From Flavobacterium xueshanense (GTDB lineage: Bacteria; Bacteroidota; Bacteroidia; Flavobacteriales; Flavobacteriaceae): a stretch of 64,000 nt of DNA. Location of the stretch: NCBI RefSeq assembly GCF_900112975.1, contig NZ_FONQ01000006.1, forward strand, positions 1 to 64,000, written 5' to 3'. Below the pieces are notes generated by a model that made no database searches, was not told the origin of the DNA, and worked only from the letters and a program-made list of their open reading frames with translations. Positions 1 through 64,000 of the stretch are shown piece by piece. Position numbers and translations under genes: made by a program. The first letter of the stretch is position 1; each line of letters opens with the position of its first letter.

Positions 1-296
1 TTATAAATACAATAACTTCTGATAATGGGAAAGAGTTTGCGCAACATCAAGAGATCAGTTCGGCACTTGAAATAGATTTTTTCTTTGCCAACCCTTACAG
101 CCCTTGGGAACGTGGTGCAAATGAAAATCTAAATGGATTAATAAGACAATACATACCCAAATCATCATCATTTGATGAAATAACTCCAGAGAAAATTATA
201 GAAATACAAGAGAAATTAAACAATAGACCAAGAAAAAGATTTAATTTTGAAACACCTAATTTTATGTTTAATCAAAAAGTTGCATTTATAACTTGA
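1..296 (+). mobile_element. IS30-family transposase, C-terminal part (cut by window edge)
   Basis: The frame is open from base 3 to a TGA at 294-296 and reads as the end of a DDE transposase. It contains SDNGKEF with the second catalytic Asp, then FANPYSPWERGANENLNGLIRQ with the catalytic Glu in the ENLNG context, then RPRKRFNFETP. This order is typical of IS30-family integrase cores. The start and the left end of the element lie outside the window. I could not define the right terminal inverted repeat in the bases after 296, so the boundary of the insertion is unknown. The visible frame has no stop or frameshift. Confidence 0.9.
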
Positions 297-441
297 ATCC
301 TGCGTATTAAAACTATCCAACTTGAAATAAACAAATCCGATGGTTAAATTTAACTAATTAAAATTTAAATAAAGAAAAAAAATCAAACAATTCAACGGTT
401 GTTAATTTTATACTTTTTAGTTTATTTTAAGTGAAATTCAT

Positions 442-467
442 AAAAAAAGCCATCATAAATGACAGCT
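442..467 (-). terminator. Rho-independent terminator of the kdsA/barrel unit
   Basis: Read on the minus strand, an 8-bp stem AGCTGTCA/TGATGGCT with a TTTA loop (two G-U pairs) is followed by seven T. It lies 25 bases past the stop of the barrel gene, where a terminator for that transcript is expected. Confidence 0.6.
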
Positions 468-492
468 TTGATGATTTTTGAAAATGGATGAA

Positions 493-1338
493 TTAAATTC
501 TAAAAATTCCTCCCAATGCAATGATTCTCTGAAAAAAGAAAAAATCCTGTGAAGCACTGTCTTCGGTACTTTCCGTAGTTCGTATGTCCTGCATGTTAAT
601 ATAGCCACCTTTAAGTTCTCCTTGAATATAAAAGTGTTTGAAAAAAGTAACATTTAAACCTGCTTTTAAAGAAGTTCCAAAACCTGAAACATGAAAATCA
701 TCGTGACGTTCTTTTCCTAACAAAGTTGTGTTTGTTTTTGGGTATAATAATCCAAAACCAACTCCCTCTGTTAAATTAATTTGAATTTTATCGGTATTTC
801 CAATTTTGAAGATAGACGAAATATCATCATGTCGAGAAAACTCAGTATTCACATAATTTAAACCATCAGTGTGCTCGTATTTAAGAAATTCTTCAGTCAG
901 AAGCACTTGATTATTGCCCAATAACTCATCATAAGATCCCGGATTTGGATAATACCCATTGATGTCTACGGCCTTATTTTGCGACATCACATATTTCATG
1001 TGATCTACGCCTATAGCAACACTATAATGATCATTTATAAAATACCCCATTCTAAAATTAGTTTGAGGAATGGTCATTCTAGCAGGATTAATATAGTCTA
1101 CATGCCAACCTTTTGGTTTGTCGTGCGCTTGAACATTCTCTAAGGTAAAATCGTAATCTTTACCTCGAAAAGTTATGTCTGATTTGGAGTAACTGTCTCT
1201 GTTTCCTCCCCATGAAATAAAAAATTTCCCTTTGTTATGAGTTGAATATTTATCTTGAATTTCTGTAGTTTCCTGTGCAATTGTGTTATTAGTACATAAA
1301 ATAGTAAGGAATGCGGAATATAATAAAAAATGTTTCAA
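493..1338 (-). CDS. Secreted outer-membrane beta-barrel-like protein
   Basis: A 281-residue protein with an N-terminal signal peptide (hydrophobic about 4-18, cleavage probably after TIAQ). The rest has alternating hydrophobic/polar strands with aromatic girdle patterns such as FRMGYFINDHYSVAIGVDHMKYVM, and ends in a strand with a terminal aromatic-x (IFRI), as in outer-membrane barrels. No enzyme motif was seen. It follows kdsA on the same strand after only 18 bases, so the two are probably cotranscribed, which would fit a cell-envelope role. The exact family is not recognised, and the substrate or partner is unknown. Confidence 0.6.
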   Translation of the reverse strand: MKHFLLYSAFLTILCTNNTIAQETTEIQDKYSTHNKGKFFISWGGNRDSYSKSDITFRGKDYDFTLENVQAHDKPKGWHVDYINPARMTIPQTNFRMGYFINDHYSVAIGVDHMKYVMSQNKAVDINGYYPNPGSYDELLGNNQVLLTEEFLKYEHTDGLNYVNTEFSRHDDISSIFKIGNTDKIQINLTEGVGFGLLYPKTNTTLLGKERHDDFHVSGFGTSLKAGLNVTFFKHFYIQGELKGGYINMQDIRTTESTEDSASQDFFFFQRIIALGGIFRI

Positions 1339-1356
1339 TGAATTTGGGGCCTAAAT

Positions 1357-2175
1357 TTAAAATGTATCTATTGTTTTTCTAATCGCGACTAACTTGGTCA
1401 TTAAGGATTCGAAATAATCCAAATGCAACATATTAGCACCATCGCTTTTTGCGTTAGCAGGATCAAAATGGGTTTCTATAAAGATTCCATCCACACCTAC
1501 AGCAATACCAGCTTTGGCAATAGTTTCAATCATGTCTGGTCTTCCACCTGTTACGCCAGCCGTTTGGTTGGGTTGTTGCAGCGAATGTGTAACATCAAGA
1601 ACAGTAGTGGCGTATTGTTGCATCGTAGGAATTCCTCTAAAATCAACAATCATGTCTTGGTAGCCAAACATCGTTCCTCTATCTGTAACCATCACGTTTT
1701 CATTGTGACAATCCAATACTTTTTGAACCGCATGTTTCATGCTTTCCGGGCTCATGAATTGTCCTTTTTTCAAGTTGACTACTTTTCCGGTATTGGCAGC
1801 AGCCACAACTAAATCCGTCTGACGCACTAAAAAAGCGGGAATTTGCAACACATCTACATATTGAGCCGCCATATCCGCATCTTCATTGGTATGAATATCC
1901 GTAACAGTAGGAACTTTAAAGGTTTCCGAAACTTTTCTAAGGATTTTTAATGCTTTCTCGTCTCCGATTCCTGAAAAACTGTCAATTCTAGAACGGTTTG
2001 CTTTCTTGAAAGAACCCTTAAAAACGAAAGGGATTTGTAAATTATCAGTAATACCAACTAATTTTTCGGCAATTCGCATCGCCATTTCTTCACCTTCAAT
2101 GGCACAAGGCCCTGCGAGCAGGAAGAAGTTGCCACTGTCAGTATATTTGATTTGTGGAATATGTTGTAGGTTCAT
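1357..2175 (-). CDS. kdsA: 3-deoxy-8-phosphooctulonate synthase (metal-dependent type)
   Basis: Condenses phosphoenolpyruvate with arabinose 5-phosphate to give Kdo-8-phosphate, the precursor of the Kdo sugar of lipopolysaccharide, in the cytosol. The 272-residue length is normal. Family motifs are LAGPCAIEG near residue 21, FKGSFKKANRS, TDIHTNEDA, QIPAFLVRQTDL, VNLKKGQF, DVTHSLQ and IETHFDP. Residue 24 is Cys, in the position held by the metal-ligand Cys of Aquifex KdsA, whereas the metal-independent E. coli enzyme has Asn there. I therefore infer the metal-dependent class. A TAnnTTTGC promoter element lies just upstream. Downstream is a barrel gene in the same transcript. Confidence 0.96.
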   Translation of the reverse strand: MNLQHIPQIKYTDSGNFFLLAGPCAIEGEEMAMRIAEKLVGITDNLQIPFVFKGSFKKANRSRIDSFSGIGDEKALKILRKVSETFKVPTVTDIHTNEDADMAAQYVDVLQIPAFLVRQTDLVVAAANTGKVVNLKKGQFMSPESMKHAVQKVLDCHNENVMVTDRGTMFGYQDMIVDFRGIPTMQQYATTVLDVTHSLQQPNQTAGVTGGRPDMIETIAKAGIAVGVDGIFIETHFDPANAKSDGANMLHLDYFESLMTKLVAIRKTIDTF

Positions 2176-2194
2176 AATATGATTTTTTAAAGGT

Positions 2195-2203
2195 GCAAAG
2201 GTA
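2195..2203 (-). promoter_or_regulatory. Bacteroidota -7 element for kdsA
   Basis: TACCTTTGC on the minus strand matches the TAnnTTTGC consensus of the Bacteroidota housekeeping sigma factor. It lies 20 bases before the kdsA ATG, implying a very short leader. Confidence 0.55.
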
Positions 2204-2208
2204 GTTAT

Positions 2209-2234
2209 GATTTACGATTTACGATTTACGATTT
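2209..2234. repeat. Heptamer tandem repeat (GATTTAC)n
   Basis: Three perfect copies of GATTTAC plus GATTT, immediately upstream of the kdsA promoter. It belongs to a class of 7-nt-period intergenic arrays seen elsewhere in the window (17733, 41096, 46917). Confidence 0.85.
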
Positions 2235-2264
2235 CCAAATAATTTCCCGCATTAACTTTTTTTT

Positions 2265-2334
2265 AGGAGCTGTTTCCTGCTGTCCGTTGCAATCTCCCTA
2301 AAAAATGGGAGGATTTTCACTTCCATCAGGGCTA
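2265..2334 (+). repeat. Interspersed structured repeat, copy A
   Basis: A 70-bp element starting AGGAGCTGTTTCCTGCT and ending CATCAGGGCTA. It has an inner stem AATC-TCCC/GGGAG-GATT with a bulged G, and a possible outer pairing of AGC and CCTG with CAGG and GCT. It shares its ends with copies at 17205 and 26662, and with a degenerate inverted copy at 42059, but the inner stem sequence differs. Its true strand is not known; the neighbouring genes are on the minus strand. Confidence 0.8.
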
Positions 2335-2374
2335 GGGAATTGGTAAACATGGATGTTATGGGATTTTAAAGCGA

Positions 2375-2824
2375 TTATTTTTTTAACGAAAGACCCACTG
2401 GAACCATCAAAATTCCTTTTTCATAGATGTTTAAATAAAGTAAAACTGGTTTCTTTTGACCTTCCCATTTTAATTCATAAACATCCAAAAATCCAGCACC
2501 CAACTCACTTCTTTTTGTTGGAAAGGGACAGCAGCTTTCTAGTTTGGTAAACGTGATTTTTTCACCATTGGGTCCCGCTAATGCATTCAAAAACCGACCT
2601 TGATTTATCGTTTCGTTTTCGGTGTTGTTAAAGAAAATATTGATTGGGTAATCTTTGTCGTATCCATATTTTTTGTCTTTACTATATTCGGTAATCACAA
2701 AAGTATTGTCTTTCGAAAGTGTAAGATTTGGCGCTTTATCATCTGTGTTTTTCAAAGTAGATTGTGTACTGGAGCAAGATGATATTCCAACTAGTAAAGC
2801 AATAAAAAGGATTGATTTTTTCAT
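2375..2824 (-). CDS. Small conserved lipoprotein
   Basis: A 149-residue protein with a lipoprotein signal (MKKSILFIALLVGISSC, lipid-attachment Cys 17). The mature domain contains a CCPFPTKRSE motif with two adjacent Cys and a GAGFLDVYELKWEG segment. The family is common next to kdsA in Flavobacteria and I recall it being annotated as 2-dehydro-3-deoxyphosphooctonate aldolase. Nothing in the sequence supports an aldolase: there is no TIM-barrel length and no lysine motif, so I treat that name as an error carried over from the neighbour. The function is unknown; it is probably a membrane-anchored envelope protein. A TATATTTGT promoter-like element is at 2889-2897. Confidence 0.75.
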   Translation of the reverse strand: MKKSILFIALLVGISSCSSTQSTLKNTDDKAPNLTLSKDNTFVITEYSKDKKYGYDKDYPINIFFNNTENETINQGRFLNALAGPNGEKITFTKLESCCPFPTKRSELGAGFLDVYELKWEGQKKPVLLYLNIYEKGILMVPVGLSLKK

Positions 2825-2996
2825 ATTTAAAATAAATTTATCAGGTAAAATTTAAATAGTAATTACAATACCATGTAATTTAAATAATACAAATATAAAC
2901 AGAACTTTAGACCTTACTGCGTGTTCCCGTAATAATTTGAATTCACACTTTTTAACCGTCAGCAGTATTTCTTCCAAAATTTCGTAAAATGCTTCT

Positions 2997-3005
2997 TATC
3001 TTTGC
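2997..3005 (+). promoter_or_regulatory. -7 promoter element for the YeeE/YedE pair
   Basis: TATCTTTGC matches TAnnTTTGC. It falls inside the longest possible reading frame (from 2989), so the ATG at 3019 is the real start, with a leader of about 8 bases. Confidence 0.6.
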
Positions 3006-3018
3006 ACAAAAAAACAAT

Positions 3019-3579
3019 ATGGATATTATTTTTCAAACATGGTCCTGGTATTTTTCTGGGTTTTTGATTGGTATAATTATGCTTTCTTTAATTTATTTCG
3101 GAAAGTCTTTCGGGATGTCTTCTAACTTGCGCTCGTTGTGTTCTATGGCTGGTTTAGGAAAACGAGTAGCCTTTTTTGATTTTGATTGGAAAGCACAACG
3201 CTGGAATTTAGTAGTCGTTCTAGGAGCTATGTTAGGTGGTTTTGTTGCCGTTCATTTTATGGGTGATGCTTCAAATGTGGCTATTAATCCAAAGACAATT
3301 GCACAATTAGCACAACTTGGTATCGAAGCTCCAAACGGAAAATTATTGCCGGATGCTCTTTTTGGAACAGCAATTTTACAATCTCCAAAAAGTATTTTCA
3401 TACTGCTTATTGGTGGTGTTTTGATAGGTTTTGGTTCTCGTTATGCCGGTGGTTGTACTTCTGGACATGCAATTTCAGGTTTGAGTAATTTACAAATTCC
3501 TTCTTTAAAAGCAGTTATCGGATTTTTTATCGGTGGGTTGATAATGGTACATTTTTTATTGCCATTAATTGTAAAGTAG
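3019..3579 (+). CDS. YeeE/YedE-family sulfur transporter, first half
   Basis: A 186-residue membrane protein with about five hydrophobic segments. The hallmark YeeE/YedE loop is GSRYAGGCTSGHAISGLSN near the C-terminal end, in which the Cys and the TSGH motif are conserved in thiosulfate/sulfur-compound permeases. Family members such as TsuA carry thiosulfate through a cysteine relay. The start at 3019 is chosen over 2989 because a promoter element overlaps the upstream codons and the hydrophobic N-terminus follows directly. The next gene, 44 bases downstream, supplies the other half, so the functional unit is probably a two-subunit carrier in the inner membrane. The substrate is inferred only from the family. 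Confidence 0.85.
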   Translation: MDIIFQTWSWYFSGFLIGIIMLSLIYFGKSFGMSSNLRSLCSMAGLGKRVAFFDFDWKAQRWNLVVVLGAMLGGFVAVHFMGDASNVAINPKTIAQLAQLGIEAPNGKLLPDALFGTAILQSPKSIFILLIGGVLIGFGSRYAGGCTSGHAISGLSNLQIPSLKAVIGFFIGGLIMVHFLLPLIVK

Positions 3580-3623
3580 AAAATAGATAAGCTCTAATTA
3601 TTTAAAAATTTAAAATATAAAGC

Positions 3624-4040
3624 ATGAAAAATATACTAAAATATGTATTGGTTGGATTTATTTTTGGAATTGTACTGACCAAATCTGAAGCTGTTTCTTG
3701 GTATCGCATTTATGAAATGTTTCAATTTCAGTCGTTTCACATGTACGGAATTATTTCGGTGGCTATTTTGACAGGAATTATTGGTATTCAAATCATAAAA
3801 AGAAATAACATAAAAGACATCAAAGGAGAATCGATTGAAATTCCGGATAAAGAAAAAGGATCTGCACGATACTGGATTGGTGGATTGTTTTTTGGATTGG
3901 GTTGGGCTTTGGTCGGTTCTTGTCCAGGTCCTATATTTATCTTGTTGGGTGCCGGTTTTTGGACTGTTTCGATAGTGCTTTTTGGAGCACTTTTGGGAAC
4001 TTATTTATACGGATTATTGAAAAGTAAATTACCTCATTAA
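3624..4040 (+). CDS. YeeE/YedE-family sulfur transporter, second half (DUF6691 type)
   Basis: A 138-residue membrane protein with four hydrophobic segments and the motif GLGWALVGSCPGPIFILLGAG, in which the SCPGP cysteine corresponds to one of the conserved relay cysteines of the single-chain YeeE proteins. It begins MKNILKYVLVGFIFGIVLTKSEAVSWYRIYEMF, a typical start for this short subfamily. It follows the first half closely on the same strand and ends at a strong terminator, so the two genes form a complete unit. Uptake or export of a sulfur compound is inferred. Confidence 0.85.
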   Translation: MKNILKYVLVGFIFGIVLTKSEAVSWYRIYEMFQFQSFHMYGIISVAILTGIIGIQIIKRNNIKDIKGESIEIPDKEKGSARYWIGGLFFGLGWALVGSCPGPIFILLGAGFWTVSIVLFGALLGTYLYGLLKSKLPH

Positions 4041-4061
4041 TCGAAAAATAACTTGTATCAA

Positions 4062-4096
4062 AGTAGCATTCTCCAGCGGAAATGCTACTTTTTTTT
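4062..4096. terminator. Bidirectional terminator between converging genes
   Basis: Stem AGTAGCATT/AATGCTACT with a 10-base loop, followed by eight T on the plus strand and preceded by A-rich sequence. It lies between the converging transporter and YhhN genes and slightly overlaps the YhhN 3' end. Confidence 0.85.
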
Positions 4097-4756
4097 GTTT
4101 AATTTTAAAATCCCAATGACAATCATATATTGCGCAAGTAAATAGGTAGCCATAATCAGTAAGGAACTGTATTGCAACGGCGCATAGAATTTATCAAATG
4201 CCAAAAGACTATCAGAAGCTACAAAAACGATAGCGCCAATTAAAATATAGCTATTGGCAGGTTTTTGCCAGTTTAAGAATCCTTTGAGCGCAAATAATAA
4301 CATGATTGAAATTGTCAGCGCATAAACAAAAACAGGAATTTTTAAGTCACCCAGACTTGGCAGTAAAATTAGCATCATTACTATTAAATAGAAGGCAATT
4401 GCGGTAACTCCAACCCAGAAAATGATTTTACTTTTCTTTAAATAAATCTTCAATTGTTTGCTGAATAGTATTATATAGAAAATATGCGAAAGTAGAAAGG
4501 CAATCAATCCTGCTATAAAATACAATTCTCCTTTGTCAGCGAACATCAAAATAATATCACCTACCCATGACAAAGTCAAAGCGGTTAAAAGAATTTTCTT
4601 AGTAGAGAACCTTTCTTGAAAATAAACAGCTAAAAGTAAAAACGGCAACAAAAAGGGTTTCAAAAACCAAGCTGTATTTTCATTACCAAAAAATAGAAAC
4701 GAAAGATAAACAAGACTAAATCCGATAAAACTATTTAATATTACGTTGCTTTTCAT
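4085..4756 (-). CDS. YhhN-family membrane protein (lysoplasmalogenase-like)
   Basis: A 223-residue protein with about eight hydrophobic segments. It has the YhhN/TMEM86 signatures LSWVGDIILMF (residues about 63-73) and GAIVFVASDSLLAFDKF (about 175-191), whose acidic residues line the proposed active site, then ATYLLAQYMIVIG. Animal TMEM86B hydrolyses lysoplasmalogens; the activity of the bacterial members is less certain. It is translated just after the sterol-desaturase-like gene on the same strand (9-base gap), so both may act on membrane lipids. A possible divergent relative lies at 24981. Confidence 0.85.
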   Translation of the reverse strand: MKSNVILNSFIGFSLVYLSFLFFGNENTAWFLKPFLLPFLLLAVYFQERFSTKKILLTALTLSWVGDIILMFADKGELYFIAGLIAFLLSHIFYIILFSKQLKIYLKKSKIIFWVGVTAIAFYLIVMMLILLPSLGDLKIPVFVYALTISIMLLFALKGFLNWQKPANSYILIGAIVFVASDSLLAFDKFYAPLQYSSLLIMATYLLAQYMIVIGILKLNKKK

Positions 4757-4765
4757 CCGTTGTTT

Positions 4766-6037
4766 TTAAGATTGAGTTACAATCATTGTTTCTTTTTCGA
4801 AATTAATACTGACAAAATAAATAGTTACAATTAATGACAAGATAAGATAAACTGCGACAACATAACTCGCAAAAGGAAAGAGTTGATCCATGCCAAACCA
4901 ATCTCCAAAATAGAAGATTAGTCCAATTCCGAATGTAAAACGAATACTTTCCCAGAATACAGAAATTTTCCGGGTATCCATTAATTCCGTGTAACTGTAA
5001 ACGGTCAAGAAGATGAATGCGCCGTAAATAAATACATTTGGTAAACCTATTTTGGCAATGGAATTGTACATATAACTAATAAGTAACAATGTAATGATAG
5101 CTTGAAATAAGGACCAGTACATCAGTTTATTAGAATGTTGAACTCCATATTTTTCAAAATCATAAACATTGGTGATTTTGGTAACGGGATATTTCTCTTC
5201 AAAATTTTCTGGACGCCAGCCTGTTGGTTTAAACCAAATGGTAAACTTGTCTTTCCAGTTTTCCGCGCGCCAAGCATCTGTAATCATCAACCATAAATGC
5301 TGAAAATTAATCCTAATGGGATTCCAGGTTCTCGCTGGTCTCGTGATTCCAAAAACAGGTGGAACAGTTTCTAATTCCGCTTGAAAAGTACCAAACAATT
5401 TATCCCAAATGATGAATATCTGTGAATGATTCTTGTCCATATATTCTGGGTTAATGGCATGATGAACCCTGTGATGTGATGGCGAAACCAGTATGTTTTC
5501 CAGAAAACCAATTTTCTTTATGTGCTTGGTGTGATACCAGAATTGGAGGAATAAATGAATCGGCAAGGTTATCGCAATTACTTTGGAGGGAACTCCTAAA
5601 AGAGCAGCCGGGATCAATAAAAAGGTAAATAAATTGACAAAACTGGAAACAGGTTGGCGTAGGGCACAGGCCAGATTGAATTCCTCACTACTGTGATGAA
5701 TAGCATGTTTGTTCCATAAAAAATTAATTTGATGAGACAAACGATGACTCCAATAGCCATAAAAATCAATAGCAATAAATCCAATAAAATAGGTGAAAAT
5801 GGTAGCTTCAAGATCGAATAAAGCTATCTTAGATACAATCCAATTGTAGGAAACCAGCGTAATGCTAAGTCCCAAAACATCTTTTAGGGAGTTCACCATT
5901 CCAGAGCTCACACTGGAAACAGAATCCATGTTAGGTGACGTATCTTCCCCTTTGTAATGCCCATAAATTTTCTCTATGATAATCAATATCAAAAAGACGG
6001 GCATTACAAAAACTAAAATTTTACCGTATTCTTCCAT
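4766..6037 (-). CDS. Sterol desaturase / fatty acid hydroxylase superfamily protein
   Basis: A 423-residue integral membrane di-iron protein. The three histidine clusters that bind the iron pair are HRLSH (98-102), HAIHH (111-115) and HHRVHH (188-193), with membrane segments before and after. A further C-terminal membrane block of about 100 residues (from about 310) is longer than the minimal family core. Members hydroxylate or desaturate lipids, alkylglycerols or carotenoids. The substrate here cannot be told from sequence, though the YhhN neighbour suggests an ether-lipid or membrane-lipid substrate. The gene is probably cotranscribed with YhhN. Confidence 0.88.
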   Translation of the reverse strand: MEEYGKILVFVMPVFLILIIIEKIYGHYKGEDTSPNMDSVSSVSSGMVNSLKDVLGLSITLVSYNWIVSKIALFDLEATIFTYFIGFIAIDFYGYWSHRLSHQINFLWNKHAIHHSSEEFNLACALRQPVSSFVNLFTFLLIPAALLGVPSKVIAITLPIHLFLQFWYHTKHIKKIGFLENILVSPSHHRVHHAINPEYMDKNHSQIFIIWDKLFGTFQAELETVPPVFGITRPARTWNPIRINFQHLWLMITDAWRAENWKDKFTIWFKPTGWRPENFEEKYPVTKITNVYDFEKYGVQHSNKLMYWSLFQAIITLLLISYMYNSIAKIGLPNVFIYGAFIFLTVYSYTELMDTRKISVFWESIRFTFGIGLIFYFGDWFGMDQLFPFASYVVAVYLILSLIVTIYFVSINFEKETMIVTQS

Positions 6038-6131
6038 AGGAACACTTTATTTTACTCAAATATAGAATAAAACAGAGTGTTTTTGAATTATTCACAGTAA
6101 TTTATTTCTTAATGGGAAGTTCTTATTATTC

Positions 6132-6407
6132 TTAAATTATCTCTGCATTTAATCCTGCTTCTAATAATTGGGTGCATTGTGGTTTCAATTTGTCGTAAGG
6201 ACCTGTTTTTACGGTACATTTACCATTATAATGCACAATTAATGAACATTGTTCTGCTTGTTCCGGAGTGTGATTACAAACGCGAATTAAAGTTTCAATG
6301 ACATGATCAAAAGTGTTTACATCATCATTATAAACAATGATTTCGTTGTCTAAACTCACGGATTCTTTTACACTGACTCTCTCTCTTACTTTTTCTTTAG
6401 TACTCAT
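6132..6407 (-). CDS. clpS: ATP-dependent Clp protease adaptor ClpS
   Basis: A 91-residue N-degron adaptor that hands substrates with destabilising N-terminal residues to the ClpA/ClpC-ClpP protease. The family core is VYNDDVNTFDHVIETL (residues about 25-40), in which Asn and Asp bind the alpha-amino group of the degron. HTPEQAEQCSLIVHYNGKCTVKTG follows. The charged N-terminal tail of about 20 residues is the part that enters the unfoldase. It is downstream of prmA on the same strand. Confidence 0.93.
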   Translation of the reverse strand: MSTKEKVRERVSVKESVSLDNEIIVYNDDVNTFDHVIETLIRVCNHTPEQAEQCSLIVHYNGKCTVKTGPYDKLKPQCTQLLEAGLNAEII

Positions 6408-6452
6408 TTTGTAAGTTTTTGTACTTTCGTAATTAATAAAAAAATAGTACCT

Positions 6453-7286
6453 CTAATTTACGAATTTTAAAGATACCCAATTGTTTCTTTCAAATTTTTT
6501 AACATACCTAAGACCTTTCTCGGTACACGAAGCGTCTATAAATGGTATATCTTCCTGATAAAACCCGCTTAGAAGTAGTGTTCCATTAGAATTTAAACTG
6601 TCTACGTAATTTTGCATGTCATTCAACAAAATATTCCTGTTAATGTTGGCTATAATTAAATCGTATTTTTTACCTTCCAATAGTGCAGCTTCACCTTCAT
6701 AAACGGTAATATGTTTGCAATTATTGCGTCCGGCATTTTCAATGGAGTTTAAATAACACCAGTTGTCAATGTCAATGGCATCAATTGGTTGGGCACCTTT
6801 CATCTCTGCAAGAATCGCTAAAATGGCAGTTCCGCATCCCATATCAAGGGTTTTCATTCCGGTAACATCCATTTCCAACAAATGCTGAATCATCATGTGC
6901 GTAGTCTCATGGTGACCTGTTCCAAAACTCATTTTTGGCTCGATAACGATATCAAATTCGGCATTCGTTTTTGGGTGAAAAGGAGCACGTACGTGACAAT
7001 TTCCTTCTACATCAATGGCTTCAAAATTCTTTTCCCATTCTTCATTCCAGTTTACTTGTTCAATTTCTTCAAAAGTATAATCAATCGTAAACTCTTTGGA
7101 TTGTAAAATGTGGATATCTTCTAAAATAGTTTCATCCCATAAATCCTTTTGAACAAAAGCCGAAATCCCTGTTTCAGTTTCTGTGAAACTTTCGAAGGCT
7201 TTTTCGCCCAACTCTGCAATTAGTATTTCAGAGCCTAATTCTTTTGGAGTAACAGTAAAATGATACCCAATATAAATGTTTGACAT
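6453..7286 (-). CDS. prmA: Ribosomal protein L11 methyltransferase
   Basis: S-adenosylmethionine-dependent methyltransferase that modifies ribosomal protein uL11. It has the PrmA-specific substrate domain (residues about 1-60), the EPKMSFGTGHHETTHM stretch, motif I LDMGCGTAILAI, and the NINRNILL catalytic loop. The start is placed at 7286 (MSNIYIGYHF) rather than at 7316: a -7 promoter element covers 7300-7308, inside the longer frame. The predicted length of 277 residues suits the family. clpS lies downstream on the same strand, a common Flavobacterial order. Confidence 0.94.
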   Translation of the reverse strand: MSNIYIGYHFTVTPKELGSEILIAELGEKAFESFTETETGISAFVQKDLWDETILEDIHILQSKEFTIDYTFEEIEQVNWNEEWEKNFEAIDVEGNCHVRAPFHPKTNAEFDIVIEPKMSFGTGHHETTHMMIQHLLEMDVTGMKTLDMGCGTAILAILAEMKGAQPIDAIDIDNWCYLNSIENAGRNNCKHITVYEGEAALLEGKKYDLIIANINRNILLNDMQNYVDSLNSNGTLLLSGFYQEDIPFIDASCTEKGLRYVKKFERNNWVSLKFVN

Positions 7287-7299
7287 GCTTATTTTTTTT

Positions 7300-7308
7300 G
7301 CAAAGGTA
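7300..7308 (-). promoter_or_regulatory. -7 promoter element for prmA
   Basis: TACCTTTGC on the minus strand, 14 bases before the chosen prmA ATG. It overlaps upstream in-frame codons and so decides the start. Confidence 0.55.
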
Positions 7309-7350
7309 ACAATCACTATTTAAACCGCATTTGTAAATCAAATTTTATTT

Positions 7351-7359
7351 TACATTTGC
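7351..7359 (+). promoter_or_regulatory. Promoter of the porin gene
   Basis: TACATTTGC (-7) with TTTG at 7330-7333 (-33) and 17 bases between them. It is 23 bases before the porin ATG. Confidence 0.6.
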
Positions 7360-7381
7360 ACCGTTAACGCACAACTTTACA

Positions 7382-8605
7382 ATGAAAAAAATTATTTTAT
7401 TTTTTGTTTTTCTATCCAGTTTTACCAGCATTGCTCAAGTTAATATAAAACAAAACAAGCAGGATAATGATTTAAAATTATCGGCACTTCCTTATTATAG
7501 TTTTGGTAAAGGAATTGGGATAACTTCACCTGACAGTCTATACCAATTAAACATTCGTTTTCGAATGCAAAACAGGTTAACTTATTATGAAAATGAAGAT
7601 GAGAAAGGCGTTTACGATGGGCAAATCAGAAGATTACGTTTGCGATTAGACGGATATGTGGGAAATCCAAAATTTTTATACGCAGTTCAATTGTCATTTG
7701 CTCCGGGCGATGTTGGTGAAATTAGAGAAGGTGAGAACATAAATATTATCAGAGATGCAGTTGTTTTTTACAGACCTAATAGACACTGGAATATCAGTTT
7801 TGGACAAACAAAATTACCAGGAAATCGCCAGCGTGTGAATTCTTCAGGCGGATTACAGTTAACGGACCGATCGATTAACAATGCCAAATTTACAATTGAC
7901 AGGGATTTTGGTTTTCAAGTTCACAATATGAACGAATTTAAAGATGAATTTTCCTATAATTTCAAAACAGCTATTTCAACAGGAGAAGGTCGAAATATCA
8001 CGGGGAATACAGATGCAGGTGTTGCCTTAACTGGTAAGGTAGAGCTGTTACCGTTTGGAGCGTTTTCAAGAGACGGAACCTATTTTGAAGGGGATATTGT
8101 AAGAGAAAAAAAACCAAAATTGATGCTTTCAGGAGCTTTTCAGCAAAATAATCATGCCAAAAGAACTCAAGGTCAATTAGGGAATGATTTATTTGAAGCT
8201 CGTACTATGAAATCATTTATGCTTGATGTTTTGGTTAAATACAATGGTTGGGCCGCCATGTCAAGTTATATGTCGAGAACTACTTCAAAAAATGCCGTAA
8301 CAGTAAATCCAAATGATATTTCACAATCTAATTTTGCTTACGTTGGTAACGGATTTGATCATCAATTGAGTTATAATTTTCCTTCCAATTATGAAATTAT
8401 TGGCAGATATTCCACTCAAAAAGTTGGAGCGGATATCCGGACTTTGGCTCCAAATTCTAAACAATACACTATTGGTTTAACCAAATATGTTTGGGAACAT
8501 ACTTTTAAGTTGCAAAGTGAATTGACTTTTGATACTTTAAATTATTTTGACGGAAGCACAAAAAATAATTGGTATGTACGTTTTCAGGTGGAAATAGGAA
8601 TTTAA
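7382..8605 (+). CDS. OprO/OprP-type phosphate-selective porin
   Basis: A 407-residue outer-membrane protein with a signal peptide (hydrophobic about 5-15, cleavage after SIAQ). The domain is a phosphate-selective porin O/P barrel: RFRMQNRLTYY, IRRLRLRLDGYVGNPKFLYAVQLSF, the FGQTKLPGNRQR strand, and the final strand WYVRFQVEIGI. Arg-rich strands are typical of this anion-selective family. Phosphate or polyphosphate specificity is family knowledge and not proven here. It sits alone on the plus strand between prmA and tpiA, with its own promoter and terminator. Confidence 0.88.
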   Translation: MKKIILFFVFLSSFTSIAQVNIKQNKQDNDLKLSALPYYSFGKGIGITSPDSLYQLNIRFRMQNRLTYYENEDEKGVYDGQIRRLRLRLDGYVGNPKFLYAVQLSFAPGDVGEIREGENINIIRDAVVFYRPNRHWNISFGQTKLPGNRQRVNSSGGLQLTDRSINNAKFTIDRDFGFQVHNMNEFKDEFSYNFKTAISTGEGRNITGNTDAGVALTGKVELLPFGAFSRDGTYFEGDIVREKKPKLMLSGAFQQNNHAKRTQGQLGNDLFEARTMKSFMLDVLVKYNGWAAMSSYMSRTTSKNAVTVNPNDISQSNFAYVGNGFDHQLSYNFPSNYEIIGRYSTQKVGADIRTLAPNSKQYTIGLTKYVWEHTFKLQSELTFDTLNYFDGSTKNNWYVRFQVEIGI

Positions 8606-8609
8606 AAAA

Positions 8610-8636
8610 AAAGCGGTGAAATAAATCATCGCTTTC
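8610..8636. terminator. Bidirectional terminator between porin and tpiA
   Basis: Stem AAAGCGGTGA/TCATCGCTTT with an AATAAA-like loop, an A tract on one side and T-rich sequence on the other, placed between converging genes. Confidence 0.7.
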
Positions 8637-8659
8637 TTTATAAAGTTTAAAAATGAGAT

Positions 8660-9412
8660 TTATATAGCATTTACAATCGCAACAAAATCATCAGCTTTAA
8701 GCGCAGCACCGCCAATAAGACCACCGTCTACATCAGGTTTTGAGAATATTTCTTTTGCATTATCCGGTTTTACACTTCCGCCATAAAGAATAGATACATT
8801 TTCTGCAATCTCGCTTCCATACGCTTTACGAACTGTTTCTCTGATAAATTCATGCATTTCCTGAGCTTGTTCTGGTGAAGCTGTTTCTCCGGTTCCTATT
8901 GCCCAAACTGGTTCGTAAGCTAAAACAATATTATCCCAGTCTTTTGCTTCAATATGAAATAAACCGTCTCTTAACTGATTTTCTACTACGTTAAAATGAT
9001 TTTTTGATTGACGGTCTTTTAATTCTTCTCCAAAACAAAAAATAACTCTCATGTCATGTTCCAAAGCTGTATTTACTTTGTTAGCAATCAAAGCATCCGT
9101 TTCATGAAAGATTGCTCTGCGTTCTGAATGCCCCAGAATTACAATGTCTACACCAACGCTTTTAAGCATATCAGCGGAAATTTCGCCTGTAAAAGCGCCA
9201 CCTTCTGCTTCGTGAACGTTTTGTGCAGCTACGTCAATATTAGTAAATTCTAAATGATCAACAGCGGAAGCCAAGTTTATAAAAGTAGGAGCAACAATAA
9301 CTTGAACCGCTGTGTCTGTTGGAATTTTTGCTATCAATTCATTTAATAAATCCTCCGTTTGCTCTGCATTTTTATGCATTTTCCAGTTTCCGGCAACAAT
9401 CTTCTTTCTCAT
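8660..9412 (-). CDS. tpiA: Triose-phosphate isomerase
   Basis: Interconverts dihydroxyacetone phosphate and glyceraldehyde 3-phosphate in glycolysis. The 250 residues carry all catalytic positions: Lys 11 in GNWKMHKN, His 95 in ILGHSERR, Glu 167 in AYEPVWAIGTG (the flexible loop follows) and the phosphate-binding YGGSVK and GGLIGGAAL. It belongs to a minus-strand group with a TlpA-like lipoprotein, the BT_3928 membrane protein and DUF1599, an arrangement common in this phylum. Confidence 0.97.
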   Translation of the reverse strand: MRKKIVAGNWKMHKNAEQTEDLLNELIAKIPTDTAVQVIVAPTFINLASAVDHLEFTNIDVAAQNVHEAEGGAFTGEISADMLKSVGVDIVILGHSERRAIFHETDALIANKVNTALEHDMRVIFCFGEELKDRQSKNHFNVVENQLRDGLFHIEAKDWDNIVLAYEPVWAIGTGETASPEQAQEMHEFIRETVRKAYGSEIAENVSILYGGSVKPDNAKEIFSKPDVDGGLIGGAALKADDFVAIVNAI

Positions 9413-9477
9413 TTCAGTTGGGTTATATTTAGTTTTTGGCTATATTATTTAAAATTTTAATTGAATAATATAATGTA

Positions 9478-9975
9478 TTATTTTAAACCTTTAAGGGTCT
9501 CATTGATTTTATCAAAATCGGTTTCTATGGCGCGGTATAAAACAATATTACCATTTTTATCCACAATGATGTATCTCGGAATCCAGTCTACGTCTACGGC
9601 TTTAGCAAATACACCTTTCATTTGGTCATTTGCCATGAAATGACCTCCTTGTAATTGGTGTTTTTCGATTCCGGCTTTCCATTTATCGGCGGTTTTATCC
9701 ATCGAAATAAATAAGTAGGCAACGTCAGGATTATTAGCTTGTAATTCTTTTAGTTTGGGCATTGCTTTTACACAATCTCCACACCAAGAAGCCCAAACTT
9801 CTATTACCAAGGTTTTTCCTTTGTATTTTTTTAGTATATCCTGAAAAGCAACTTGGCTCCCGTCAGTGGCCAAAAGGGTTTCTGATAAAGCTTCTTTGGA
9901 GAATTTAGTTTTTTCTTTACTTGAGGTGCAAGAGAATGTTGCAAACGCAATCAGTAGTGCTATTATTCTTTTCAT
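9478..9975 (-). CDS. TlpA-like thioredoxin-fold lipoprotein
   Basis: A 165-residue protein (start at MKRIIALLIAF; the longer frame to 10062 adds 29 unlikely residues). It has a lipoprotein signal ending FATFSC, then a thioredoxin fold with EVWASWCGDCVKAMPKLKEL carrying a WCGDC redox pair, and a cis-Pro segment DWIPRYIIVD. It probably reduces or oxidises thiols in the periplasm while anchored to a membrane. It follows the BT_3928 MauE-like protein, a family often linked with TlpA-type partners, which supports a shared redox role. Confidence 0.85.
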   Translation of the reverse strand: MKRIIALLIAFATFSCTSSKEKTKFSKEALSETLLATDGSQVAFQDILKKYKGKTLVIEVWASWCGDCVKAMPKLKELQANNPDVAYLFISMDKTADKWKAGIEKHQLQGGHFMANDQMKGVFAKAVDVDWIPRYIIVDKNGNIVLYRAIETDFDKINETLKGLK

Positions 9976-10121
9976 TTTCAATTTGTTTTTAACAAAGTTA
10001 AACAAACAATTTGAATGCGTTGTTAGCAAGAAGTAATTTTGAAAGCATTTTCCGAAAATCACAAAGCAATAACATTATAGTATTAAAATAATCGAAAGCA
10101 TTTATAATTCCTTTTAAGTCC

Positions 10122-10158
10122 AAAGTCGTAAAGATATCCATTCGGGCTTCACGACTTT
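10122..10158. terminator. Hairpin after the BT_3928 gene
   Basis: Perfect 8-bp arms AAAGTCGT and ACGACTTT with a 21-base inner segment that can pair further (AAG/CTT). It lies just past the stop of the membrane gene on the minus strand. There is no clear T tract, so it may be an attenuator or a processing site between cotranscribed genes. Confidence 0.4.
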
Positions 10159-10173
10159 AAACAATATAACTTT

Positions 10174-11274
10174 TTAGAATTTTAAATCTTCAATATCATT
10201 GTGATGTACTTTTTGTAGGATGGTTCCTTTTTCAATCAAAATAATACTTGGGTTGGCTCTTTCAATCGTTTTTACAGTAATAGCATCACAAAAATAGAAG
10301 TCAAATGTCAATTTGAATTGGTTTTTTGCAACAGCTATTTCTTCTGCTGAAGATGCAGTCATACCAACTACTTTATAGCCTTTTGCTTTAGCTTCTTGAT
10401 TCAGCTTTTCCATTTTTGCCATTCCACTGTGATCTGCTTTAACCAAATCATAAGCGGTTATTAAAATCAATTTTGGTTCTGCTAAAAATTCCTCTTTGTA
10501 ATCGGAACCGTCTTTTTCCATTGTAAAATCATGAATAGGAGGAACGTACCCTTCAGTGATAACTTTGTCTTTTCGGTCAACAAATACAGCACCTTCAGGA
10601 ATTGCCATTAACTCTTTTTCAGTGAATTCTTTATTGACACCGCCAACTTTGTAAATAAAGACCATTTCCACTACAGATTTCACAGCTCCGTCAGGAATTC
10701 GCATTCCTTTTTGAATATTGTTCCCTACTTTATAAGGTCGGAAATCGATTAATGGTAAATGGTTCAATACCCAAACTCCCATAAGCGAGGATAAAACGAT
10801 ATTGGCGTAAATAACTATGTTTTGTACATTATTGCTAAACAACGGTTTTACTAATTTTTGATTTAAAAATAATATCAGAATAAAGAAAAGTAAAACGATA
10901 TCTTTAGTAAATGATTGCCAAGGTGATAGTTTTAAAGCGTCTCCAAAACAACCACAATCTTTTACCACGTTAAAATAAGCAGAATAAAAAGTCAGGAAAG
11001 TAAATAATACAATCAAGATTAATAAACTCCAAACAGTAAATTTTGTCTTATAACCAATAAGCAACATAATTCCCAAAACTACTTCAAGAATTACAAGGAA
11101 CAATGCAATTCCTAATGCAAATGGAATGAAGAAAGGCATATTAAAAACAGGTTCACTGAAATATTCCGCTAATTTATAAGAGAACCCAATTGGGTCATTT
11201 AGCTTGATTAATCCGGAGATAATAAATAGAATTCCAACGAAAATTCTAGAAAATTGAGTAATTATATTTTTCAT
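10174..11274 (-). CDS. BT_3928-family DoxX/MauE-like membrane protein
   Basis: A 366-residue protein. The N-terminal half (about 1-170) has four to five membrane helices of the DoxX/MauE type, including the signature DCGCFGDALKLSPWQSFTKDI, whose two Cys are typical of MauE-like redox membrane proteins. The C-terminal half is a soluble domain with a thioredoxin-like pattern (KLILITAYDLVKADHSGMAKMEKL, then FDFYFCDA and PSIILIEKG) but no CxxC. Bacteroidota genomes carry this gene near tpiA and DUF1599, as here. A role in periplasmic redox is inferred. Confidence 0.82.
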   Translation of the reverse strand: MKNIITQFSRIFVGILFIISGLIKLNDPIGFSYKLAEYFSEPVFNMPFFIPFALGIALFLVILEVVLGIMLLIGYKTKFTVWSLLILIVLFTFLTFYSAYFNVVKDCGCFGDALKLSPWQSFTKDIVLLFFILILFLNQKLVKPLFSNNVQNIVIYANIVLSSLMGVWVLNHLPLIDFRPYKVGNNIQKGMRIPDGAVKSVVEMVFIYKVGGVNKEFTEKELMAIPEGAVFVDRKDKVITEGYVPPIHDFTMEKDGSDYKEEFLAEPKLILITAYDLVKADHSGMAKMEKLNQEAKAKGYKVVGMTASSAEEIAVAKNQFKLTFDFYFCDAITVKTIERANPSIILIEKGTILQKVHHNDIEDLKF

Positions 11275-11293
11275 GTTTTGTTATTGCTTTTTA

Positions 11294-11839
11294 TTATTTA
11301 TTTCCAAAACCCATTAGAATCAACGCAAAAACCGAATAATTTATCATATCCTGATAGTTAGCATCGATTCCTTCAGAAACTAATGTTTTTCCTTTATTGT
11401 CTTCAATTTGTTTAACACGAAGTAGTTTTTGCAAAATCAAATCTGTCAGTGAACTCACACGCATTTCTCGCCAAGCTTCACCATAATCATGATTTTTGTC
11501 TTCCATTAAATTTTTGGTCAATTTGATTTTAGCATCGTATAATTCAGTCGCTTTTGCAACTTCTAAATCAGGTTGGTCTGCAACTCCTAATTCCAATTGA
11601 ATCAACGCCATGATAGAATAGTTGATAATCCCAATGAATTCGCCCGCTTCATCTTCATCAATTTTGCGAACTTCGTTCTCTTGTAAGCTTCTAATTCTTT
11701 GGGCTTTAATGTAGATTTGGTCTGTCAATGAAGGTAATCTTAAAATGCGCCAAGCACATCCGTAATCTTTCATTTTGTTGATAAACAGCGCTCGACAAGT
11801 CGCAATTACAGTATCATATTCATTTGAAGTATTCTTCAT
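11294..11839 (-). CDS. DUF1599 protein (tandem nucleotide-modification-associated domain)
   Basis: A 181-residue protein from MKNTSNEYD; the upstream TTG at 11872 is rejected because a TATTTTTGA promoter-like element overlaps it. It consists of two copies of one domain: KDYGCAWRILRLPSLTDQIYIKAQRI and HDYGEAWREMRVSSLTDLILQKLLRV, each followed by an INYS(I/V)(M/F)ALI helix. The family is associated with nucleotide metabolism, but its reaction is not known to me. It is first in the run leading to BT_3928, the TlpA-like protein and tpiA, and diverges from folP. Confidence 0.85.
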   Translation of the reverse strand: MKNTSNEYDTVIATCRALFINKMKDYGCAWRILRLPSLTDQIYIKAQRIRSLQENEVRKIDEDEAGEFIGIINYSIMALIQLELGVADQPDLEVAKATELYDAKIKLTKNLMEDKNHDYGEAWREMRVSSLTDLILQKLLRVKQIEDNKGKTLVSEGIDANYQDMINYSVFALILMGFGNK

Positions 11840-11927
11840 TATTGGTGTATATTTGTATTCAAATTTTTTCAAAAATAAGATAATTTTTTTGAATGTAGAA
11901 TTTTGAAGTCTTTAAAACTGTAAACGA

Positions 11928-12752
11928 ATGACTATTAACGGCAAAGGATTACTTGTTGACTTAGCAACTCCCAAGGTAATGGGGATTTTGAATGTGACGC
12001 CCAACTCTTTTTTTGATGGTGGAAAGTATAAAAATGAAACTGAAATACTTGCTCAAGTCGAAAAAATGCTGTTTGATGGCGCAACTTTTATAGATATTGG
12101 TGCTTATTCCAGCAAGCCAAATGCAGAATTTGTTTCAGAACAAGAAGAAATTTCGAGAATTGTACCTGTTGTAAATTTGATTCTAAAACATTTTCCAGAA
12201 ACAATAATCTCGATTGACACGTTTAGAAGTGAAGTGGCCAAAGCTTCGATTGAAAGCGGTGCAGCTATCATCAACGATATTGCAGCCGGAAATCTGGATA
12301 ATAAAATGCTGGAGACAGTAGCAAAATACAATGTTCCGTATATTATGATGCACATGCGAGGAAACCCGCAAACGATGCAAACACTCACTGATTACAATGA
12401 TATTGTAAAAGAAATGTTGTTCTATTTTTCTGAAAAAGTAGCGATGGCCAGAAGTTTTGGAATTAATGATTTAATCATCGATCCGGGCTTTGGCTTTGCT
12501 AAAACAATAGCTCAAAATTACGAAGTTTTTCAAAAAATGGAATTGTTTAACATGCTTGAGTTGCCACTTCTTGTTGGGATTTCAAGAAAATCCATGATTT
12601 ATAAAACGCTTGACACTACAATAGAAAATGCGCTAAACGGAACCACGGTTTTGAATACTTTGGCATTGACTAAAGGAGCAAAAATCCTGCGTGTTCACGA
12701 TGTAAAAGAAGCTGTGGAATGCGTTACATTATTCAATAAAATCAATTTATAA
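11928..12752 (+). CDS. folP: Dihydropteroate synthase
   Basis: Joins p-aminobenzoate to dihydropterin pyrophosphate in folate synthesis; it is the target of sulfonamides. The 274 residues include MGILNVTPNSFFDGGKY (loop 1, pterin side), IDIGAYSSKPNAE, ISIDTFRSEVA, INDIAAGNLD, MMHMRGNPQTMQ, IIDPGFGFAKT, LVGISRKSM and the final RVHDVKEA. All match the TIM-barrel enzyme. A lipoprotein gene follows two bases after the stop. Confidence 0.96.
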   Translation: MTINGKGLLVDLATPKVMGILNVTPNSFFDGGKYKNETEILAQVEKMLFDGATFIDIGAYSSKPNAEFVSEQEEISRIVPVVNLILKHFPETIISIDTFRSEVAKASIESGAAIINDIAAGNLDNKMLETVAKYNVPYIMMHMRGNPQTMQTLTDYNDIVKEMLFYFSEKVAMARSFGINDLIIDPGFGFAKTIAQNYEVFQKMELFNMLELPLLVGISRKSMIYKTLDTTIENALNGTTVLNTLALTKGAKILRVHDVKEAVECVTLFNKINL

Positions 12753-12754
12753 AG

Positions 12755-13387
12755 ATGAAATATTTTACTCTGATTGTTCTTTTTACGCTATTTTCTTGTG
12801 GAAACAAAGAAGCTGTTTTATTGCCAAAAGCCAATACAACAATTGTCAAAAATGTTGTGGATCTTTCGCCAATCTATATTTTTTTCAGAACAAAAGATAA
12901 AGATACGCTGGCAGAAGTAAACCGAAAAAACAGTATTATTTCGACCAATTGGATTCTAAATGTTGACAAACGTTTGCCGTTGCGACTTACAATTCCGGAA
13001 ATCATGAAATTGCAACAAAAAAAGCGTGAAGAAAAAGCACACAAGAATGAAAAGGCCGAAAATTATTATTCTTACGCCGATACGATTGGGAAAAACTTAG
13101 CCTTTATTCCTTTTACTAATGTGTATTACAAACTTGAAAAACCAAAGTCCGGAGTTGTGGTCTTTTTTACTAAAAACAATGAAATTCTAGTAAATGATAT
13201 TATGGTAAAACAAGAAGAATTGCAAGCCTATTTGAATAAAGCACCAAATAACAAATCCATCCAATACATTTTTTGCTTTGATAAAAACTTGAATTTTGGA
13301 AGTTACATTCAAGATAAAATTTTCATAAATAGTTTAAAGTTGCCTTCATCGGAATTTAATATAAAACACGAAGAGTTTATTTTTTAA
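12755..13387 (+). CDS. Hypothetical lipoprotein downstream of folP
   Basis: A 210-residue protein with a short lipoprotein signal (MKYFTLIVLFTLFSC, Cys 15). The mature part is Lys/Asn-rich, with a coiled-coil-like charged run IMKLQQKKREEKAHKNEKAE near residues 88-107 and several beta-rich stretches. No family was recognised. Its start overlaps the folP transcript almost directly (2-base gap), so it is cotranscribed, although no role in folate synthesis can be seen. Confidence 0.65.
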   Translation: MKYFTLIVLFTLFSCGNKEAVLLPKANTTIVKNVVDLSPIYIFFRTKDKDTLAEVNRKNSIISTNWILNVDKRLPLRLTIPEIMKLQQKKREEKAHKNEKAENYYSYADTIGKNLAFIPFTNVYYKLEKPKSGVVVFFTKNNEILVNDIMVKQEELQAYLNKAPNNKSIQYIFCFDKNLNFGSYIQDKIFINSLKLPSSEFNIKHEEFIF

Positions 13388-13430
13388 TCAAATCAACTGA
13401 GAACTGATACTGATTATTGAATACTCAATT

Positions 13431-13904
13431 TTACTGGTGATGATACGGTTCGTTTCTCAAAATTGTGAAGCCGCGATACAATTGCTCTATAAAGAATAAT
13501 CGCACCATTTGATGCGAAAAAGTCATTAAAGACAGTGATATTTTTCCTTGTGCTTTGGCATAAACGGTATCTGAAAATCCATAAGGACCACCAATTACGA
13601 AAACCAAAGTCTTTACTCCGGAGTTCATTTTCTTCTGTAATTCTTCTGAAAATCCTACACTGGAAAAGTTTTTTCCGTTTTCGTCCAACAAAATAAGTTG
13701 GTCCGTTGGTGTAATTTTCGCCAAAATCAGTTCGCCTTCTTTCTCTTTTTGTTGACTTTCGGATAAGTTTTTTACGTTCTTGATATCAGGAATAATATCT
13801 AAATCGAACTTAATGTAAAAAGATATTCGTTTAGTGTAATCGTCTATTAATGATTGTAAGGCTTTGTTATCAGTTTTACCGATAGCAATTAATTTGATGT
13901 TCAT
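13431..13904 (-). CDS. rlmH: 23S rRNA (pseudouridine1915-N3)-methyltransferase
   Basis: A SPOUT-class methyltransferase that methylates pseudouridine 1915 in helix 69 of 23S rRNA. The 157 residues include LILLDENGKNFSS, the knot motif FVIGGPYGFSD, and the C-terminal FSHQMVRLFFIEQLYRGFTILRNEPYHHQ, which binds S-adenosylmethionine and ends in the conserved YHH(Q/K). Length and ending are exactly those of the family. Confidence 0.95.
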   Translation of the reverse strand: MNIKLIAIGKTDNKALQSLIDDYTKRISFYIKFDLDIIPDIKNVKNLSESQQKEKEGELILAKITPTDQLILLDENGKNFSSVGFSEELQKKMNSGVKTLVFVIGGPYGFSDTVYAKAQGKISLSLMTFSHQMVRLFFIEQLYRGFTILRNEPYHHQ

Positions 13905-14020
13905 TTTTGTTGAATTTCAGAGGCGCGAAGATAGAAAAATTAACAGTTTCAAAGCATATTCTCTTTGATGAAAATTGATAATCTGACTTTAAGTTTGTAT
14001 AATGCAAACTAAGATGATAT

Positions 14021-14512
14021 TTATTTCACTTCAATGCTATCAATTTGTAATCGAAATGGTTCTTCTTGTTTATTACCTATCAGGAAAGCAATTTCCTCTA
14101 AATTAGAACCGTCATAGCTAGGTAGGTCTAGTTTTTGTCCTCTGAAAGCAGGATATAATTCGCTAATTGGAATTTCTATAGTTTGCCAATCGGTAGTAGT
14201 TTGAAAAGGAAATACATACGAATGGGAATCAGTTTGATGGGGCTTGACTCTAAATTGGTATTGTTTACCATCACCTTTAAGACGGATACAAATGTGTTTA
14301 GCATCTGTCAAATGAATTGGTTCACAAACATATTTTACGGAACAAAATCCGCCATTATTTTCTAATGAAACGCTGCCTTCAAAAGTTCCAGATCCATCGG
14401 GATTCAGATAGAATTTACTTTGAGATTTCCCGCCCATCACAGCGTCGTTTACAATTTTCCAATTGTTTAAGTCACTTTTTAAATCAAAATCAAAAATTAA
14501 AATTGGTTTCAT
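14021..14512 (-). CDS. CIA30-family (NDUFAF1-like) protein
   Basis: A 163-residue all-beta jelly-roll protein. It starts ILIFDFDLKSDLNNWKIVNDAVMGGKSQSKF, the signature of the CIA30 domain (W..VNDxVMGGxS), and continues with GSVSLENNGGFCSVK, RLKGDGKQYQFRVK and a C-terminal LQIDSIEV. In mitochondria the family helps assemble complex I; many bacterial members are of unknown role and may bind sugars or act in assembly. There is no signal peptide. It stands alone between rlmH and a small lipoprotein. Confidence 0.87.
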   Translation of the reverse strand: MKPILIFDFDLKSDLNNWKIVNDAVMGGKSQSKFYLNPDGSGTFEGSVSLENNGGFCSVKYVCEPIHLTDAKHICIRLKGDGKQYQFRVKPHQTDSHSYVFPFQTTTDWQTIEIPISELYPAFRGQKLDLPSYDGSNLEEIAFLIGNKQEEPFRLQIDSIEVK

Positions 14513-14619
14513 AATAAAGGGGAAAATAAATTATTTAGTGCTAATTAAAGATTTGTGTAATGCAATATTTAAGATTTAAAAACAAAAAGTCGCGTCAACT
14601 TTTTAGCATTTACACCTAA

Positions 14620-15054
14620 TTATTTCGGCAACGGAGCACCAACCGCAATATCACAGCGATGATTCGTTTGTCCGTGTGGCGGATTCATGCCTTCTGCGGT
14701 AGGCGTTGTTTCCGGTTGAGTTATGGTTTCTTTGTTAGCAGGAACCGCTGCGTTTTGTTGTGGAGTTGCTGGAGCAGTAGTCGTCGCCACAGAATTTAAT
14801 GGTGCGCCGACAGCAATATCACAACGATGACCCGCTTGTCCATGAGCAGGATTCATTCCAGCTGCAACGGTTGTTGGCTGCGTATTTGTATTTTGTTGTT
14901 GTTCCGTGGAAGTTTTAGACTGACTTTGCATTTGTCTGCCAACCTCAGTAAAAGGAACTACATTTGTTGGAGTGGTATTTGATGTTTCTACTTCTTTTTT
15001 ACAAGAAGTGAAAAGTAATGCTGTTACAAAAAAAAGGCTTAAAAAAGATTTCAT
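14620..15054 (-). CDS. Lipoprotein with duplicated MNPxHGQ..HRCDIAVGAPL motif
   Basis: A 144-residue protein from MKSFLSLFF (the 15081 start adds nine unlikely residues). The lipoprotein signal ends at Cys 18. The mature chain is a low-complexity Thr/Gln/Pro/Ala linker with two near-identical motifs at residues 66-86 and 122-142, exactly 56 apart: MNPxHGQ, two variable residues, HRCDIAVGAPL. Each has two His and one Cys, a composition that could bind a metal or haem. I recall the motif in other Bacteroidota proteins but know no function for it. The linker looks extended, so the motifs are probably displayed from the membrane. Confidence 0.75.
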   Translation of the reverse strand: MKSFLSLFFVTALLFTSCKKEVETSNTTPTNVVPFTEVGRQMQSQSKTSTEQQQNTNTQPTTVAAGMNPAHGQAGHRCDIAVGAPLNSVATTTAPATPQQNAAVPANKETITQPETTPTAEGMNPPHGQTNHRCDIAVGAPLPK

Positions 15055-15412
15055 ATATAATGTTTTGATGACTATTCTCAAATATAAGATTTTAAATAAT
15101 AAACGCCTAAATAAAAATTATTGATTTCGTAGAAACTTGTTTGGAATTAATCTGCTAAATCGTTATTTTTAGGTTGAAATCAATGAATTTGAGATAAAAT
15201 TGATGGTGGCTTTTTCATAACTAAAAATCATAAAGTACTATTTGTTTTATAGCCATAATTATTAACTGAATGAAGCCACAAATTCTGATTTTGAGCTGTA
15301 GTTTTGTAAATAAAATAGATTCGTTTGCTACTTTTTCTTAAGAAGCCAGCTCGTAAATTTTCAATTCCACAAAATATGCATTACTTTAGCATTCTATAAA
15401 TTTCCTATAAAA
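15055..15412. other. Intergenic region without recognisable gene
   Basis: About 360 AT-rich bases. No convincing reading frame, tRNA or hairpin was seen on either strand. The promoter of nadC should lie near its right end; the best candidate is TTACTTTAGC about 30 bases before the nadC ATG, a weak match. Confidence 0.5.
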
Positions 15413-16270
15413 ATGATTAGCGATATACAGTTCAAAAACGAGTTAGAGATATTGATACAAAATGCCATTCGGGAAGATGTTGGGCCAGGGGATTATAGTT
15501 CATTGGCTTGCATTCCGGCATCAGCAACAGGAAAAGCAAAACTACTTGTAAAAGAAGACGGCATTATTGCTGGTGTATCTTTTGCAAAAATGGTTTTTAA
15601 GCATGTAGACGCTAACCTTCAGATTGAAACTTTTATCGAGGACGGAACTACAGTAAAAAAAGGAGATATTGTTTTTCATGTTTCTGGAAGTTCGCAATCT
15701 ATTTTGAAATCAGAACGTATAGTTTTGAATTCAATGCAAAGAATGTCGGCAATTGCTACTAAGACCAAAGAATATGTTCGTTTATTAGAGGGAACAAATA
15801 CAAAAATTCTCGATACTCGTAAAACAACACCAGGTTTTAGAGCATGTGAGAAATGGGCAGTTAAAATTGGCGGAGGCGAAAACCATCGTTTTGCGTTGTA
15901 TGACATGATAATGCTTAAGGACAATCACAATGATTTTGCGGGCGGAATTACTTTGGCGATAGCCAAAACCAAAGCATATCTCAAAGAAAACAATCTGGAT
16001 TTAAAAATAATTGTGGAAGCCAGAAATCTGGATGAAATCAAAGAAATTTTGGAGAGCGACGGAGTTTACAGGATTTTAATAGATAATTTTAATTTTGAGG
16101 ATACTAAAAAAGCAGTAGCTTTAATAGGTACAAAATGCTTGACAGAATCCTCCGGAAATATTAACGAAAACACGATTCGGAACTATGCGGAATGTGGCGT
16201 AGATTATATTTCGTCTGGCGCATTAACGCATTCTGTTTATAACATGGACTTGAGTTTGAAAGCATTATGA
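15413..16270 (+). CDS. nadC: Nicotinate-nucleotide pyrophosphorylase (carboxylating)
   Basis: Converts quinolinate and PRPP to nicotinate mononucleotide in NAD synthesis. The 285 residues include REDVGPGDYSS near the N-terminus, ERIVLNSMQRMSAIAT, the active-site run ILDTRKTTPGFRACEKWAVKIGGGENHRFALYD, MIMLKDNHN, IIVEARNLDE and ESSGNINENTI, then YISSGALTHS. Its stop codon overlaps the next start (ATGA), so the downstream membrane protein is translationally coupled. Confidence 0.97.
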   Translation: MISDIQFKNELEILIQNAIREDVGPGDYSSLACIPASATGKAKLLVKEDGIIAGVSFAKMVFKHVDANLQIETFIEDGTTVKKGDIVFHVSGSSQSILKSERIVLNSMQRMSAIATKTKEYVRLLEGTNTKILDTRKTTPGFRACEKWAVKIGGGENHRFALYDMIMLKDNHNDFAGGITLAIAKTKAYLKENNLDLKIIVEARNLDEIKEILESDGVYRILIDNFNFEDTKKAVALIGTKCLTESSGNINENTIRNYAECGVDYISSGALTHSVYNMDLSLKAL

Positions 16271-17175
16271 GCAAAGAAATTGAATTGAAACTACGAAGAA
16301 TTCCAATTGTACGGAATCTTATGTTTGGTTTAAAAAAGATAAAACTACCTTGGTTAGAAGGTTTGTCTTTGTATGATTTGATCGAAATATATGGCCTTGG
16401 AATCATCGAAAGTGCATTAACTTATCACGCTAGTGCCATTGCGTTTAGTTTTTTTATGGCATTATTTCCTTTTGCATTATTCATTTTAAATTTAATTCCA
16501 TTCATACCTATTGCAGGTTTTCAAGAAGATTTTTTGATGTTTGTTAAGGACGGAGTGCCGCCAAATACTTATGATGCAATTTACAAAATCATCAGCGATA
16601 TTCTGAATAATAGTGATTCCGGACTGTTATCCTCGGGATTTATATTGTCGATTTTCTTGATGGCAAATGGATTAAATGGAATTTTAGGAGGCTTTGAAAC
16701 CTCTCGTCATGTGCTTATCAAAAGAGGTTTTGTTCGTCAGTATGTAGTTGCATTGGGAATGTCATTATTACTGTCCTTATTGTTATTAGTCACAGTGGCA
16801 ATAATCGTAGTTTTTGAAGTATTGATTCAGAAAACAGTCTTTAGTGATCAAATTCAATTAATCGTAATTGGCCGTTATGCTTTTGTTATTTTAATGATTT
16901 TAATGACCACGTCTATACTTTTCAAATTTGGTACAAAACACGATAAAAACCGAGCATTTATCTCGATAGGTTCTGTCTTTACAACCATTTTAATTATTTT
17001 GGATTCGTATTTTTTTGGGATTTGGGTCACAAAATTTTCACAATACAATGAATTATATGGTTCAATAGGAACATTATTGATTTTGATGTTTTATATTTGG
17101 ATCAACTGTATGATTTTGCTGTTGGGATTTGAATTGAATGCCACAGTAAACAAACTAAAAGTAAAAAAAGAGTAA
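16267..17175 (+). CDS. YihY/BrkB-family membrane protein
   Basis: A 302-residue inner-membrane protein with about six hydrophobic helices. It carries the family signatures ALTYHASAIAFSFFMALFPFALFILNLIPF near residues 50-79, SILLFKFGTKHDK, and the C-terminal GSIGTLLILMFYIWINCMILLLGFELNA. The family was once called ribonuclease BN or BrkB; neither activity is established for it. It overlaps nadC by four bases, and the structured repeat copy B begins 30 bases after its stop. Confidence 0.88.
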   Translation: MSKEIELKLRRIPIVRNLMFGLKKIKLPWLEGLSLYDLIEIYGLGIIESALTYHASAIAFSFFMALFPFALFILNLIPFIPIAGFQEDFLMFVKDGVPPNTYDAIYKIISDILNNSDSGLLSSGFILSIFLMANGLNGILGGFETSRHVLIKRGFVRQYVVALGMSLLLSLLLLVTVAIIVVFEVLIQKTVFSDQIQLIVIGRYAFVILMILMTTSILFKFGTKHDKNRAFISIGSVFTTILIILDSYFFGIWVTKFSQYNELYGSIGTLLILMFYIWINCMILLLGFELNATVNKLKVKKE

Positions 17176-17204
17176 AGTATTAAATTAAAAATAGGTTCAA
17201 AATT

Positions 17205-17285
17205 AGGAGCTATTTCCTGCTATTCGTTATAATCTTTTCTTTTTTAAAGAAAAAAAGAAAAGGATTTCCACTGCTATCAGGGCTA
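17205..17285 (+). repeat. Interspersed structured repeat, copy B
   Basis: An 81-bp element AGGAGCTATTTCCTGCT ... CTATCAGGGCTA. The inner stem AATC-TTTTCTTTTTT/AAAAAAGAAAA-G-GATT keeps the bulged G of copies A and C but is longer and has quite different bases. It lies 12 bases before the DUF2147 start, in sense with the flanking genes. Confidence 0.82.
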
Positions 17286-17297
17286 AAAAAAGAAAAA

Positions 17298-17726
17298 ATG
17301 AAAAAAACGATTACAATTCTGGCATTATTTGCTTCAATGGCTTTTTATGGTCAAAATCAAACTGTTTTCGGCAAATGGAAAACCATTGACGACGAGACGG
17401 GCAAAGCCAAATCAATTGTTGAAATCTATGAACGTTCTGGAAAAGTTTATGGAAAAATAATTGACATAATAGATGTTGAAAAGAAAAAAAGTTTATGTAC
17501 TAATTGTACTGGTGATGAAAAAAATAAGCCAGTGATAGGACTTGTTATTATCAAAGGACTTGTAAAAGAGGGTAAAGAATACAATTCAGGAAAAATTCTT
17601 GATCCAACTACAGGGAAGCAATACAAATGCTTTTTAGCTTTGGACGGAAATGATAAATTAAAAGTTCGCGGATATATTGGTGTAGCCATATTTGGAAGAA
17701 CACAAACCTGGAATAGAGTAAAATAA
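17298..17726 (+). CDS. DUF2147 secreted protein
   Basis: A 142-residue exported protein with a signal peptide (MKKTITILALFASMAFYGQ). The DUF2147 domain covers the rest: VFGKWKTIDDETGKAKSIVEIYERSGKVYGKI, CTNCTGDEKNKPVIGLVII, GKILDPTTGKQYKCFLALDGNDKLKVRGYIG and the closing GRTQTWNRV. The fold is a small beta-barrel of the lipocalin-like kind. The function is unknown; a ligand-binding role is sometimes proposed. The structured repeat lies in its 5' region and a 17-bp dyad follows it. Confidence 0.88.
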   Translation: MKKTITILALFASMAFYGQNQTVFGKWKTIDDETGKAKSIVEIYERSGKVYGKIIDIIDVEKKKSLCTNCTGDEKNKPVIGLVIIKGLVKEGKEYNSGKILDPTTGKQYKCFLALDGNDKLKVRGYIGVAIFGRTQTWNRVK

Positions 17727-17732
17727 TTATAA

Positions 17733-17794
17733 ATTAAGAGTTATGAGTTCAAAGTAAAAAAGCTAAGCATAACTCACAACTCATAACTCTTAAT
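17733..17794. repeat. Perfect 17-bp inverted repeat made of heptamers
   Basis: ATTAAGAGTTATGAGTT at 17733-17749 is the exact reverse complement of 17778-17794. The right side continues the seven-base period leftwards (AACTCAC AACTCAT AACTCTT). It falls between the DUF2147 stop and the priA start and can form a strong hairpin, but lacks a T tract. Confidence 0.85.
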
Positions 17795-17803
17795 TACTGT
17801 TAA

Positions 17804-20269
17804 ATGCATTTCGTCGAAGTAATTTTACCACTTTCCCTAGCCAAAACCTTTACCTATAGTGTTTCCGAGATGGAATTTCATTACATCAAAAAAGGAATGC
17901 GGGTGGCGGTTCCTTTTGGAAAAAGTAAAATTTACACGGCTTTAGTTATTGAAATTCATCAAAACAAACCCGAATTATACGAAGCCAAGGAAATCCATCA
18001 AATTCTAGATGAAAGACCCATTGTAACTGAAATCCAAATTAGACATTGGCAATGGATTGCTTCTTATTATATGTGTGCCATCGGGGATGTGTATCGTGGC
18101 GCCATGCCAAGTGCACTTTTGCTGGAAAGCGAAACCCTTATTTCTCAAAAAACCGATTCGTTTATCGATACCAGCCTGCTTTCAGATGATGAGTTTTTGG
18201 TTTATGAAGCTTTGCAACAGCAAAACTCACTAAAAGTGCAAGATATTATTGCTATTTTAAACAAGAAAAATATTTTTCCTGTTATTCAAAAACTGGTTGA
18301 TAAGAATATTTTAGTGCTTCAGGAGGAAATCCAAGAAAGTTATAAACCTAAATTAGTTCGATACGTACGTTTACATCCTAAATATGAATCCAATCAAGGC
18401 TTAAGCCAGTTATTGGAAACATTAAAAAATGCCAATAAACAAAAGGAAATCGTGATGCGTTATTTCCAATTGTGCGCAACTGAAAAGACACAAGGTGAAG
18501 CTAAACCTATTACCGTAAAAAAATTAATTGAGGAAGCTAATTCTTCTGCTGCGATTGTAAAAGCGTTAATCGAAAAAGAAATATTTGAGGATTATTTTCT
18601 ACAAGAAGACCGAGTAAATTTCAACGGGAAAATAAGAGAAGATGAATTACGATTAAGTGCAACACAACAAACGGCTTTTGAGGAAATAAAAGAAAGTTTC
18701 ACTTATAAAGAAGTGTGTTTGTTGCATGGCGTAACTTCCAGCGGAAAGACCGAAATTTATATCAAACTCATCGAAGAGTATTTGGCAACGGGAAAACAAA
18801 TCCTTTATTTATTGCCCGAAATCGCTTTAACCACTCAATTAGTGGGGCGTTTAAGAGCGTATTTTGGAAATAAAGTGGCTGTTTTTCATTCGAAATACAA
18901 CAATAATGAACGCATTGAAGTTTGGAATCAAGTCTTGCAAAAATCTGAGAAAGCGCAAGTGGTAATAGGAGCAAGGTCCGCCTTGTTTTTGCCATTTCAT
19001 GATTTGGGATTCATAATTGTAGATGAAGAGCATGAACAAACCTTCAAACAAGTAGATCCGGCTCCAAGATATCATGCGCGCGATGCGGCTATAGTGTTGG
19101 CACATTCGCACAAGGCAAAAGTACTTTTGGGTTCAGCGACGCCAAGTATAGAAACGTATTTTAATGCCAAATCAGATAAATTTGGTTTAGTCGAAATTTC
19201 CAAGCGATTTGGAAACGTGATGATGCCCAATATCGAATTGGTGGATTTGAAGGACAAATACTTTCGTAAAAAAATGACAGGACATTTCAGCGATGTTTTA
19301 GTAGAAGAAATTACAAACGCATTGTCATTGGGAGAACAAGTAATTTTATTTCAAAACAGAAGAGGTTATTCTCCTATCATTGAATGCATCACTTGCGGTC
19401 ATGTGCCACACTGTCAACAATGCGATGTGAGTTTGACGTACCATAAAAATAAAAATCAATTGCGCTGCCATTATTGCGGATATAGCATGGCTAAGCCTAC
19501 GCATTGTCACGAGTGTTCCAGTGTTGATTTGACTACAAAAGGCTTTGGAACCGAACAGATCGAACAAGAATTGATTTCTATTTTTCCAAATTCAAAAATT
19601 GGTAGGATGGATCAGGATACAACTCGAGGAAAATTTGGTTTCGAGAAAATCATTGATAGTTTCAAAAACAGGGAAATAGATATCTTAGTTGGAACTCAAA
19701 TGCTGGCTAAAGGATTGGATTTTGACAACGTAAGTTTGGTGGGAATTATGAACGCGGATAATATGTTGTTTCATCCTGATTTTAGAGCTTTCGAAAGAAG
19801 CTTCCAGATGATGACGCAAGTTGCAGGTAGAGCCGGACGTTCAGAAAAACAAGGAAAGGTAATCATACAAACCTATAATCCCAATCACAATACGATACAA
19901 CAAGTCACCAATAACGATTATTTAGGAATGTATAACGAACAGTTGTATGACCGACAAATTTATAAATACCCACCGTATTTCAGAATTATAAAACTGACTT
20001 TGAAACAGCGTGATTTTGATAAGTTGAAGGAAGGTTCTATGTGGTTGTATCAAGTGATGAGCCAAAACCTGAATATGCCGGTATTGGGTCCGGAGGAACC
20101 AGCTATCAGTAGAATTAGAAATGAATACATTCGAACAATAATTATCAAAATTCCTCAAAATGTGTCTATTGGAAACACAAAAAAAACGATTCAGAAAATG
20201 TTAAATAGTTTTGAGGCTGTTGCTCAGTACAGAGCGATTAAAGTTATGTTGAATGTAGATTTTTATTAA
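17804..20269 (+). CDS. priA: Primosomal protein N' (replication restart helicase)
   Basis: A 3'-5' helicase that reloads the replisome at stalled forks. The 821 residues comprise a 3'-DNA-binding N-terminal domain (VILPLSLAKTFTYSV), a winged-helix region, then helicase motif I GVTSSGKT at 309-316, DEEH box (IIVDEEHEQTFKQ), the GSATPS motif and the QVAGRAGR motif VI. A zinc-binding insert has four Cys pairs (CITCG, CQQCD, CHYCG, CHECS). All key residues are present and the length is slightly above the E. coli protein. Confidence 0.97.
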   Translation: MHFVEVILPLSLAKTFTYSVSEMEFHYIKKGMRVAVPFGKSKIYTALVIEIHQNKPELYEAKEIHQILDERPIVTEIQIRHWQWIASYYMCAIGDVYRGAMPSALLLESETLISQKTDSFIDTSLLSDDEFLVYEALQQQNSLKVQDIIAILNKKNIFPVIQKLVDKNILVLQEEIQESYKPKLVRYVRLHPKYESNQGLSQLLETLKNANKQKEIVMRYFQLCATEKTQGEAKPITVKKLIEEANSSAAIVKALIEKEIFEDYFLQEDRVNFNGKIREDELRLSATQQTAFEEIKESFTYKEVCLLHGVTSSGKTEIYIKLIEEYLATGKQILYLLPEIALTTQLVGRLRAYFGNKVAVFHSKYNNNERIEVWNQVLQKSEKAQVVIGARSALFLPFHDLGFIIVDEEHEQTFKQVDPAPRYHARDAAIVLAHSHKAKVLLGSATPSIETYFNAKSDKFGLVEISKRFGNVMMPNIELVDLKDKYFRKKMTGHFSDVLVEEITNALSLGEQVILFQNRRGYSPIIECITCGHVPHCQQCDVSLTYHKNKNQLRCHYCGYSMAKPTHCHECSSVDLTTKGFGTEQIEQELISIFPNSKIGRMDQDTTRGKFGFEKIIDSFKNREIDILVGTQMLAKGLDFDNVSLVGIMNADNMLFHPDFRAFERSFQMMTQVAGRAGRSEKQGKVIIQTYNPNHNTIQQVTNNDYLGMYNEQLYDRQIYKYPPYFRIIKLTLKQRDFDKLKEGSMWLYQVMSQNLNMPVLGPEEPAISRIRNEYIRTIIIKIPQNVSIGNTKKTIQKMLNSFEAVAQYRAIKVMLNVDFY

Positions 20270-20280
20270 TGAATAAGATA

Positions 20281-20976
20281 TTAAGAAAATGAAAGTGCTC
20301 GAACTAAATCTTCTTTTTTATGTCGACTTAAAGGAATTTTTGTCATTCCAATTTCAGCATATTTGCTGTTGAAACGTTCTACCTTATCAATATTGATAAT
20401 ATATGATTTGTGCACTCTTACAAATTTTTCTTTTGATAAATCGTTCTCAAAAGATTTCATTGTAGAAAGTACTAAATTGCTGTCTTCTTCGGTGACAACT
20501 CTAACATAATCACCAAACGCCTCAATCCATTTTATTTTAGAAGTAAAGATTTTTAGTTTTTTTAAATTACTTTTAATGAAAATATGCTCTCCTTCTTCTT
20601 CTTTATTGTCCTTTTTAAGTAAATGAAAATCTATAGCTCTTTTGACCGAAGCATTGAATCGATCGATTGCAATAGGTTTCTGAAGGTAATCAGTGGCGTC
20701 ATAATCAAAAGCTTTCATTGCATATTCAGCCTTTGAAGTGATAAAAATAATTTGTGGTTTTACTTTTAAGCCATCTAAAAAATCAAAACCGTTAATTACT
20801 GGCATCTCGATATCAAGAAAAATTAAATCCACATTATGAATAGACATACAACTTCTTGCTTCGATTGCATTAGAAAAATCACCTATTAAATGTAAATTCT
20901 GATGATTATTAACTAACTTAGCGATAATCATTCTCTGGATAGAACTATCATCCACCACAACACAGTTTAGTTTCAT
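20281..20976 (-). CDS. LytTR-family response regulator
   Basis: A 231-residue regulator. The receiver domain (1-120) has the acidic pair VVDDSS, phospho-acceptor Asp 55 in LIFLDIEMPVINGF, and Lys in LQKPI. The C-terminal LytTR DNA-binding domain begins near 135 (IFIKSNLKKLKIFTSKIKWIEAFGDYVRV) and contains KFVRVHKSYIINIDKVE. No histidine kinase is adjacent, so it is an orphan here. The kinase would usually be a YehU-like protein elsewhere. It converges on priA with an 11-base gap. Confidence 0.93.
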   Translation of the reverse strand: MKLNCVVVDDSSIQRMIIAKLVNNHQNLHLIGDFSNAIEARSCMSIHNVDLIFLDIEMPVINGFDFLDGLKVKPQIIFITSKAEYAMKAFDYDATDYLQKPIAIDRFNASVKRAIDFHLLKKDNKEEEGEHIFIKSNLKKLKIFTSKIKWIEAFGDYVRVVTEEDSNLVLSTMKSFENDLSKEKFVRVHKSYIINIDKVERFNSKYAEIGMTKIPLSRHKKEDLVRALSFS

Positions 20977-21103
20977 AATTTTGTATTTTAGATTTAGCTA
21001 CGTAAACCTACTACTTTTTTATTAAAAAAAAATTAATAGAGCCGATTTTTTTACTATTCATCGAATAAAACTAAAGAAGACTTGTTTATTAAGAATTATT
21101 GGT

Positions 21104-21112
21104 TACTTTTGC
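21104..21112 (+). promoter_or_regulatory. Promoter of the rpsF-rpsR-rplI operon
   Basis: TACTTTTGC (-7) with a TTG at 21082-21084 (-33) and a 19-base spacer. It overlaps the extra codons of the longest S6 frame, so translation must begin at 21141. Confidence 0.65.
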
Positions 21113-21140
21113 ACCCAAAATAACAAATAAATATATATTT

Positions 21141-21482
21141 ATGAATCATTATGAAACTGTTTTCATTTTAAATCCCGTTTTATCTGAAGTTCAGGTAAAG
21201 GAAACAGTAAGCAAATTTGAAGATTTTCTTACTAGTAGAGGAGCAGAAATGGTGTCGAAAGAAGACTGGGGCCTTAAAAAAATGGCGTACGAAATTCAAA
21301 ACAAAAAAAGTGGTTTTTACCATTTATTCGAATTCAAAGTAGCTGGAGAAGTTCTTATTGCTTTTGAAACTGAATTTAGACGTGATGAAAGAGTAATGCG
21401 TTTCTTGACTGTAAGTCTTGATAAACATGCTATTTCTTGGGCTGAAAGAAGAAGAACTAAATTAAAATCTACAAAAGCTTAA
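21141..21482 (+). CDS. rpsF: 30S ribosomal protein bS6
   Basis: Binds 16S rRNA with bS18 in the central domain of the small subunit. From [14 protein letters not shown] the product is 113 residues. The family core is visible in [39 protein letters not shown] and the basic tail ERRRTKLKS. The open frame begins at 21099, but the promoter covers that part. It is the first gene of the conserved S6-S18-L9 cluster. Confidence 0.97.
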
Positions 21483-21487
21483 TTATC

Positions 21488-21784
21488 ATGGCAACATTAC
21501 AACAATCGGCTTCAGGAAAAAAAGACGGAGATATCAGATATCTTACGCCTTTGAACATAGAAACTAACAAAACTAAAAAGTATTGTCGTTTCAAAAAATC
21601 AGGTATCAAATATATTGATTATAAAGATGCTGATTTCTTATTGAAATTCGTTAATGAGCAGGGAAAAATTCTTCCTCGTCGTTTGACTGGAACTTCATTG
21701 AAATACCAAAGAAAAGTGTCAGTTGCAGTGAAAAGAGCGCGTCACATTGCTTTGATGCCTTACGTGGCTGATTTACTAAAATAA
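21488..21784 (+). CDS. rpsR: 30S ribosomal protein bS18
   Basis: A 98-residue ribosomal protein that pairs with bS6. The core is [64 protein letters not shown]. The N-terminal extension with [19 protein letters not shown] is longer than in E. coli, as usual in Flavobacteria. It follows rpsF after five bases. Confidence 0.97.
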
Positions 21785-21849
21785 TAAAATAACTCAGTTG
21801 TTGGTTTTCTGAAACATGAAACCTAACTTCTATAACAAAGGACAACAAC

Positions 21850-22293
21850 ATGGAACTTATATTAAGACAAGACGTTCAAAATTTAGGATTTAAAGATGAT
21901 ATTGTAACGGTGAAAAATGGTTACGGTCGTAACTTTTTGATACCACAAGGTCACGCACATTTAGCAACTTCTTCTGCAAAGAAAGTATTAGCTGAAAACC
22001 TAAAACAAAGAGCGCACAAAGAAGCTAAAGTGGTAGCAGATGCGAAAGCATTAGCTGAAGCTTTAAAAGCTATAGAAATTAAAATCTTTGCAAAAGCAGG
22101 TGGTGAAAAATTATTTGGTTCAATCACGAATATTGATATCGCTGAAGCTTTAGCCAAAGGTGGACAACAAATCGAAAGAAAATTCATTACAAGCGGAATC
22201 GTTAAGCGTACTGGTAAATATACTGCCAGCGTTCGTTTACACAGAGATGTTATTGTTGAATTAGATTACGAAGTTGTTGCTGAGAAAGCATAA
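21850..22293 (+). CDS. rplI: 50S ribosomal protein bL9
   Basis: A 147-residue protein with the N-terminal rRNA-binding domain MELILRQDVQNLGFKDDIVTVKNGYGRNFLIPQGHA, the long Ala/Lys central helix and the C-terminal domain with GGEKLFGSITNIDIAEAL. It binds domain V of 23S rRNA. It is the last gene of the cluster and ends at a terminator. Confidence 0.97.
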   Translation: MELILRQDVQNLGFKDDIVTVKNGYGRNFLIPQGHAHLATSSAKKVLAENLKQRAHKEAKVVADAKALAEALKAIEIKIFAKAGGEKLFGSITNIDIAEALAKGGQQIERKFITSGIVKRTGKYTASVRLHRDVIVELDYEVVAEKA

Positions 22294-22314
22294 ATTTTTT
22301 AAATTTATATAATT

Positions 22315-22343
22315 AAATCTCGATGGAAGTCGGGATTTTTTTT
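22315..22343 (+). terminator. Terminator of the ribosomal operon
   Basis: Short stem AATCtCGA/TCGgGATT with a 6-base loop and eight T, 22 bases after the rplI stop. Confidence 0.75.
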
Positions 22344-22429
22344 GTTTAGTCTGAACCTGTTTCAGATTCTTTAATTCATAAATAAAGAGCATCTTAAATA
22401 ATTAAGATGATGAAATAAATTTAGCATAA

Positions 22430-22903
22430 ATGAAATACTCAAGATTAACAAAAGAGCAATTTGAAGAATTGAATCAGGAATTCAGTACTTTTTTAGCAAC
22501 TCAAGCAATTGATAGAGCAGAATGGGATACAATCAAAGCTTCAAAACCAGAAGTTGCCGAACAAGAGCTCGAAGTTTTTTCTGATTTAATTTGGGAAGGT
22601 GTTCTGTCGAAAGCAACCTATTTAGAACATTTTTCTAAAAATCATATTTTCCTTTTTCATTGTTTTGATACCCATGTTCAATCGATTGTTTTGAAATCAT
22701 TGATTCCTGAAGTTGATTTTTTGACTAAAGAAGGATTGCAATGGCTTAGCGATAATATGTTTACGGATACTATTGAAATGAAAATTGGAAAAAAAGAGTT
22801 TACAGAAGACCGTAACACCTCCATTTTTGAATTAATACAACAAGGTTCGTTTTTGAGTGATGGTCTTTTATACCAACAAATAAATACGATTATAGCATCG
22901 TAA
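22430..22903 (+). CDS. DUF6495-like conserved Flavobacterial protein
   Basis: A 157-residue soluble, acidic, mostly helical protein: MKYSRLTKEQFEELNQEF, then WDTIKASKPEVAEQELEVFSDLIWEG, LFHCFDTHVQSIVLK and a C-terminal SIFELIQQGSFLSDGLLYQQI. There is no signal or membrane segment. I recognise it as a conserved family of the phylum placed between rplI and ligA, probably DUF6495, but no function is known to me. Confidence 0.65.
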   Translation: MKYSRLTKEQFEELNQEFSTFLATQAIDRAEWDTIKASKPEVAEQELEVFSDLIWEGVLSKATYLEHFSKNHIFLFHCFDTHVQSIVLKSLIPEVDFLTKEGLQWLSDNMFTDTIEMKIGKKEFTEDRNTSIFELIQQGSFLSDGLLYQQINTIIAS

Positions 22904-22957
22904 TTGTATTGCTATTTATTTTTAATTGGTTATTTTAGTACACTTTTTTAAAACTAA

Positions 22958-25697
<2,740 letters not shown>

Positions 25698-25736
25698 ACT
25701 ATTGAAGTTTATTGCTAATAATAAAATCGGTTACAG

Positions 25737-26648
25737 CTACACTATAATCGATTTTCCTTCAAAAGCTTTTGATTTATTATTATCTACATAAAAATCTATT
25801 CTTCCTAAGTTAATACCGTAACAACCTACCTGATTTACTAAAACTTCTTTGCCCACAAGATTCTTTGCAACTGTAGGTTTGTCCAGAAAAGTATGAGTAT
25901 GACCACCAATGATTAAGTCAATATCCTGAGTCAGTTCGGCTAATTTTAAATCACAAATCTTATTTGGCTCGTCTCTGTATTTGTATCCTAAATGCGACAA
26001 ACAAATCACGATATCACATTGCTTTTCTTTTTTTAAAATCCGAACTATATCTTGAGCAGTCTCGACAGGATTATTATACACGGTTTCCTTGTACATCCCT
26101 TTGTCAACCAATCCTGCAAGCTCGATTCCAAGCCCAAAAACACCCACTTTTATTCCGTTTTTATTGAATATTTTATATGGCTTTACATAACCATCCATCA
26201 CAGTATTTTTAAAATCGTAATTGGCGGACAGGAATTGAAATTTAGCGTGGGGCATCTGCGCAAGTAAACCTTCCACACCATTATCAAAATCATGATTTCC
26301 TATGGTAGATGCATCATATTGCATCATACTCATCAACTTGAACTCTAATTCTCCACCGTAATAATTAAAATAAGGCGTTCCCTGAAAAATATCACCTGCA
26401 TCGAGCAACAATACATTTGGATTTTCTTTTCTGATCGTTTCAATCAAAGCGGCTCTTCGTGCCACGCCACCCATATTTGCATTTCTAGGATGATCCGCAG
26501 GAAATGGATCAATATAACTGTGAACATCATTAGTGTGTAAAACTGTCAATTGTCTGGTTTTAGAGGTCTCAAAACTGCTCAATGACACACCTAAACTCAA
26601 TAAAGCCGAACCGGCAGCTGTTTTCTCAATAAATTCTCTTCTTTTCAT
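25737..26648 (-). CDS. 5'-nucleotidase-type metallophosphatase (catalytic domain only)
   Basis: A 303-residue exported metallophosphoesterase of the UshA type. The N-terminus MKRREFIEKTAAGSALLSLG has twin arginines and a hydrophobic stretch, so Tat export is likely. Metal-binding motifs in order are HTNDVHSYID, DAGDIFQGTP, GNHDFDNG, LSHLG and GGHTHTFLD. It lacks the UshA C-terminal substrate domain; the gene at 26802 encodes a matching domain. The two are on the same strand with the structured repeat copy C between them. Confidence 0.9.
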   Translation of the reverse strand: MKRREFIEKTAAGSALLSLGVSLSSFETSKTRQLTVLHTNDVHSYIDPFPADHPRNANMGGVARRAALIETIRKENPNVLLLDAGDIFQGTPYFNYYGGELEFKLMSMMQYDASTIGNHDFDNGVEGLLAQMPHAKFQFLSANYDFKNTVMDGYVKPYKIFNKNGIKVGVFGLGIELAGLVDKGMYKETVYNNPVETAQDIVRILKKEKQCDIVICLSHLGYKYRDEPNKICDLKLAELTQDIDLIIGGHTHTFLDKPTVAKNLVGKEVLVNQVGCYGINLGRIDFYVDNNKSKAFEGKSIIV

Positions 26649-26661
26649 TTTATATTTTTTT

Positions 26662-26728
26662 GGAGCTATTTCCCGCTCTACGCTGTATCCACGCGAAAAA
26701 GCGTGGGATGCCGCTTCAATCGGGGCTA
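26662..26728 (+). repeat. Interspersed structured repeat, copy C
   Basis: A 67-bp element GGAGCTATTTCCCGCTCT ... CAATCGGGGCTA. The inner stem ATC-CACGC/GCGTG-G-GAT has a GAAAAA loop. The outer pairing here is CCCG with CGGG, where copies A and B have CCTG with CAGG: a compensatory change. It lies between the two halves of the split nucleotidase, antisense to them if the plus orientation is the functional one. Confidence 0.85.
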
Positions 26729-26801
26729 AGGCTTTATATTTTCAAAATTACTTTCGGTTATTTAAAACTGAATAATGCGACTGAACTCTGAATACTTATT
26801 T

Positions 26802-27578
26802 TTATTCAACCGTAATTCTAACATCTTTTATCACAGGAATGGTGTCAACTTCTTTAAAATAATCAATAAGAATATTTCGTAATTTGTATTCTAAATCAAA
26901 TTTCTGAACACCTTTTTTGAAGAAATTCATGTTGTCTCCACCACCAGATAAATAATCATTGGTTCCCACATAATAAATGGTCTCTTTTTGAACAGGTTTC
27001 CCTTGAACTAAAATATTTTTGGCAAAATTATTTTTATCAATTGTAAAAGTTACTCCGGCTAATGGGTGTGGTTTCTTTTCAGCAATAAAAAAGTCGATCA
27101 TTTCAAGAATTTGTTCTCCTTTTAATGCAATCACAACCAAACTGTTTTCAAAAGGCATAATTTCAAAAGCTGTTCTGGCTGTTACATTTCCTTTTGGAAG
27201 TATGGAACGAATCCCTCCGCTGTTAAGCAAACAAACATCAATATTCTTTTTTTCTCTGGCTTGAAATACGATATTTCCTCTCATTAAAGTAACATCAGCC
27301 ATCAAATTACCAATTGTACTTTGCCATTTACCAGCGCTTTTATCCAATGTTTCCGGACAATAAGCCAGCACGCTGTCTAAATCTTTGTTAATATGTTCCC
27401 GATACGGTTTTATGAAATTTTCAATTGCAGGAACGTGATTTTCCTTTTCAGTAATAGGAATTCGTTTTCCTTCTATTTTTGTGACGTAATTTTGCTTGCT
27501 GCAAGAGGCAACAAAAAAAAATGTTAAGAATATAACAAAAAGTTTAGAAACGTCGTTATACTTTTTTAGATTTACCAT
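26802..27578 (-). CDS. 5'-nucleotidase C-terminal-domain lipoprotein
   Basis: A 258-residue lipoprotein (signal ending FFVASC, Cys about 26) that consists of the UshA/5'-nucleotidase C-terminal domain: STIGNLMADVTL, DVCLLNSGGIRSILPKGNVTARTAFEIMPFENSLVVIALKGEQILEMIDF, and TNDYLSGGGDNMNFF near the end. In UshA this domain binds the nucleoside. It lacks any metal-binding motif, so it depends on a separate catalytic chain, most likely the protein encoded just downstream at 25737. Compared with UshA the gene order is C-terminal part first. Confidence 0.88.
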   Translation of the reverse strand: MVNLKKYNDVSKLFVIFLTFFFVASCSKQNYVTKIEGKRIPITEKENHVPAIENFIKPYREHINKDLDSVLAYCPETLDKSAGKWQSTIGNLMADVTLMRGNIVFQAREKKNIDVCLLNSGGIRSILPKGNVTARTAFEIMPFENSLVVIALKGEQILEMIDFFIAEKKPHPLAGVTFTIDKNNFAKNILVQGKPVQKETIYYVGTNDYLSGGGDNMNFFKKGVQKFDLEYKLRNILIDYFKEVDTIPVIKDVRITVE

Positions 27579-27599
27579 TTTAAATGCAACTTAATTAAT

Positions 27600-27608
27600 T
27601 AATTTTGT
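27600..27608 (+). promoter_or_regulatory. -7-like promoter element before the dapA block
   Basis: TAATTTTGT matches TAnnTTTG, 18 bases before the start of the first gene of the plus-strand block. The opposite strand carries the nucleotidase lipoprotein gene. Confidence 0.4.
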
Positions 27609-27625
27609 AACCAAGTAAAAGTAAT

Positions 27626-28144
27626 ATGTTTTTGAATTATATAAAGAATTTTTTAATAAAAAAAACATTAAAAAATAGCTTGCAAGATTCAAAAATGAAT
27701 CACTCATCAGTTATTGTACAAACCGTTGGTTTGCTGGTAGATGTAACTGATTTTGCAGCAACCGAATTATTGATTGCAGAGTTAATAGCAAACGGAATTT
27801 TAGAGAAAAATATAAAAACAATCGTTTATTGTGATGCTGTTAAGAAAAAAGAAGGATTGAAATATCCCACATTTAGTGGAGCGCAACTAAAATGGAATGG
27901 AGAAATTAGAGGTCACGAGATTAATGAGTTCAGCAATGAAAAGTTTGATTTGTTAATCAATTTTTATGACATCGAGAAAGCAATTTTAATGCAAATTACG
28001 CATGATTCTAAAGCACAATTTAAAGTTGGCTTTTCATCAATAGACAAAAGATTAAATCATTTTATAATCAAAACGGAAATCAATAATGACGCCGTTTTTG
28101 TAAAAGAGTTATTTAAATATTTAAAATTATTAAACAAAATATAA
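27626..28144 (+). CDS. Conserved Flavobacterial protein (DUF6913-like)
   Basis: A 172-residue soluble protein without a signal. It has alternating helix/strand segments: [72 protein letters not shown] and a C-terminal helix [15 protein letters not shown] believe it belongs to the family called DUF6913, which typically precedes dapA in this group, but cannot check. The function is unknown. It is seven bases upstream of dapA. Confidence 0.65.
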
Positions 28145-28151
28145 ATATAAT

Positions 28152-29039
28152 ATGCAATCATTAATAGGAACCGGAGTTGCTCTTGTAACTCCGTTTAAAC
28201 AAGATTTTTCAATTGATACCGAAGCATTAAAAAGAATTGTAAATTTTTCTATCGATGGAGGAATTGAATATCTTGTCATTTTGGGAACTACGGCAGAAAA
28301 TGCAACTTTGTCTCAAGACGAAAAAGAATTAGTTATACGTACCGTAATCGAAGCTAATAATGGTGCTTTGCCATTAGTTTTGGGAGTGGGAGGAAATAAT
28401 ACAGCAAAAGTTGTTGATGAGTTAAAAACCAGAGATTTGTCAGCGTTTACGGCTATACTTTCTGTTTCTCCATATTATAATAAACCAACGCAGGAAGGGA
28501 TTTACCAACATTTTAAAGCCGTTGCTGAAGCTTCTCCAATCCCGGTAATTTTATATAATGTTCCAGGAAGAACGGCAAGCAATATGTTGCCTTCAACTGT
28601 TTTGCGTTTGGCTAATGATTTCGAAAATGTTGTAGCTATAAAAGAAGCGGCAGGAGATATTGTTCAGGCGATGCAATTATTAAAAGACAAACCGAAAAAT
28701 TTTCTGGTAATCTCCGGTGATGATATGATTGCTTTACCGATGGTTTTAGCAGGCGGATCAGGCGTAATATCTGTAATTGGTCAAGGTTTTCCGAAAGAAT
28801 TTTCTGAAATGATTCGGTTGGGTTTGAATCGCAAAGTAGATGAAGCATTCAAAACGCAATACCTTTTAGCGGAGTGTATCGATATGATTTTTGAGCAAGG
28901 AAATCCAGCTGGAATCAAACAAGTGTTTCTGTCACTGGGAATTTCTGAAAATACAGTGCGTTTGCCATTGGTGAATGTCGATGATACGTTAGCAAACAGA
29001 ATTGATAAATTTGTAAAAAAAGTGAATAGAAAAGGGTAA
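28152..29039 (+). CDS. dapA: 4-hydroxy-tetrahydrodipicolinate synthase
   Basis: Condenses pyruvate and aspartate semialdehyde in lysine/diaminopimelate synthesis. The 295-residue TIM barrel has [53 protein letters not shown] with the catalytic Tyr, [17 protein letters not shown] with the Schiff-base Lys, and GDD..ALP. In the GTT motif the residue following is AEN instead of the common GES, a variation seen in the phylum. Confidence 0.95.
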
Positions 29040-29094
29040 AAAATCGTTCTTTTTATAAACAAAAAATTTATTTTGAAGTCGCTGAATTAATAAC

Positions 29095-29103
29095 TAAATT
29101 TGC
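29095..29103 (+). promoter_or_regulatory. Promoter of bamD
   Basis: TAAATTTGC (-7) with TTTG at 29072-29075 (-33) and a 19-base spacer. The leader of about 60 bases contains a small hairpin ACCGAA/TTCGGT. Confidence 0.55.
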
Positions 29104-29167
29104 CACCGAAACTTCGGTATGGTTTTGTGGGTTGTTTCAACTTGCAAATCATGAAAAAAGTAAAAAA

Positions 29168-29962
29168 ATGAAAAAAATAATATCTCTATTGCTTCTTGTT
29201 GCTGTTTTCAGTTCTTGTAACGAGTACCAAAAAGCATTAAAAACCGAAGATGTTGCTGTCAAGTTTGAAATGGCGACTCAGTTATATGATGCAGGAAAAT
29301 ATTCGAAAGCGATTCGTATTTTTGAACAAATTGCTCCGGCTTACAGAGGAAAACCTCAAGCTGAAAAACTGTTTTATATGTTCTCGCAATCGTATTACAA
29401 AACAAAACAATACTATTTAGCCGGATACCAATTTGAAAGTTTTGTTTCGGGTTACCCTAAAAGTGAAAAATTAGAAGAAGCTGCTTATTTAGGTGCAAAA
29501 AGTTATTCAATGTTGTCACCAGTTTACAGTTTAGATCAAACGGAAACCAATAAAGCGCTAGATAAACTGCAGTCTTTTATAGACAATTATCCAAACTCAC
29601 AATACATTACTGAAGCAAATACTGCTGTGAAAGTATTAAGTGAGAAAATTGAGAAAAAAGTATTTGAAAATGCTAAAGGATACAATACAATTTCAGATTT
29701 TAAATCTGCTATCGTGGCTTTAGATAATTTTGTTGCTGATTATCCTGGAACGCCTTACAAAGAAGATGCATTGTATTACAAGTTAGATTCTGCATATCAA
29801 TTGGCCATTAATAGTGTTCCTGCAAAAATGGAAGAGCGATTGAATGTTGCCAAAGTTGCGCAATCAAATTTGATAAAATTTAATGCAGAAACGAAATACA
29901 AAAAAGTAGCTAACGAAATGTTAGTTCGAATAGAAAAAGATTTACAAAAATTTACTAAATAA
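29168..29962 (+). CDS. bamD: Outer membrane protein assembly factor BamD
   Basis: Lipoprotein of the BAM complex, which folds outer-membrane barrels. The start is at MKKIISLLLLVAVFSSC (lipid Cys about 17), not at the upstream TTG of the open frame. The 264 residues form TPR-like repeats: AVKFEMATQLYDAGKYSKAIRIFEQIAPAYRGKP, QSYYKTKQYYLAGYQFESFVSGYPKSEKLEEAAYLGAKS and DKLQSFIDNYPNSQYITEAN. The order bamD-rpoZ-coaBC-recN is conserved in Bacteroidota. Confidence 0.92.
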   Translation: MKKIISLLLLVAVFSSCNEYQKALKTEDVAVKFEMATQLYDAGKYSKAIRIFEQIAPAYRGKPQAEKLFYMFSQSYYKTKQYYLAGYQFESFVSGYPKSEKLEEAAYLGAKSYSMLSPVYSLDQTETNKALDKLQSFIDNYPNSQYITEANTAVKVLSEKIEKKVFENAKGYNTISDFKSAIVALDNFVADYPGTPYKEDALYYKLDSAYQLAINSVPAKMEERLNVAKVAQSNLIKFNAETKYKKVANEMLVRIEKDLQKFTK

Positions 29963-29970
29963 ATAAAGTC

Positions 29971-30288
29971 ATGGATTTAAAAAAGACGAATGCTCCAGTA
30001 AATACAATAACATACAACAAAAATGTTATTGAAGAACCTACTGGTAATGTGTATGAAGCGATAACCATTATGGCTAAAAGAGCAAACCAAATCAACTCTG
30101 AAATTAAAAAAGAATTGACAGAGAAATTGGAAGAATTTGCTACATATAATGACAGTCTTGAAGAAGTTTTTGAAAACAAAGAACAAATTGAGGTTTCAAA
30201 ATTTTACGAAAAATTACCTAAGCCACACGCTTTAGCAGTTCAAGAATGGTTAGATGGTAAAATCTACCACAGAGATTCAAATAAATAA
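29971..30288 (+). CDS. rpoZ: DNA-directed RNA polymerase omega subunit
   Basis: A 105-residue small subunit that helps assemble the polymerase. Recognition rests on NVYEAITIMAKRANQINSEIKKEL (equivalent to the omega helix R.AVQIAKRARQL) and on its constant place between bamD and coaBC. The C-terminal part with KPHALAVQEWLDGKIYHRD is typical of the phylum. It is eight bases from bamD and eight from coaBC. Confidence 0.85.
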   Translation: MDLKKTNAPVNTITYNKNVIEEPTGNVYEAITIMAKRANQINSEIKKELTEKLEEFATYNDSLEEVFENKEQIEVSKFYEKLPKPHALAVQEWLDGKIYHRDSNK

Positions 30289-30295
30289 TAGTACG

Positions 30296-31513
30296 ATGTC
30301 AGTTTTAAGCGGTAAGAAAATTCTACTTGGAGTTTCTGGTGGAATTGCAGCCTATAAAACAGCATCATTAGTACGACTTTTCATAAAAGCAGGTGCACAT
30401 GTCCAAGTGATAATGACACCTGCTTCTAAGGATTTTGTAACTCCTCTTACTTTATCCACGTTATCAAAAAATCCTGTTCACTCCAGTTTTTACAATCAAG
30501 ACGACGACAATGAAAAATGGAACAATCATGTTGAATTAGCACTTTGGGCTGATTTGATGGTAATTGCGCCTGCAACAGCAAATACATTGTCTAAAATGAC
30601 AAATGGGACTTGTGATAATCTTTTGATTGCAGCTTATTTATCTGCAAAATGTCCGGTGTATTTTGCTCCTGCAATGGATTTAGACATGTACAAACATCCC
30701 TCAACGGTAGCTAATTTCTCTTCTTTAACTCGATTTGGCAATGTTATAATTCCTGCTGAAAGCGGTGAATTAGCAAGCGGATTATCCGGTGAAGGAAGAA
30801 TGGCGGAACCTGAAAATATTGTAGCTTTTATTGAAGCCGATTTAAACAGCAAATTGCCACTTAAAGGGAAAAAAATATTAATTACTGCTGGTCCCACTTA
30901 TGAAGCAATAGATCCTGTACGCTTCATAGGCAATCATTCTTCGGGTAAAATGGGTTTTGATATTGCCTTAAGCGCTGCGAATTTAGGTGCTTCGGTGATT
31001 TTGGTTTCGGGACCTACAAATTTTAAAGTTTCAAATCCATTAATCGATGTTATTTTAGTAGTTTCTGCCGAAGAAATGTACATTGCTTGTCATCAGTTCT
31101 TTGCTGACGTAGATGTTGCAATTGCAGCTGCAGCCGTCGCAGATTATAAACCTCAGAATGTTGCTCAACAAAAAATCAAAAAAGTAGCGGATAATTTTAC
31201 AATTGAACTTGAAAAAACGAAAGATATTTTAGCTTCTTTGGGTGCTAAAAAGAAAAATCAGTTTCTGATTGGTTTTGCTTTAGAAACAGAAAATGAAATT
31301 GAAAATGCAAAGCTGAAAATTCAGAAAAAAAACTTAGATTTGATAGTTTTAAATTCATTACAAGATCAAGGTGCCGGTTTTGGTAAGCTAACGAATAAGG
31401 TAACTTTTATTGATAAATATTTCAATATTGAACCTATGGAATTAAAATCAAAAGAAGCAGTGGCAGATGATATCCTAAACAAAGTAATAACGCATTTAGG
31501 AATTCAACGATAA
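30296..31513 (+). CDS. coaBC: Bifunctional phosphopantothenoylcysteine decarboxylase/synthetase
   Basis: Catalyses two steps of coenzyme A synthesis. The 405-residue product starts MSVLSGKKILLGVSGGIAAYKT. The CoaC flavoprotein half (about 1-185) has VMTPASKDFVTP, ATANTLSKMTNGTCDNLL and APAMDLDMY. The CoaB half has ITAGPTYEAIDPVRFIGNHSSGKMGFDIA, AAAVADYKP and ALETE. The upstream frame to 30254 overlaps rpoZ and is not used. coaE, the last step of the pathway, is also in this window at 37336. Confidence 0.96.
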   Translation: MSVLSGKKILLGVSGGIAAYKTASLVRLFIKAGAHVQVIMTPASKDFVTPLTLSTLSKNPVHSSFYNQDDDNEKWNNHVELALWADLMVIAPATANTLSKMTNGTCDNLLIAAYLSAKCPVYFAPAMDLDMYKHPSTVANFSSLTRFGNVIIPAESGELASGLSGEGRMAEPENIVAFIEADLNSKLPLKGKKILITAGPTYEAIDPVRFIGNHSSGKMGFDIALSAANLGASVILVSGPTNFKVSNPLIDVILVVSAEEMYIACHQFFADVDVAIAAAAVADYKPQNVAQQKIKKVADNFTIELEKTKDILASLGAKKKNQFLIGFALETENEIENAKLKIQKKNLDLIVLNSLQDQGAGFGKLTNKVTFIDKYFNIEPMELKSKEAVADDILNKVITHLGIQR

Positions 31514-31579
31514 CAAGCAATACGTGCAAGCTAATAATAGTTTTGATTTAGATAAAAGCAAAATAATAAAAATCTACAG

Positions 31580-32464
31580 ATGAATAAAATAGTTACCTTT
31601 TTGCTGCTTTTTATTGTTGGTTTTGCCCAAGCCCAACAACTAAATTGTGTGGTTACCGTAGATTCAAAAAGGTTAAGCGTCACCAATCAACAAGTTTTTA
31701 AAACCTTAGAAACGTCCATAGGCGAGTTTTTAAATAAAACAGATTGGACGGGTCAAGCTGTAAAGCAAAGTGAAAAAATTAATTGTTCGATGTATATTAC
31801 TGTTTCTGGTAACAGTTCGGATCAATTTACAGCAACAATTCAAGTACAATCTTCCAGACCAGTATTTAATTCTTTTTATTCTTCGCCTGTATTAAATTAT
31901 AATGACAAAGACTTTAATTTTAGATATACAGAGTTTGAAAATCTAGTATTCAATCCCACTACGTTCGATTCTAATTTAGTTTCAGTCCTAGCTTTTTACA
32001 GTTATGTAATTTTAGCAATGGATGCCGATACATTTGTGGCTGAATCTGGAACCCCTAATTTTGAGATTGCTCAAAATATTTCAAATGTGGCGCAGCTAGG
32101 CGGTTCCAAAGGCTGGGGCCAAGCTGATGGAAACCAAAATCGTTACTTTTTGATAAACGATATTTTATCTCCAACTTTCAAACCAGTCAGACAAACCATG
32201 TACGATTATCATACTGGATTAGATTTGATGAGTCAGGATTTAAAAGCTTCGAAAGAAAAAATAAAAGGATCGTTGATTAATTTAGCAAAATTAAACCTGT
32301 TAAGACCGAATGCCTTTTTAACACGTGTCTTTTTTGATGCTAAATCAGATGAAGTCGTTTCTATATTTTCTGGTGGACCCAGTATTACCATATCAGATTT
32401 AGTTGACAATCTGAACAAAATTTCTCCTTTAAACTCAAGCAAATGGGTAGCAATTAAATATTAA
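31580..32464 (+). CDS. DUF4835 protein (PorD-like, type IX secretion-associated)
   Basis: A 294-residue periplasmic protein with a signal peptide (MNKIVTFLLLFIVGFAQAQ). The domain reads LNCVVTVDSKRLSVTNQQVFKTLETSIGEFLNKTDW, YSYVILAMDADTFVAESGTPNFEIAQNI, GWGQADGNQNRYFLINDILSPTFKPVRQTMYDYH and a C-terminal DAKSDEVVSIFSGG. As far as I recall this family is called PorD in some annotations of the type IX secretion system; the name needs checking. Position between coaBC and recN is typical of Bacteroidota. No other type IX gene is in the window. Confidence 0.82.
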   Translation: MNKIVTFLLLFIVGFAQAQQLNCVVTVDSKRLSVTNQQVFKTLETSIGEFLNKTDWTGQAVKQSEKINCSMYITVSGNSSDQFTATIQVQSSRPVFNSFYSSPVLNYNDKDFNFRYTEFENLVFNPTTFDSNLVSVLAFYSYVILAMDADTFVAESGTPNFEIAQNISNVAQLGGSKGWGQADGNQNRYFLINDILSPTFKPVRQTMYDYHTGLDLMSQDLKASKEKIKGSLINLAKLNLLRPNAFLTRVFFDAKSDEVVSIFSGGPSITISDLVDNLNKISPLNSSKWVAIKY

Positions 32465-32517
32465 TTGGTCTTCAATTTTAGTTTAATTTTACTTCTTCCT
32501 AAAACACAATATATTAA

Positions 32518-34170
32518 ATGATAACGTCACTTTCGATAAAAAACTATGCTTTAATAGAAAAATTGACTATCGATTTTTCAAAAGGTTTTTCAACAATTAC
32601 CGGAGAAACCGGTGCGGGTAAATCAATAATTTTAGGAGCATTAGGATTGGTTTTAGGAAAAAGAGCCGACTTGACTTCTTTAAAAAATAAAGAAGAAAAG
32701 TGTATAATTGAAGCTCATTTTGAAATTTCTAAGTATAATTTACTTCCTTTTTTTAAGGCCAATGATTTAGATTATGAAAATGATACTATAATCAGACGTG
32801 AAATTCTTCCTTCCGGAAAATCAAGAGCTTTTATCAATGATAGTCCCGTAAATCTGCAGGAATTACAGGAACTGAGCTTGTTCTTGATTGATATTCATTC
32901 GCAGCAGCAAACTCAGAAACTTTCGGATGAGAATGTGCAGTTCGAAATTATTGATGCAATTGCTAATAATAAAGAAATAATTCTGGAATATCAAACGCTT
33001 TTAAAAAGCTATAAATCGGATAAATCCAAATTAAATTCACTGCTGAAAAGACAAAGCGAATCTAAAAAAGAGCAAGAATACAATACTTTTTTATTGGATG
33101 AATTAATAGCAGCACAATTAAAATCAGGTGAACAAGAATCTCTTGAGGCTGATTTTGAAAAATTGAATAATGTTGAGATTATAAAAGATTCTATCGATAG
33201 ATCTTTGGCTGTTGCCAATGAAGAACAAATTGGTGTACTGCATAATTTGAATGAAATCAAGGTTTCATTACAAAAAATAGCTTCTTTTTCAACTGAATAT
33301 TATTCTCTGCTAGAGAGGATTACAAGCTTGACAATTGAGTTTGATGATATTTCGGATGAAATGATTCGCTGTTCAGAAAAACTGATAAATGATCCGGAAC
33401 AACTGGATTTAATAAGTCAAAAGCTTCAGGTAATCTTCACTTTGCAAAAGAAACATCAGGTTTCATCTGTGGATGAATTGCTTCAAATTCAGGCGAATCT
33501 AGAAAATTCAGTTTTGGAGTTAGGCAATATGGAAGAAGAGATAACTGCATTGACGTTTTCTATTAAACAAAAAACAGTTGAATTGGATGCTTTTTCGACA
33601 ACAATTCATAATAATAGATTGGTTTCGATTCCAGTTTTATCTCAAAAATTGATTACTATTTTAGCAACTTTGGGAATGCCAAATGTTCGTTTCAATATTG
33701 ATATTAATACGACGGAAACCTATTTCCAAAACGGAAAAGATGAGCTTCAGTTTTTGTTTTCTGCCAATAAAGGAACTGATTTTGGTTTATTGAAAAAAGT
33801 AGCTTCCGGCGGGGAAATGTCAAGAATTATGCTTGCGGTAAAAGCGATATTGGCACAATATTCAAAATTACCAACATTGATCTTTGATGAAATTGACACT
33901 GGTGTTTCTGGAGAAATAGCTATTAGAATGGGGGAAATTATGAAAGAAATGAGCCAAAAAATGCAAATTTTTGCAATTACGCATTTACCCCAAATTGCGG
34001 CAAAAGGAAATGCACATTTTAAAGTATTTAAATCGACCGTTGGCGAGGATACGCAATCGGAATTGAAGCTTTTGAATGACGATGAAAGAATTGTTGAAAT
34101 CGCGCAAATGTTATCAGGAACTGTTGTTTCTGATTCGGCCTTAAATCATGCCAAAGCCTTGCTCAACTAA
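32518..34170 (+). CDS. recN: DNA repair protein RecN
   Basis: SMC-like ATPase of double-strand break repair. The 550 residues have the N-terminal Walker A TITGETGAGKSII near residues 27-39, the GKSRAFINDSPV and IDIHSQQQ segments, a long coiled-coil middle (about 150-360), and the C-terminal signature VASGGEMSRIMLAVKAI with Walker B TLIFDEIDTGVSG and ITHLPQIAAKG. Length is normal. It ends the bamD-recN block. Confidence 0.97.
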   Translation: MITSLSIKNYALIEKLTIDFSKGFSTITGETGAGKSIILGALGLVLGKRADLTSLKNKEEKCIIEAHFEISKYNLLPFFKANDLDYENDTIIRREILPSGKSRAFINDSPVNLQELQELSLFLIDIHSQQQTQKLSDENVQFEIIDAIANNKEIILEYQTLLKSYKSDKSKLNSLLKRQSESKKEQEYNTFLLDELIAAQLKSGEQESLEADFEKLNNVEIIKDSIDRSLAVANEEQIGVLHNLNEIKVSLQKIASFSTEYYSLLERITSLTIEFDDISDEMIRCSEKLINDPEQLDLISQKLQVIFTLQKKHQVSSVDELLQIQANLENSVLELGNMEEEITALTFSIKQKTVELDAFSTTIHNNRLVSIPVLSQKLITILATLGMPNVRFNIDINTTETYFQNGKDELQFLFSANKGTDFGLLKKVASGGEMSRIMLAVKAILAQYSKLPTLIFDEIDTGVSGEIAIRMGEIMKEMSQKMQIFAITHLPQIAAKGNAHFKVFKSTVGEDTQSELKLLNDDERIVEIAQMLSGTVVSDSALNHAKALLN

Positions 34171-34242
34171 TATTTTACTATATATTTGTCTCTAAGAAAT
34201 TAACGCGAATTTAATTAAAGTTATTTATTTAAAAAATAAAAT

Positions 34243-34956
34243 ATGTATTTCAAAAAATCGATCGGAATATTGAGTGTAATTAGTATTTCTTTTTTTAATA
34301 CCTCTTTTGGGCAAGCGTTAGATCCGAACCATACAGTTGGTTCTATTCCAGCCAATAATTATATGTATTCGGTTAGTGATTATTCAGAGGGATTTTATGT
34401 TACTTTAGAAGACTTCATTAATAAAAAAACTACCAAAATTAATCCAGTTGAACGCAGAACAATTGTAGGGTTAGAAAAAAAATTAATACATAAAAATTCT
34501 ATTGTTGATCATGTTTTTCTGTACACTATTGCTGATCAAACTAAATTGACCGGAGTTTTTGCTGTTTCACTCAATGGAAATCTTTATGTACAACAAAAAA
34601 ATTTTCGAAAATATGCAGTGAAAGGTGATAAGAGTGAAGAAGGAGATAATCCAAATTCGTATCACAGGGTATTACAAGCCGGAAAGTTTCTATATTTAGA
34701 GGCAGAGCTTGCTAATGGATGGTCAAAAGGATTGGCCTATGGAAGTGGTGGAGCTATAGGAGGTGTGATTGGTTCTTCAATGAATAGACTGAAAGGAATT
34801 GTATTTGATATCAATAAAAAAGAGTTTAATGTTTTAAAAGACTGTAAGGATTTTAATGAATTTTTAACCAGTTATCAAGTAGAAAACGTGAAATGTGAAA
34901 ACAAGAAAATAGATATTATCACGGTTAGGGAAAATATTAATAAAATAATAAAATAA
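34243..34956 (+). CDS. Secreted protein of unknown function with glycine-rich loop
   Basis: A 237-residue protein with a signal peptide (hydrophobic about 8-20, cleavage after SFGQA). The rest is beta-rich. A segment GSGGAIGGVIGSSMN near residue 168 is short and Gly-rich and may insert in a membrane. No enzyme motif; the family is not recognised beyond similarity to Flavobacterial hypothetical proteins. TATATTTGT at 34191-34199 is a possible promoter, so it is probably not part of the recN transcript. Confidence 0.65.
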   Translation: MYFKKSIGILSVISISFFNTSFGQALDPNHTVGSIPANNYMYSVSDYSEGFYVTLEDFINKKTTKINPVERRTIVGLEKKLIHKNSIVDHVFLYTIADQTKLTGVFAVSLNGNLYVQQKNFRKYAVKGDKSEEGDNPNSYHRVLQAGKFLYLEAELANGWSKGLAYGSGGAIGGVIGSSMNRLKGIVFDINKKEFNVLKDCKDFNEFLTSYQVENVKCENKKIDIITVRENINKIIK

Positions 34957-35027
34957 GGTATTTATATTTTTTTTGAATTAAAGAATAGGAAAGTCTAACA
35001 ATATAAAAACGGAAACAAAAGATAGTT

Positions 35028-36218
35028 ATGATTATTGAACCAAGAATGAGAGGATTTATTTGTACGACATCACACCCAAAAGGATGCGAGCAAAATGTTA
35101 AAAATCAAATAGAATATATACAATCAAAAGGCGCAATTGAAGGTGCAAAAAAAGTATTAGTAATTGGTGCTTCAACCGGTTTTGGTTTGGCTTCCAGAAT
35201 TACAAGTGCTTTCGGTTCTGATGCAGCAACTATTGGTGTGTTTTTTGAAAAAGCTCCTTCTGAAGGAAAAACAGCTTCTCCAGGTTGGTATAATTCTGCA
35301 GCTTTTGAAACAGAGGCACATAAAGCAGGTTTGTATGCAAAAAGTGTTAATGGTGATGCGTTTTCAAATGAAATAAAACAACAAACATTAGATCTTATAA
35401 AAGCTGATTTGGGGCAAGTAGACTTAGTTATCTATAGTTTAGCTTCTCCGGTTCGAATGCATCCGGTTACTGGTGTTTTGCATCGTTCAGTATTGAAACC
35501 TATCGGTGGGACGTATACCAATAAAACGGTTGATTTTCACTCAGGTAAAGTTTCTGAAATCTCAATCGAACCATGCAGTGGTGACGATATTGAAAACACA
35601 GTTGCCGTTATGGGCGGTGAAGATTGGGCGATGTGGATTGATGCTTTAAAAGCAGAAAATCTTCTTGCTGCAGGAGCTACAACGGTTGCTTATTCTTATA
35701 TTGGACCATCATTGACTGAGGCAGTGTATAGAAAAGGAACTATTGGTCGTGCCAAAGATCATCTCGAAGCGACTGCATTTGCTATCACGGAAAGTTTAGC
35801 TGCTATTGACGGAAAAGCATTTGTTTCTGTAAATAAAGCATTGGTTACACAAGCAAGTTCAGCCATTCCGGTTATTCCATTGTATATTTCATTATTGTAT
35901 AAAATAATGAAAGAAGAAGGAATTCATGAAGGTTGTATCGAACAAATTCAACGTTTGTATCAAATAAGATTGTATACCGGAAATGAAGTTCCAGTTGATG
36001 AGAAAGGAAGAATACGTATTGACGATTTAGAAATGCGCCCGGATGTTCAGGAAAAAGTAGCTAAATTATGGATTGAAGCTGTAACTGAAAACTTAGCTGA
36101 AATTGGAGATTTAGAAGGATATAGAAAAGATTTCTACAATCTATTTGGCTTTGACGTAGCAGGAGTAGATTATAAAGCAGATGCAAACGAAGTGGTAAAC
36201 ATCGAAAGTATTGACTAA
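35028..36218 (+). CDS. fabV: Enoyl-[acyl-carrier-protein] reductase FabV
   Basis: NADH-dependent trans-2-enoyl reductase of fatty-acid elongation, the triclosan-resistant type. The 396 residues start MIIEPRMRGFICTTSHPKGCEQNV, with the Rossmann motif VLVIGASTGFGLASRI, SLASPVRMHP, and the active-site pattern YSYIGPSLTEAVYRKGTIGRAK (Tyr-x8-Lys). The C-terminal DLYNLFGF-like stretch is present as FYNLFGFDVAGVDY. It ends at a strong terminator. Confidence 0.96.
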   Translation: MIIEPRMRGFICTTSHPKGCEQNVKNQIEYIQSKGAIEGAKKVLVIGASTGFGLASRITSAFGSDAATIGVFFEKAPSEGKTASPGWYNSAAFETEAHKAGLYAKSVNGDAFSNEIKQQTLDLIKADLGQVDLVIYSLASPVRMHPVTGVLHRSVLKPIGGTYTNKTVDFHSGKVSEISIEPCSGDDIENTVAVMGGEDWAMWIDALKAENLLAAGATTVAYSYIGPSLTEAVYRKGTIGRAKDHLEATAFAITESLAAIDGKAFVSVNKALVTQASSAIPVIPLYISLLYKIMKEEGIHEGCIEQIQRLYQIRLYTGNEVPVDEKGRIRIDDLEMRPDVQEKVAKLWIEAVTENLAEIGDLEGYRKDFYNLFGFDVAGVDYKADANEVVNIESID

Positions 36219-36243
36219 TCAAATTACTGAATTTAAAATTTAT

Positions 36244-36275
36244 AAAACCATCAATTAATAGTTGATGGTTTTTTT
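36244..36275 (+). terminator. Terminator of fabV
   Basis: Perfect stem AAAACCATCAA/TTGATGGTTTT with a 7-base loop, followed by T tract. Confidence 0.88.
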
Positions 36276-36332
36276 ATGGATAAAGATTACATTTGTTAAA
36301 ATTTTTTAAGTCTAAAAATACACATTATATTT

Positions 36333-37334
36333 ATGTTTTTTTCCCTAATTATACCTGTTTATAATCGTCCTGACGAAGTTGATGAGCTTTTAGAAAGTTT
36401 ATCGCATTCAACGTATCCTGAAATATTTGAAATTGTTTTAGTAGAAGATGGGTCTACTTTAGTTTGTAAAGATGTTGCTCAAAAATATGGTGACACATTA
36501 AATATTTCATATTATTATAAGAAAAATTCAGGACCTGGCGATTCCAGAAATTACGGAATGCAGAAAGCCAGAGGAAATTATTTTATCATTTTCGATTCGG
36601 ATTGTATTATTCCAACACAATATTTATCAGAAGTTGATAAAGCTTTAAAACAAAATTATGTGGATTGTTTTGGAGGACCTGATAAAGCATTAGATAGTTT
36701 TTCGGATATTCAAAAAGCGATCAATTTTGCAATGACTTCGTTTCTGACTACAGGTGGAATTAGAGGTGGTTCGGAGAAAATTGATAAATTTCAGCCCAGA
36801 AGTTTTAATATGGGATTATCCAGAAAAGCTTTTGAAGCATCAAAAGGTTTTGGAAATATCCATCCGGGGGAAGATCCTGATTTGTCAATTCGTTTGTGGA
36901 ATTTGGGTTTTGAAACCAAACTGTTTCCTAATGCTTACGTGTATCATAAGAGAAGAATTGATTGGAAAAAGTTTTCTATTCAGGTTAATAAATTTGGAAA
37001 AGCAAGACCGATTCTGAACAGTTGGTATCCAAAATATAATAAACTGACTTTTTTCTTTCCTTCCGTTTTTATCATTGGATTTTTTACTTCCGTTGTATTG
37101 TTGTTCATTTTTAATTTTGATTACCTACTTCAGTTGTATTTTTTTTACTTTTTCGTACTGTTTTTGGTGTCTTCTTACCAAAATAGAAGTGTTAAAATAG
37201 GCTACTTATCAATAATAGCGGTTTGGAAACAGTTTTACGGATACGGTTTAGGCTTTATAAAATCGTATTATATGGTAATTATTTTGAAACAAAAACCCCA
37301 AGAAGCTTTTCCCGAATTATTTTTTAAAGTGTAA
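36333..37334 (+). CDS. Family 2 glycosyltransferase
   Basis: A 333-residue GT-A glycosyltransferase. The nucleotide-sugar part (1-220) has FSLIIPVYNRPDEVDELLESL, VEDGST, GPGDSRNYGMQKARGNYFIIFDSDCI with the DxD-like metal site, and GEDPDLSIRLWNLG, the catalytic ED motif. Two hydrophobic helices near 240-290 anchor it in the membrane. The substrate is unknown; use in an envelope polysaccharide or glycolipid is likely. A TACATTTGT promoter element lies at 36288-36296. coaE follows one base after the stop. Confidence 0.9.
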   Translation: MFFSLIIPVYNRPDEVDELLESLSHSTYPEIFEIVLVEDGSTLVCKDVAQKYGDTLNISYYYKKNSGPGDSRNYGMQKARGNYFIIFDSDCIIPTQYLSEVDKALKQNYVDCFGGPDKALDSFSDIQKAINFAMTSFLTTGGIRGGSEKIDKFQPRSFNMGLSRKAFEASKGFGNIHPGEDPDLSIRLWNLGFETKLFPNAYVYHKRRIDWKKFSIQVNKFGKARPILNSWYPKYNKLTFFFPSVFIIGFFTSVVLLFIFNFDYLLQLYFFYFFVLFLVSSYQNRSVKIGYLSIIAVWKQFYGYGLGFIKSYYMVIILKQKPQEAFPELFFKV

Positions 37335-37335
37335 C

Positions 37336-37932
37336 ATGACAAAAATTATTGGTTTAACTGGCGGTATCGGAAGCGGAAAAACTACGATTGCAAATTATTT
37401 TCAATCCTTTGGGATTCCAGTTTATATTGCTGACGATGAAGCGAGGAAAATTATGCGATCTTCGGAAATTATTGCTGCGATAAAAAATACATTTGGCGAA
37501 GCAATTTTTGAAAGCGGAATATTGAATAGAGAGAAACTGGCCAAAATCGTATTTAATGAACCGGAAAAATTAGAATTACTTAACAATATTGTTCACCCTG
37601 CCGTAAAAAAGCATTTTGAACACTGGCTTTTGCAGTATAAAAAAATTCATTATGTAATTTATGAAGCTGCTATTTTATTTGAAAGTGGAGGTTATAAAAA
37701 CTGCGATTTTATTATAACTGTCACAGCTCCAGTAGATAAAAGGATTCAGCGGGTTATCGAACGTGATAAAACCACTCGTGAACTTGTTTTAAAAAGGATA
37801 AATGCACAGTGGACAGATGAAAAACGAATCTCTAAAAGTGATTTTGTTATCGAAAATATTTCACTTGAAAATGCAAAACTGGAAGTGTATCGAATTCTTA
37901 AAATTTTAAAGATTAAACAAAAACATTCATAG
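37336..37932 (+). CDS. coaE: Dephospho-CoA kinase
   Basis: Phosphorylates the 3'-hydroxyl of dephospho-CoA, the last step of coenzyme A synthesis. The 198 residues include the P-loop GLTGGIGSGKTT, PVYIADDEARKIM, LNNIVHPAV, EAAILFESG and RVIERDKTT, all family landmarks. The one-base gap to the glycosyltransferase implies coupling, although the functions are unrelated. Confidence 0.96.
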   Translation: MTKIIGLTGGIGSGKTTIANYFQSFGIPVYIADDEARKIMRSSEIIAAIKNTFGEAIFESGILNREKLAKIVFNEPEKLELLNNIVHPAVKKHFEHWLLQYKKIHYVIYEAAILFESGGYKNCDFIITVTAPVDKRIQRVIERDKTTRELVLKRINAQWTDEKRISKSDFVIENISLENAKLEVYRILKILKIKQKHS

Positions 37933-37991
37933 GTGTTAATGTTTGGTTAATCTATTATTTAATATATTGTTAAAATACTAAATTTGTTTTG

Positions 37992-39575
37992 ATGAATAAA
38001 CTTTTTTTTAGAGTACTTGTTTTATTAATGAGCTTGTCCCTAATTGGGATTATTCTAGTTCAGGTGTATTGGTTTAATACTTCATTTAAAAACAATGACG
38101 AGCAATTTAAATTTCATGTTAAGCAAGTTATTGGCAGTGTGGCTGATAAGATTCAAAAACAGGAAGCGTATAACTTTTATGATAAAATAAATCACTATCG
38201 TGACAGTACAGGAAAAGTACCAAAAAAGGATGATATATTGGAATTTTATTACGTTCAAAAAAATCCAAGAACCAATAAAACAATTATATATTCAAATAGT
38301 ATAATTTCTGAAGATTACAATATTTCACCTACGTTCTTTGATAAAAAATTTGATAGTGAAAAGTTTAAGAGCTTTAATTCTAAGCGTGTTACAGAAGTTT
38401 ACAACAATAATTCTATTGATAAATCCAACGTAACACAAAGTTTAATACCAGATATCAGGATTGAAAAAACCGGTAATTTAGATGTTTTAGATAATGCTTC
38501 ATTTGAAATATTTTATAAAGATTTTGCTTCTGTTTTACCAATTCAGGAAAGAGTTTCAAAAGAGACGTTGAATAAACTCATCAAAAAAGAATTAGAGGAA
38601 TCTGGTGTAAATACGAAATTTGAATTTAGTATTTACAATAATAATTTGGCCACTAATGTAAAATCGAACGAATTTAAATATAACAAAGAAGCAACGTACT
38701 CCACTCCGGTATTTACTGATAATGAAGGGAACAGTAAGTACCAATTGTTAGTTACTTTTCCCCACAAAAAGAAATTTTTATTATCTGAATTGGTAAGTAT
38801 AACGGTTCTTTCAATAATTTTTACATTAATTATTTTAATTGCGTATTCAAGCGCTTTAAATCAATTAATACGTCAACGTCAGATTTCTGAAATCAAGAAT
38901 GATTTTATCAATAACATGACACACGAGTTCAAAACTCCTATTGCTACAATTAATTTAGCTTTGGATGCCATCAGAAATCCAAAAATAATTGATGACAGAG
39001 AAAAGGTATTGCGATATCTGCAGATGATAAAAGATGAAAACAAGCGGATGCATGCACAAGTAGAAAATGTACTGCGCATCTCTAAATTAGAAAAGAAAGA
39101 ATTAAATATCATCAAAGAATCACATAATATCCATGACATAATAAACGACGCAATTGAGCACGTGAATTTGATTCTGGAAGATAGAGAGGGTACAATTAAA
39201 AGTCATTTTGATGCTGTAAGAACGACAGTTTTGATTAATGATGTTCATTTTACCAATGTAATTGTAAATATTCTGGAGAATGCTATTAAATATTCGCCAA
39301 ACGTTCCTGAAATTGAGATTTTTACTGAAAATATCAAGGACATGATTATTATTAAAGTAAAAGATAAAGGTTTGGGAATGAGTAAGATTGCTCAAAAAAG
39401 AATTTTTGAAAAATTTTACAGAGAACATACTGGCGATATTCACAATGTCAAAGGACATGGTTTAGGTTTATCGTATGTAAAAAGAATTGTTGACGACCAT
39501 AATGGTCAAGTTTATGTAGAAAGTGAAAAGGGAAAAGGGAGTACCTTCATAATAAAATTACCATTAATAAATTAG
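37992..39575 (+). CDS. Sensor histidine kinase (RprX-like)
   Basis: A 527-residue inner-membrane kinase. TM1 (about 6-27) and TM2 (about 260-283) bracket a periplasmic sensor domain of some 230 residues without a recognised ligand motif. HisKA has His 311 in NNMTHEFKTPIATI. The ATPase domain has NVIVNILENAIKYSPN (N box), KDKGLGMSKIAQKRIFEKFYRE and KGHGLGLSYVKRI. There is no clear HAMP domain. Three bases separate it from its response regulator. The pair resembles RprX/RprY of Bacteroides in size and order. Confidence 0.93.
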   Translation: MNKLFFRVLVLLMSLSLIGIILVQVYWFNTSFKNNDEQFKFHVKQVIGSVADKIQKQEAYNFYDKINHYRDSTGKVPKKDDILEFYYVQKNPRTNKTIIYSNSIISEDYNISPTFFDKKFDSEKFKSFNSKRVTEVYNNNSIDKSNVTQSLIPDIRIEKTGNLDVLDNASFEIFYKDFASVLPIQERVSKETLNKLIKKELEESGVNTKFEFSIYNNNLATNVKSNEFKYNKEATYSTPVFTDNEGNSKYQLLVTFPHKKKFLLSELVSITVLSIIFTLIILIAYSSALNQLIRQRQISEIKNDFINNMTHEFKTPIATINLALDAIRNPKIIDDREKVLRYLQMIKDENKRMHAQVENVLRISKLEKKELNIIKESHNIHDIINDAIEHVNLILEDREGTIKSHFDAVRTTVLINDVHFTNVIVNILENAIKYSPNVPEIEIFTENIKDMIIIKVKDKGLGMSKIAQKRIFEKFYREHTGDIHNVKGHGLGLSYVKRIVDDHNGQVYVESEKGKGSTFIIKLPLIN

Positions 39576-39578
39576 AAT

Positions 39579-40295
39579 ATGGAAAATGTAAATAAAAAAA
39601 TACTTCTAGTCGAAGATGACCTTAATTTTGGTGCAGTTTTAAAAGATTATTTAATGCTAAATGATTTTGATGTCACTTTGGCGAAAAATGGAATGGAAGG
39701 ATTTGAAAAATTCAAGAAAGATACTTTTGATTTATGTATTCTTGATGTGATGATGCCATACAAAGATGGATATACATTAGCTAAAGAAATCAGAGAAAAA
39801 AACAATGAAGTGCCAATCATTTTCTTGACAGCAAAATCGATGAAAGAAGATGTGTTGAAAGGTTATAAAGCAGGTGCTGATGATTACTTGAATAAACCTT
39901 TTGATTCGGAAGTATTGTTGATGAAAATAAAAGCCATAATTCAAAGAAAATCATCTGATACTAAAGCTGAGCAAGTACAATTTGAATTCAATATTGGTAA
40001 ATTTCATTTGAATTCAAAGCTTCGTTTTCTAACATTTAATAATGAAGAACCAATAAAATTGTCTCCAAAAGAGAATGAATTACTGAAAATGTTAATTCTT
40101 TATGAAAATGATTTGATGCCAAGAGAATTAGCCTTGACAAAAATCTGGAGGGATGATAACTATTTTACTTCAAGAAGTATGGACGTGTACATCGCTAAGC
40201 TGAGAAAGTATTTGAAACTGGACGAAGATGTAGAAATTTTAAACATCCACGGAGAAGGATTTAGATTAGTGGTTAAGAATAAAGTAGCAGAATAA
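39579..40295 (+). CDS. OmpR-family response regulator (RprY-like)
   Basis: A 238-residue regulator. The receiver has ILLVEDDLNFG, phospho-acceptor Asp 56 in LCILDVMMPYKDGY, Thr in FLTAKS and Lys in LNKPF. The winged-helix effector (about 140-235) has LSPKENELLKMLILYENDLMPRELALTKIWRDD and DVYIAKLRKYLK. It is controlled by the adjacent kinase and probably acts on envelope or stress genes. The transcript ends at a strong terminator. Confidence 0.95.
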   Translation: MENVNKKILLVEDDLNFGAVLKDYLMLNDFDVTLAKNGMEGFEKFKKDTFDLCILDVMMPYKDGYTLAKEIREKNNEVPIIFLTAKSMKEDVLKGYKAGADDYLNKPFDSEVLLMKIKAIIQRKSSDTKAEQVQFEFNIGKFHLNSKLRFLTFNNEEPIKLSPKENELLKMLILYENDLMPRELALTKIWRDDNYFTSRSMDVYIAKLRKYLKLDEDVEILNIHGEGFRLVVKNKVAE

Positions 40296-40303
40296 ATAGA
40301 TAC

Positions 40304-40330
40304 AAGCCTCAAGAAATTGAGGCTTTTTTT
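40304..40330 (+). terminator. Terminator of the two-component operon
   Basis: Stem AAGCCTCAA/TTGAGGCTT with a GAAA tetraloop-like loop and seven T, just after the regulator stop. Confidence 0.9.
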
Positions 40331-40348
40331 GGAACATAAAGACATATT

Positions 40349-41089
40349 TTATTTCCAGTTCAATTGCAAAGCAAAACTTGTCTTGTCCTCTTTTGTAATA
40401 GTAAAAGTAGTCTCTTTTTCGAAGATGCTTTCGTGAATGATGACTTTATCTTTTAGTGATAATTCTTTTAAGAAATTCATTTCAAAGCTTTCGATATGTT
40501 GATTCAGAATTAATTTCTCATCGACTAAATCCAAACACCATTCCAAATATTTGACATTGTTTACATGGTTTACAATGTCTAAATCAGATAAAAAGACATT
40601 TTTTTCGAAAACTATTTCTTTCTCATTATTGATATTAATTTTAGAAAAACCATCAATAGTAGCTCTTTTTTCAGGATAAAGCTCAAAATGTTCGAACGGC
40701 AATGCCAATCCTTCGGGCCGACGCTTTTTAGTATTAAATACCGCCCAAAAAGTCTCAGAACCTACAATTTTTTCTCCATTTACATGCATTTCCAACGCAC
40801 GTACGGATCGAGAATTTTCCAAAGAATTAATCCATGTTTTCACAGTTACGGTATCTCCCCATTTTGGTAATTTTGTGATTTCAACTCGCATTCGGCTTAA
40901 AACCCAAGCTTGGTCAAATTCCTGCATGTCCGTAAAACTGATTCCGCCAACTTCGGAATGTGCTGCTGCTGTTAATTGTAAAATATTACACAAATCAGTG
41001 TATTTTAAAAATCCATTTGGCGCACACTGCGTAAAATTGATTTCCCAGTCTTTGCTGAGAATGGAGGTGAAGTTTGGAGAGATAGGCAT
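40349..41089 (-). CDS. Acyl-ACP thioesterase
   Basis: A 246-residue double hot-dog thioesterase that releases fatty acids from acyl carrier protein. The N-terminal half has FLKYTDLCNILQLTAAAHSEVGG and WVLSRMRVEITKLPKWGDTVTVKTWI. The C-terminal half has the catalytic region LSDLDIVNHVNNVKYLEWCLD (Asp, Asn and His). Cytosolic, with no transit peptide as in plant FatA/FatB. It is 45 bases downstream of miaA, with a heptamer array between. Confidence 0.9.
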   Translation of the reverse strand: MPISPNFTSILSKDWEINFTQCAPNGFLKYTDLCNILQLTAAAHSEVGGISFTDMQEFDQAWVLSRMRVEITKLPKWGDTVTVKTWINSLENSRSVRALEMHVNGEKIVGSETFWAVFNTKKRRPEGLALPFEHFELYPEKRATIDGFSKININNEKEIVFEKNVFLSDLDIVNHVNNVKYLEWCLDLVDEKLILNQHIESFEMNFLKELSLKDKVIIHESIFEKETTFTITKEDKTSFALQLNWK

Positions 41090-41095
41090 GGAGAG

Positions 41096-41123
41096 AATTA
41101 TGAATTATAAATTGTTAATTTGG
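41096..41123. repeat. Seven-base-period array
   Basis: Four units beginning AATT at exact seven-base spacing (AATTATG, AATTATA, AATTGTT, AATTTGG) between the thioesterase start and the miaA end. Confidence 0.6.
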
Positions 41124-41134
41124 ATTCTTTAGTT

Positions 41135-42052
41135 TTATTTTTTCGAATTGATGTAATCCACAATAGTTTCATACGGAGTTTCGAAATCAAACCATTTTGT
41201 ATTTTCATTTCTTTTGAACCAAGTCAATTGGCGTTTTGAAAATCGTCTTGTGTTTTTCTTTATTTCTTCAATGGCAAATTCCAATGAAATTTCTCTGTCA
41301 AAATACCTGAATAACTCTCTGTAACCAACTGTTTGTAGCGCATTGAGTTCTTTGTTCGGAAATAACGTTTTTGCTTCAGCCAGAAGACCTTCGTTCATCA
41401 TAATGTCAACACGTTGATTGATTCGGTTGTAAATTATCTTTCTGTCCGCTTCCAGACCAATTAAAATAGGAGTGAACTTTCTACTATTTTTTTTCTGGTT
41501 TAAAAAAGATGAATACGGTTTTCCAGAACCCAGGCATACTTCTACAAAACGCATCATTCGTTGCGGGTTTTGCAATGTTTGAGGATTCTCAGCAGTCAAA
41601 GTTTTGTAATAATCGGGATCTAAAATTTCGAGTTTTTGTTGCAAATATCCAATTCCCAGTTTTTCAGAGTTTTTGTTTATTTCAGTGCGTACTCCAGCAT
41701 CTATTTCGGGAAATTCATCAAAACCTTTTAGAATTGCATCTACGTATAATCCGGAACCACCCACCAGAATCGCGTAATCATTGGTCAAAAATAGTTCGTC
41801 CAGTTTTGCAATCGCTTCTTTTTCGAAATTCCCAACGGTATAATTCTCGGAAATCGATTTGTTTTGGATGAAATGGTGATTTGCTGCAGCTAATTCTGAT
41901 TCATTGGGAACTGCTGTTCCAATGGTCATTTCCTTGAAAAACTGTCTGCTGTCACAGGAAATGATTTCACAATTGAAGTAGTTTGCTAAAATAATGCTTA
42001 AGGAAGTTTTTCCTATAGCTGTAGGTCCGATGATAGTGATTAGGTATTTCAT
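41135..42052 (-). CDS. miaA: tRNA dimethylallyltransferase
   Basis: Adds a dimethylallyl group to A37 of tRNAs reading UNN codons. The 305 residues contain the P-loop IIGPTAIGKTSL, ISCDSRQFFKEMTIGTAVP, LVGGSGLYVDAILKGFD, QRMMRFVEVCLGSGKP, and the C-terminal LNALQTVGYRELFRYFD and TRRFSKRQLTWFKRN. The QFFKEM in place of the common QVYRGM is a family-level variation. The degenerate repeat copy D lies just upstream of the start. Confidence 0.96.
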   Translation of the reverse strand: MKYLITIIGPTAIGKTSLSIILANYFNCEIISCDSRQFFKEMTIGTAVPNESELAAANHHFIQNKSISENYTVGNFEKEAIAKLDELFLTNDYAILVGGSGLYVDAILKGFDEFPEIDAGVRTEINKNSEKLGIGYLQQKLEILDPDYYKTLTAENPQTLQNPQRMMRFVEVCLGSGKPYSSFLNQKKNSRKFTPILIGLEADRKIIYNRINQRVDIMMNEGLLAEAKTLFPNKELNALQTVGYRELFRYFDREISLEFAIEEIKKNTRRFSKRQLTWFKRNENTKWFDFETPYETIVDYINSKK

Positions 42053-42058
42053 ATTTTT

Positions 42059-42138
42059 TAGCCCAGATGGAAACGGAAACCCCGCAGTTATGAAAGTTAG
42101 TTTTTCTTGGTGTAAAAGAGCGACTGTAGGAAGCTCCT
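42059..42138 (-). repeat. Interspersed structured repeat, copy D (degenerate, inverted)
   Basis: Read on the minus strand: AGGAGCTTCCTACAGTCGCT ... TTCCATCTGGGCTA, 80 bp. The ends match copies A-C. The outer pairing can still form as AGC and CAG with CTG and GCT. The inner part has no clear long stem, so this copy is decayed or belongs to a different subtype. Confidence 0.6.
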
Positions 42139-42198
42139 TTTATGCCTTAGAAAAACAACTGAAATAACGAGGAGTTGCAGTGTACAGCTGGAATTGCT

Positions 42199-43041
42199 TC
42201 AAATTAATAAATTATAGTTCTGCTCCGCAATGGAAACAGTATTTGGCATTAAATTCGTGGCCTTCGGTTCCGCAAACAGTGCATGAATTAATTTTTCTGC
42301 CCTTGATTTTTTACGGTTACTGTTTGCAAATTCAACCGAAACAATTCCTGTAAGAACGGCTATTATTCCGTAACCCATAATCATTATTACCGACGCGATG
42401 GCTTGTCCCAATGGCGTAATGGGCGAAATATCTCCGTAGCCTACTGTTGTGTGCGTGACTATAGTCCAATAAATACTGATTGGAATACTAGTGAATCCTC
42501 CTTCTTCTCCTTTGACGACATACATTACGGAACCGATTATGATACTGCTGATGAGAATAAAATAGATAAAAATCAGTATTTTTCCTCTACTGGCAATCAA
42601 CGCTTCTTTTAAATGTGTGGACTGCCTGGAGAACTCAGGATGATTTAAAATTTTAAATAAACACAATAATCGGAGTGCTCTGACGACTGTTAAAATACTG
42701 GTTCCAACAAAGAACAACGAGAAATAGATGGGTAAAGTCGCTATCAAATCAATAATTCCATAGAAACTAAAGATGAATTTGAGTGGTTTTTTGAGAGAAA
42801 TAATGCGGAGTAGGTATTCTAAAGTGAAGAATATTGTAATAACCCACTCCAAAATAATAAGTTCTTTGTGGTATTTTGTATCAAAATCTTTTACAGTTTC
42901 AAACATCACGATTACGACACTTATCAAAATTACGCCTAAAAGAACGAGATCAAATAATCGTCCGGAAGCTGTGTTGGTTCCGTAAATTACGACTTTTGTC
43001 CTTTGCCTGAAAGCGTCGAATTTTGACTTTATTCTTTGCAT
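42199..43041 (-). CDS. Voltage-gated-type potassium channel (six-TM ion transporter)
   Basis: A 280-residue ion channel with six hydrophobic segments. The S4-like segment LTVVRALRLLCLFKIL has only three basic residues, and the selectivity filter TVGYGD in TIVTHTTVGYGDISP identifies potassium. The C-terminal tail after S6 (KKSRAEKLIHALFAEPKATN) is short, with no regulatory RCK domain. It probably acts as a tetramer in the inner membrane. Confidence 0.93.
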   Translation of the reverse strand: MQRIKSKFDAFRQRTKVVIYGTNTASGRLFDLVLLGVILISVVIVMFETVKDFDTKYHKELIILEWVITIFFTLEYLLRIISLKKPLKFIFSFYGIIDLIATLPIYFSLFFVGTSILTVVRALRLLCLFKILNHPEFSRQSTHLKEALIASRGKILIFIYFILISSIIIGSVMYVVKGEEGGFTSIPISIYWTIVTHTTVGYGDISPITPLGQAIASVIMIMGYGIIAVLTGIVSVEFANSNRKKSRAEKLIHALFAEPKATNLMPNTVSIAEQNYNLLI

Positions 43042-43065
43042 ATTTATTTAGGAATTGGCATGCGT

Positions 43066-44427
43066 TTAGAATTTTACAGTCTTTAACGTTTGATTTTTTC
43101 GGATGTGTCCTTGAATAATATTTTTGGCGTCACGGTTATTTTGCATCGGAATAATGATGTTCCTCAATATTTCGATATTGTTAATTTGATAGTTTAAATC
43201 ATAGAAAGCATAACCTTTATAAATCCCGTTTTCTATCAAAACTGCTGAACGTTCGCTGATGGTTCTTCCTTTATCAATCAAAACCATATTTTGATTTTGG
43301 AATGTATTTTTCTCTATAAAATTTTGTACTCTGGCATTGTATTCTTCGGGTGAAACCTCGCCAATACAAGCACCGTCACACTCTTTTATACTGTATTGAA
43401 AACAGTTTGTTTTGGAATGATACAAACCGCTAAGTTTTTGACATAAATTGTAATGGGAAGTGATTCTGAACAACGCATTTTTTCCTTCTTGAATGGAAGT
43501 AAAAGAGGTGATTTCTTTTTTTCGGCCATCTGTTTTTTGAAGTTTCAAATTAATGTATCCCTTTTCATCTTTTTCCGCATACAAAGCCAATTGAAAGATA
43601 CTTTTTCGCTGTGCTCTGTTGTAGATGGGCTTATTAATTTTTATTTCTTCACTTTCTTTCAATAATGCAATCAATTCACTTCCGGTTTCATCATACGTTA
43701 CCGTAAAAACTTCGGCTTGAATCTTTTTACATTTAGTGGAAGTTCCTGTAAAATGCTGGTTGATGCGTTTTTTTATATTTCGGCTTTTGCCAATGTAAAC
43801 CAAGTTCCCTTTTTCGTTGTGAATATAATATACTCCTGTTTTAGAGGGTAAGCCGGCAACAATATCTAGTAATTTTGGCGCAATTCCTTTTTCGATTTCC
43901 AGTTTTATAAAATCCTTTACGATTTCTTTTTCTAAATCTTTTTCTAAAAGGATTTTAAATAATTTCACAGTCGCCAAAGCATCACCGCTTGCTCTGTGGC
44001 GATCTGCCATTGGGATTCCAAGAGCACGAACGAGTTTCCCCAAACTGTGGGATGGCTGTTCCGGTAATAATTTTTTTGATAATTCGACTGTGCAAATTGT
44101 TTTGGCTTCAAAATCATACCCTAATCGTCGGAATTCAGTTCGTAGGATTCTGTAGTCAAAAGAGGCATTATGAGCCACAATGACACAATCATTTGTCATT
44201 TCGATGATGCGTTTTGCTACTTCGAAAAACTTGGGAGCAGATTGCAACATGGCATTGTTGATTCCGGTCAGTTTTACAACAAATGGCTGAATTGGGATTT
44301 CCGGATTTACCAAACTGATGAATTGATCTACTATTTCGTGACCATCAAATTTATAAATGGCGATTTCAGTGATTCCTTCTTCGTTAAATTGTCCTCCAGT
44401 GGTTTCTATGTCTAGTATTGCGTACAT
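43066..44427 (-). CDS. DnaQ-type 3'-5' exonuclease fused to a UvrC-like GIY-YIG nuclease
   Basis: A 453-residue fusion. The exonuclease domain (1-165) has YAILDIETTG (Asp 6, Glu 8), VAHNASFDYRIL and HRASGDALATVKL (DEDDh type). A GIY-YIG domain (198-275) has GVYYIHNEKGNLVYIGKSRNIKKRINQHF. The C-terminal part has CDGACIGEVSPEEYNARVQNFIE, which mirrors UvrC after its nuclease domain. The start at 44427 is used because the frame extension to 44445 is made of repeat sequence. Role in excision repair or nick processing is inferred; fusions of this kind occur in several phyla. Confidence 0.9.
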   Translation of the reverse strand: MYAILDIETTGGQFNEEGITEIAIYKFDGHEIVDQFISLVNPEIPIQPFVVKLTGINNAMLQSAPKFFEVAKRIIEMTNDCVIVAHNASFDYRILRTEFRRLGYDFEAKTICTVELSKKLLPEQPSHSLGKLVRALGIPMADRHRASGDALATVKLFKILLEKDLEKEIVKDFIKLEIEKGIAPKLLDIVAGLPSKTGVYYIHNEKGNLVYIGKSRNIKKRINQHFTGTSTKCKKIQAEVFTVTYDETGSELIALLKESEEIKINKPIYNRAQRKSIFQLALYAEKDEKGYINLKLQKTDGRKKEITSFTSIQEGKNALFRITSHYNLCQKLSGLYHSKTNCFQYSIKECDGACIGEVSPEEYNARVQNFIEKNTFQNQNMVLIDKGRTISERSAVLIENGIYKGYAFYDLNYQINNIEILRNIIIPMQNNRDAKNIIQGHIRKNQTLKTVKF

Positions 44428-44430
44428 TTT

Positions 44431-44600
44431 CAATGTCAATTTCAAAAATCAATAGCAATGTCAATTTCAAAAATCAATTACAATAACAGAGTCAATTTTA
44501 AAATCAAATATCAATTTTAAAAATCTAAAAAATTGAATATTGTAATTGCTATTGTAATTGCTATTGAAAAAATATTGTAATTGCCATTGTAATTGTTAAT
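44431..44600. repeat. Direct and inverted repeat block flanking the four-helix-bundle gene
   Basis: Two perfect 23-base copies start at 44431 and 44456 (CAATGTCAATTTC...). A decayed third unit follows near 44491. The right half has ATTGTAATTGCT twice in tandem (44539-44562) and related pieces to 44597. Left and right halves contain complementary CAATAGCAAT and ATTGCTATTG, so the block is a large imperfect dyad. It separates the DnaQ/GIY-YIG gene from the four-helix-bundle gene. Confidence 0.8.
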
Positions 44601-44603
44601 GAA

Positions 44604-44972
44604 TTATTTTTTATTGTTAATCATTTTTGAAGCGATAGCTATAAGTTCTTCAACTTCTGTCAAAAGCCACTTTCTTTCTTCTAAATCTCCTGTTTTTATA
44701 TAATCAAGAACTTTTAATGAATTTCTGGACTCTTTGAGTTCCTTAACGGAAAGAGAAACTTTAAATATAAAATCTCTACTTGTTATTGTTCCTTGAGCCT
44801 CTCCGTAATTCAGTGAAGAACTTCCGGATGATCTTATCAGTTGGTTTTTGTAATATTCAATTTCATAAGACTTTTCTAATTTTCTAACAAAGAAAATACA
44901 TTCACCTGCAAATCGAACTAAACGGTCTTCAAAACTGTATATTTTTTCAAAATTAGGTTCGTTTATTTGCAT
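44604..44972 (-). CDS. Four-helix-bundle (S23 / 23S-intervening-sequence-type) protein
   Basis: A 122-residue all-helical protein: FEDRLVRFAGECIFFVRKLEKSYEIEYYKNQLIRSSGSSSLNYGEAQGTITSRDFIFKVSLSVKELKESRNSLKVL. This is the pattern of the S23 family first found in intervening sequences of 23S rRNA genes and related to the Avd accessory protein of diversity-generating retroelements. No reverse transcriptase and no rRNA gene is nearby. The repeat block abuts its 3' end. The function of such solitary copies is unknown; nucleic-acid binding is inferred from basic surface residues in the family. Confidence 0.88.
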   Translation of the reverse strand: MQINEPNFEKIYSFEDRLVRFAGECIFFVRKLEKSYEIEYYKNQLIRSSGSSSLNYGEAQGTITSRDFIFKVSLSVKELKESRNSLKVLDYIKTGDLEERKWLLTEVEELIAIASKMINNKK

Positions 44973-44999
44973 TTTTATTGAAATTGAATTTCGTTATAG

Positions 45000-45653
45000 C
45001 TAATTTCGTCCTCCAAAGATACTACTTCCTATTCGAACCATTGTGCTTCCGCATTCAATTGCGAGTTGATAATCGCCGGACATTCCCATCGAAAGAATGG
45101 TGAATTGTGAATTATTAATTTTGAATTGATCAAAAATAGATTTTAAATGAGTAAATTCTTTTTTGACTTGTTCTTTATTATCTGTGAAAGTAGCCATTCC
45201 CATTAATCCAACAATTCTAATATTCTTCAGTTCCTGAATTTCGTTTGATGATACAAGGGAAGCGAGTTCTTCCTCGTCAAGACCAAATTTAGTTTCTTCT
45301 TCGGCAATATGTATTTGTAATAAACAATCGATGATTCTGTTGTTTTTTTTACCTTGTTTATTGATTTCCTCAAGTAATTTCAAACTATCCACACCGTGAA
45401 TCAAGCTCACAAACGGTGCCATAAATTTGACTTTATTTGTCTGAACGTGACCTATCATGTGCCATTGAATGTCTTTTGGAATTTGGTCCCATTTCTCGGC
45501 CATTTCCTGAATTTTATTTTCTCCAAAAATGCGCTGACCAGCTTCATAGGCTTCCATTAAATCCGAAACAGGTTTGGTTTTTGAAACCGCAACTAAGGTT
45601 ACATGTTTTGGTAAAGTGGATTTTATTTGGAGTAAATTTGTTGCTATTGCCAT
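45000..45653 (-). CDS. YggS-family pyridoxal phosphate homeostasis protein
   Basis: A 217-residue PLP-binding TIM-barrel protein, fold type III. It has LVAVSKTKPVSDL with the PLP-linked Lys, FGENKIQEMAEKW, WHMIGHVQTNKVK, LMGMATF, LSMGMSGDY and GSTMVRIGSSIFGGR. It regulates vitamin B6 and amino-acid homeostasis rather than acting as an enzyme. A seven-base-period array lies inside the coding sequence (45096-45130) and encodes about QFKINNSQFTI, with no length change relative to the family. Confidence 0.95.
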   Translation of the reverse strand: MAIATNLLQIKSTLPKHVTLVAVSKTKPVSDLMEAYEAGQRIFGENKIQEMAEKWDQIPKDIQWHMIGHVQTNKVKFMAPFVSLIHGVDSLKLLEEINKQGKKNNRIIDCLLQIHIAEEETKFGLDEEELASLVSSNEIQELKNIRIVGLMGMATFTDNKEQVKKEFTHLKSIFDQFKINNSQFTILSMGMSGDYQLAIECGSTMVRIGSSIFGGRN

Positions 45654-45687
45654 TTTAATAGTATGATTTTTATAAGGTTATTGAAAT

Positions 45688-46908
45688 CTAAAGTTCATAC
45701 ACGACCAATCCGCTTCGGAATTTAGGTTCAATATACGTGCTTTTTGGGGGCATAATTAGATTGGCATCGGCTAATGCTTTTATTTCTCCAATGTTCGAAG
45801 GGAATAATATAAAACCGATTTCAAATTCTCCTTGATCAATTTTATTTTTTATTTCTAAAATAGATTGTTTTCCTGAAAGATATTCGATTCGTTCGTCATT
45901 TCGTAAATCTTCAATGGCAAGAATAGGCAGCAACACTTTTTTGTATAAAATTTGTGTGTCTAAAGTATCCAAAGCAGTTAAGAAAATTTCATTTTCTTTT
46001 CGTAAAATTAAACTGTAAAACTCATTGTCCAGATACATTCCGAAATGATGCTTTTGGGAAGGGTGAAAAGGTTGCTGAAATTTATTTTCAAGAATAAAAT
46101 CCTTTTCTAATTCTTTGATAAAATCTTCTTTTGATAAACCGTTTAAATCTTTTACTAAACGATTGAATTCGTATATTTTGACATTATTTTCGGAAATTAA
46201 ATAGCTCAGGATGTGATTTTTTGCTGTATTCCCTGGATCATCATTTTCCTCAGATAATAACTTCAGTGCTTCGGTGCGATGGTGACCGTCAGCGATATAA
46301 AGATTATCTGTCTTTTCAAATATATTTTGCAACCAATTGATTTCTAATGCGTCTTCAATTTTCCACATATAATGAATTTCTTTTTTCGTCGTTGAAAATT
46401 CAAAATCAGCTAATTTTTGGGTACAATCAAAAATCCAATTTTCAATCGTTTTATTATCTGGGTAGGTCATTAAAACAGGTTCGGTATTGAACTCTGAATA
46501 TTTCATATATTCTTTTAATAATCGAACTCTGAAAGCAATAATATCTTCGTGTTTTTTAATGATATTGTTGCAATAGTCAACTACACTTGTACCTACGATA
46601 ATTCCAGTGAAAGAGTGTGTTTTGGTAACAATCTTATGAATATAAATTGCGGGTTTATTGTCTTTTATTAAAATAAGTTCATTTTTGAAATCCTCGTATT
46701 TTTGATGTACTTGTCGGTATCTTTTTTCAAAAGAAACGGTTTCAGGATTGGTATATGCAGGCTTTAGAATATGTAAAAAGGACAACGGATTAAAATCCAA
46801 TTGTGCCGCTAATTCAGCATTTACATATTCTTCATAAGAACGACAAGTGACAAGACAAACTTTATCACGAGTGGGACGAACTGCTTTAAAAGGAACTATT
46901 TTAGCCAT
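45688..46908 (-). CDS. DUF1015-family protein
   Basis: A 406-residue cytosolic protein of the DUF1015 family: MAKIVPFKAVRPTRDKV, NPLSFLHILKPAY, YIHKIVTKTHSFTGIIVGTSVVDYCNNIIKKHE, LYIADGHHRTEALKLL (the conserved GHHR motif) and a C-terminal FPSNIGEIKALADANLIMPPKSTYIEPKFRSGLVV. The family resembles ParB/SerK-type kinases and has been proposed as a kinase-like enzyme; this is uncertain. A repeat hairpin lies between it and the upstream dehydrogenase gene. Confidence 0.9.
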   Translation of the reverse strand: MAKIVPFKAVRPTRDKVCLVTCRSYEEYVNAELAAQLDFNPLSFLHILKPAYTNPETVSFEKRYRQVHQKYEDFKNELILIKDNKPAIYIHKIVTKTHSFTGIIVGTSVVDYCNNIIKKHEDIIAFRVRLLKEYMKYSEFNTEPVLMTYPDNKTIENWIFDCTQKLADFEFSTTKKEIHYMWKIEDALEINWLQNIFEKTDNLYIADGHHRTEALKLLSEENDDPGNTAKNHILSYLISENNVKIYEFNRLVKDLNGLSKEDFIKELEKDFILENKFQQPFHPSQKHHFGMYLDNEFYSLILRKENEIFLTALDTLDTQILYKKVLLPILAIEDLRNDERIEYLSGKQSILEIKNKIDQGEFEIGFILFPSNIGEIKALADANLIMPPKSTYIEPKFRSGLVVYEL

Positions 46909-46916
46909 CGGATTTA

Positions 46917-46969
46917 GTTTTCAGTCACAGTCGCAGTTTTCAGTTATTCGTAAAACCTGAAAGCTGCGA
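46917..46969. repeat. Period-6/7 array with 13-bp hairpin
   Basis: TTTTCAG, TCACAG, TCGCAG and TTTTCAG follow one another from 46919. TCGCAGTTTTCAG (46931-46943) pairs with CTGAAAGCTGCGA (46957-46969), 12 of 13 positions plus one G-U. It lies between DUF1015 and the dehydrogenase. There is no T tract. Confidence 0.75.
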
Positions 46970-46985
46970 CCGGAAAAGGTAACTT

Positions 46986-47873
46986 TTATATAAATTGTTT
47001 AGAAATCTTCTCTGCTTTTTTGCTTTCAGAATAATCGTAGAAACCCTCTCCAGATTTCACACCCATTTTTCCTGCACGAACCATATTTACTAATAATGGG
47101 CAAGGCGCATATTTTGGATTTTTGAAACCGTCATACATTACATTTAAAATGGCTAAACATACATCAAGACCAATAAAATCAGCAAGTTGTAAAGGTCCCA
47201 TCGGGTGACCCATTCCAAGTTTCATAACAGTGTCAATTTCATAAACACCGGCCACTTTGTTATAAAAGGTTTCGATAGCTTCATTAATCATTGGCATCAA
47301 AATTCTATTGGCAACAAAACCAGGATAATCGTTGACTTCAACAGGTGTCTTTCCTAATTTTTCTGCAAGATTCATGATGATTTTAGTTACTTCGTCCGAA
47401 GTATCGTAACCACGAATAATTTCTACCAATTTCATAATAGGCACCGGATTCATAAAATGCATTCCGATAACACGTTCAGGATGTGATACGACTGCACCAA
47501 TTTGAGTAATAGAAATAGAAGAAGTATTGGTTGCCAAAATCGTATTATGAGAACAAGCTTCGTTTAATTGCTTGAAGATATTTAGTTTCAATTCTACATT
47601 TTCAGTTGCCGCTTCAACCACTAAATCTACACCTACAACACCATCTTTGATATCCGTGTAAGTTATAATATTGGTAATCGTATTAGCTTTTTCTTCTTGG
47701 GTAATACTTCCTTTTGCAATCATTCGGTCTAGATTAGCGGCAATTGTTGCCATTCCTTTATCTAATGATTTTTCAGAAACATCTATTAATTTTACGGTAA
47801 AACCGCTTTGTGCAAAAGTATGGGCGATTCCATTCCCCATTGTTCCTGCTCCGATTACAGCTATTGTTTTCAT
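46986..47873 (-). CDS. 3-hydroxyacyl/3-hydroxybutyryl-CoA dehydrogenase
   Basis: NAD-dependent oxidation of 3-hydroxyacyl-CoA to 3-ketoacyl-CoA. The 295 residues have the Rossmann motif AVIGAGTMGNGIAHTFAQSG, DLVVEAATENVELK, ILATNTSSISIT, GMHFMNPVPIMKLVEII with catalytic His and its partner, and VNDYPGFVANRILMPMINEA. The C-terminal domain ends FYDYSESK. It may act in butyrate metabolism or fatty-acid degradation. The next gene upstream is an unrelated oxidoreductase. Confidence 0.95.
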   Translation of the reverse strand: MKTIAVIGAGTMGNGIAHTFAQSGFTVKLIDVSEKSLDKGMATIAANLDRMIAKGSITQEEKANTITNIITYTDIKDGVVGVDLVVEAATENVELKLNIFKQLNEACSHNTILATNTSSISITQIGAVVSHPERVIGMHFMNPVPIMKLVEIIRGYDTSDEVTKIIMNLAEKLGKTPVEVNDYPGFVANRILMPMINEAIETFYNKVAGVYEIDTVMKLGMGHPMGPLQLADFIGLDVCLAILNVMYDGFKNPKYAPCPLLVNMVRAGKMGVKSGEGFYDYSESKKAEKISKQFI

Positions 47874-47915
47874 TCTTATTTTGGATTAAAATATTTTAAT
47901 TTTAGGATTTAAAGA

Positions 47916-48881
47916 TTATTTTTTAAAACAATCAATAATTTGGTACGCTACTCTTAATGCTTCAGTTGCTTGTTCCAATGTCACAATAGGAGTAGTATTG
48001 TTATTTATGGCATCGGCAAATGATTCTAATTCATCAAGAATTGCGTTGTTTTGATCTACATCTGGATTGGAGAAATAGATTTGTTTTTTTACGCCTTCAG
48101 CATTTTGTAAAATTATATCAAAATCGCCAGGAATTTCCGGAGCATCTTTCATTTTTACCACTTCACATTTCTTTTCTAAGAAATCAACCGAGATGTAAGC
48201 GTCTTTTTGGAAAAAACGAGATTTACGCATGTTTTTCATCGAAATTCTGCTCGCTGTCAAATTGGCAACACAACCATTTTCGAATTCTATTCTTGCATTG
48301 GCAATATCCGGCGTATCACTGATGACCGAAACCCCACTGGCATTTATATTTTTCACTTTAGATTTTACTACACTTAAAATAGCATCAATATCATGAATCA
48401 TCAAATCTAAAACTACAGGAACATCGGTTCCACGAGGATTGAATTCAGCAAGACGATGGGTTTCAATAAACATAGGATTTTCAATCATGTTTTTGGTAGC
48501 GATGAATGCAGGATTGAAACGTTCCACATGCCCAACTTGACCTTTAACATTATATTCTTTTGCTAAGGCGATAATTTCTTCCGCTTCTTCCACCGTATTT
48601 GAAATGGGTTTTTCTATAAAAACATGTTTGCCGGATTTGATGGCTACTTTGGCACATTTGTAGTGAGAAAGAGTTGGGGTAACAATGTCAATTACATCAA
48701 CTGCATGAATAAGAGTTGCAATTGTGCTAAAATGTTTATATCCAAATTCTTTAGAAACCTTTTCGGCATTCTCTTGATTTGGGTCATAAAAACCGACTAA
48801 TTCATATTTATCAGATTGTTGTAATAGTCGCAAATGTATTTTTCCCAGATGACCAGCACCTAATACTCCAATTTTCAGCAT
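47916..48881 (-). CDS. Gfo/Idh/MocA-family oxidoreductase
   Basis: A 321-residue NAD(P)-dependent oxidoreductase. The N-terminal Rossmann domain has KIGVLGAGHLGKIHLRLL, FYDPNQENAEKVSKEFG, DVIDIVTPTLSHY and the catalytic-Lys motif HVFIEKPISNTVEEAEEI. The C-terminal alpha/beta domain has GHVERFNPAF and DLMIHDIDAILSVV. The VGHVERFNP motif is found in UDP-N-acetylglucosamine 3-dehydrogenase-like members, so a nucleotide-sugar substrate is possible. The role is not proven. Confidence 0.92.
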   Translation of the reverse strand: MLKIGVLGAGHLGKIHLRLLQQSDKYELVGFYDPNQENAEKVSKEFGYKHFSTIATLIHAVDVIDIVTPTLSHYKCAKVAIKSGKHVFIEKPISNTVEEAEEIIALAKEYNVKGQVGHVERFNPAFIATKNMIENPMFIETHRLAEFNPRGTDVPVVLDLMIHDIDAILSVVKSKVKNINASGVSVISDTPDIANARIEFENGCVANLTASRISMKNMRKSRFFQKDAYISVDFLEKKCEVVKMKDAPEIPGDFDIILQNAEGVKKQIYFSNPDVDQNNAILDELESFADAINNNTTPIVTLEQATEALRVAYQIIDCFKK

Positions 48882-49025
48882 AATGATGTAATTTTTACAA
48901 AAATAGGAATAAAATGATTAATCTATTATTGATGCAGGACAATTCTTCAGTTAATTTAAAATTTATAATCCAACATTTGAATTCAGAAATTGTTTTCTAT
49001 TTTTACCAAAATAAAACATTAAATT

Positions 49026-49667
49026 TTGAAAGACACAGCCAAGCATCAAGGACTTCGGAATCAATTAATAAGCGTTTTAGAGCAAAAAGGGATTAAAGAT
49101 AAAAGTGTTTTGGATGCTATAAAAAAGATTCCAAGACATTTATTTTTGAATTCCAGTTTTGAAGACTTTGCTTATCAAGATAAAGCATTTCCTATTGGAG
49201 CTGGTCAAACGATATCGCAACCATACACTGTAGCTTTTCAATCTCAATTATTAGAAGTAAAAAAAGATCATAAAATTTTAGAAATAGGAACCGGCTCCGG
49301 ATATCAAACGGCTGTTTTGTGTACTATGGGAGCAAAAGTATATAGTGTTGAAAGGCAAAACGAGTTATTCAAAAAAACATCTGTTCTGTTTCCAAAATTG
49401 AATATTCGTCCCAAACATATTTCTTTTGGAGATGGATACAAAGGATTACCAAACTATGCCCCTTTTGATAGTATTATTGTTACTGCCGGAGCACCATTTA
49501 TTCCCCAACCTTTGATGGCACAGCTTAGAATAGGAGGTAGGCTCGTAATTCCGGTAGGAGAAGAAGTACAGATTATGACTTTATTAATCAGGAAAAATGA
49601 AACTCAATTCGAAAAGCATGAATTTGGAGAATTTCGATTCGTTCCTTTATTAGAAGATAAAAATTAA
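49026..49667 (+). CDS. pcm: Protein-L-isoaspartate O-methyltransferase
   Basis: Repairs isoaspartyl damage in proteins by S-adenosylmethionine-dependent methylation. The 213 residues include IPRHLFLNSSFEDFAYQDKAFPIGAGQTISQPYTVAFQ, motif I VLEIGTGSGYQTAV in the form ILEIGTGSGYQTAV, and DSIIVTAGAPFIPQPL. The start is TTG: an in-frame TAA stands two codons upstream and the conserved KDTAKHQGLRNQL begins immediately after the TTG. No ATG is available nearby. Confidence 0.93.
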   Translation: MKDTAKHQGLRNQLISVLEQKGIKDKSVLDAIKKIPRHLFLNSSFEDFAYQDKAFPIGAGQTISQPYTVAFQSQLLEVKKDHKILEIGTGSGYQTAVLCTMGAKVYSVERQNELFKKTSVLFPKLNIRPKHISFGDGYKGLPNYAPFDSIIVTAGAPFIPQPLMAQLRIGGRLVIPVGEEVQIMTLLIRKNETQFEKHEFGEFRFVPLLEDKN

Positions 49668-49744
49668 AATCCCATCCCCAACCTTTCCCCACACGAGCGA
49701 TAACGGGCTGGCTAAGCAAAGAAAAAGGAGTTGAAGATGTATTT

Positions 49745-50794
49745 TTATTGACCAATAATATTTAAATACCGTTCTAAGCTTTCTTTTTCCAATTGAGCGA
49801 TGAACAACAAAAAATCTTCTTTATTGTTTTTAGTTTGCGCTGCTTCAAGTGTTTGATAATATTGCATTCTACTTTCATAGTCACCTTTTATATTAGCAAT
49901 AATGTAGCCATGTTGCAATAAAATCAAGTTCATAATCAAGCGTGAAATTCTGCCGTTTCCATCAACAAATGGATGGATAGTAACCAAACGTTCGTGCATT
50001 TCAGCAGCTAAAGCTATCGGATGAAGACTTGATTTATTGGTTTCATACCAAATAAAAAAATCTTCCATTTCTTTGGCAACCAGAAAAGGTTGTGGCGGCA
50101 TAAGACTGCTTCCTTGAATCATCACTTGAACTTTTCTATAACGACCCGCATCCTCAGGATGAATTCCTCTCAAAATAAGATTATGAATAGACAGTACTTC
50201 TCGTTCATTTATGGAACTATTTCTTTGCATTAAATCTTTGATGAATGCAATTGCTTCATGATGATTGATTACTTCAAGATGTTCTCGCATGCTTTTCCCT
50301 GATATCGTTAAACCTTCATTGATAACCAAATCAGTTTCTCGAAGCGTCATCGTGTTTCCCTCGATACGGTTACTTTCAAAAGTATATTCCAGCTCTAAAG
50401 CTTGTGCAATGCGATAACTGTCAAATTGACGAAACCCATCTAGTTTTGTCTTCAAAGCATCTACTTTGTCTAATACTTTCTGCAGTGTAGTAGATAATTT
50501 TTTCTTTGTGGGTTTACTTTGATATCTAATCTCTTTTTCAGCCACGAGTAATGCTTTTAGTGCAAACTCGTCATGACCAATTTCATAAATAATTTTTTCT
50601 TTAAGCCAAACGACCATTATGGTTTCTAAATCGATTTCCAACAAAGATGCTAGTTTTACAACTTGTTCTCTTGTTGGTTTTCTGGTTCCACTTTCAAATT
50701 TACTAATTAAGGCTTGATCAATTCCTAAAAGTTGAGACACTTCTCGAGTTTTGAGTCCTTTTTGTTCTCTTGCATTTTTGAGTAGTGTTTTCAT
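49745..50794 (-). CDS. XRE-Fic protein with N-terminal inhibitory motif
   Basis: A 349-residue protein. The N-terminus is a Cro/C1-type helix-turn-helix (3-57: NAREQKGLKTREVSQLLGIDQALISKFESGTRKP). A middle linker (60-130) follows. The Fic domain (about 170-345) has the catalytic HPFVDGNGRISR (His 274) and the target-dock flap region. SNRIEGN at 141-147 fits the (S/T)xxxE(G/N) inhibitory helix upstream of the Fic core. Active Fic enzymes AMPylate protein hydroxyls; the inhibitory Glu 145 keeps them in check. No partner antitoxin is adjacent, so it is presumably self-regulated. Confidence 0.93.
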   Translation of the reverse strand: MKTLLKNAREQKGLKTREVSQLLGIDQALISKFESGTRKPTREQVVKLASLLEIDLETIMVVWLKEKIIYEIGHDEFALKALLVAEKEIRYQSKPTKKKLSTTLQKVLDKVDALKTKLDGFRQFDSYRIAQALELEYTFESNRIEGNTMTLRETDLVINEGLTISGKSMREHLEVINHHEAIAFIKDLMQRNSSINEREVLSIHNLILRGIHPEDAGRYRKVQVMIQGSSLMPPQPFLVAKEMEDFFIWYETNKSSLHPIALAAEMHERLVTIHPFVDGNGRISRLIMNLILLQHGYIIANIKGDYESRMQYYQTLEAAQTKNNKEDFLLFIAQLEKESLERYLNIIGQ

Positions 50795-50875
50795 TTCAAA
50801 GTAAATGTTTTAAATTGTCTTGACAAATTCAGTCATTTTTTCAAACAAAAAATATTTCAATCAATTTAACCTTAT

Positions 50876-51328
50876 TTAAAATGATTTTTTGATTCGGTCT
50901 AGATCGCGTTTGGTATCCTGTTCTTTAAGAGATTCGCGCTTGTCATAAGTTTTTTTACCTTTACAAAGGCCTATTTGTAGTTTAGCCAATCCTTTTTCAT
51001 TGGTAAAAAGCTTCAAAGGAACTATTGTTAATCCTTTGGCTTGAACACTTTTTAACAAACCTTTTAATTCCTTTTTCTTCAAAAGTAATTTCCGTTCGCT
51101 TCTGGCTTTGTGGTTAAATTGATTTCCAAAAGTGTATTCTTCGATATATGTGTTTATGGCAAAAAGTTCATTATTGCTAAATTCACAAAAACTCTCTGTG
51201 ATGTTTGCTTTTCCTAGTCGAATGGATTTGATTTCGGTACCAGCCAAAACAATTCCAGCATTAAATGTTTCGATAATTTCATAGTCGAATCTGGCTCTCT
51301 TATTGAATATATTTATTGTTTTTAGCAT
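50876..51328 (-). CDS. smpB: SsrA-binding protein
   Basis: Brings tmRNA to stalled ribosomes for trans-translation. From MLKTINIFNKRARFDYEII the 150-residue product has the core FNAGIVLAGTEIKSIRLGKANITESF, YIEEY..GNQFNHKARSERKLLLKKKEL, LTIVPLKLF and GLAKLQIGLCKGKKTYDKRESLKEQDTKRDL. The upstream TTG (51337) would add three residues but lies in a promoter-like element. The tmRNA gene was not found in the window. Confidence 0.95.
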   Translation of the reverse strand: MLKTINIFNKRARFDYEIIETFNAGIVLAGTEIKSIRLGKANITESFCEFSNNELFAINTYIEEYTFGNQFNHKARSERKLLLKKKELKGLLKSVQAKGLTIVPLKLFTNEKGLAKLQIGLCKGKKTYDKRESLKEQDTKRDLDRIKKSF

Positions 51329-51333
51329 AGACT

Positions 51334-51342
51334 GCAAATGTA
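51334..51342 (-). promoter_or_regulatory. -7-like element before smpB
   Basis: TACATTTGC on the minus strand lies only six bases before the smpB ATG. If it is real, the mRNA would be nearly leaderless. Confidence 0.4.
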
Positions 51343-51440
51343 TAATAAAATTGAAAATTTATTTAGTAATAAGCCCTAAAATAAGTGTAAATAATTTTCA
51401 AACTATGATTTATATCAGTTAAAAATGAAAGGCTCAAACA

Positions 51441-51449
51441 TACATTTGT
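51441..51449 (+). promoter_or_regulatory. -7 promoter element of the OmpW gene
   Basis: TACATTTGT, 25 bases before the ATG. A -33 TTTG was not found at the right distance. Confidence 0.45.
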
Positions 51450-51473
51450 TTAACAATTTAAACTAAAGTTAAA

Positions 51474-52157
51474 ATGAAAAAAATTATCTTAGCCTTTATG
51501 GCGGTGTCTTTTTTGACATTAAATGCACAAGCCCAAGAACAAAATAGTACTCAGGATTTTAAAAAATGGCAGGCTCGAATCAGGGGAATTGCGGTTATAC
51601 CATATGAAAGTGCCAAAATCGGAATTATTGGAGGTGATGTCTCTCTTTCAAACACATTTGTTCCAGAAATGGACTTTACTTATTTTTTCACAAAGCATTT
51701 TGCAGCCGAGTTAATTTTGGGAACTACCAAGCACGATGTTAAAACTGTCGGCTCCGATATTTCTGCTATTGGAGGACCAACTAATGTCAACATAGATTTA
51801 GGAAATGTTTGGTTATTGCCTCCAACATTAACATTGCAATACCATTTTACACCTTTTGAAGAAAAAGTATTTAAACCTTATGTTGGTGCTGGTGTCAACT
51901 ATACTATTTTTTACAATGTAGAGGATGGAAATACAGTTAAAAATGTTAGTTATAAAAACAATGTCGGTTATGCTTTCCAAGTTGGTTTTGATTTAATGTT
52001 GAACGAGACTTTTTTTATTAATGTTGATGCTAAAAAATTATTTCTAAAAACCGACGTCACTGTAGATGCTTCAAATTTAGCAACAGGGCTCAGTATTCCT
52101 GCTGAAGTAACTATAAATCCATTGATTTTAGGAATGGGATTAGGAATGAAATTTTAA
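51474..52157 (+). CDS. OmpW-family outer membrane protein
   Basis: A 227-residue outer-membrane protein with a signal peptide (MKKIILAFMAVSFLTLNAQAQ). It has the OmpW eight-strand barrel: KWQARIRGIAVIP, VPEMDFTYFFTKHFAAELILGTTKHDVK, LPPTLTLQYHFTPFEEKVFKPYVGAGVNYTIF and the closing NPLILGMGLGMKF, with a terminal Phe typical for barrel insertion. OmpW proteins form narrow hydrophobic channels. It is a single-gene transcript with its own terminator. Confidence 0.92.
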   Translation: MKKIILAFMAVSFLTLNAQAQEQNSTQDFKKWQARIRGIAVIPYESAKIGIIGGDVSLSNTFVPEMDFTYFFTKHFAAELILGTTKHDVKTVGSDISAIGGPTNVNIDLGNVWLLPPTLTLQYHFTPFEEKVFKPYVGAGVNYTIFYNVEDGNTVKNVSYKNNVGYAFQVGFDLMLNETFFINVDAKKLFLKTDVTVDASNLATGLSIPAEVTINPLILGMGLGMKF

Positions 52158-52187
52158 AAAAAAAACTGTCGGAATTAACGATAATAC

Positions 52188-52222
52188 AAAAAGTCACTAT
52201 CATTCGACAGTGACTTTTTTTT
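52188..52222 (+). terminator. Terminator of the OmpW gene
   Basis: AAAAAGTCACT and AGTGACTTTTT arms separated by a 10-base loop, ending in a T tract. The A tract on the left may make it act in both directions for the pseudogene on the other strand. Confidence 0.85.
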
Positions 52223-52248
52223 ATTTTTACTTCATCTTCAGGAGTATT

Positions 52249-52734
52249 TTATTCTAATTTCAATAATTGATAAGAAATTATATTATCAACTACGGTTACC
52301 ATATAAAGATTCCCAAAAGTTCCATCCTCAATAGCTGCATATACTTTTTGATTAATCATCTGATTGACAAATTTCGGTGTGGTATTGCTATGTCCTACGA
52401 TTAAAACTTTTTTTCCTAAAGTTTCTTTTTTGAATGATTCAATGTTTAGGGTTTTAGGATTATACAATTTTATTTGAATCTTTTTTGCTGTAACAGTAGG
52501 ACTTGCGGTTTGTATAGTTCTTTTTTAATCCGTTGAATATATTTTATCAAAACTAATTTCTGAAAATATTTTGTTCCAAAGTTCCGCTCTCTTCAACCCT
52601 TTTTCAGATAGATCAGGATTTTGAGAATTATCGACTTTTTCAGCATGTCGAATGAAGTAATAAGTAGTTATGTTGTGTTGTCCAAAACTGATATTTAAAA
52701 ATAATAGTGCAAGTAGTAATAGAATTTTTTTCAT
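52249..52734 (-). pseudogene. Histidine phosphatase (SixA-like), broken by one nonsense codon
   Basis: One continuous frame of 161 codons with a single internal TAA at codon 70. Before it are a signal peptide (MKKILLLLALLFLNISFGQ) and YYFIRHAEK, the phosphate-binding RHxE, then FDKIYSTD. After it the frame resumes KRTIQTASPTVTA and, further on, KKVLIVGHSNTTP, the second catalytic His. The family normally has Tyr at the stop position (STDYxRTxQTA), so TAT or TAC has become TAA. No other damage is visible. It is either a recent pseudogene, a sequencing error or a leaky stop. Confidence 0.85.
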
Positions 52735-52771
52735 TTGAATGAATTTAAAAAATTAGTATTTCACGATTTTA

Positions 52772-52780
52772 TATATTTGC
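52772..52780 (+). promoter_or_regulatory. -7 element just before the VF530 gene
   Basis: TATATTTGC ends three bases before the ATG at 52784, implying a leaderless or almost leaderless mRNA. Confidence 0.45.
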
Positions 52781-52783
52781 CAA

Positions 52784-53014
52784 ATGGAAAATTTAAAATT
52801 GAAAGATCCGCTTCACGGGATCACACTTCAAACAATAGTTGAACAATTAGTAGCTCATTATAGATTTGATACTTTGGGAGAACTCATTAAAATAAAATGT
52901 TTTACGGACAATCCCAGTGTAAAATCCAGTCTGACTTTTTTACGAAAAACAGATTGGGCAAGAAAACAAGTGGAAGATTTATACTTAAAATCAGTCAATA
53001 AATTTACAAAATAA
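52784..53014 (+). CDS. VF530-family (DUF2132) small DNA-binding-like protein
   Basis: A 76-residue protein: KDPLHGITLQTIVEQLVAHYRFDTLGELIKIKCFTDNPSVKSSLTFLRKTDWARKQVEDLYL. This is the VF530 fold, a small helical domain with a basic face, proposed to bind DNA. DPLHG and FLRKTxWAR are its signature stretches. Function in the cell is unknown. It lies alone between two minus-strand genes. Confidence 0.92.
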   Translation: MENLKLKDPLHGITLQTIVEQLVAHYRFDTLGELIKIKCFTDNPSVKSSLTFLRKTDWARKQVEDLYLKSVNKFTK

Positions 53015-53021
53015 AAGGTAG

Positions 53022-53570
53022 TTATAATTTGTAAGAAACCATTACGCCACCTCTATACGGGAACCATTCGCCGCTTTTGTTATAGTTTTTTGCTTTGTCG
53101 TATCGTTCTCCGGTAGTTAGATCATAACCTTTATAAAATCCTTGATGCCAACCGCCACCGAAGAAACAGTCTAACATGAATTTATCATTGATTTTAACCT
53201 GGTAACCAATGGTTGCGCCTATAAAATAACCCACTCCTTTTTCATACAAATTAGTATTTATAAAATTCCATTTTTGAAAATTAAATATACTCGCGCCAAT
53301 ATGCGCTCCAGCATAAAAACCATTGTATTTTTCTTTAAAATGGTATCGGTATTCCGGCGTGAAAGTATAAAATTCTCTGGGTTTACCATTTACTGATTTC
53401 CAAAAAGAGGCTAGAGCATCGAAGTGGAAGGTCGATTTTTTTCCGATACTGGTTTCAATACCCACGTTTGGAATTGTCAAAAATGTAGTAAAAGCATTAG
53501 CTTTTACATACGTTTGAGCTTGTAATAAGATTGAGAAGAGCAGGAAAAAAACAATAAATAATTTTTTCAT
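53022..53570 (-). CDS. DUF3575-type outer membrane protein
   Basis: A 182-residue protein with a signal peptide (MKKLFIVFFLLFSILLQAQ) followed by an eight-strand barrel pattern typical of DUF3575: VGIETSIGKKSTFHFDAL, FTPEYRYHFKEKYNGFYAGAHIG, GVGYFIGATIGYQVKINDKFMLDCFFGGGWHQGFYKGY and a final strand GGVMVSYKL. Relatives occur near fimbrial and polysaccharide genes in Bacteroidetes but the function is not known. Confidence 0.82.
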   Translation of the reverse strand: MKKLFIVFFLLFSILLQAQTYVKANAFTTFLTIPNVGIETSIGKKSTFHFDALASFWKSVNGKPREFYTFTPEYRYHFKEKYNGFYAGAHIGASIFNFQKWNFINTNLYEKGVGYFIGATIGYQVKINDKFMLDCFFGGGWHQGFYKGYDLTTGERYDKAKNYNKSGEWFPYRGGVMVSYKL

Positions 53571-53621
53571 AAAAAGAGTTTTCTAACACGTAAAACCAAT
53601 TAAATACTAATTCTGATTATT

Positions 53622-53630
53622 GCAAATGTA
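53622..53630 (-). promoter_or_regulatory. -7 promoter element of the DUF3575 gene
   Basis: TACATTTGC on the minus strand, 52 bases upstream of the start. Confidence 0.5.
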
Positions 53631-53701
53631 ATATTAATAATTCAAATTTTTTGTTGAAATTAATTAACACCCTCATTTATTTTAGTCATACAACACAAGT
53701 G

Positions 53702-54250
53702 CTACCTATTCAAAATAGAATAAATTACGGTATCCAGAAATTGACCATCAAAAAATTTATTTTCTTTTAAATGGGCTTCTTTAACAAAACCATTTTTTTC
53801 TAAAACTTTCGCAGAAGCATGATTATCAGGATCAATTACAGCCTCTAACGAATGCAATTTCATAACAGTAAATCCATAGTTTACGGCTTCTTTCACTGCT
53901 TCAGAAATAATTCCTTTTCTATGAAATTCAGGCAATAACATGTACCCAATCTCGGCGCGATAATTTTCGGGTTTTATCATGTAATGACCAATAACTCCAA
54001 TAAGTTTGGGGTTATCTTTCAACGTAATAGCCCAATTTATACCTTCATTACTATCTATTTTACTGTCAATCATTGCAATGTGTTCTAACGCATCTTCATT
54101 CGTTTTTACTAAAGGTCTTGGAATATATTTCATGGTTTCGGGATTAGATCGCAATGCGAAAATCTCTTTTACATCATTGCTGTCTACTCTTCTCAAAAGT
54201 AAGCGTTCGGTTTCTAAATTTGGAAATGGACTGAAGTTTATAGTTAACAT
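53702..54250 (-). CDS. RimJ/RimL-type GNAT acetyltransferase
   Basis: A 182-residue acetyl-CoA-dependent N-acetyltransferase: FPNLETERLLLRRVDSNDVKEIFALRSNPE at the N-terminus, IGVIGHYMI, AEIGYMLLPEFHRKGIISEAVKEAVNYGF (the acetyl-CoA pyrophosphate loop) and NHASAKVLEKNGFVKEAHLKE. The pattern is that of ribosomal-protein/antibiotic acetyltransferases. The substrate cannot be predicted. It is nine bases downstream of the mutarotase-like gene on the same strand. Confidence 0.92.
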   Translation of the reverse strand: MLTINFSPFPNLETERLLLRRVDSNDVKEIFALRSNPETMKYIPRPLVKTNEDALEHIAMIDSKIDSNEGINWAITLKDNPKLIGVIGHYMIKPENYRAEIGYMLLPEFHRKGIISEAVKEAVNYGFTVMKLHSLEAVIDPDNHASAKVLEKNGFVKEAHLKENKFFDGQFLDTVIYSILNR

Positions 54251-54260
54251 ATTTTAGGAA

Positions 54261-55112
54261 TTAAAGTATTTCAATACTGAATTTTGAATGGAAAGTTGCA
54301 TTTGATTCTAAAATTTGAATGCCTTCTTTTTCGAATAGATTTCCGGAATTTTCAGTGGTATCCGAATAACCAAACCAAGGCTCAATACAAATAAAAGGCG
54401 CTTTCATTTTGGTCCAAATTCCTAAATTTGGAAAATCCTCAAAATGTACTCTTAAAATTGGATTTTCATTTTCTAAAATCGTCAACGATTTTGATTTGAT
54501 TGTTTTAAAAATCAATGCATCGTCTTCAAATAATTCATACGCTAACGGAACCTGTTTATTATGAACTTCTAGTTTCTTGGTTTTATTTGAAATTAAATCA
54601 TTCTCCAAAAGATAATATTCCAAAGATTCTTCTTTTTCAAAAGCAACAGCATAGTTTTCAAATTGATTTGGCAAAGCGAAAGCAGGATGTGCTCCAATGG
54701 AAAACGGCATCGCAGTTTTTCCGTTATTTATTACTTTATATGTAATTGATAAATTATTTTCGTGTAAAGTGTAAATGATTTGTAATTCAAATTCAAAAGG
54801 ATACATTTTTACTGTTTCTCCTGAAGATTGTATGGAGAAAACAGCACTATTTTCGGTCACATCAATTAATTCAAATTCCATGTCTCTGGCAAAACCGTGT
54901 CGCGATAAATTATATTCCATTCCGTTAAAATGAAACAAATTATTTTTTAATGTACCAACAATTGGAAATAAAACAGGAGAGTGCTTGCCCCAAAATTCTG
55001 GATTTCCTTCCCAAATGTATTCTTTATTCAAATTCGTTTTTAAAGAAATTAATTCAGCACCAAAATGTTTGATTTCAGCCGTGAGTATTGAATTTTTTAT
55101 TATGGTTGTCAA
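54261..55112 (-). CDS. Aldose 1-epimerase-family protein (LacX type)
   Basis: A 283-residue beta-sandwich protein of the galactose mutarotase superfamily. Landmarks are HFGAELISLKTNLNKEYIWEGNPEFWGKHSPVLFPIVGTL, LSRHGFARDMEF (His and Arg of the active site), SIGAHPAFALP with the second His, and the C-terminal FICIEPWFGYSDTTENSGNLFEKEGI containing the catalytic Glu. It probably interconverts alpha and beta anomers of a sugar or sugar phosphate. The LacX-like subgroup is usually of unknown specificity. Confidence 0.9.
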   Translation of the reverse strand: MTTIIKNSILTAEIKHFGAELISLKTNLNKEYIWEGNPEFWGKHSPVLFPIVGTLKNNLFHFNGMEYNLSRHGFARDMEFELIDVTENSAVFSIQSSGETVKMYPFEFELQIIYTLHENNLSITYKVINNGKTAMPFSIGAHPAFALPNQFENYAVAFEKEESLEYYLLENDLISNKTKKLEVHNKQVPLAYELFEDDALIFKTIKSKSLTILENENPILRVHFEDFPNLGIWTKMKAPFICIEPWFGYSDTTENSGNLFEKEGIQILESNATFHSKFSIEIL

Positions 55113-55282
55113 AATTGTTCGTCTTTAATTTAAAAATTGATTTTCGATGGTAAATATATTTTATAATTTTTAATTCTAATTGGCTTTCTGCATGATTTTA
55201 TTGATTTAAAATGGAATCAATTCCAACTCAATAGTTCGAAATTCTCTTTTTTTTCATTAATTTGTGATATAAATACAAAAAA

Positions 55283-57550
55283 ATGAAAAATATCCGCTTC
55301 AGAGTCTATTTACATTTGACTTTATTATTAGGAGTTGCATCTATTTGGGCGCAACAAACCCCAGCAAATGCATCTGCTTCTACAGTTTCAAAGTACGATT
55401 ACCATGATGCATTTGCCCCGTTTTTTTATTCAAAGAATGGAACAAGTACGCGTTCAGCCAGTGGTCAGCCTGGAGCTGAATATTGGCAAAACAGTGCCGA
55501 TTATAAGTTAACGGCGAAACTAGATGAAAAAAACAATGAAATTTCCGGAACAGGAGTTATCACGTATACGAACAACAGCCCGGATAAAATGGCTTTTGTT
55601 TGGATGAACTTAGACCAGAATTTATTCAAAGCGGATTCTCGTGGAAATGCAGTTGTGCCTTTGAAAGGAAGCCGAAATGGGGCTCAAGGCCAAATTTTTG
55701 ATGGTGGTCATAAAATAAAATCGGTAAAAGTAATTACTACTTTGAAAGGAGTTTCTACTGAAAAAGAAGCTAAGTACGTCATTACGGATACTAGAATGCA
55801 GGTTTTTCTTCCGCAAGGATTGAATGCTAAAGGAGGTTCTGTTAAAATCAAAATCGATTTTTCCTTTATTGGGCCTTTTGAAGGGTCGGACAGAATGGGA
55901 ATTCTGGAAACTAAAAACGGTAAAATTTTCACTATTGCGCAATGGTATCCGCGCATGTGTGTGTATGATGATGTTCGAGGTTGGAATACGAATCCGTATT
56001 TGGGAGCTTCGGAATTTTATCTGGAATATGGTGATTTTGATGTGAGCATTACAGCGCCATCCAATCATATTGTGGTTGCTTCCGGCGAATTGCTAAATCC
56101 TACAGCGGTTTATTCTACTGTGGAGCAAAGTAGATTAGCTCAAGCAAAACAAAGTGATAAGACTGTTTTTATTCGTACTGCTGCCGAAGTTGAAAATTCA
56201 TCTAAAATGGTTTCAGCAACTACTAAAACATGGAATTATAAAATTAAAAATGCTCGTGATTTTTCTTGGTCTTCGTCAGCGTCATTTATTTTAGACGCAG
56301 CAAAAATAAATTTGCCAAGTGGAAAAAAATCGTTGGCAATATCAGTTTATCCTATTGAAAGTGCCGGTGAAGCAGCATGGGGACGTTCAACAGAATATAC
56401 GAAAGCGACTATAGAGAATTATTCTAAAAGATGGTTGGAATATCCGTATCCTGCAGCTACCAACGTTGCCGGTAATGAAGGAGGAATGGAATATCCAGGA
56501 ATTGTTTTTTGTAGTTGGGAGTCAAAGGGAGCTGATTTATGGGGTGTTACAGATCACGAATTTGGACACATTTGGTTTCCTATGATTGTTGGGTCAAATG
56601 AAAGAATGTTTGCCTGGATGGATGAAGGTTTTAATACTTTTATTAATTCATTGAGCTCCATAGATTTTAATAATGGCGAATACAAAGTCAAGCCAGCTGA
56701 TATGCATCAAAGAGCGGAAGTGTACACAAGTCCTAATCTTGAAACCATAATGAGTTCTCCGGATAATATGAAAGAGAGTAATATTGGTCTTTTAGCCTAT
56801 TCAAAACCAAGTTCGGGATTAGTGATTTTGCGCGAACAAGTATTGGGACCGGAACGTTTTGATTTAGCATTGAAAACCTATGTCGAGCGTTGGGCATACA
56901 AACATCCGCAACCAGACGATTTTTTCAGAACAATTGAAAATGTTGCAGGAGAAGATTTAAGTTGGTTTTGGAGAGGTTGGTTCCAATATAATTGGCGTTT
57001 AGACCAAGGAATTAATTCGATAAAATATGTAAAAAACGATCCTAAAAAAGGCGTTATAATTTCTATTGAAAATTTCGAAAAAATGGCAATGCCGGTAAGT
57101 TTAGACGTAAAATCGAAAAGTGGAAAAATAACTCGTGTTAAATTACCGGTTGAAGTTTGGCAAAAAAACAAAGCTTGGTCATTCAGACATAATTCGACCG
57201 AGGAAATTGAGAGTATCACGCTAGATCCGGATCATGTTTTACCGGACAGTAATGAAGGGAATAACACTTGGACAGCAGCTAAAGGTTTGATTGAAAAAGA
57301 TGTAATTCTGGATGGTTACTTAGGAACATATTCTACTAAAATGGCACCGCTAAAAATTACTTTTTCAGAAAAAAATGGTACGTTAAATGTTTTGATAACG
57401 AATTATCCTAGTTTTACGGTGGAACCTACAGGAAAAAATAGTTTCGAGTCGAAACAAGCGGGACTTAAATTTCAATTTGATGACAATCTAAACGGATTTG
57501 ATATGACTGTTCCCGAAGGACAAAAGATACCATTTACAAAAGATAAATAG
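55283..57550 (+). CDS. M1-family metallopeptidase
   Basis: A 755-residue exported peptidase with a signal peptide (cleavage near ASIWAQ). The N-terminal beta-domain (about 60-290) carries the peptide-anchoring sheet. The catalytic domain has the zinc site HEFGH at 425-429 with the third ligand Glu 448 in MDEGFN, and [13 protein letters not shown], the GxMEN-like exopeptidase motif, here GGMEYP. The C-terminal 150 residues (after about 600) form beta-sandwich domains. It acts probably in the periplasm or at the surface on oligopeptides. Confidence 0.93.
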
Positions 57551-57571
57551 TTCCCAGACATCATAAAAGAG

Positions 57572-57608
57572 AAAAGACTTGTAAGAATTAAATCTACAAG
57601 TCTTTTTT
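57572..57608 (+). terminator. Terminator of the M1 peptidase gene
   Basis: Arms AAAAGACTTGTA and TACAAGTCTTTT with an 11-base loop and T tract. It sits between converging genes and could serve both. Confidence 0.9.
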
Positions 57609-57625
57609 ATTTCTTTATTTTAAAT

Positions 57626-58672
57626 CTATTCCGGAATTTGCTGACTTAAGCAGTGCAATGTTCCAAAACCCCATATAAAATCAGTTGCACTAATTCCGAT
57701 GATTTCTCTATCAGGAAAACATTCTGAAAGGATATTCAGCGCTTTTCTATCGTTACTGTCGTTAAAAGTCGGAACCAGAACACAATTGTTCAAAATCAAG
57801 AAATTAGCATAACTGGCGGGTAATCTTAATCCGTCAAATTCTAAACGTTTTGGCATTGGTAAAACCACAATTACAGGTGATTTTCCATTTTCCAGTTTGG
57901 CGTTTTGCAATCGTTTTAAGTTTTCTTGCAAAGGTTTGAAGTTCTTATCGGTTGGATCTGTTTCTACAATGGTAACAATCGTATCCTCGTTGACAAATCG
58001 GCATAAATCATCAATATGTCCGTGCGTATCATCGCCTTCAATTCCGTCACCTAACCAAATCACATTTGTAATTCCAAGGTATTCTTTGAAAACGGCTTCG
58101 TAATCGGCTTTGGTGAAATCTGGATTCCGAACCTGAATATCGGGGTGCATTAAGCATTCTTCTGAAGTCAGTAAAGTACCGCGTCCATTAGTGTCAATCG
58201 CACCACCTTCAACGATTACCGCTTTTCCTTTGTACATCACTTGAGTCACAGGAATATGGAGAAATTCGCCCACTTTTGCAGGGATAAATTTGTCTAATTG
58301 AATGTTTTTATACTTAGCCCAGCCATTGAAATTAAAGTTTAAAGCTTCTCTTTCGGTTCCGTTTTTCACAATAATTGGACCCGAATCACGCATCCAACTT
58401 CTGTTGGTTTTATGAATGATGTACGAAACATTAGTTAGTTCAATATGAGCTGTTTCCAGCATCGTATTGACTTTTTCTTTTTGGTTTTCATCCGCGACTA
58501 CCAAAAAGACTTGTTCGAAAGTAGCCACTTTTTTAATGAATTCTACAAAAGCCCATTGAACCGCTTCATATTTTCCTGGCCAATCCTTGCCGTTGTGTGG
58601 AAAACAAAGTAAAATTCCTTGTTGCTTTTCCCACTCAGCAGGGAATCTTCTGTTATTGGTCGTTTTCATCAT
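57626..58672 (-). CDS. aguA: Agmatine deiminase
   Basis: Hydrolyses agmatine to N-carbamoylputrescine and ammonia. The 348 residues have FPAEWEKQQGILLCFPHNGKDWP, WMRDSGPIIV, VEGGAIDTNGRGTLLTSEECL, GDDTHGHIDDLCRFV and the C-terminal FGTLHCLSQQIPE with nucleophile Cys 341. The first base of its ATG is the last base of the amidase stop codon, so it is coupled to the amidase. Together the two give putrescine from agmatine. Two ATG codons in tandem are possible starts. Confidence 0.95.
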   Translation of the reverse strand: MMKTTNNRRFPAEWEKQQGILLCFPHNGKDWPGKYEAVQWAFVEFIKKVATFEQVFLVVADENQKEKVNTMLETAHIELTNVSYIIHKTNRSWMRDSGPIIVKNGTEREALNFNFNGWAKYKNIQLDKFIPAKVGEFLHIPVTQVMYKGKAVIVEGGAIDTNGRGTLLTSEECLMHPDIQVRNPDFTKADYEAVFKEYLGITNVIWLGDGIEGDDTHGHIDDLCRFVNEDTIVTIVETDPTDKNFKPLQENLKRLQNAKLENGKSPVIVVLPMPKRLEFDGLRLPASYANFLILNNCVLVPTFNDSNDRKALNILSECFPDREIIGISATDFIWGFGTLHCLSQQIPE

Positions 58673-59559
58673 TAGTCAATTGCTCTTTTTATGATATCAC
58701 CAAAAGCGTCTATTCTTCTGTCTCTAAAGAAAGGCCAGTTCTGACGCACATTTTCTTGTAAGTCTAAATTTACTTCGGCAATAAGAATTTCTTCTTTATC
58801 GTGTGAGGCTTGCGCCAAAATTTCGCCTTGTGGTCCCGCAATAAACGAAGATCCCCAAAACTGAATTCCCGCCGTATCAGGCAAGTATTGTTCTAAACCG
58901 ATCCTGTTTGCTGCTGCCACATAAACGCCATTTGCAACAGCGTGACCTTTCATTACACTCATCCAAGCACCATGTTGGTTTACTCCATATTCATCTTTTT
59001 CACTGGGGTGCCATCCAATTGCTGTTGGGTAAAACAAGACTTCTGCACCATGCAAAGCAGTTAATCGAGCCGCTTCAGGATACCATTGGTCCCAACAAAT
59101 CAGCGTTCCAACCTTTCCTTTTTTAGTTGGAATCGTTTTAAAACCCAAATCACCGGGTGTGAAATAGAATTTCTCATAAAAATGTGGATCATCCGGAATG
59201 TGCATTTTACGATACAATCCTGCTTCTGAACCGTCTGTGTCAATAATGTACGCACTGTTGTGGTAGATTCCTGCCATTCTTTTTTCGAAGAAAGGAACAA
59301 TAATTACCACGCCTAATTCTTTTGCCAAAGCGCTAAAAGCAATAAACGAAGTGCTGTACAATGGTTCTGCCAAAGCAAAATTATCTACATCTTCGCTTTG
59401 ACAAAAATAATGACTGCTGTATAATTCCGGTAATGAAATCACCTCGGCACCAAGGTTTGCAGCATCACGAACCCAACTCAAACATTTTATCAGGTTGTTT
59501 TCGGCAATATCATTAAGGTTTAATTGAATGACTGCTATTTTGTATTTCTTGTTTGACAT
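58672..59559 (-). CDS. aguB: N-carbamoylputrescine amidase
   Basis: Nitrilase-superfamily amidohydrolase that turns N-carbamoylputrescine into putrescine, CO2 and ammonia. From MSNKKYKIAVIQLNL the product is 295 residues. The catalytic triad is Glu in LPELYSSHYF, Lys in YRKMHIPDDPHFYEKFYFTPGD and Cys in TLICWDQWYPE. Further AWMSVMKGHAVANGVYVAAANRIG. The adjacent agmatine deiminase supports the specificity. The longer frame to 59580 is not used because the promoter lies at 59577. Confidence 0.94.
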   Translation of the reverse strand: MSNKKYKIAVIQLNLNDIAENNLIKCLSWVRDAANLGAEVISLPELYSSHYFCQSEDVDNFALAEPLYSTSFIAFSALAKELGVVIIVPFFEKRMAGIYHNSAYIIDTDGSEAGLYRKMHIPDDPHFYEKFYFTPGDLGFKTIPTKKGKVGTLICWDQWYPEAARLTALHGAEVLFYPTAIGWHPSEKDEYGVNQHGAWMSVMKGHAVANGVYVAAANRIGLEQYLPDTAGIQFWGSSFIAGPQGEILAQASHDKEEILIAEVNLDLQENVRQNWPFFRDRRIDAFGDIIKRAID

Positions 59560-59576
59560 GACTAAAATTTTATACC

Positions 59577-59585
59577 GCAAAAATA
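59577..59585 (-). promoter_or_regulatory. -7 promoter element of the agmatine pathway operon
   Basis: TATTTTTGC on the minus strand, 18 bases before the amidase ATG. Confidence 0.45.
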
Positions 59586-59626
59586 GTGAATTTTATAAGG
59601 AGTAGAAAATAGGGGTCCAGTGTTTT

Positions 59627-59692
59627 TTAAAAAGTATGTGAATGCATAGTTACTCTGGTGCAAACTAAATTTTTCTCGGTTATAATTTCCAT
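59627..59692 (-). pseudogene. Possible remnant of a GyrI-like/effector-binding domain gene
   Basis: A 21-codon frame reading MEIITEKNLVCTRVTMHSHTF then a stop. It resembles the N-terminus of small GyrI-like (AraC effector-binding) proteins, which begin with IxxLTEKKLVGxRxTMS. Nothing of the remaining domain was found. It lies in the roughly 330-base gap between the amidase and the SRPBCC pseudogene, which otherwise holds only AT-rich sequence. The assignment is weak. Confidence 0.25.
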
Positions 59693-59914
59693 TCTGGAGT
59701 CTATTGCTATTTATTATCTTACTTTAAAATTTCTCCTACCGGATAGGAATAAGTAACTTTAAATCAATCTTATAAATTTTTAAATTAATTACATTGCGGT
59801 CTCGTTTTTGGCTTTATATTTATTTTTTAGAGAAAAAATTTAGGATGTTGCCGCAATCTCCTAATTGAGTTACCCGAAAAAACTTAAATATTTTCATCTC
59901 CTGATTGAAAATCA

Positions 59915-60418
59915 TTAAATTTTATTTTCTTGAAATAATATTTCCAATTGCTAAAGACAAGCGGTATTACCTTATTCAAAGCTTATTTCAATTATGGTTT
60001 CTATTGCTTTTTCATTGGAATAAAACATTTTCAATTCTACTGAAATACCTGATGCTGTGGCAGTAAAAACAATGATTTCTTAAGAAACCGACAACCAAGA
60101 ATTTACGTTTCCTTCATCATCACAAAAACTATCTTTAATTTCAAAACTTAAATGCGGCGTTATGGCTTTCTAATCCATGTGTACCCAATATTTTTCATTT
60201 TGAGGTTCTACTTTAGCGCACAAACAGTGACCGCCAAAAGAAAAGTGAATCGTTTTTGTTTCAGTTTTCCAAGGTTTTGTCACTCATCATTGTTCTAACA
60301 ATTCACTTTCCGTGCAGCCACGCCAAACTTCTTCAAGCGGGGCGCTAAATGTTCTGGAAACTAGAATTGATTTTTCTTCTAAATCTTTTACAACAAGTGT
60401 TTTGGGAGTAGTTGCCAT
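59915..60418 (-). pseudogene. SRPBCC (AHSA1-like) domain pseudogene
   Basis: Reading from the ATG at 60418, one frame of 167 codons keeps the family pattern: KSILVSRTFSAPLEEVWRGCTESELLEQ, KPWKTETKTIHFSFGGH, EKYWVHMD, KAITPHLSFEIKDSFCDDEGNVNSW, ELKMFYSNEKAIETIIEISFE. It is broken by six internal stops at codons 44, 45, 83, 113, 149 and 156; the first two replace the family Trp-Trp. No frameshift is visible, so decay has been by substitution. Intact relatives are START-like ligand-binding proteins. Confidence 0.85.
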
Positions 60419-60767
60419 TTTATTTTGACTAAAGAATAATAATTCTAATGGATTGATTCAAACTTTATTACTTTTCATTCGGAATGAAAAATGAACAATA
60501 AAAGTTAATTTATTTCTTACCAAACAAAAATTTGATTCATGTACCAATTGGATTAAGTATTGAAAGCCCTCTTTTTGCTGTAAAGCACTTTATCTTGGTA
60601 GAAAAAATGAAGTAGAACGAATTTAGCGTGCCGTGGGAACGCAACGAAAAGGTGAATGTTGCGTACCTAAAGCACGTTAACAAATTTCATATCTAATTGC
60701 CACCAATATTTAATTCCTAACGGCACATTCCAATCCTTGATTCAAATGAAAAATCAGTTAATAAAAA
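60419..60767. other. Intergenic decay region with large imperfect hairpin
   Basis: About 350 bases with no usable reading frame. The main structure is a long imperfect inverted repeat at 60623-60680 (listed separately). The flanking sequence from about 60545 to 60720 looks like part of a longer interspersed repeat, but no second copy is in the window. Confidence 0.5.
60623..60680. repeat. Long imperfect inverted repeat
   Basis: Arms AGCGTGCCGTGGGAACGCAAC (60625-60645) and its imperfect complement at 60658-60678 match in 16 of 21 positions, with a 12-base loop, and can be extended by two bases on each side. GC content is above the surroundings. It may be a repeat-family hairpin, a small transposable remnant or a structured RNA. 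Confidence 0.65.
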
Positions 60768-61277
60768 TCATCCAATCCTTTTTTCCATAACAATAAATTC
60801 CAAAGGTTCTTCTGTAATAGGAATATGAACATCACTTGCCGGGAACGGTTCTTTTGTGCCCGTATCCTGATAACCGTTGCGTTTGTACCAAGCAATCAGT
60901 TCCTTACGAACAGAAATTACAGTCATTACAATTTTGTGCAATCCTAATTCCAAAGCATGAATTTCTGCCTGTTGCAGTAATTTTTTTCCAACGCCACTGT
61001 TTTGTAATTCGGGTGAAACCGTCAGCATCCCTAAATACAATTGCTGCTCTTTTTCGACCAATAAAACACAACCTATAATCTGGTTATTTTCCGTAAATTT
61101 TAGAATTGTATTTTTATGGTCTTGAATGGTTTCAGTCAGTTCTTCTTCAGTAGTTCTGAGTCCTTCCAAAATGTTTGCTTCAGTTGTCCATCCTTTTTTG
61201 GAGGATTCCCCGCGGTACGCTGAATTGATTAATTTATTTAATTGCGAAACGTTCTCTAGTGTTGCTTTTGTAATCAT
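60768..61277 (-). CDS. GNAT-family acetyltransferase
   Basis: A 169-residue acetyltransferase: MITKATLENVSQLNKLINSAYRGESSKKGWTTEA, NQIIGCVLLVEKEQQLYLGMLTVSPELQNSGVGKKLLQQAEIHALELGLHKIVMTVIS with the acetyl-CoA loop QNSGVG, and LIAWYKRNGYQDTG. The substrate is not known. The SAYRGESSKKGWTTEA segment is typical of a subgroup acting on small molecules. It has its own -7 element and stands beside the decayed region. Confidence 0.92.
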   Translation of the reverse strand: MITKATLENVSQLNKLINSAYRGESSKKGWTTEANILEGLRTTEEELTETIQDHKNTILKFTENNQIIGCVLLVEKEQQLYLGMLTVSPELQNSGVGKKLLQQAEIHALELGLHKIVMTVISVRKELIAWYKRNGYQDTGTKEPFPASDVHIPITEEPLEFIVMEKRIG

Positions 61278-61306
61278 CCGTAATAGTCTTGTGTTTTCGT
61301 ATTTTT

Positions 61307-61314
61307 CAAAGGTA
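61307..61314 (-). promoter_or_regulatory. -7-like element of the GNAT gene
   Basis: TACCTTTG on the minus strand, 30 bases before the start. Confidence 0.4.
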
Positions 61315-61501
61315 GAAAAAAGGTTTACACAATTGCATCTCGCTGTAGATTCTCTTTATTACCCTGGTTTTTTTTACGCTACAATTAATTTGTTAAAGAA
61401 AAAAATTAAATTATTGATAATCAATATTTTGTGTTTTTAAGTAAAGATTTTTTTTTATCTTTATCTAAAGAAGCGTAGCAAACAATTTAAAAGTTATAAT
61501 T

Positions 61502-62041
61502 ATGAAAAAGCTAAATAGTATTTGGTTAATAGTAATGGTTTGTGTTCTAAACACAGCATTAATATTTGGGCAAACGACCACTAAAAAGAATAAAATTATT
61601 GCTGATAGCGAAACCGCAAAGAAAGAATTTATCAAAAGTGATCCGTTGATGAAAGCACTTTTTGATAAAGCATACGGCTATGTTATTTTTCCTAATGTGG
61701 GCAAAGGAGGATTCGGAATTGGAGGAGCAGCGGGCAACGGTGTCGTTTATGAACAGAACAAGCGAGTGGGTATGGCCAAGCTGTCGCAAGTGAGCATAGG
61801 ATTTCAAGCGGGCGGACAAGCGTATCGGGAAGTAATATTTTTTGAGTCCAAAAATGAAATGGACCGTTTTAAAGAAAGCCGATTCGAGTTTTCGGCACAA
61901 GCCTCAGCAGTTGCGGCAACTGAAGGCGCTTCCGCAAATGTAAAATATACGAATGGCGTGATGGTCTTCACCATGCAAAAGGGAGGACTCATGTACGAGG
62001 CATCAGTTGGCGGACAAAAATTTAAGTTTAATAAAATGTGA
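61502..62041 (+). CDS. SYLF-domain lipid-binding protein
   Basis: A 179-residue exported protein with a signal peptide (cleavage near IFGQ). The SYLF/Ysc84 domain covers the rest: KEFIKSDPLMKALFDKAYGYVIFPNVGKGGFGIGGAAGNGVVYEQNKRVGMAKLSQVSIGFQAGGQAYREVIFFES and the C-terminal GVMVFTMQKGGLMYEASVGGQKFKF. In eukaryotes the domain binds phosphoinositides. The bacterial proteins are periplasmic and of unknown role. It ends at a strong terminator. Confidence 0.93.
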   Translation: MKKLNSIWLIVMVCVLNTALIFGQTTTKKNKIIADSETAKKEFIKSDPLMKALFDKAYGYVIFPNVGKGGFGIGGAAGNGVVYEQNKRVGMAKLSQVSIGFQAGGQAYREVIFFESKNEMDRFKESRFEFSAQASAVAATEGASANVKYTNGVMVFTMQKGGLMYEASVGGQKFKFNKM

Positions 62042-62049
62042 TAAAAACT

Positions 62050-62089
62050 AAAACGGCTGAAAAAATTTTCTCAGCCGTTTTGGTTTTTT
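62050..62089 (+). terminator. Terminator of the SYLF gene
   Basis: Arms AAAACGGCTGA and TCAGCCGTTTT with a 10-base loop and a T-rich tail, between converging genes. Confidence 0.9.
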
Positions 62090-62099
62090 ACTGATTAAA

Positions 62100-62585
62100 T
62101 CATTTCTTTTTCTTCTCTAATATAATGTACTTTTTGAATACATATTTCCAAGGCATGAAAAGTATCGGTATAATAATTCCTATGAACATATACGCCATTT
62201 CTTCTGCTGGTGAACCTTTTAGCGTGCCTGCGGACCATAAAGGATGTGCGACAACAATAAGCCAAAGTCCTTTGTAGAAAATCATAAAAAGCATAATGGG
62301 TAACATTCGCAACGTATGGAATACTCCTAAAAGTGCCAATGTTGAATAAGCAGCCCAAGTACACCAAGCAACAGCTTTTATGGGGTCCCATGCACCTTCA
62401 TGTGTAAGAATAAACTTCCAGGAATCTGTAGCAACAAAAACAAACATTAACGCGAAAAACAGCCGCATCACATAAATATTGATTCTGCGAACCCCTTCGT
62501 AGTTTTCGTAGTCCGGAACAAAAATGTTTTTGATACTGAACTTTGATGACTTTTGCTGTTGTGACACTTGTTCTGTTGTGTTCAT
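62100..62585 (-). CDS. Four-TM membrane protein of unknown function
   Basis: A 161-residue protein with a polar 40-residue cytoplasmic start (Gln/Ser-rich, then IKNIFVPDYENYEGVRRIN) and about four hydrophobic helices (43-58, 73-90, 94-112, 131-147). The end is Lys-rich. No family was recognised. It converges with the SYLF gene and is 45 bases downstream of the HEPN gene on the same strand, with no evidence that it belongs to that module. Confidence 0.6.
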   Translation of the reverse strand: MNTTEQVSQQQKSSKFSIKNIFVPDYENYEGVRRINIYVMRLFFALMFVFVATDSWKFILTHEGAWDPIKAVAWCTWAAYSTLALLGVFHTLRMLPIMLFMIFYKGLWLIVVAHPLWSAGTLKGSPAEEMAYMFIGIIIPILFMPWKYVFKKYIILEKKKK

Positions 62586-62630
62586 ATTTTTTCCGGTTGG
62601 TTTTTATTGCGAGCGCGATCGGGTTAAATT

Positions 62631-63224
62631 TTAATCTAAATGTTTACAAATTAGCTCATCTATATTAATAATATATTTTTTAAGCGCTATGATGTTTTCA
62701 GTCAAATCTTTATTAGAAACATCTGATGCTTCATCATTGTGATGAAGAATTTTATTTCTTTTCACAACGATTGAATTTATAGCTTCTTTTTGTATGTTGA
62801 ATTCTGAATTTTTTTCAAGTTCAATTCCAAATTTTTTAAATAAATCTCTTGTTTTGAAAGGGTTTCCTGAAATGGAATCATCTAAGTCTTTCTTTTTTAT
62901 TTCCAGTTTGAGGCTTTTAAATTTTAAATCTGTTTCTTTAATATCTTTTTTTGCACCTAAACCCCACAAAATTAAGTTATGTGGCAATTTTGCAGAAACT
63001 AATTTGGCATTTGTGTCATCAACTATGGTCATTAATGAATCTTTTAAGTAAGATTCCAGATATGCACACATCGTTATTAAAAATGCTTTAGTGAAAAAAT
63101 TAGCATTATCATAAATTAGCGAATCCGGTGGATCGGAAATTATACGACTATTTGTATCCTCAATAATTGACGACAACTTCTCTAACTGCAAAATATATGA
63201 TTCTTTGTACGGCGTTTTATCCAT
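62631..63224 (-). CDS. HEPN-like nuclease of the MAE_28990/MAE_18760 type
   Basis: A 197-residue helical protein. The helix ANFFTKAFLITMCAYLESYLKDSL (about 41-64) and the C-terminal RNKILHHND give the HEPN signature: R156-N157-xxx-H161 is the RNxxxH ribonuclease motif. The central part (75-145) is a charged helical insert. HEPN proteins of this group are thought to cut RNA in defence and stress systems. The gene overlaps the 3' end of the upstream DUF262 gene by eight bases, so the two are made together. Target and trigger are unknown. Confidence 0.85.
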   Translation of the reverse strand: MDKTPYKESYILQLEKLSSIIEDTNSRIISDPPDSLIYDNANFFTKAFLITMCAYLESYLKDSLMTIVDDTNAKLVSAKLPHNLILWGLGAKKDIKETDLKFKSLKLEIKKKDLDDSISGNPFKTRDLFKKFGIELEKNSEFNIQKEAINSIVVKRNKILHHNDEASDVSNKDLTENIIALKKYIINIDELICKHLD

Positions 63225-64000
63225 TAAGTGTTTCCAGTTTTTTAGTCCAAAGTTGACGTCTTATTAATATCGAATATTTAGACTGAAGTCCACCAGAGAG
63301 ACTCTTTGTGAAATTTGGTTCGTTACAAAGCTCATTGAACTTCGTCAATATGCTTGCTTTATGTTCGGTTAAAAACTCTATTGATAAGCCTTTAAAGCTC
63401 CACATTAACAAATCGTAATAAACTAAACTTTGTCTTTGCTTCGTTTTTGTTATATCAACAAAAGGATTATTATTAAATACGAATAAACATTTTTCGAGCG
63501 TTTCTGTAAAATCCTTTTTTAATTGATTAATTGTTGCTTCATCGGGGTTTTGATTTGTCTCAATATATTTGTCTAAATATTTTGAAAGTTTATTTTCATA
63601 ATCTCCCAAATCATTTTGCATCGCAAAAAAGCGTAATATCATTTCCTCTTGTTCGCGACTGTCTTTTTCTTTAGTGCCTGATTTTCCTTTACCAAATGCG
63701 TTAATAAAATGATGTCCGCCAAGTTCAATAAGTAAACTATCAAGATTTCCAGGATAAATAGCGTGTCTTATCTCTTGATCCGAAAGTTGAACAGCTCCTT
63801 GATTTAAACGAGCGAAAATTTCTTTGACAAGTTCTTTAGGATTTTCTTTTCTAAGAATAACGCATCGAATTGTTGTGCTTTCAAGTTCATTTTTATAATC
63901 TCCGAGTTCAGAAAACAATTTTCCCTCTAACTCTCGAAAAACGGTCATTCTTTCAAGTTTAAATTCATCATTAAAGAATTTTTTGATAGTGGTTATTCTT
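63217..64000 (-). CDS. DUF262 (GmrSD N-terminal type) protein, C-terminal part
   Basis: The open frame runs to the window edge at base 63999: ITTIKKFFNDEFKLERMTVFRELEGKLF, then TTIRCVILRKENPKELVKEIFARLNQGAVQLSDQEIRHAIYPG. This is the second half of the ParB-like DUF262 domain; the upstream DGQQR motif should lie just beyond the edge (visible residues would follow it directly as RITTI). The last 120 residues are helical, with no DUF1524 HNH motif. DUF262 proteins occur in restriction (GmrSD) and other defence systems. The first M in the window (63948) is not the start. Confidence 0.85.
   Translation of the reverse strand, partial: RITTIKKFFNDEFKLERMTVFRELEGKLFSELGDYKNELESTTIRCVILRKENPKELVKEIFARLNQGAVQLSDQEIRHAIYPGNLDSLLIELGGHHFINAFGKGKSGTKEKDSREQEEMILRFFAMQNDLGDYENKLSKYLDKYIETNQNPDEATINQLKKDFTETLEKCLFVFNNNPFVDITKTKQRQSLVYYDLLMWSFKGLSIEFLTEHKASILTKFNELCNEPNFTKSLSGGLQSKYSILIRRQLWTKKLETLNG

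Follow-up and report, generated by a model that had tools for sequence, protein, structure and literature searches.

A DUF262–HEPN gene pair as an apparently intact, mobile defence candidate of the PD-T4-2-like kind

PD-T4-2 is given, in the part of PMC10952713 that was available, as a DUF262 protein together with a HEPN protein of family PF18735. According to the available sections of Vassallo et al. (2022, PMC9519451), this system guards E. coli against T4, and its deletion in ECOR65 increased T4 plaquing. Menshen, in the same part of PMC10952713, has a DUF262 protein beside a predicted OLD nuclease. A further line, in a table drawn up from genome context, records Ribo L-PSP-HEPN in an 'operon with ParB' (Anantharaman et al. 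2013, PMC3710099, in the section available). The gene pair described here has the same HEPN family and the same kind of partner as that entry, which is a line in a table and not a tested system, and the section in question does not set the clade of our pair apart. We found no literature on this clade, and no functional test of it.

The window, that is, the whole stretch of 64,000 bases that was analysed, corresponds to bases 1-64000 of contig C26 (170,703 bases) in a draft assembly of 33 contigs with a completeness of 100. At its right end, the original prediction had placed an overlapping DUF262–HEPN pair that was cut by the window edge, and had proposed it as a candidate defence module. Both open reading frames and their eight-base overlap were reproduced at these positions (Table 1). 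From the continuation of the contig we read the remaining 251 bases of the DUF262 gene to the right of base 64000, so the module is indeed cut by the edge. The sequence IDGVQR lies across base 64000, and the motif was therefore hidden from a reading confined to the window. The two proteins together comprise 541 aa.

Table 1. Features of the pair (window positions, unless contig C26 is named)
Feature	Position	Strand	Remarks
HEPN gene	62631-63224	-	197 aa; RiboL-PSP-HEPN, PF18735; probable RNase effector
DUF262 (GmrSD_N) gene	63217-64000 in window; start at C26 base 64251	-	344 aa; probable nucleotide-dependent sensor/gate
Overlap of DUF262 stop and HEPN start	63217-63224	-	8 bp; translational coupling
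HEPN catalytic motif R156-N-K-I-L-H161	62742-62759	-	K155, R156, N157, H161, N163 and D164 invariant in 22/22 aligned proteins
DUF262 motif D81-G-V-Q-R85	C26 63997-64011; in window 63997-64000	-	Read from the full translation

The original prediction had also proposed to look to the right of the window for DGQQR and other defence genes, and had allowed for further members of the module there. The motif is present as DGVQR; further module members are not. On the 5' side, the DUF262 gene is bordered by 509 bp without a listed gene and then by a divergent SH3-domain gene, followed by a gene for a 469-aa protein that matches nothing in Pfam and by genes that, by appearance, are putative thrC, thrB and thrA. 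A small membrane-like protein, negative in Pfam, is encoded on the 3' side of the pair. The SH3-domain protein and two other scanned neighbours gave no PADLOC match, and neither these three scans nor the listing of neighbours revealed a defence island around the pair. The G+C content of the pair is 30.1% compared to 33.0% for the window, and at third positions it is 22.7-22.9% compared to 26.5-38.3% in ten other measured genes; this low composition may be taken as a mild sign of foreign origin. The neighbour P0005, a rare membrane-like protein (2 of 61 genomes), was of no help in defining an insertion site.

The HEPN protein matched Pfam PF18735 with an E-value of 1.3e-19 (71.3 bits, cut-off 28.4), and so did the HEPN proteins of all the 22 pairs that make up the window's clade, here defined by 22 aligned proteins. 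The RNxxxH motif was rightly predicted to be intact, with R156 and H161 at codons 62759-62742, and it is invariant throughout the alignment; the invariance of R156, N157 and H161 is consistent with the HEPN protein being the effector. In its AlphaFold model (mean pLDDT 85.9), the protein has the helical fold that, together with RNxxxH, defines the HEPN superfamily. VIA-align ranked the HEPN toxin from the MntA-HepT system (6m6u_H) first for this model, with a Z of 10.0 and an rmsd of 3.7 across 126 residues, and among the top 16 rows, 10 were titled HEPN or MntA-HepT and one (6y07) was a designed protein; a family missing from the rows of this method is not thereby excluded. Foldseek alone gave nothing under an E-value of 0.001. 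As helical bundles can reach a Z of about 10 by chance, the assignment rests on the match to PF18735 and the invariant RNxxxH. A sequence search of the PDB gave nothing credible, and NCBIfam gave nothing besides one match far under its cut-off. In PADLOC, a few of the 22 clade HEPN proteins had weak matches to Cas13-ApeA, CARF-HEPN and similar models; we rejected these labels, which are weak, limited to few members and absent from the window protein.

HepT toxins carry the motif RX4-6HXY, and AMPylation of the Tyr two residues after the His silences the toxin. The pair resembles the HepT-MntA (HEPN-MNT) toxin–antitoxin system in its predicted HEPN fold and in being a two-gene module. However, its partner is a DUF262 (PF03235) protein and not an MNT nucleotidyltransferase, and Asn (N163 in 22/22) stands two residues after the motif His, in place of the AMPylated Tyr. 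Control of this HEPN protein must therefore differ from that of HepT, presumably acting via DUF262.

The DUF262 domain named in the original prediction was recovered by Pfam (PF03235, GmrSD_N; E 7.1e-24, above the curated cut-off). Residues D81, G82, Q84 and R85 are invariant in the 22 aligned proteins, and so is an FQR motif. The HNH domain, described as missing from the part inside the window, is absent from the whole 344-aa protein as well: Pfam found neither HNH nor DUF1524 in it, and neither of them in the HEPN protein or in the three scanned neighbours. We modelled the fold on a relative with 76% identity (L035; pLDDT 85.2). The best PDB matches of this model were BrxU (E-value of 7.3e-3 in Foldseek; Z 9.4 in VIA, though with an rmsd of 14.8), then nucleotide-bound ParB (ParB-CDP) and sulfiredoxin, and SspE aligned with residues 5-153 (Z 7.1, rmsd 3.7); no Foldseek match fell under an E-value of 0.001. 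These matches support, short of proof, a ParB/Srx-type fold for the modelled protein. Rows for F1-ATPase in the C-terminal half had a Z of about 5 and were taken as chance.

GmrSD, BrxU and SspE thus share with the pair a DUF262 domain with DGxQR and a ParB/Srx-type fold, the latter predicted here; they differ from it in that the pair lacks DUF1524/HNH and has a separate HEPN protein as the partner. The likeness would suit a type IV restriction system, in which recognition and cleavage of (modified) phage DNA would both be done by DUF262, as in GmrSD or BrxU, and the HEPN protein is a helper or a backup, since PF03235 is the N-terminal domain of GmrSD and BrxU is the top structural match. However, no HNH/DUF1524 match exists along the whole protein, and residues 167-344, which are helical in the model, yielded no nuclease in fold searches, where an absence excludes nothing. 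We consider this explanation quite improbable.

Using the DUF262 protein as query against one genome per species, we found 21 relatives with 53-76% identity. In 20 of these 21, all from named genomes, the same HEPN gene lies next to the DUF262 gene in the same order, a pairing that is far beyond chance. The exception, L054, lacks a HEPN gene, its DUF262 gene (6342-7384) is split in two, and it is a decayed copy of the clade pair. One more relative, in genome G146 of the window's genus, has both genes. With the gene starts nearest the aligned ones, the two genes overlap by 1-32 bp in 18 of the 21 other loci, most commonly by 8 bp; at the remaining junctions, they abut once and are separated once by 25 bp and once by 30 bp (in the last, DUF262 ends early). 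When the open reading frames of 23 loci were clustered, the large clusters were DUF262 (23 loci) and HEPN (22 loci). Among the clusters listed for these loci, no third module gene appeared, the other clusters being confined to two loci at most, and the neighbouring genes varied from locus to locus. PADLOC gave few matches for 92 neighbours of the relatives, these being what was left of 113 computed neighbours after 21 doubtful ORFs, mostly from G+C-rich loci, had been dropped.

The hosts of the pair belong to the Bacteroidota, the alpha-, beta- and gammaproteobacteria, the cyanobacteria (one host) and the Verrucomicrobiota (one host). The DUF262 and HEPN trees are concordant (Mantel r 0.85, a value reached in 0 of 9,999 permutations), and hosts of different phyla or classes stand side by side in both of them, which indicates that the pair moves as a unit. 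Within the window's genus, the HEPN gene was carried by 2 of 199 genomes, both of which have the pair; in the phylum sample, it was carried by 1 of 395, namely the window's own. The homologues are thus not mainly separate core genes, an outcome that the original prediction had named as speaking against it. A non-defence housekeeping role might be suggested by the putative thr biosynthesis genes nearby and the lack of an obvious island, and is largely contradicted by this distribution: a HEPN gene so rare in the genus, and a prophage-borne pair spread over four phyla with changing neighbours, make it a very improbable reading. At one locus of the clade (L035:128-1688), an HTH gene and two genes that overlap each other, a putative split HipA-type toxin–antitoxin locus, precede the pair by 300 bp.

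We also searched viral contigs. The HEPN profile recovered six loci, every one with DUF262. The DUF262 profile gave nine matches, of which seven belong to the clade (55-59% identity), with HEPN beside all seven; the six HEPN contigs lie among these seven, and there are two groups of near-copies. These contigs were found only with alignments, a search with the single DUF262 protein confirming none, and a tblastn search of plasmid and phage records with the HEPN protein gave no match. In hosts of the clade, the pair lies immediately upstream of the genes for terminase and portal in Roseibacillus (L048), and is adjoined by an integrase and a CI-like repressor in Pseudoalteromonas (L052). Of the more distant DUF262–HEPN pairs, one is flanked by tail genes in a Klebsiella phage (Peduoviridae) and another adjoins a CI-type repressor gene in a Vibrio phage. 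At 10 plasmid or phage places, the next gene encodes a HEPN protein in eight (one after a 200-bp gap), an NsnB ATPase in one and no listed partner in one; these places were hand-picked from 174 matching records, and 8 of 10 is therefore not a rate. Placement of this kind is typical of prophage cargo, prophages and mobile elements being the main carriers of defence systems (Vassallo et al., PMC9519451, in the part available).

The window's clade is one branch of a wider family. A DUF262 match was present in 36 of the 199 genus genomes, at 45 places. Loci were seen for 30 of these 45, comprising the window pair, the G146 copy and 28 distant loci with 27-39% identity in DUF262; the other 15 were mostly weak matches. 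Downstream of the 28 distant DUF262 genes, the partner was a Pfam HEPN protein in eight (one just under the cut-off), an RNxxxH protein without a Pfam match in two and, by sequence, an AAA15-type ATPase in eight, and ten loci had neither in the stretch covered. Five of the eight ATPases were scanned, and all matched PADLOC NsnB with 280-407 bits. The spacing between DUF262 and partner ranged from -41 to +4 bp. The HEPN profile of the clade recognised none of the 28 loci in the stretch covered. At three of them (L025, L027 and L031), a similar-looking protein of about 200 aa is encoded directly upstream of DUF262 with no HEPN or ATPase downstream, possibly a third type of partner; the one from L025 had no PADLOC match at an E-value of 1e-5.

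We built a tree of 57 DUF262 proteins. The 22 of the window's clade grouped with a support of 100, and the nine ATPase-paired proteins formed one group (support 97). The 39 Pfam-HEPN-paired proteins, including that of L067, came together with a weak support of 82, with L009 also inside the group, and the motif-only pairs L030 and L033 fell outside it. The tree was made by a 'quick' method with long proteins cut at 480 aa and L022, L029, L032 and L058 left out, and several long branches meet in it, among them L061 with L067. With moderate support, the window's clade lies on the RNase side of the family. The occurrence of HEPN or ATPase genes next to one type of DUF262 indicates a single effector slot, filled in some members by an RNase and in others by an ATPase.

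The PADLOC labels for the pair have to be read in this light. The window DUF262 protein matched NsnA (E 1.6e-71, the best) and PD-T4-2_A (E 1.1e-42); each of the two models matched 22/22 clade DUF262 proteins, with NsnA scoring higher. The window HEPN protein matched no PADLOC model. PD-T4-2_B did not match any of the 22 clade HEPN proteins at E-values up to 10, nor anything in the window's genome at 0.001.

We take NsnA, NsnB and NsnC to be the Menshen genes and an NsnA label to mean Menshen. The pair is like Menshen in the type of the DUF262 subunit, in gene order and in short overlaps; however, an AAA15/DUF3696 ATPase occupies the effector slot of Menshen, and a HEPN protein that of the pair. 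Were the pair a Menshen variant, its DUF262 protein would be an NsnA working with an OLD-like ATPase and the HEPN protein would be incidental, as the best label and its presence throughout the clade may suggest. We find this hardly credible. The downstream slot holds HEPN and not NsnB in 22 loci, and NsnB is absent among the 25 of 28 families listed for the 92 neighbours. The NsnB matches of the genome are weak partial ATPase matches, the best covering 71 of 345 positions with a score of 29.1 bits, compared to 280-407 bits for full partners; the model also matches in 14/14 control genomes. The clade furthermore joins the HEPN-paired DUF262 proteins and stands apart from the ATPase-paired group. 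With HEPN in the partner slot, no full NsnB in the genome and this moderately supported tree against it, the NsnA label of the window DUF262 protein is misleading. Surveys with PADLOC 2.0.0 could miscount modules of the clade, labelling the DUF262 protein as NsnA and missing the HEPN protein. As an observation on PADLOC-DB 2.0.0 (PDLC03877, PDLC04028), the NsnA model also takes HEPN-paired DUF262 proteins, namely 22/22 of the clade and both scanned ones from E. coli plasmids, and PD-T4-2_B misses 22/22 clade HEPN partners and, at an E-value of 0.01, six of the seven distant ones scanned.

PD-T4-2 likewise consists of two overlapping genes, DUF262 and then HEPN. The window DUF262 protein has 36% identity over 232 positions to that of L067, whose HEPN protein matches PD-T4-2_B (E 8.3e-51) and whose pair lies between putative hsdS- and hsdR-like genes. 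In contrast, the window pair has no adjoining restriction genes, its DUF262 proteins form a separate clade, and its HEPN protein, which lies outside the PD-T4-2_B model, is weakly similar to a PD-T4-2 HEPN protein (BLASTP E 0.002; hhalign probability 55, in the N-terminal part). Because the HEPN protein fails this model, we call the pair PD-T4-2-like and not PD-T4-2 itself.

The comparative evidence points to a two-gene defence by DUF262 and HEPN, of which PD-T4-2 is an antiphage example; to this extent the candidate defence module is supported. Its extra members have fallen away, and the proposed sensing plus abortive RNA cleavage stays an inference. We favour, at a probability of roughly 0.6, a PD-T4-2-like two-protein antiphage module, with DUF262 as sensor and gate and HEPN as the RNA-cutting enzyme. 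Being made together from overlapping genes, the two proteins would probably associate in a complex. DUF262, having a predicted ParB/Srx-type NTP-binding site and no nuclease domain of its own, would bind and hydrolyse NTP, and may recognise a cue from the phage, the likeliest being its DNA or the state of replication or modification of that DNA. A conformational change in DUF262 would then release or assemble a HEPN dimer, whose R156/H161 sites would cut RNA and halt phage production, probably costing the infected cell. What the analysis shows of this is both domains with their motifs intact, the overlap of the genes, their joint inheritance, horizontal spread and carriage by prophages, and, as predictions, the folds. 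The pair is apparently an intact, mobile defence candidate with a well-supported clade of its own, of a kind already known.

Much of the same evidence could be read as a toxin–antitoxin or addiction module, with the first-gene DUF262 as the antitoxin restraining a HEPN RNase toxin, so that a mobile element is stabilised and phage protection is secondary. The order with the antitoxin first, the overlapping genes and the small size would fit, the HEPN model is closest to HepT-type toxins, the pair occurs on prophages, and also on plasmids if the wider family is included, and the sole relative without HEPN (L054) has a broken DUF262 gene. On the other hand, a passive antitoxin would not need the nucleotide site that is conserved across the clade, DUF262 proteins of this type also have AAA15 ATPases as partners at the equivalent position, and the wider family contains tested defence systems. 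We regard this explanation as unlikely; toxin–antitoxin and defence roles are compatible and not exclusive.

Beyond the antiphage module that we favour, we tentatively suggest a broader proposal, which we hold to be less likely than not: that DUF262 of the NsnA type serves generally as a switch that senses phages and has one downstream effector slot, for a HEPN RNase or an AAA15 ATPase, and that the clade is a distinct, phylum-crossing form of DNA-sensing and RNA-cutting immunity, separate from PD-T4-2 and missed by the PADLOC effector models. How the nucleotide switch of DUF262 would drive the HEPN RNase is left without explanation for PD-T4-2 in the available parts of the literature cited. 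The pair of this clade, being small, conserved across phyla and self-contained, makes a convenient test object.

Some minor observations concern the DNA upstream of the pair and the rest of the genome. A 17-base palindrome with 7-base arms lies at C26 64334-64350, outside the window and 83-99 bases upstream of the DUF262 start. We rejected it as a conserved operator: it has a single copy in the genome, and the regions upstream of five relatives do not have the same repeat. Scanning upstream of DUF262 with what we take to be the Bacteroidetes-type promoter motif (-7/-33) gave one -7-like match on the right strand, without a spaced -33 element. The same genome has a second DUF262 domain (G000:C19:16507-17133) within an open frame of 841 aa, which may encode a fused enzyme like GmrSD.
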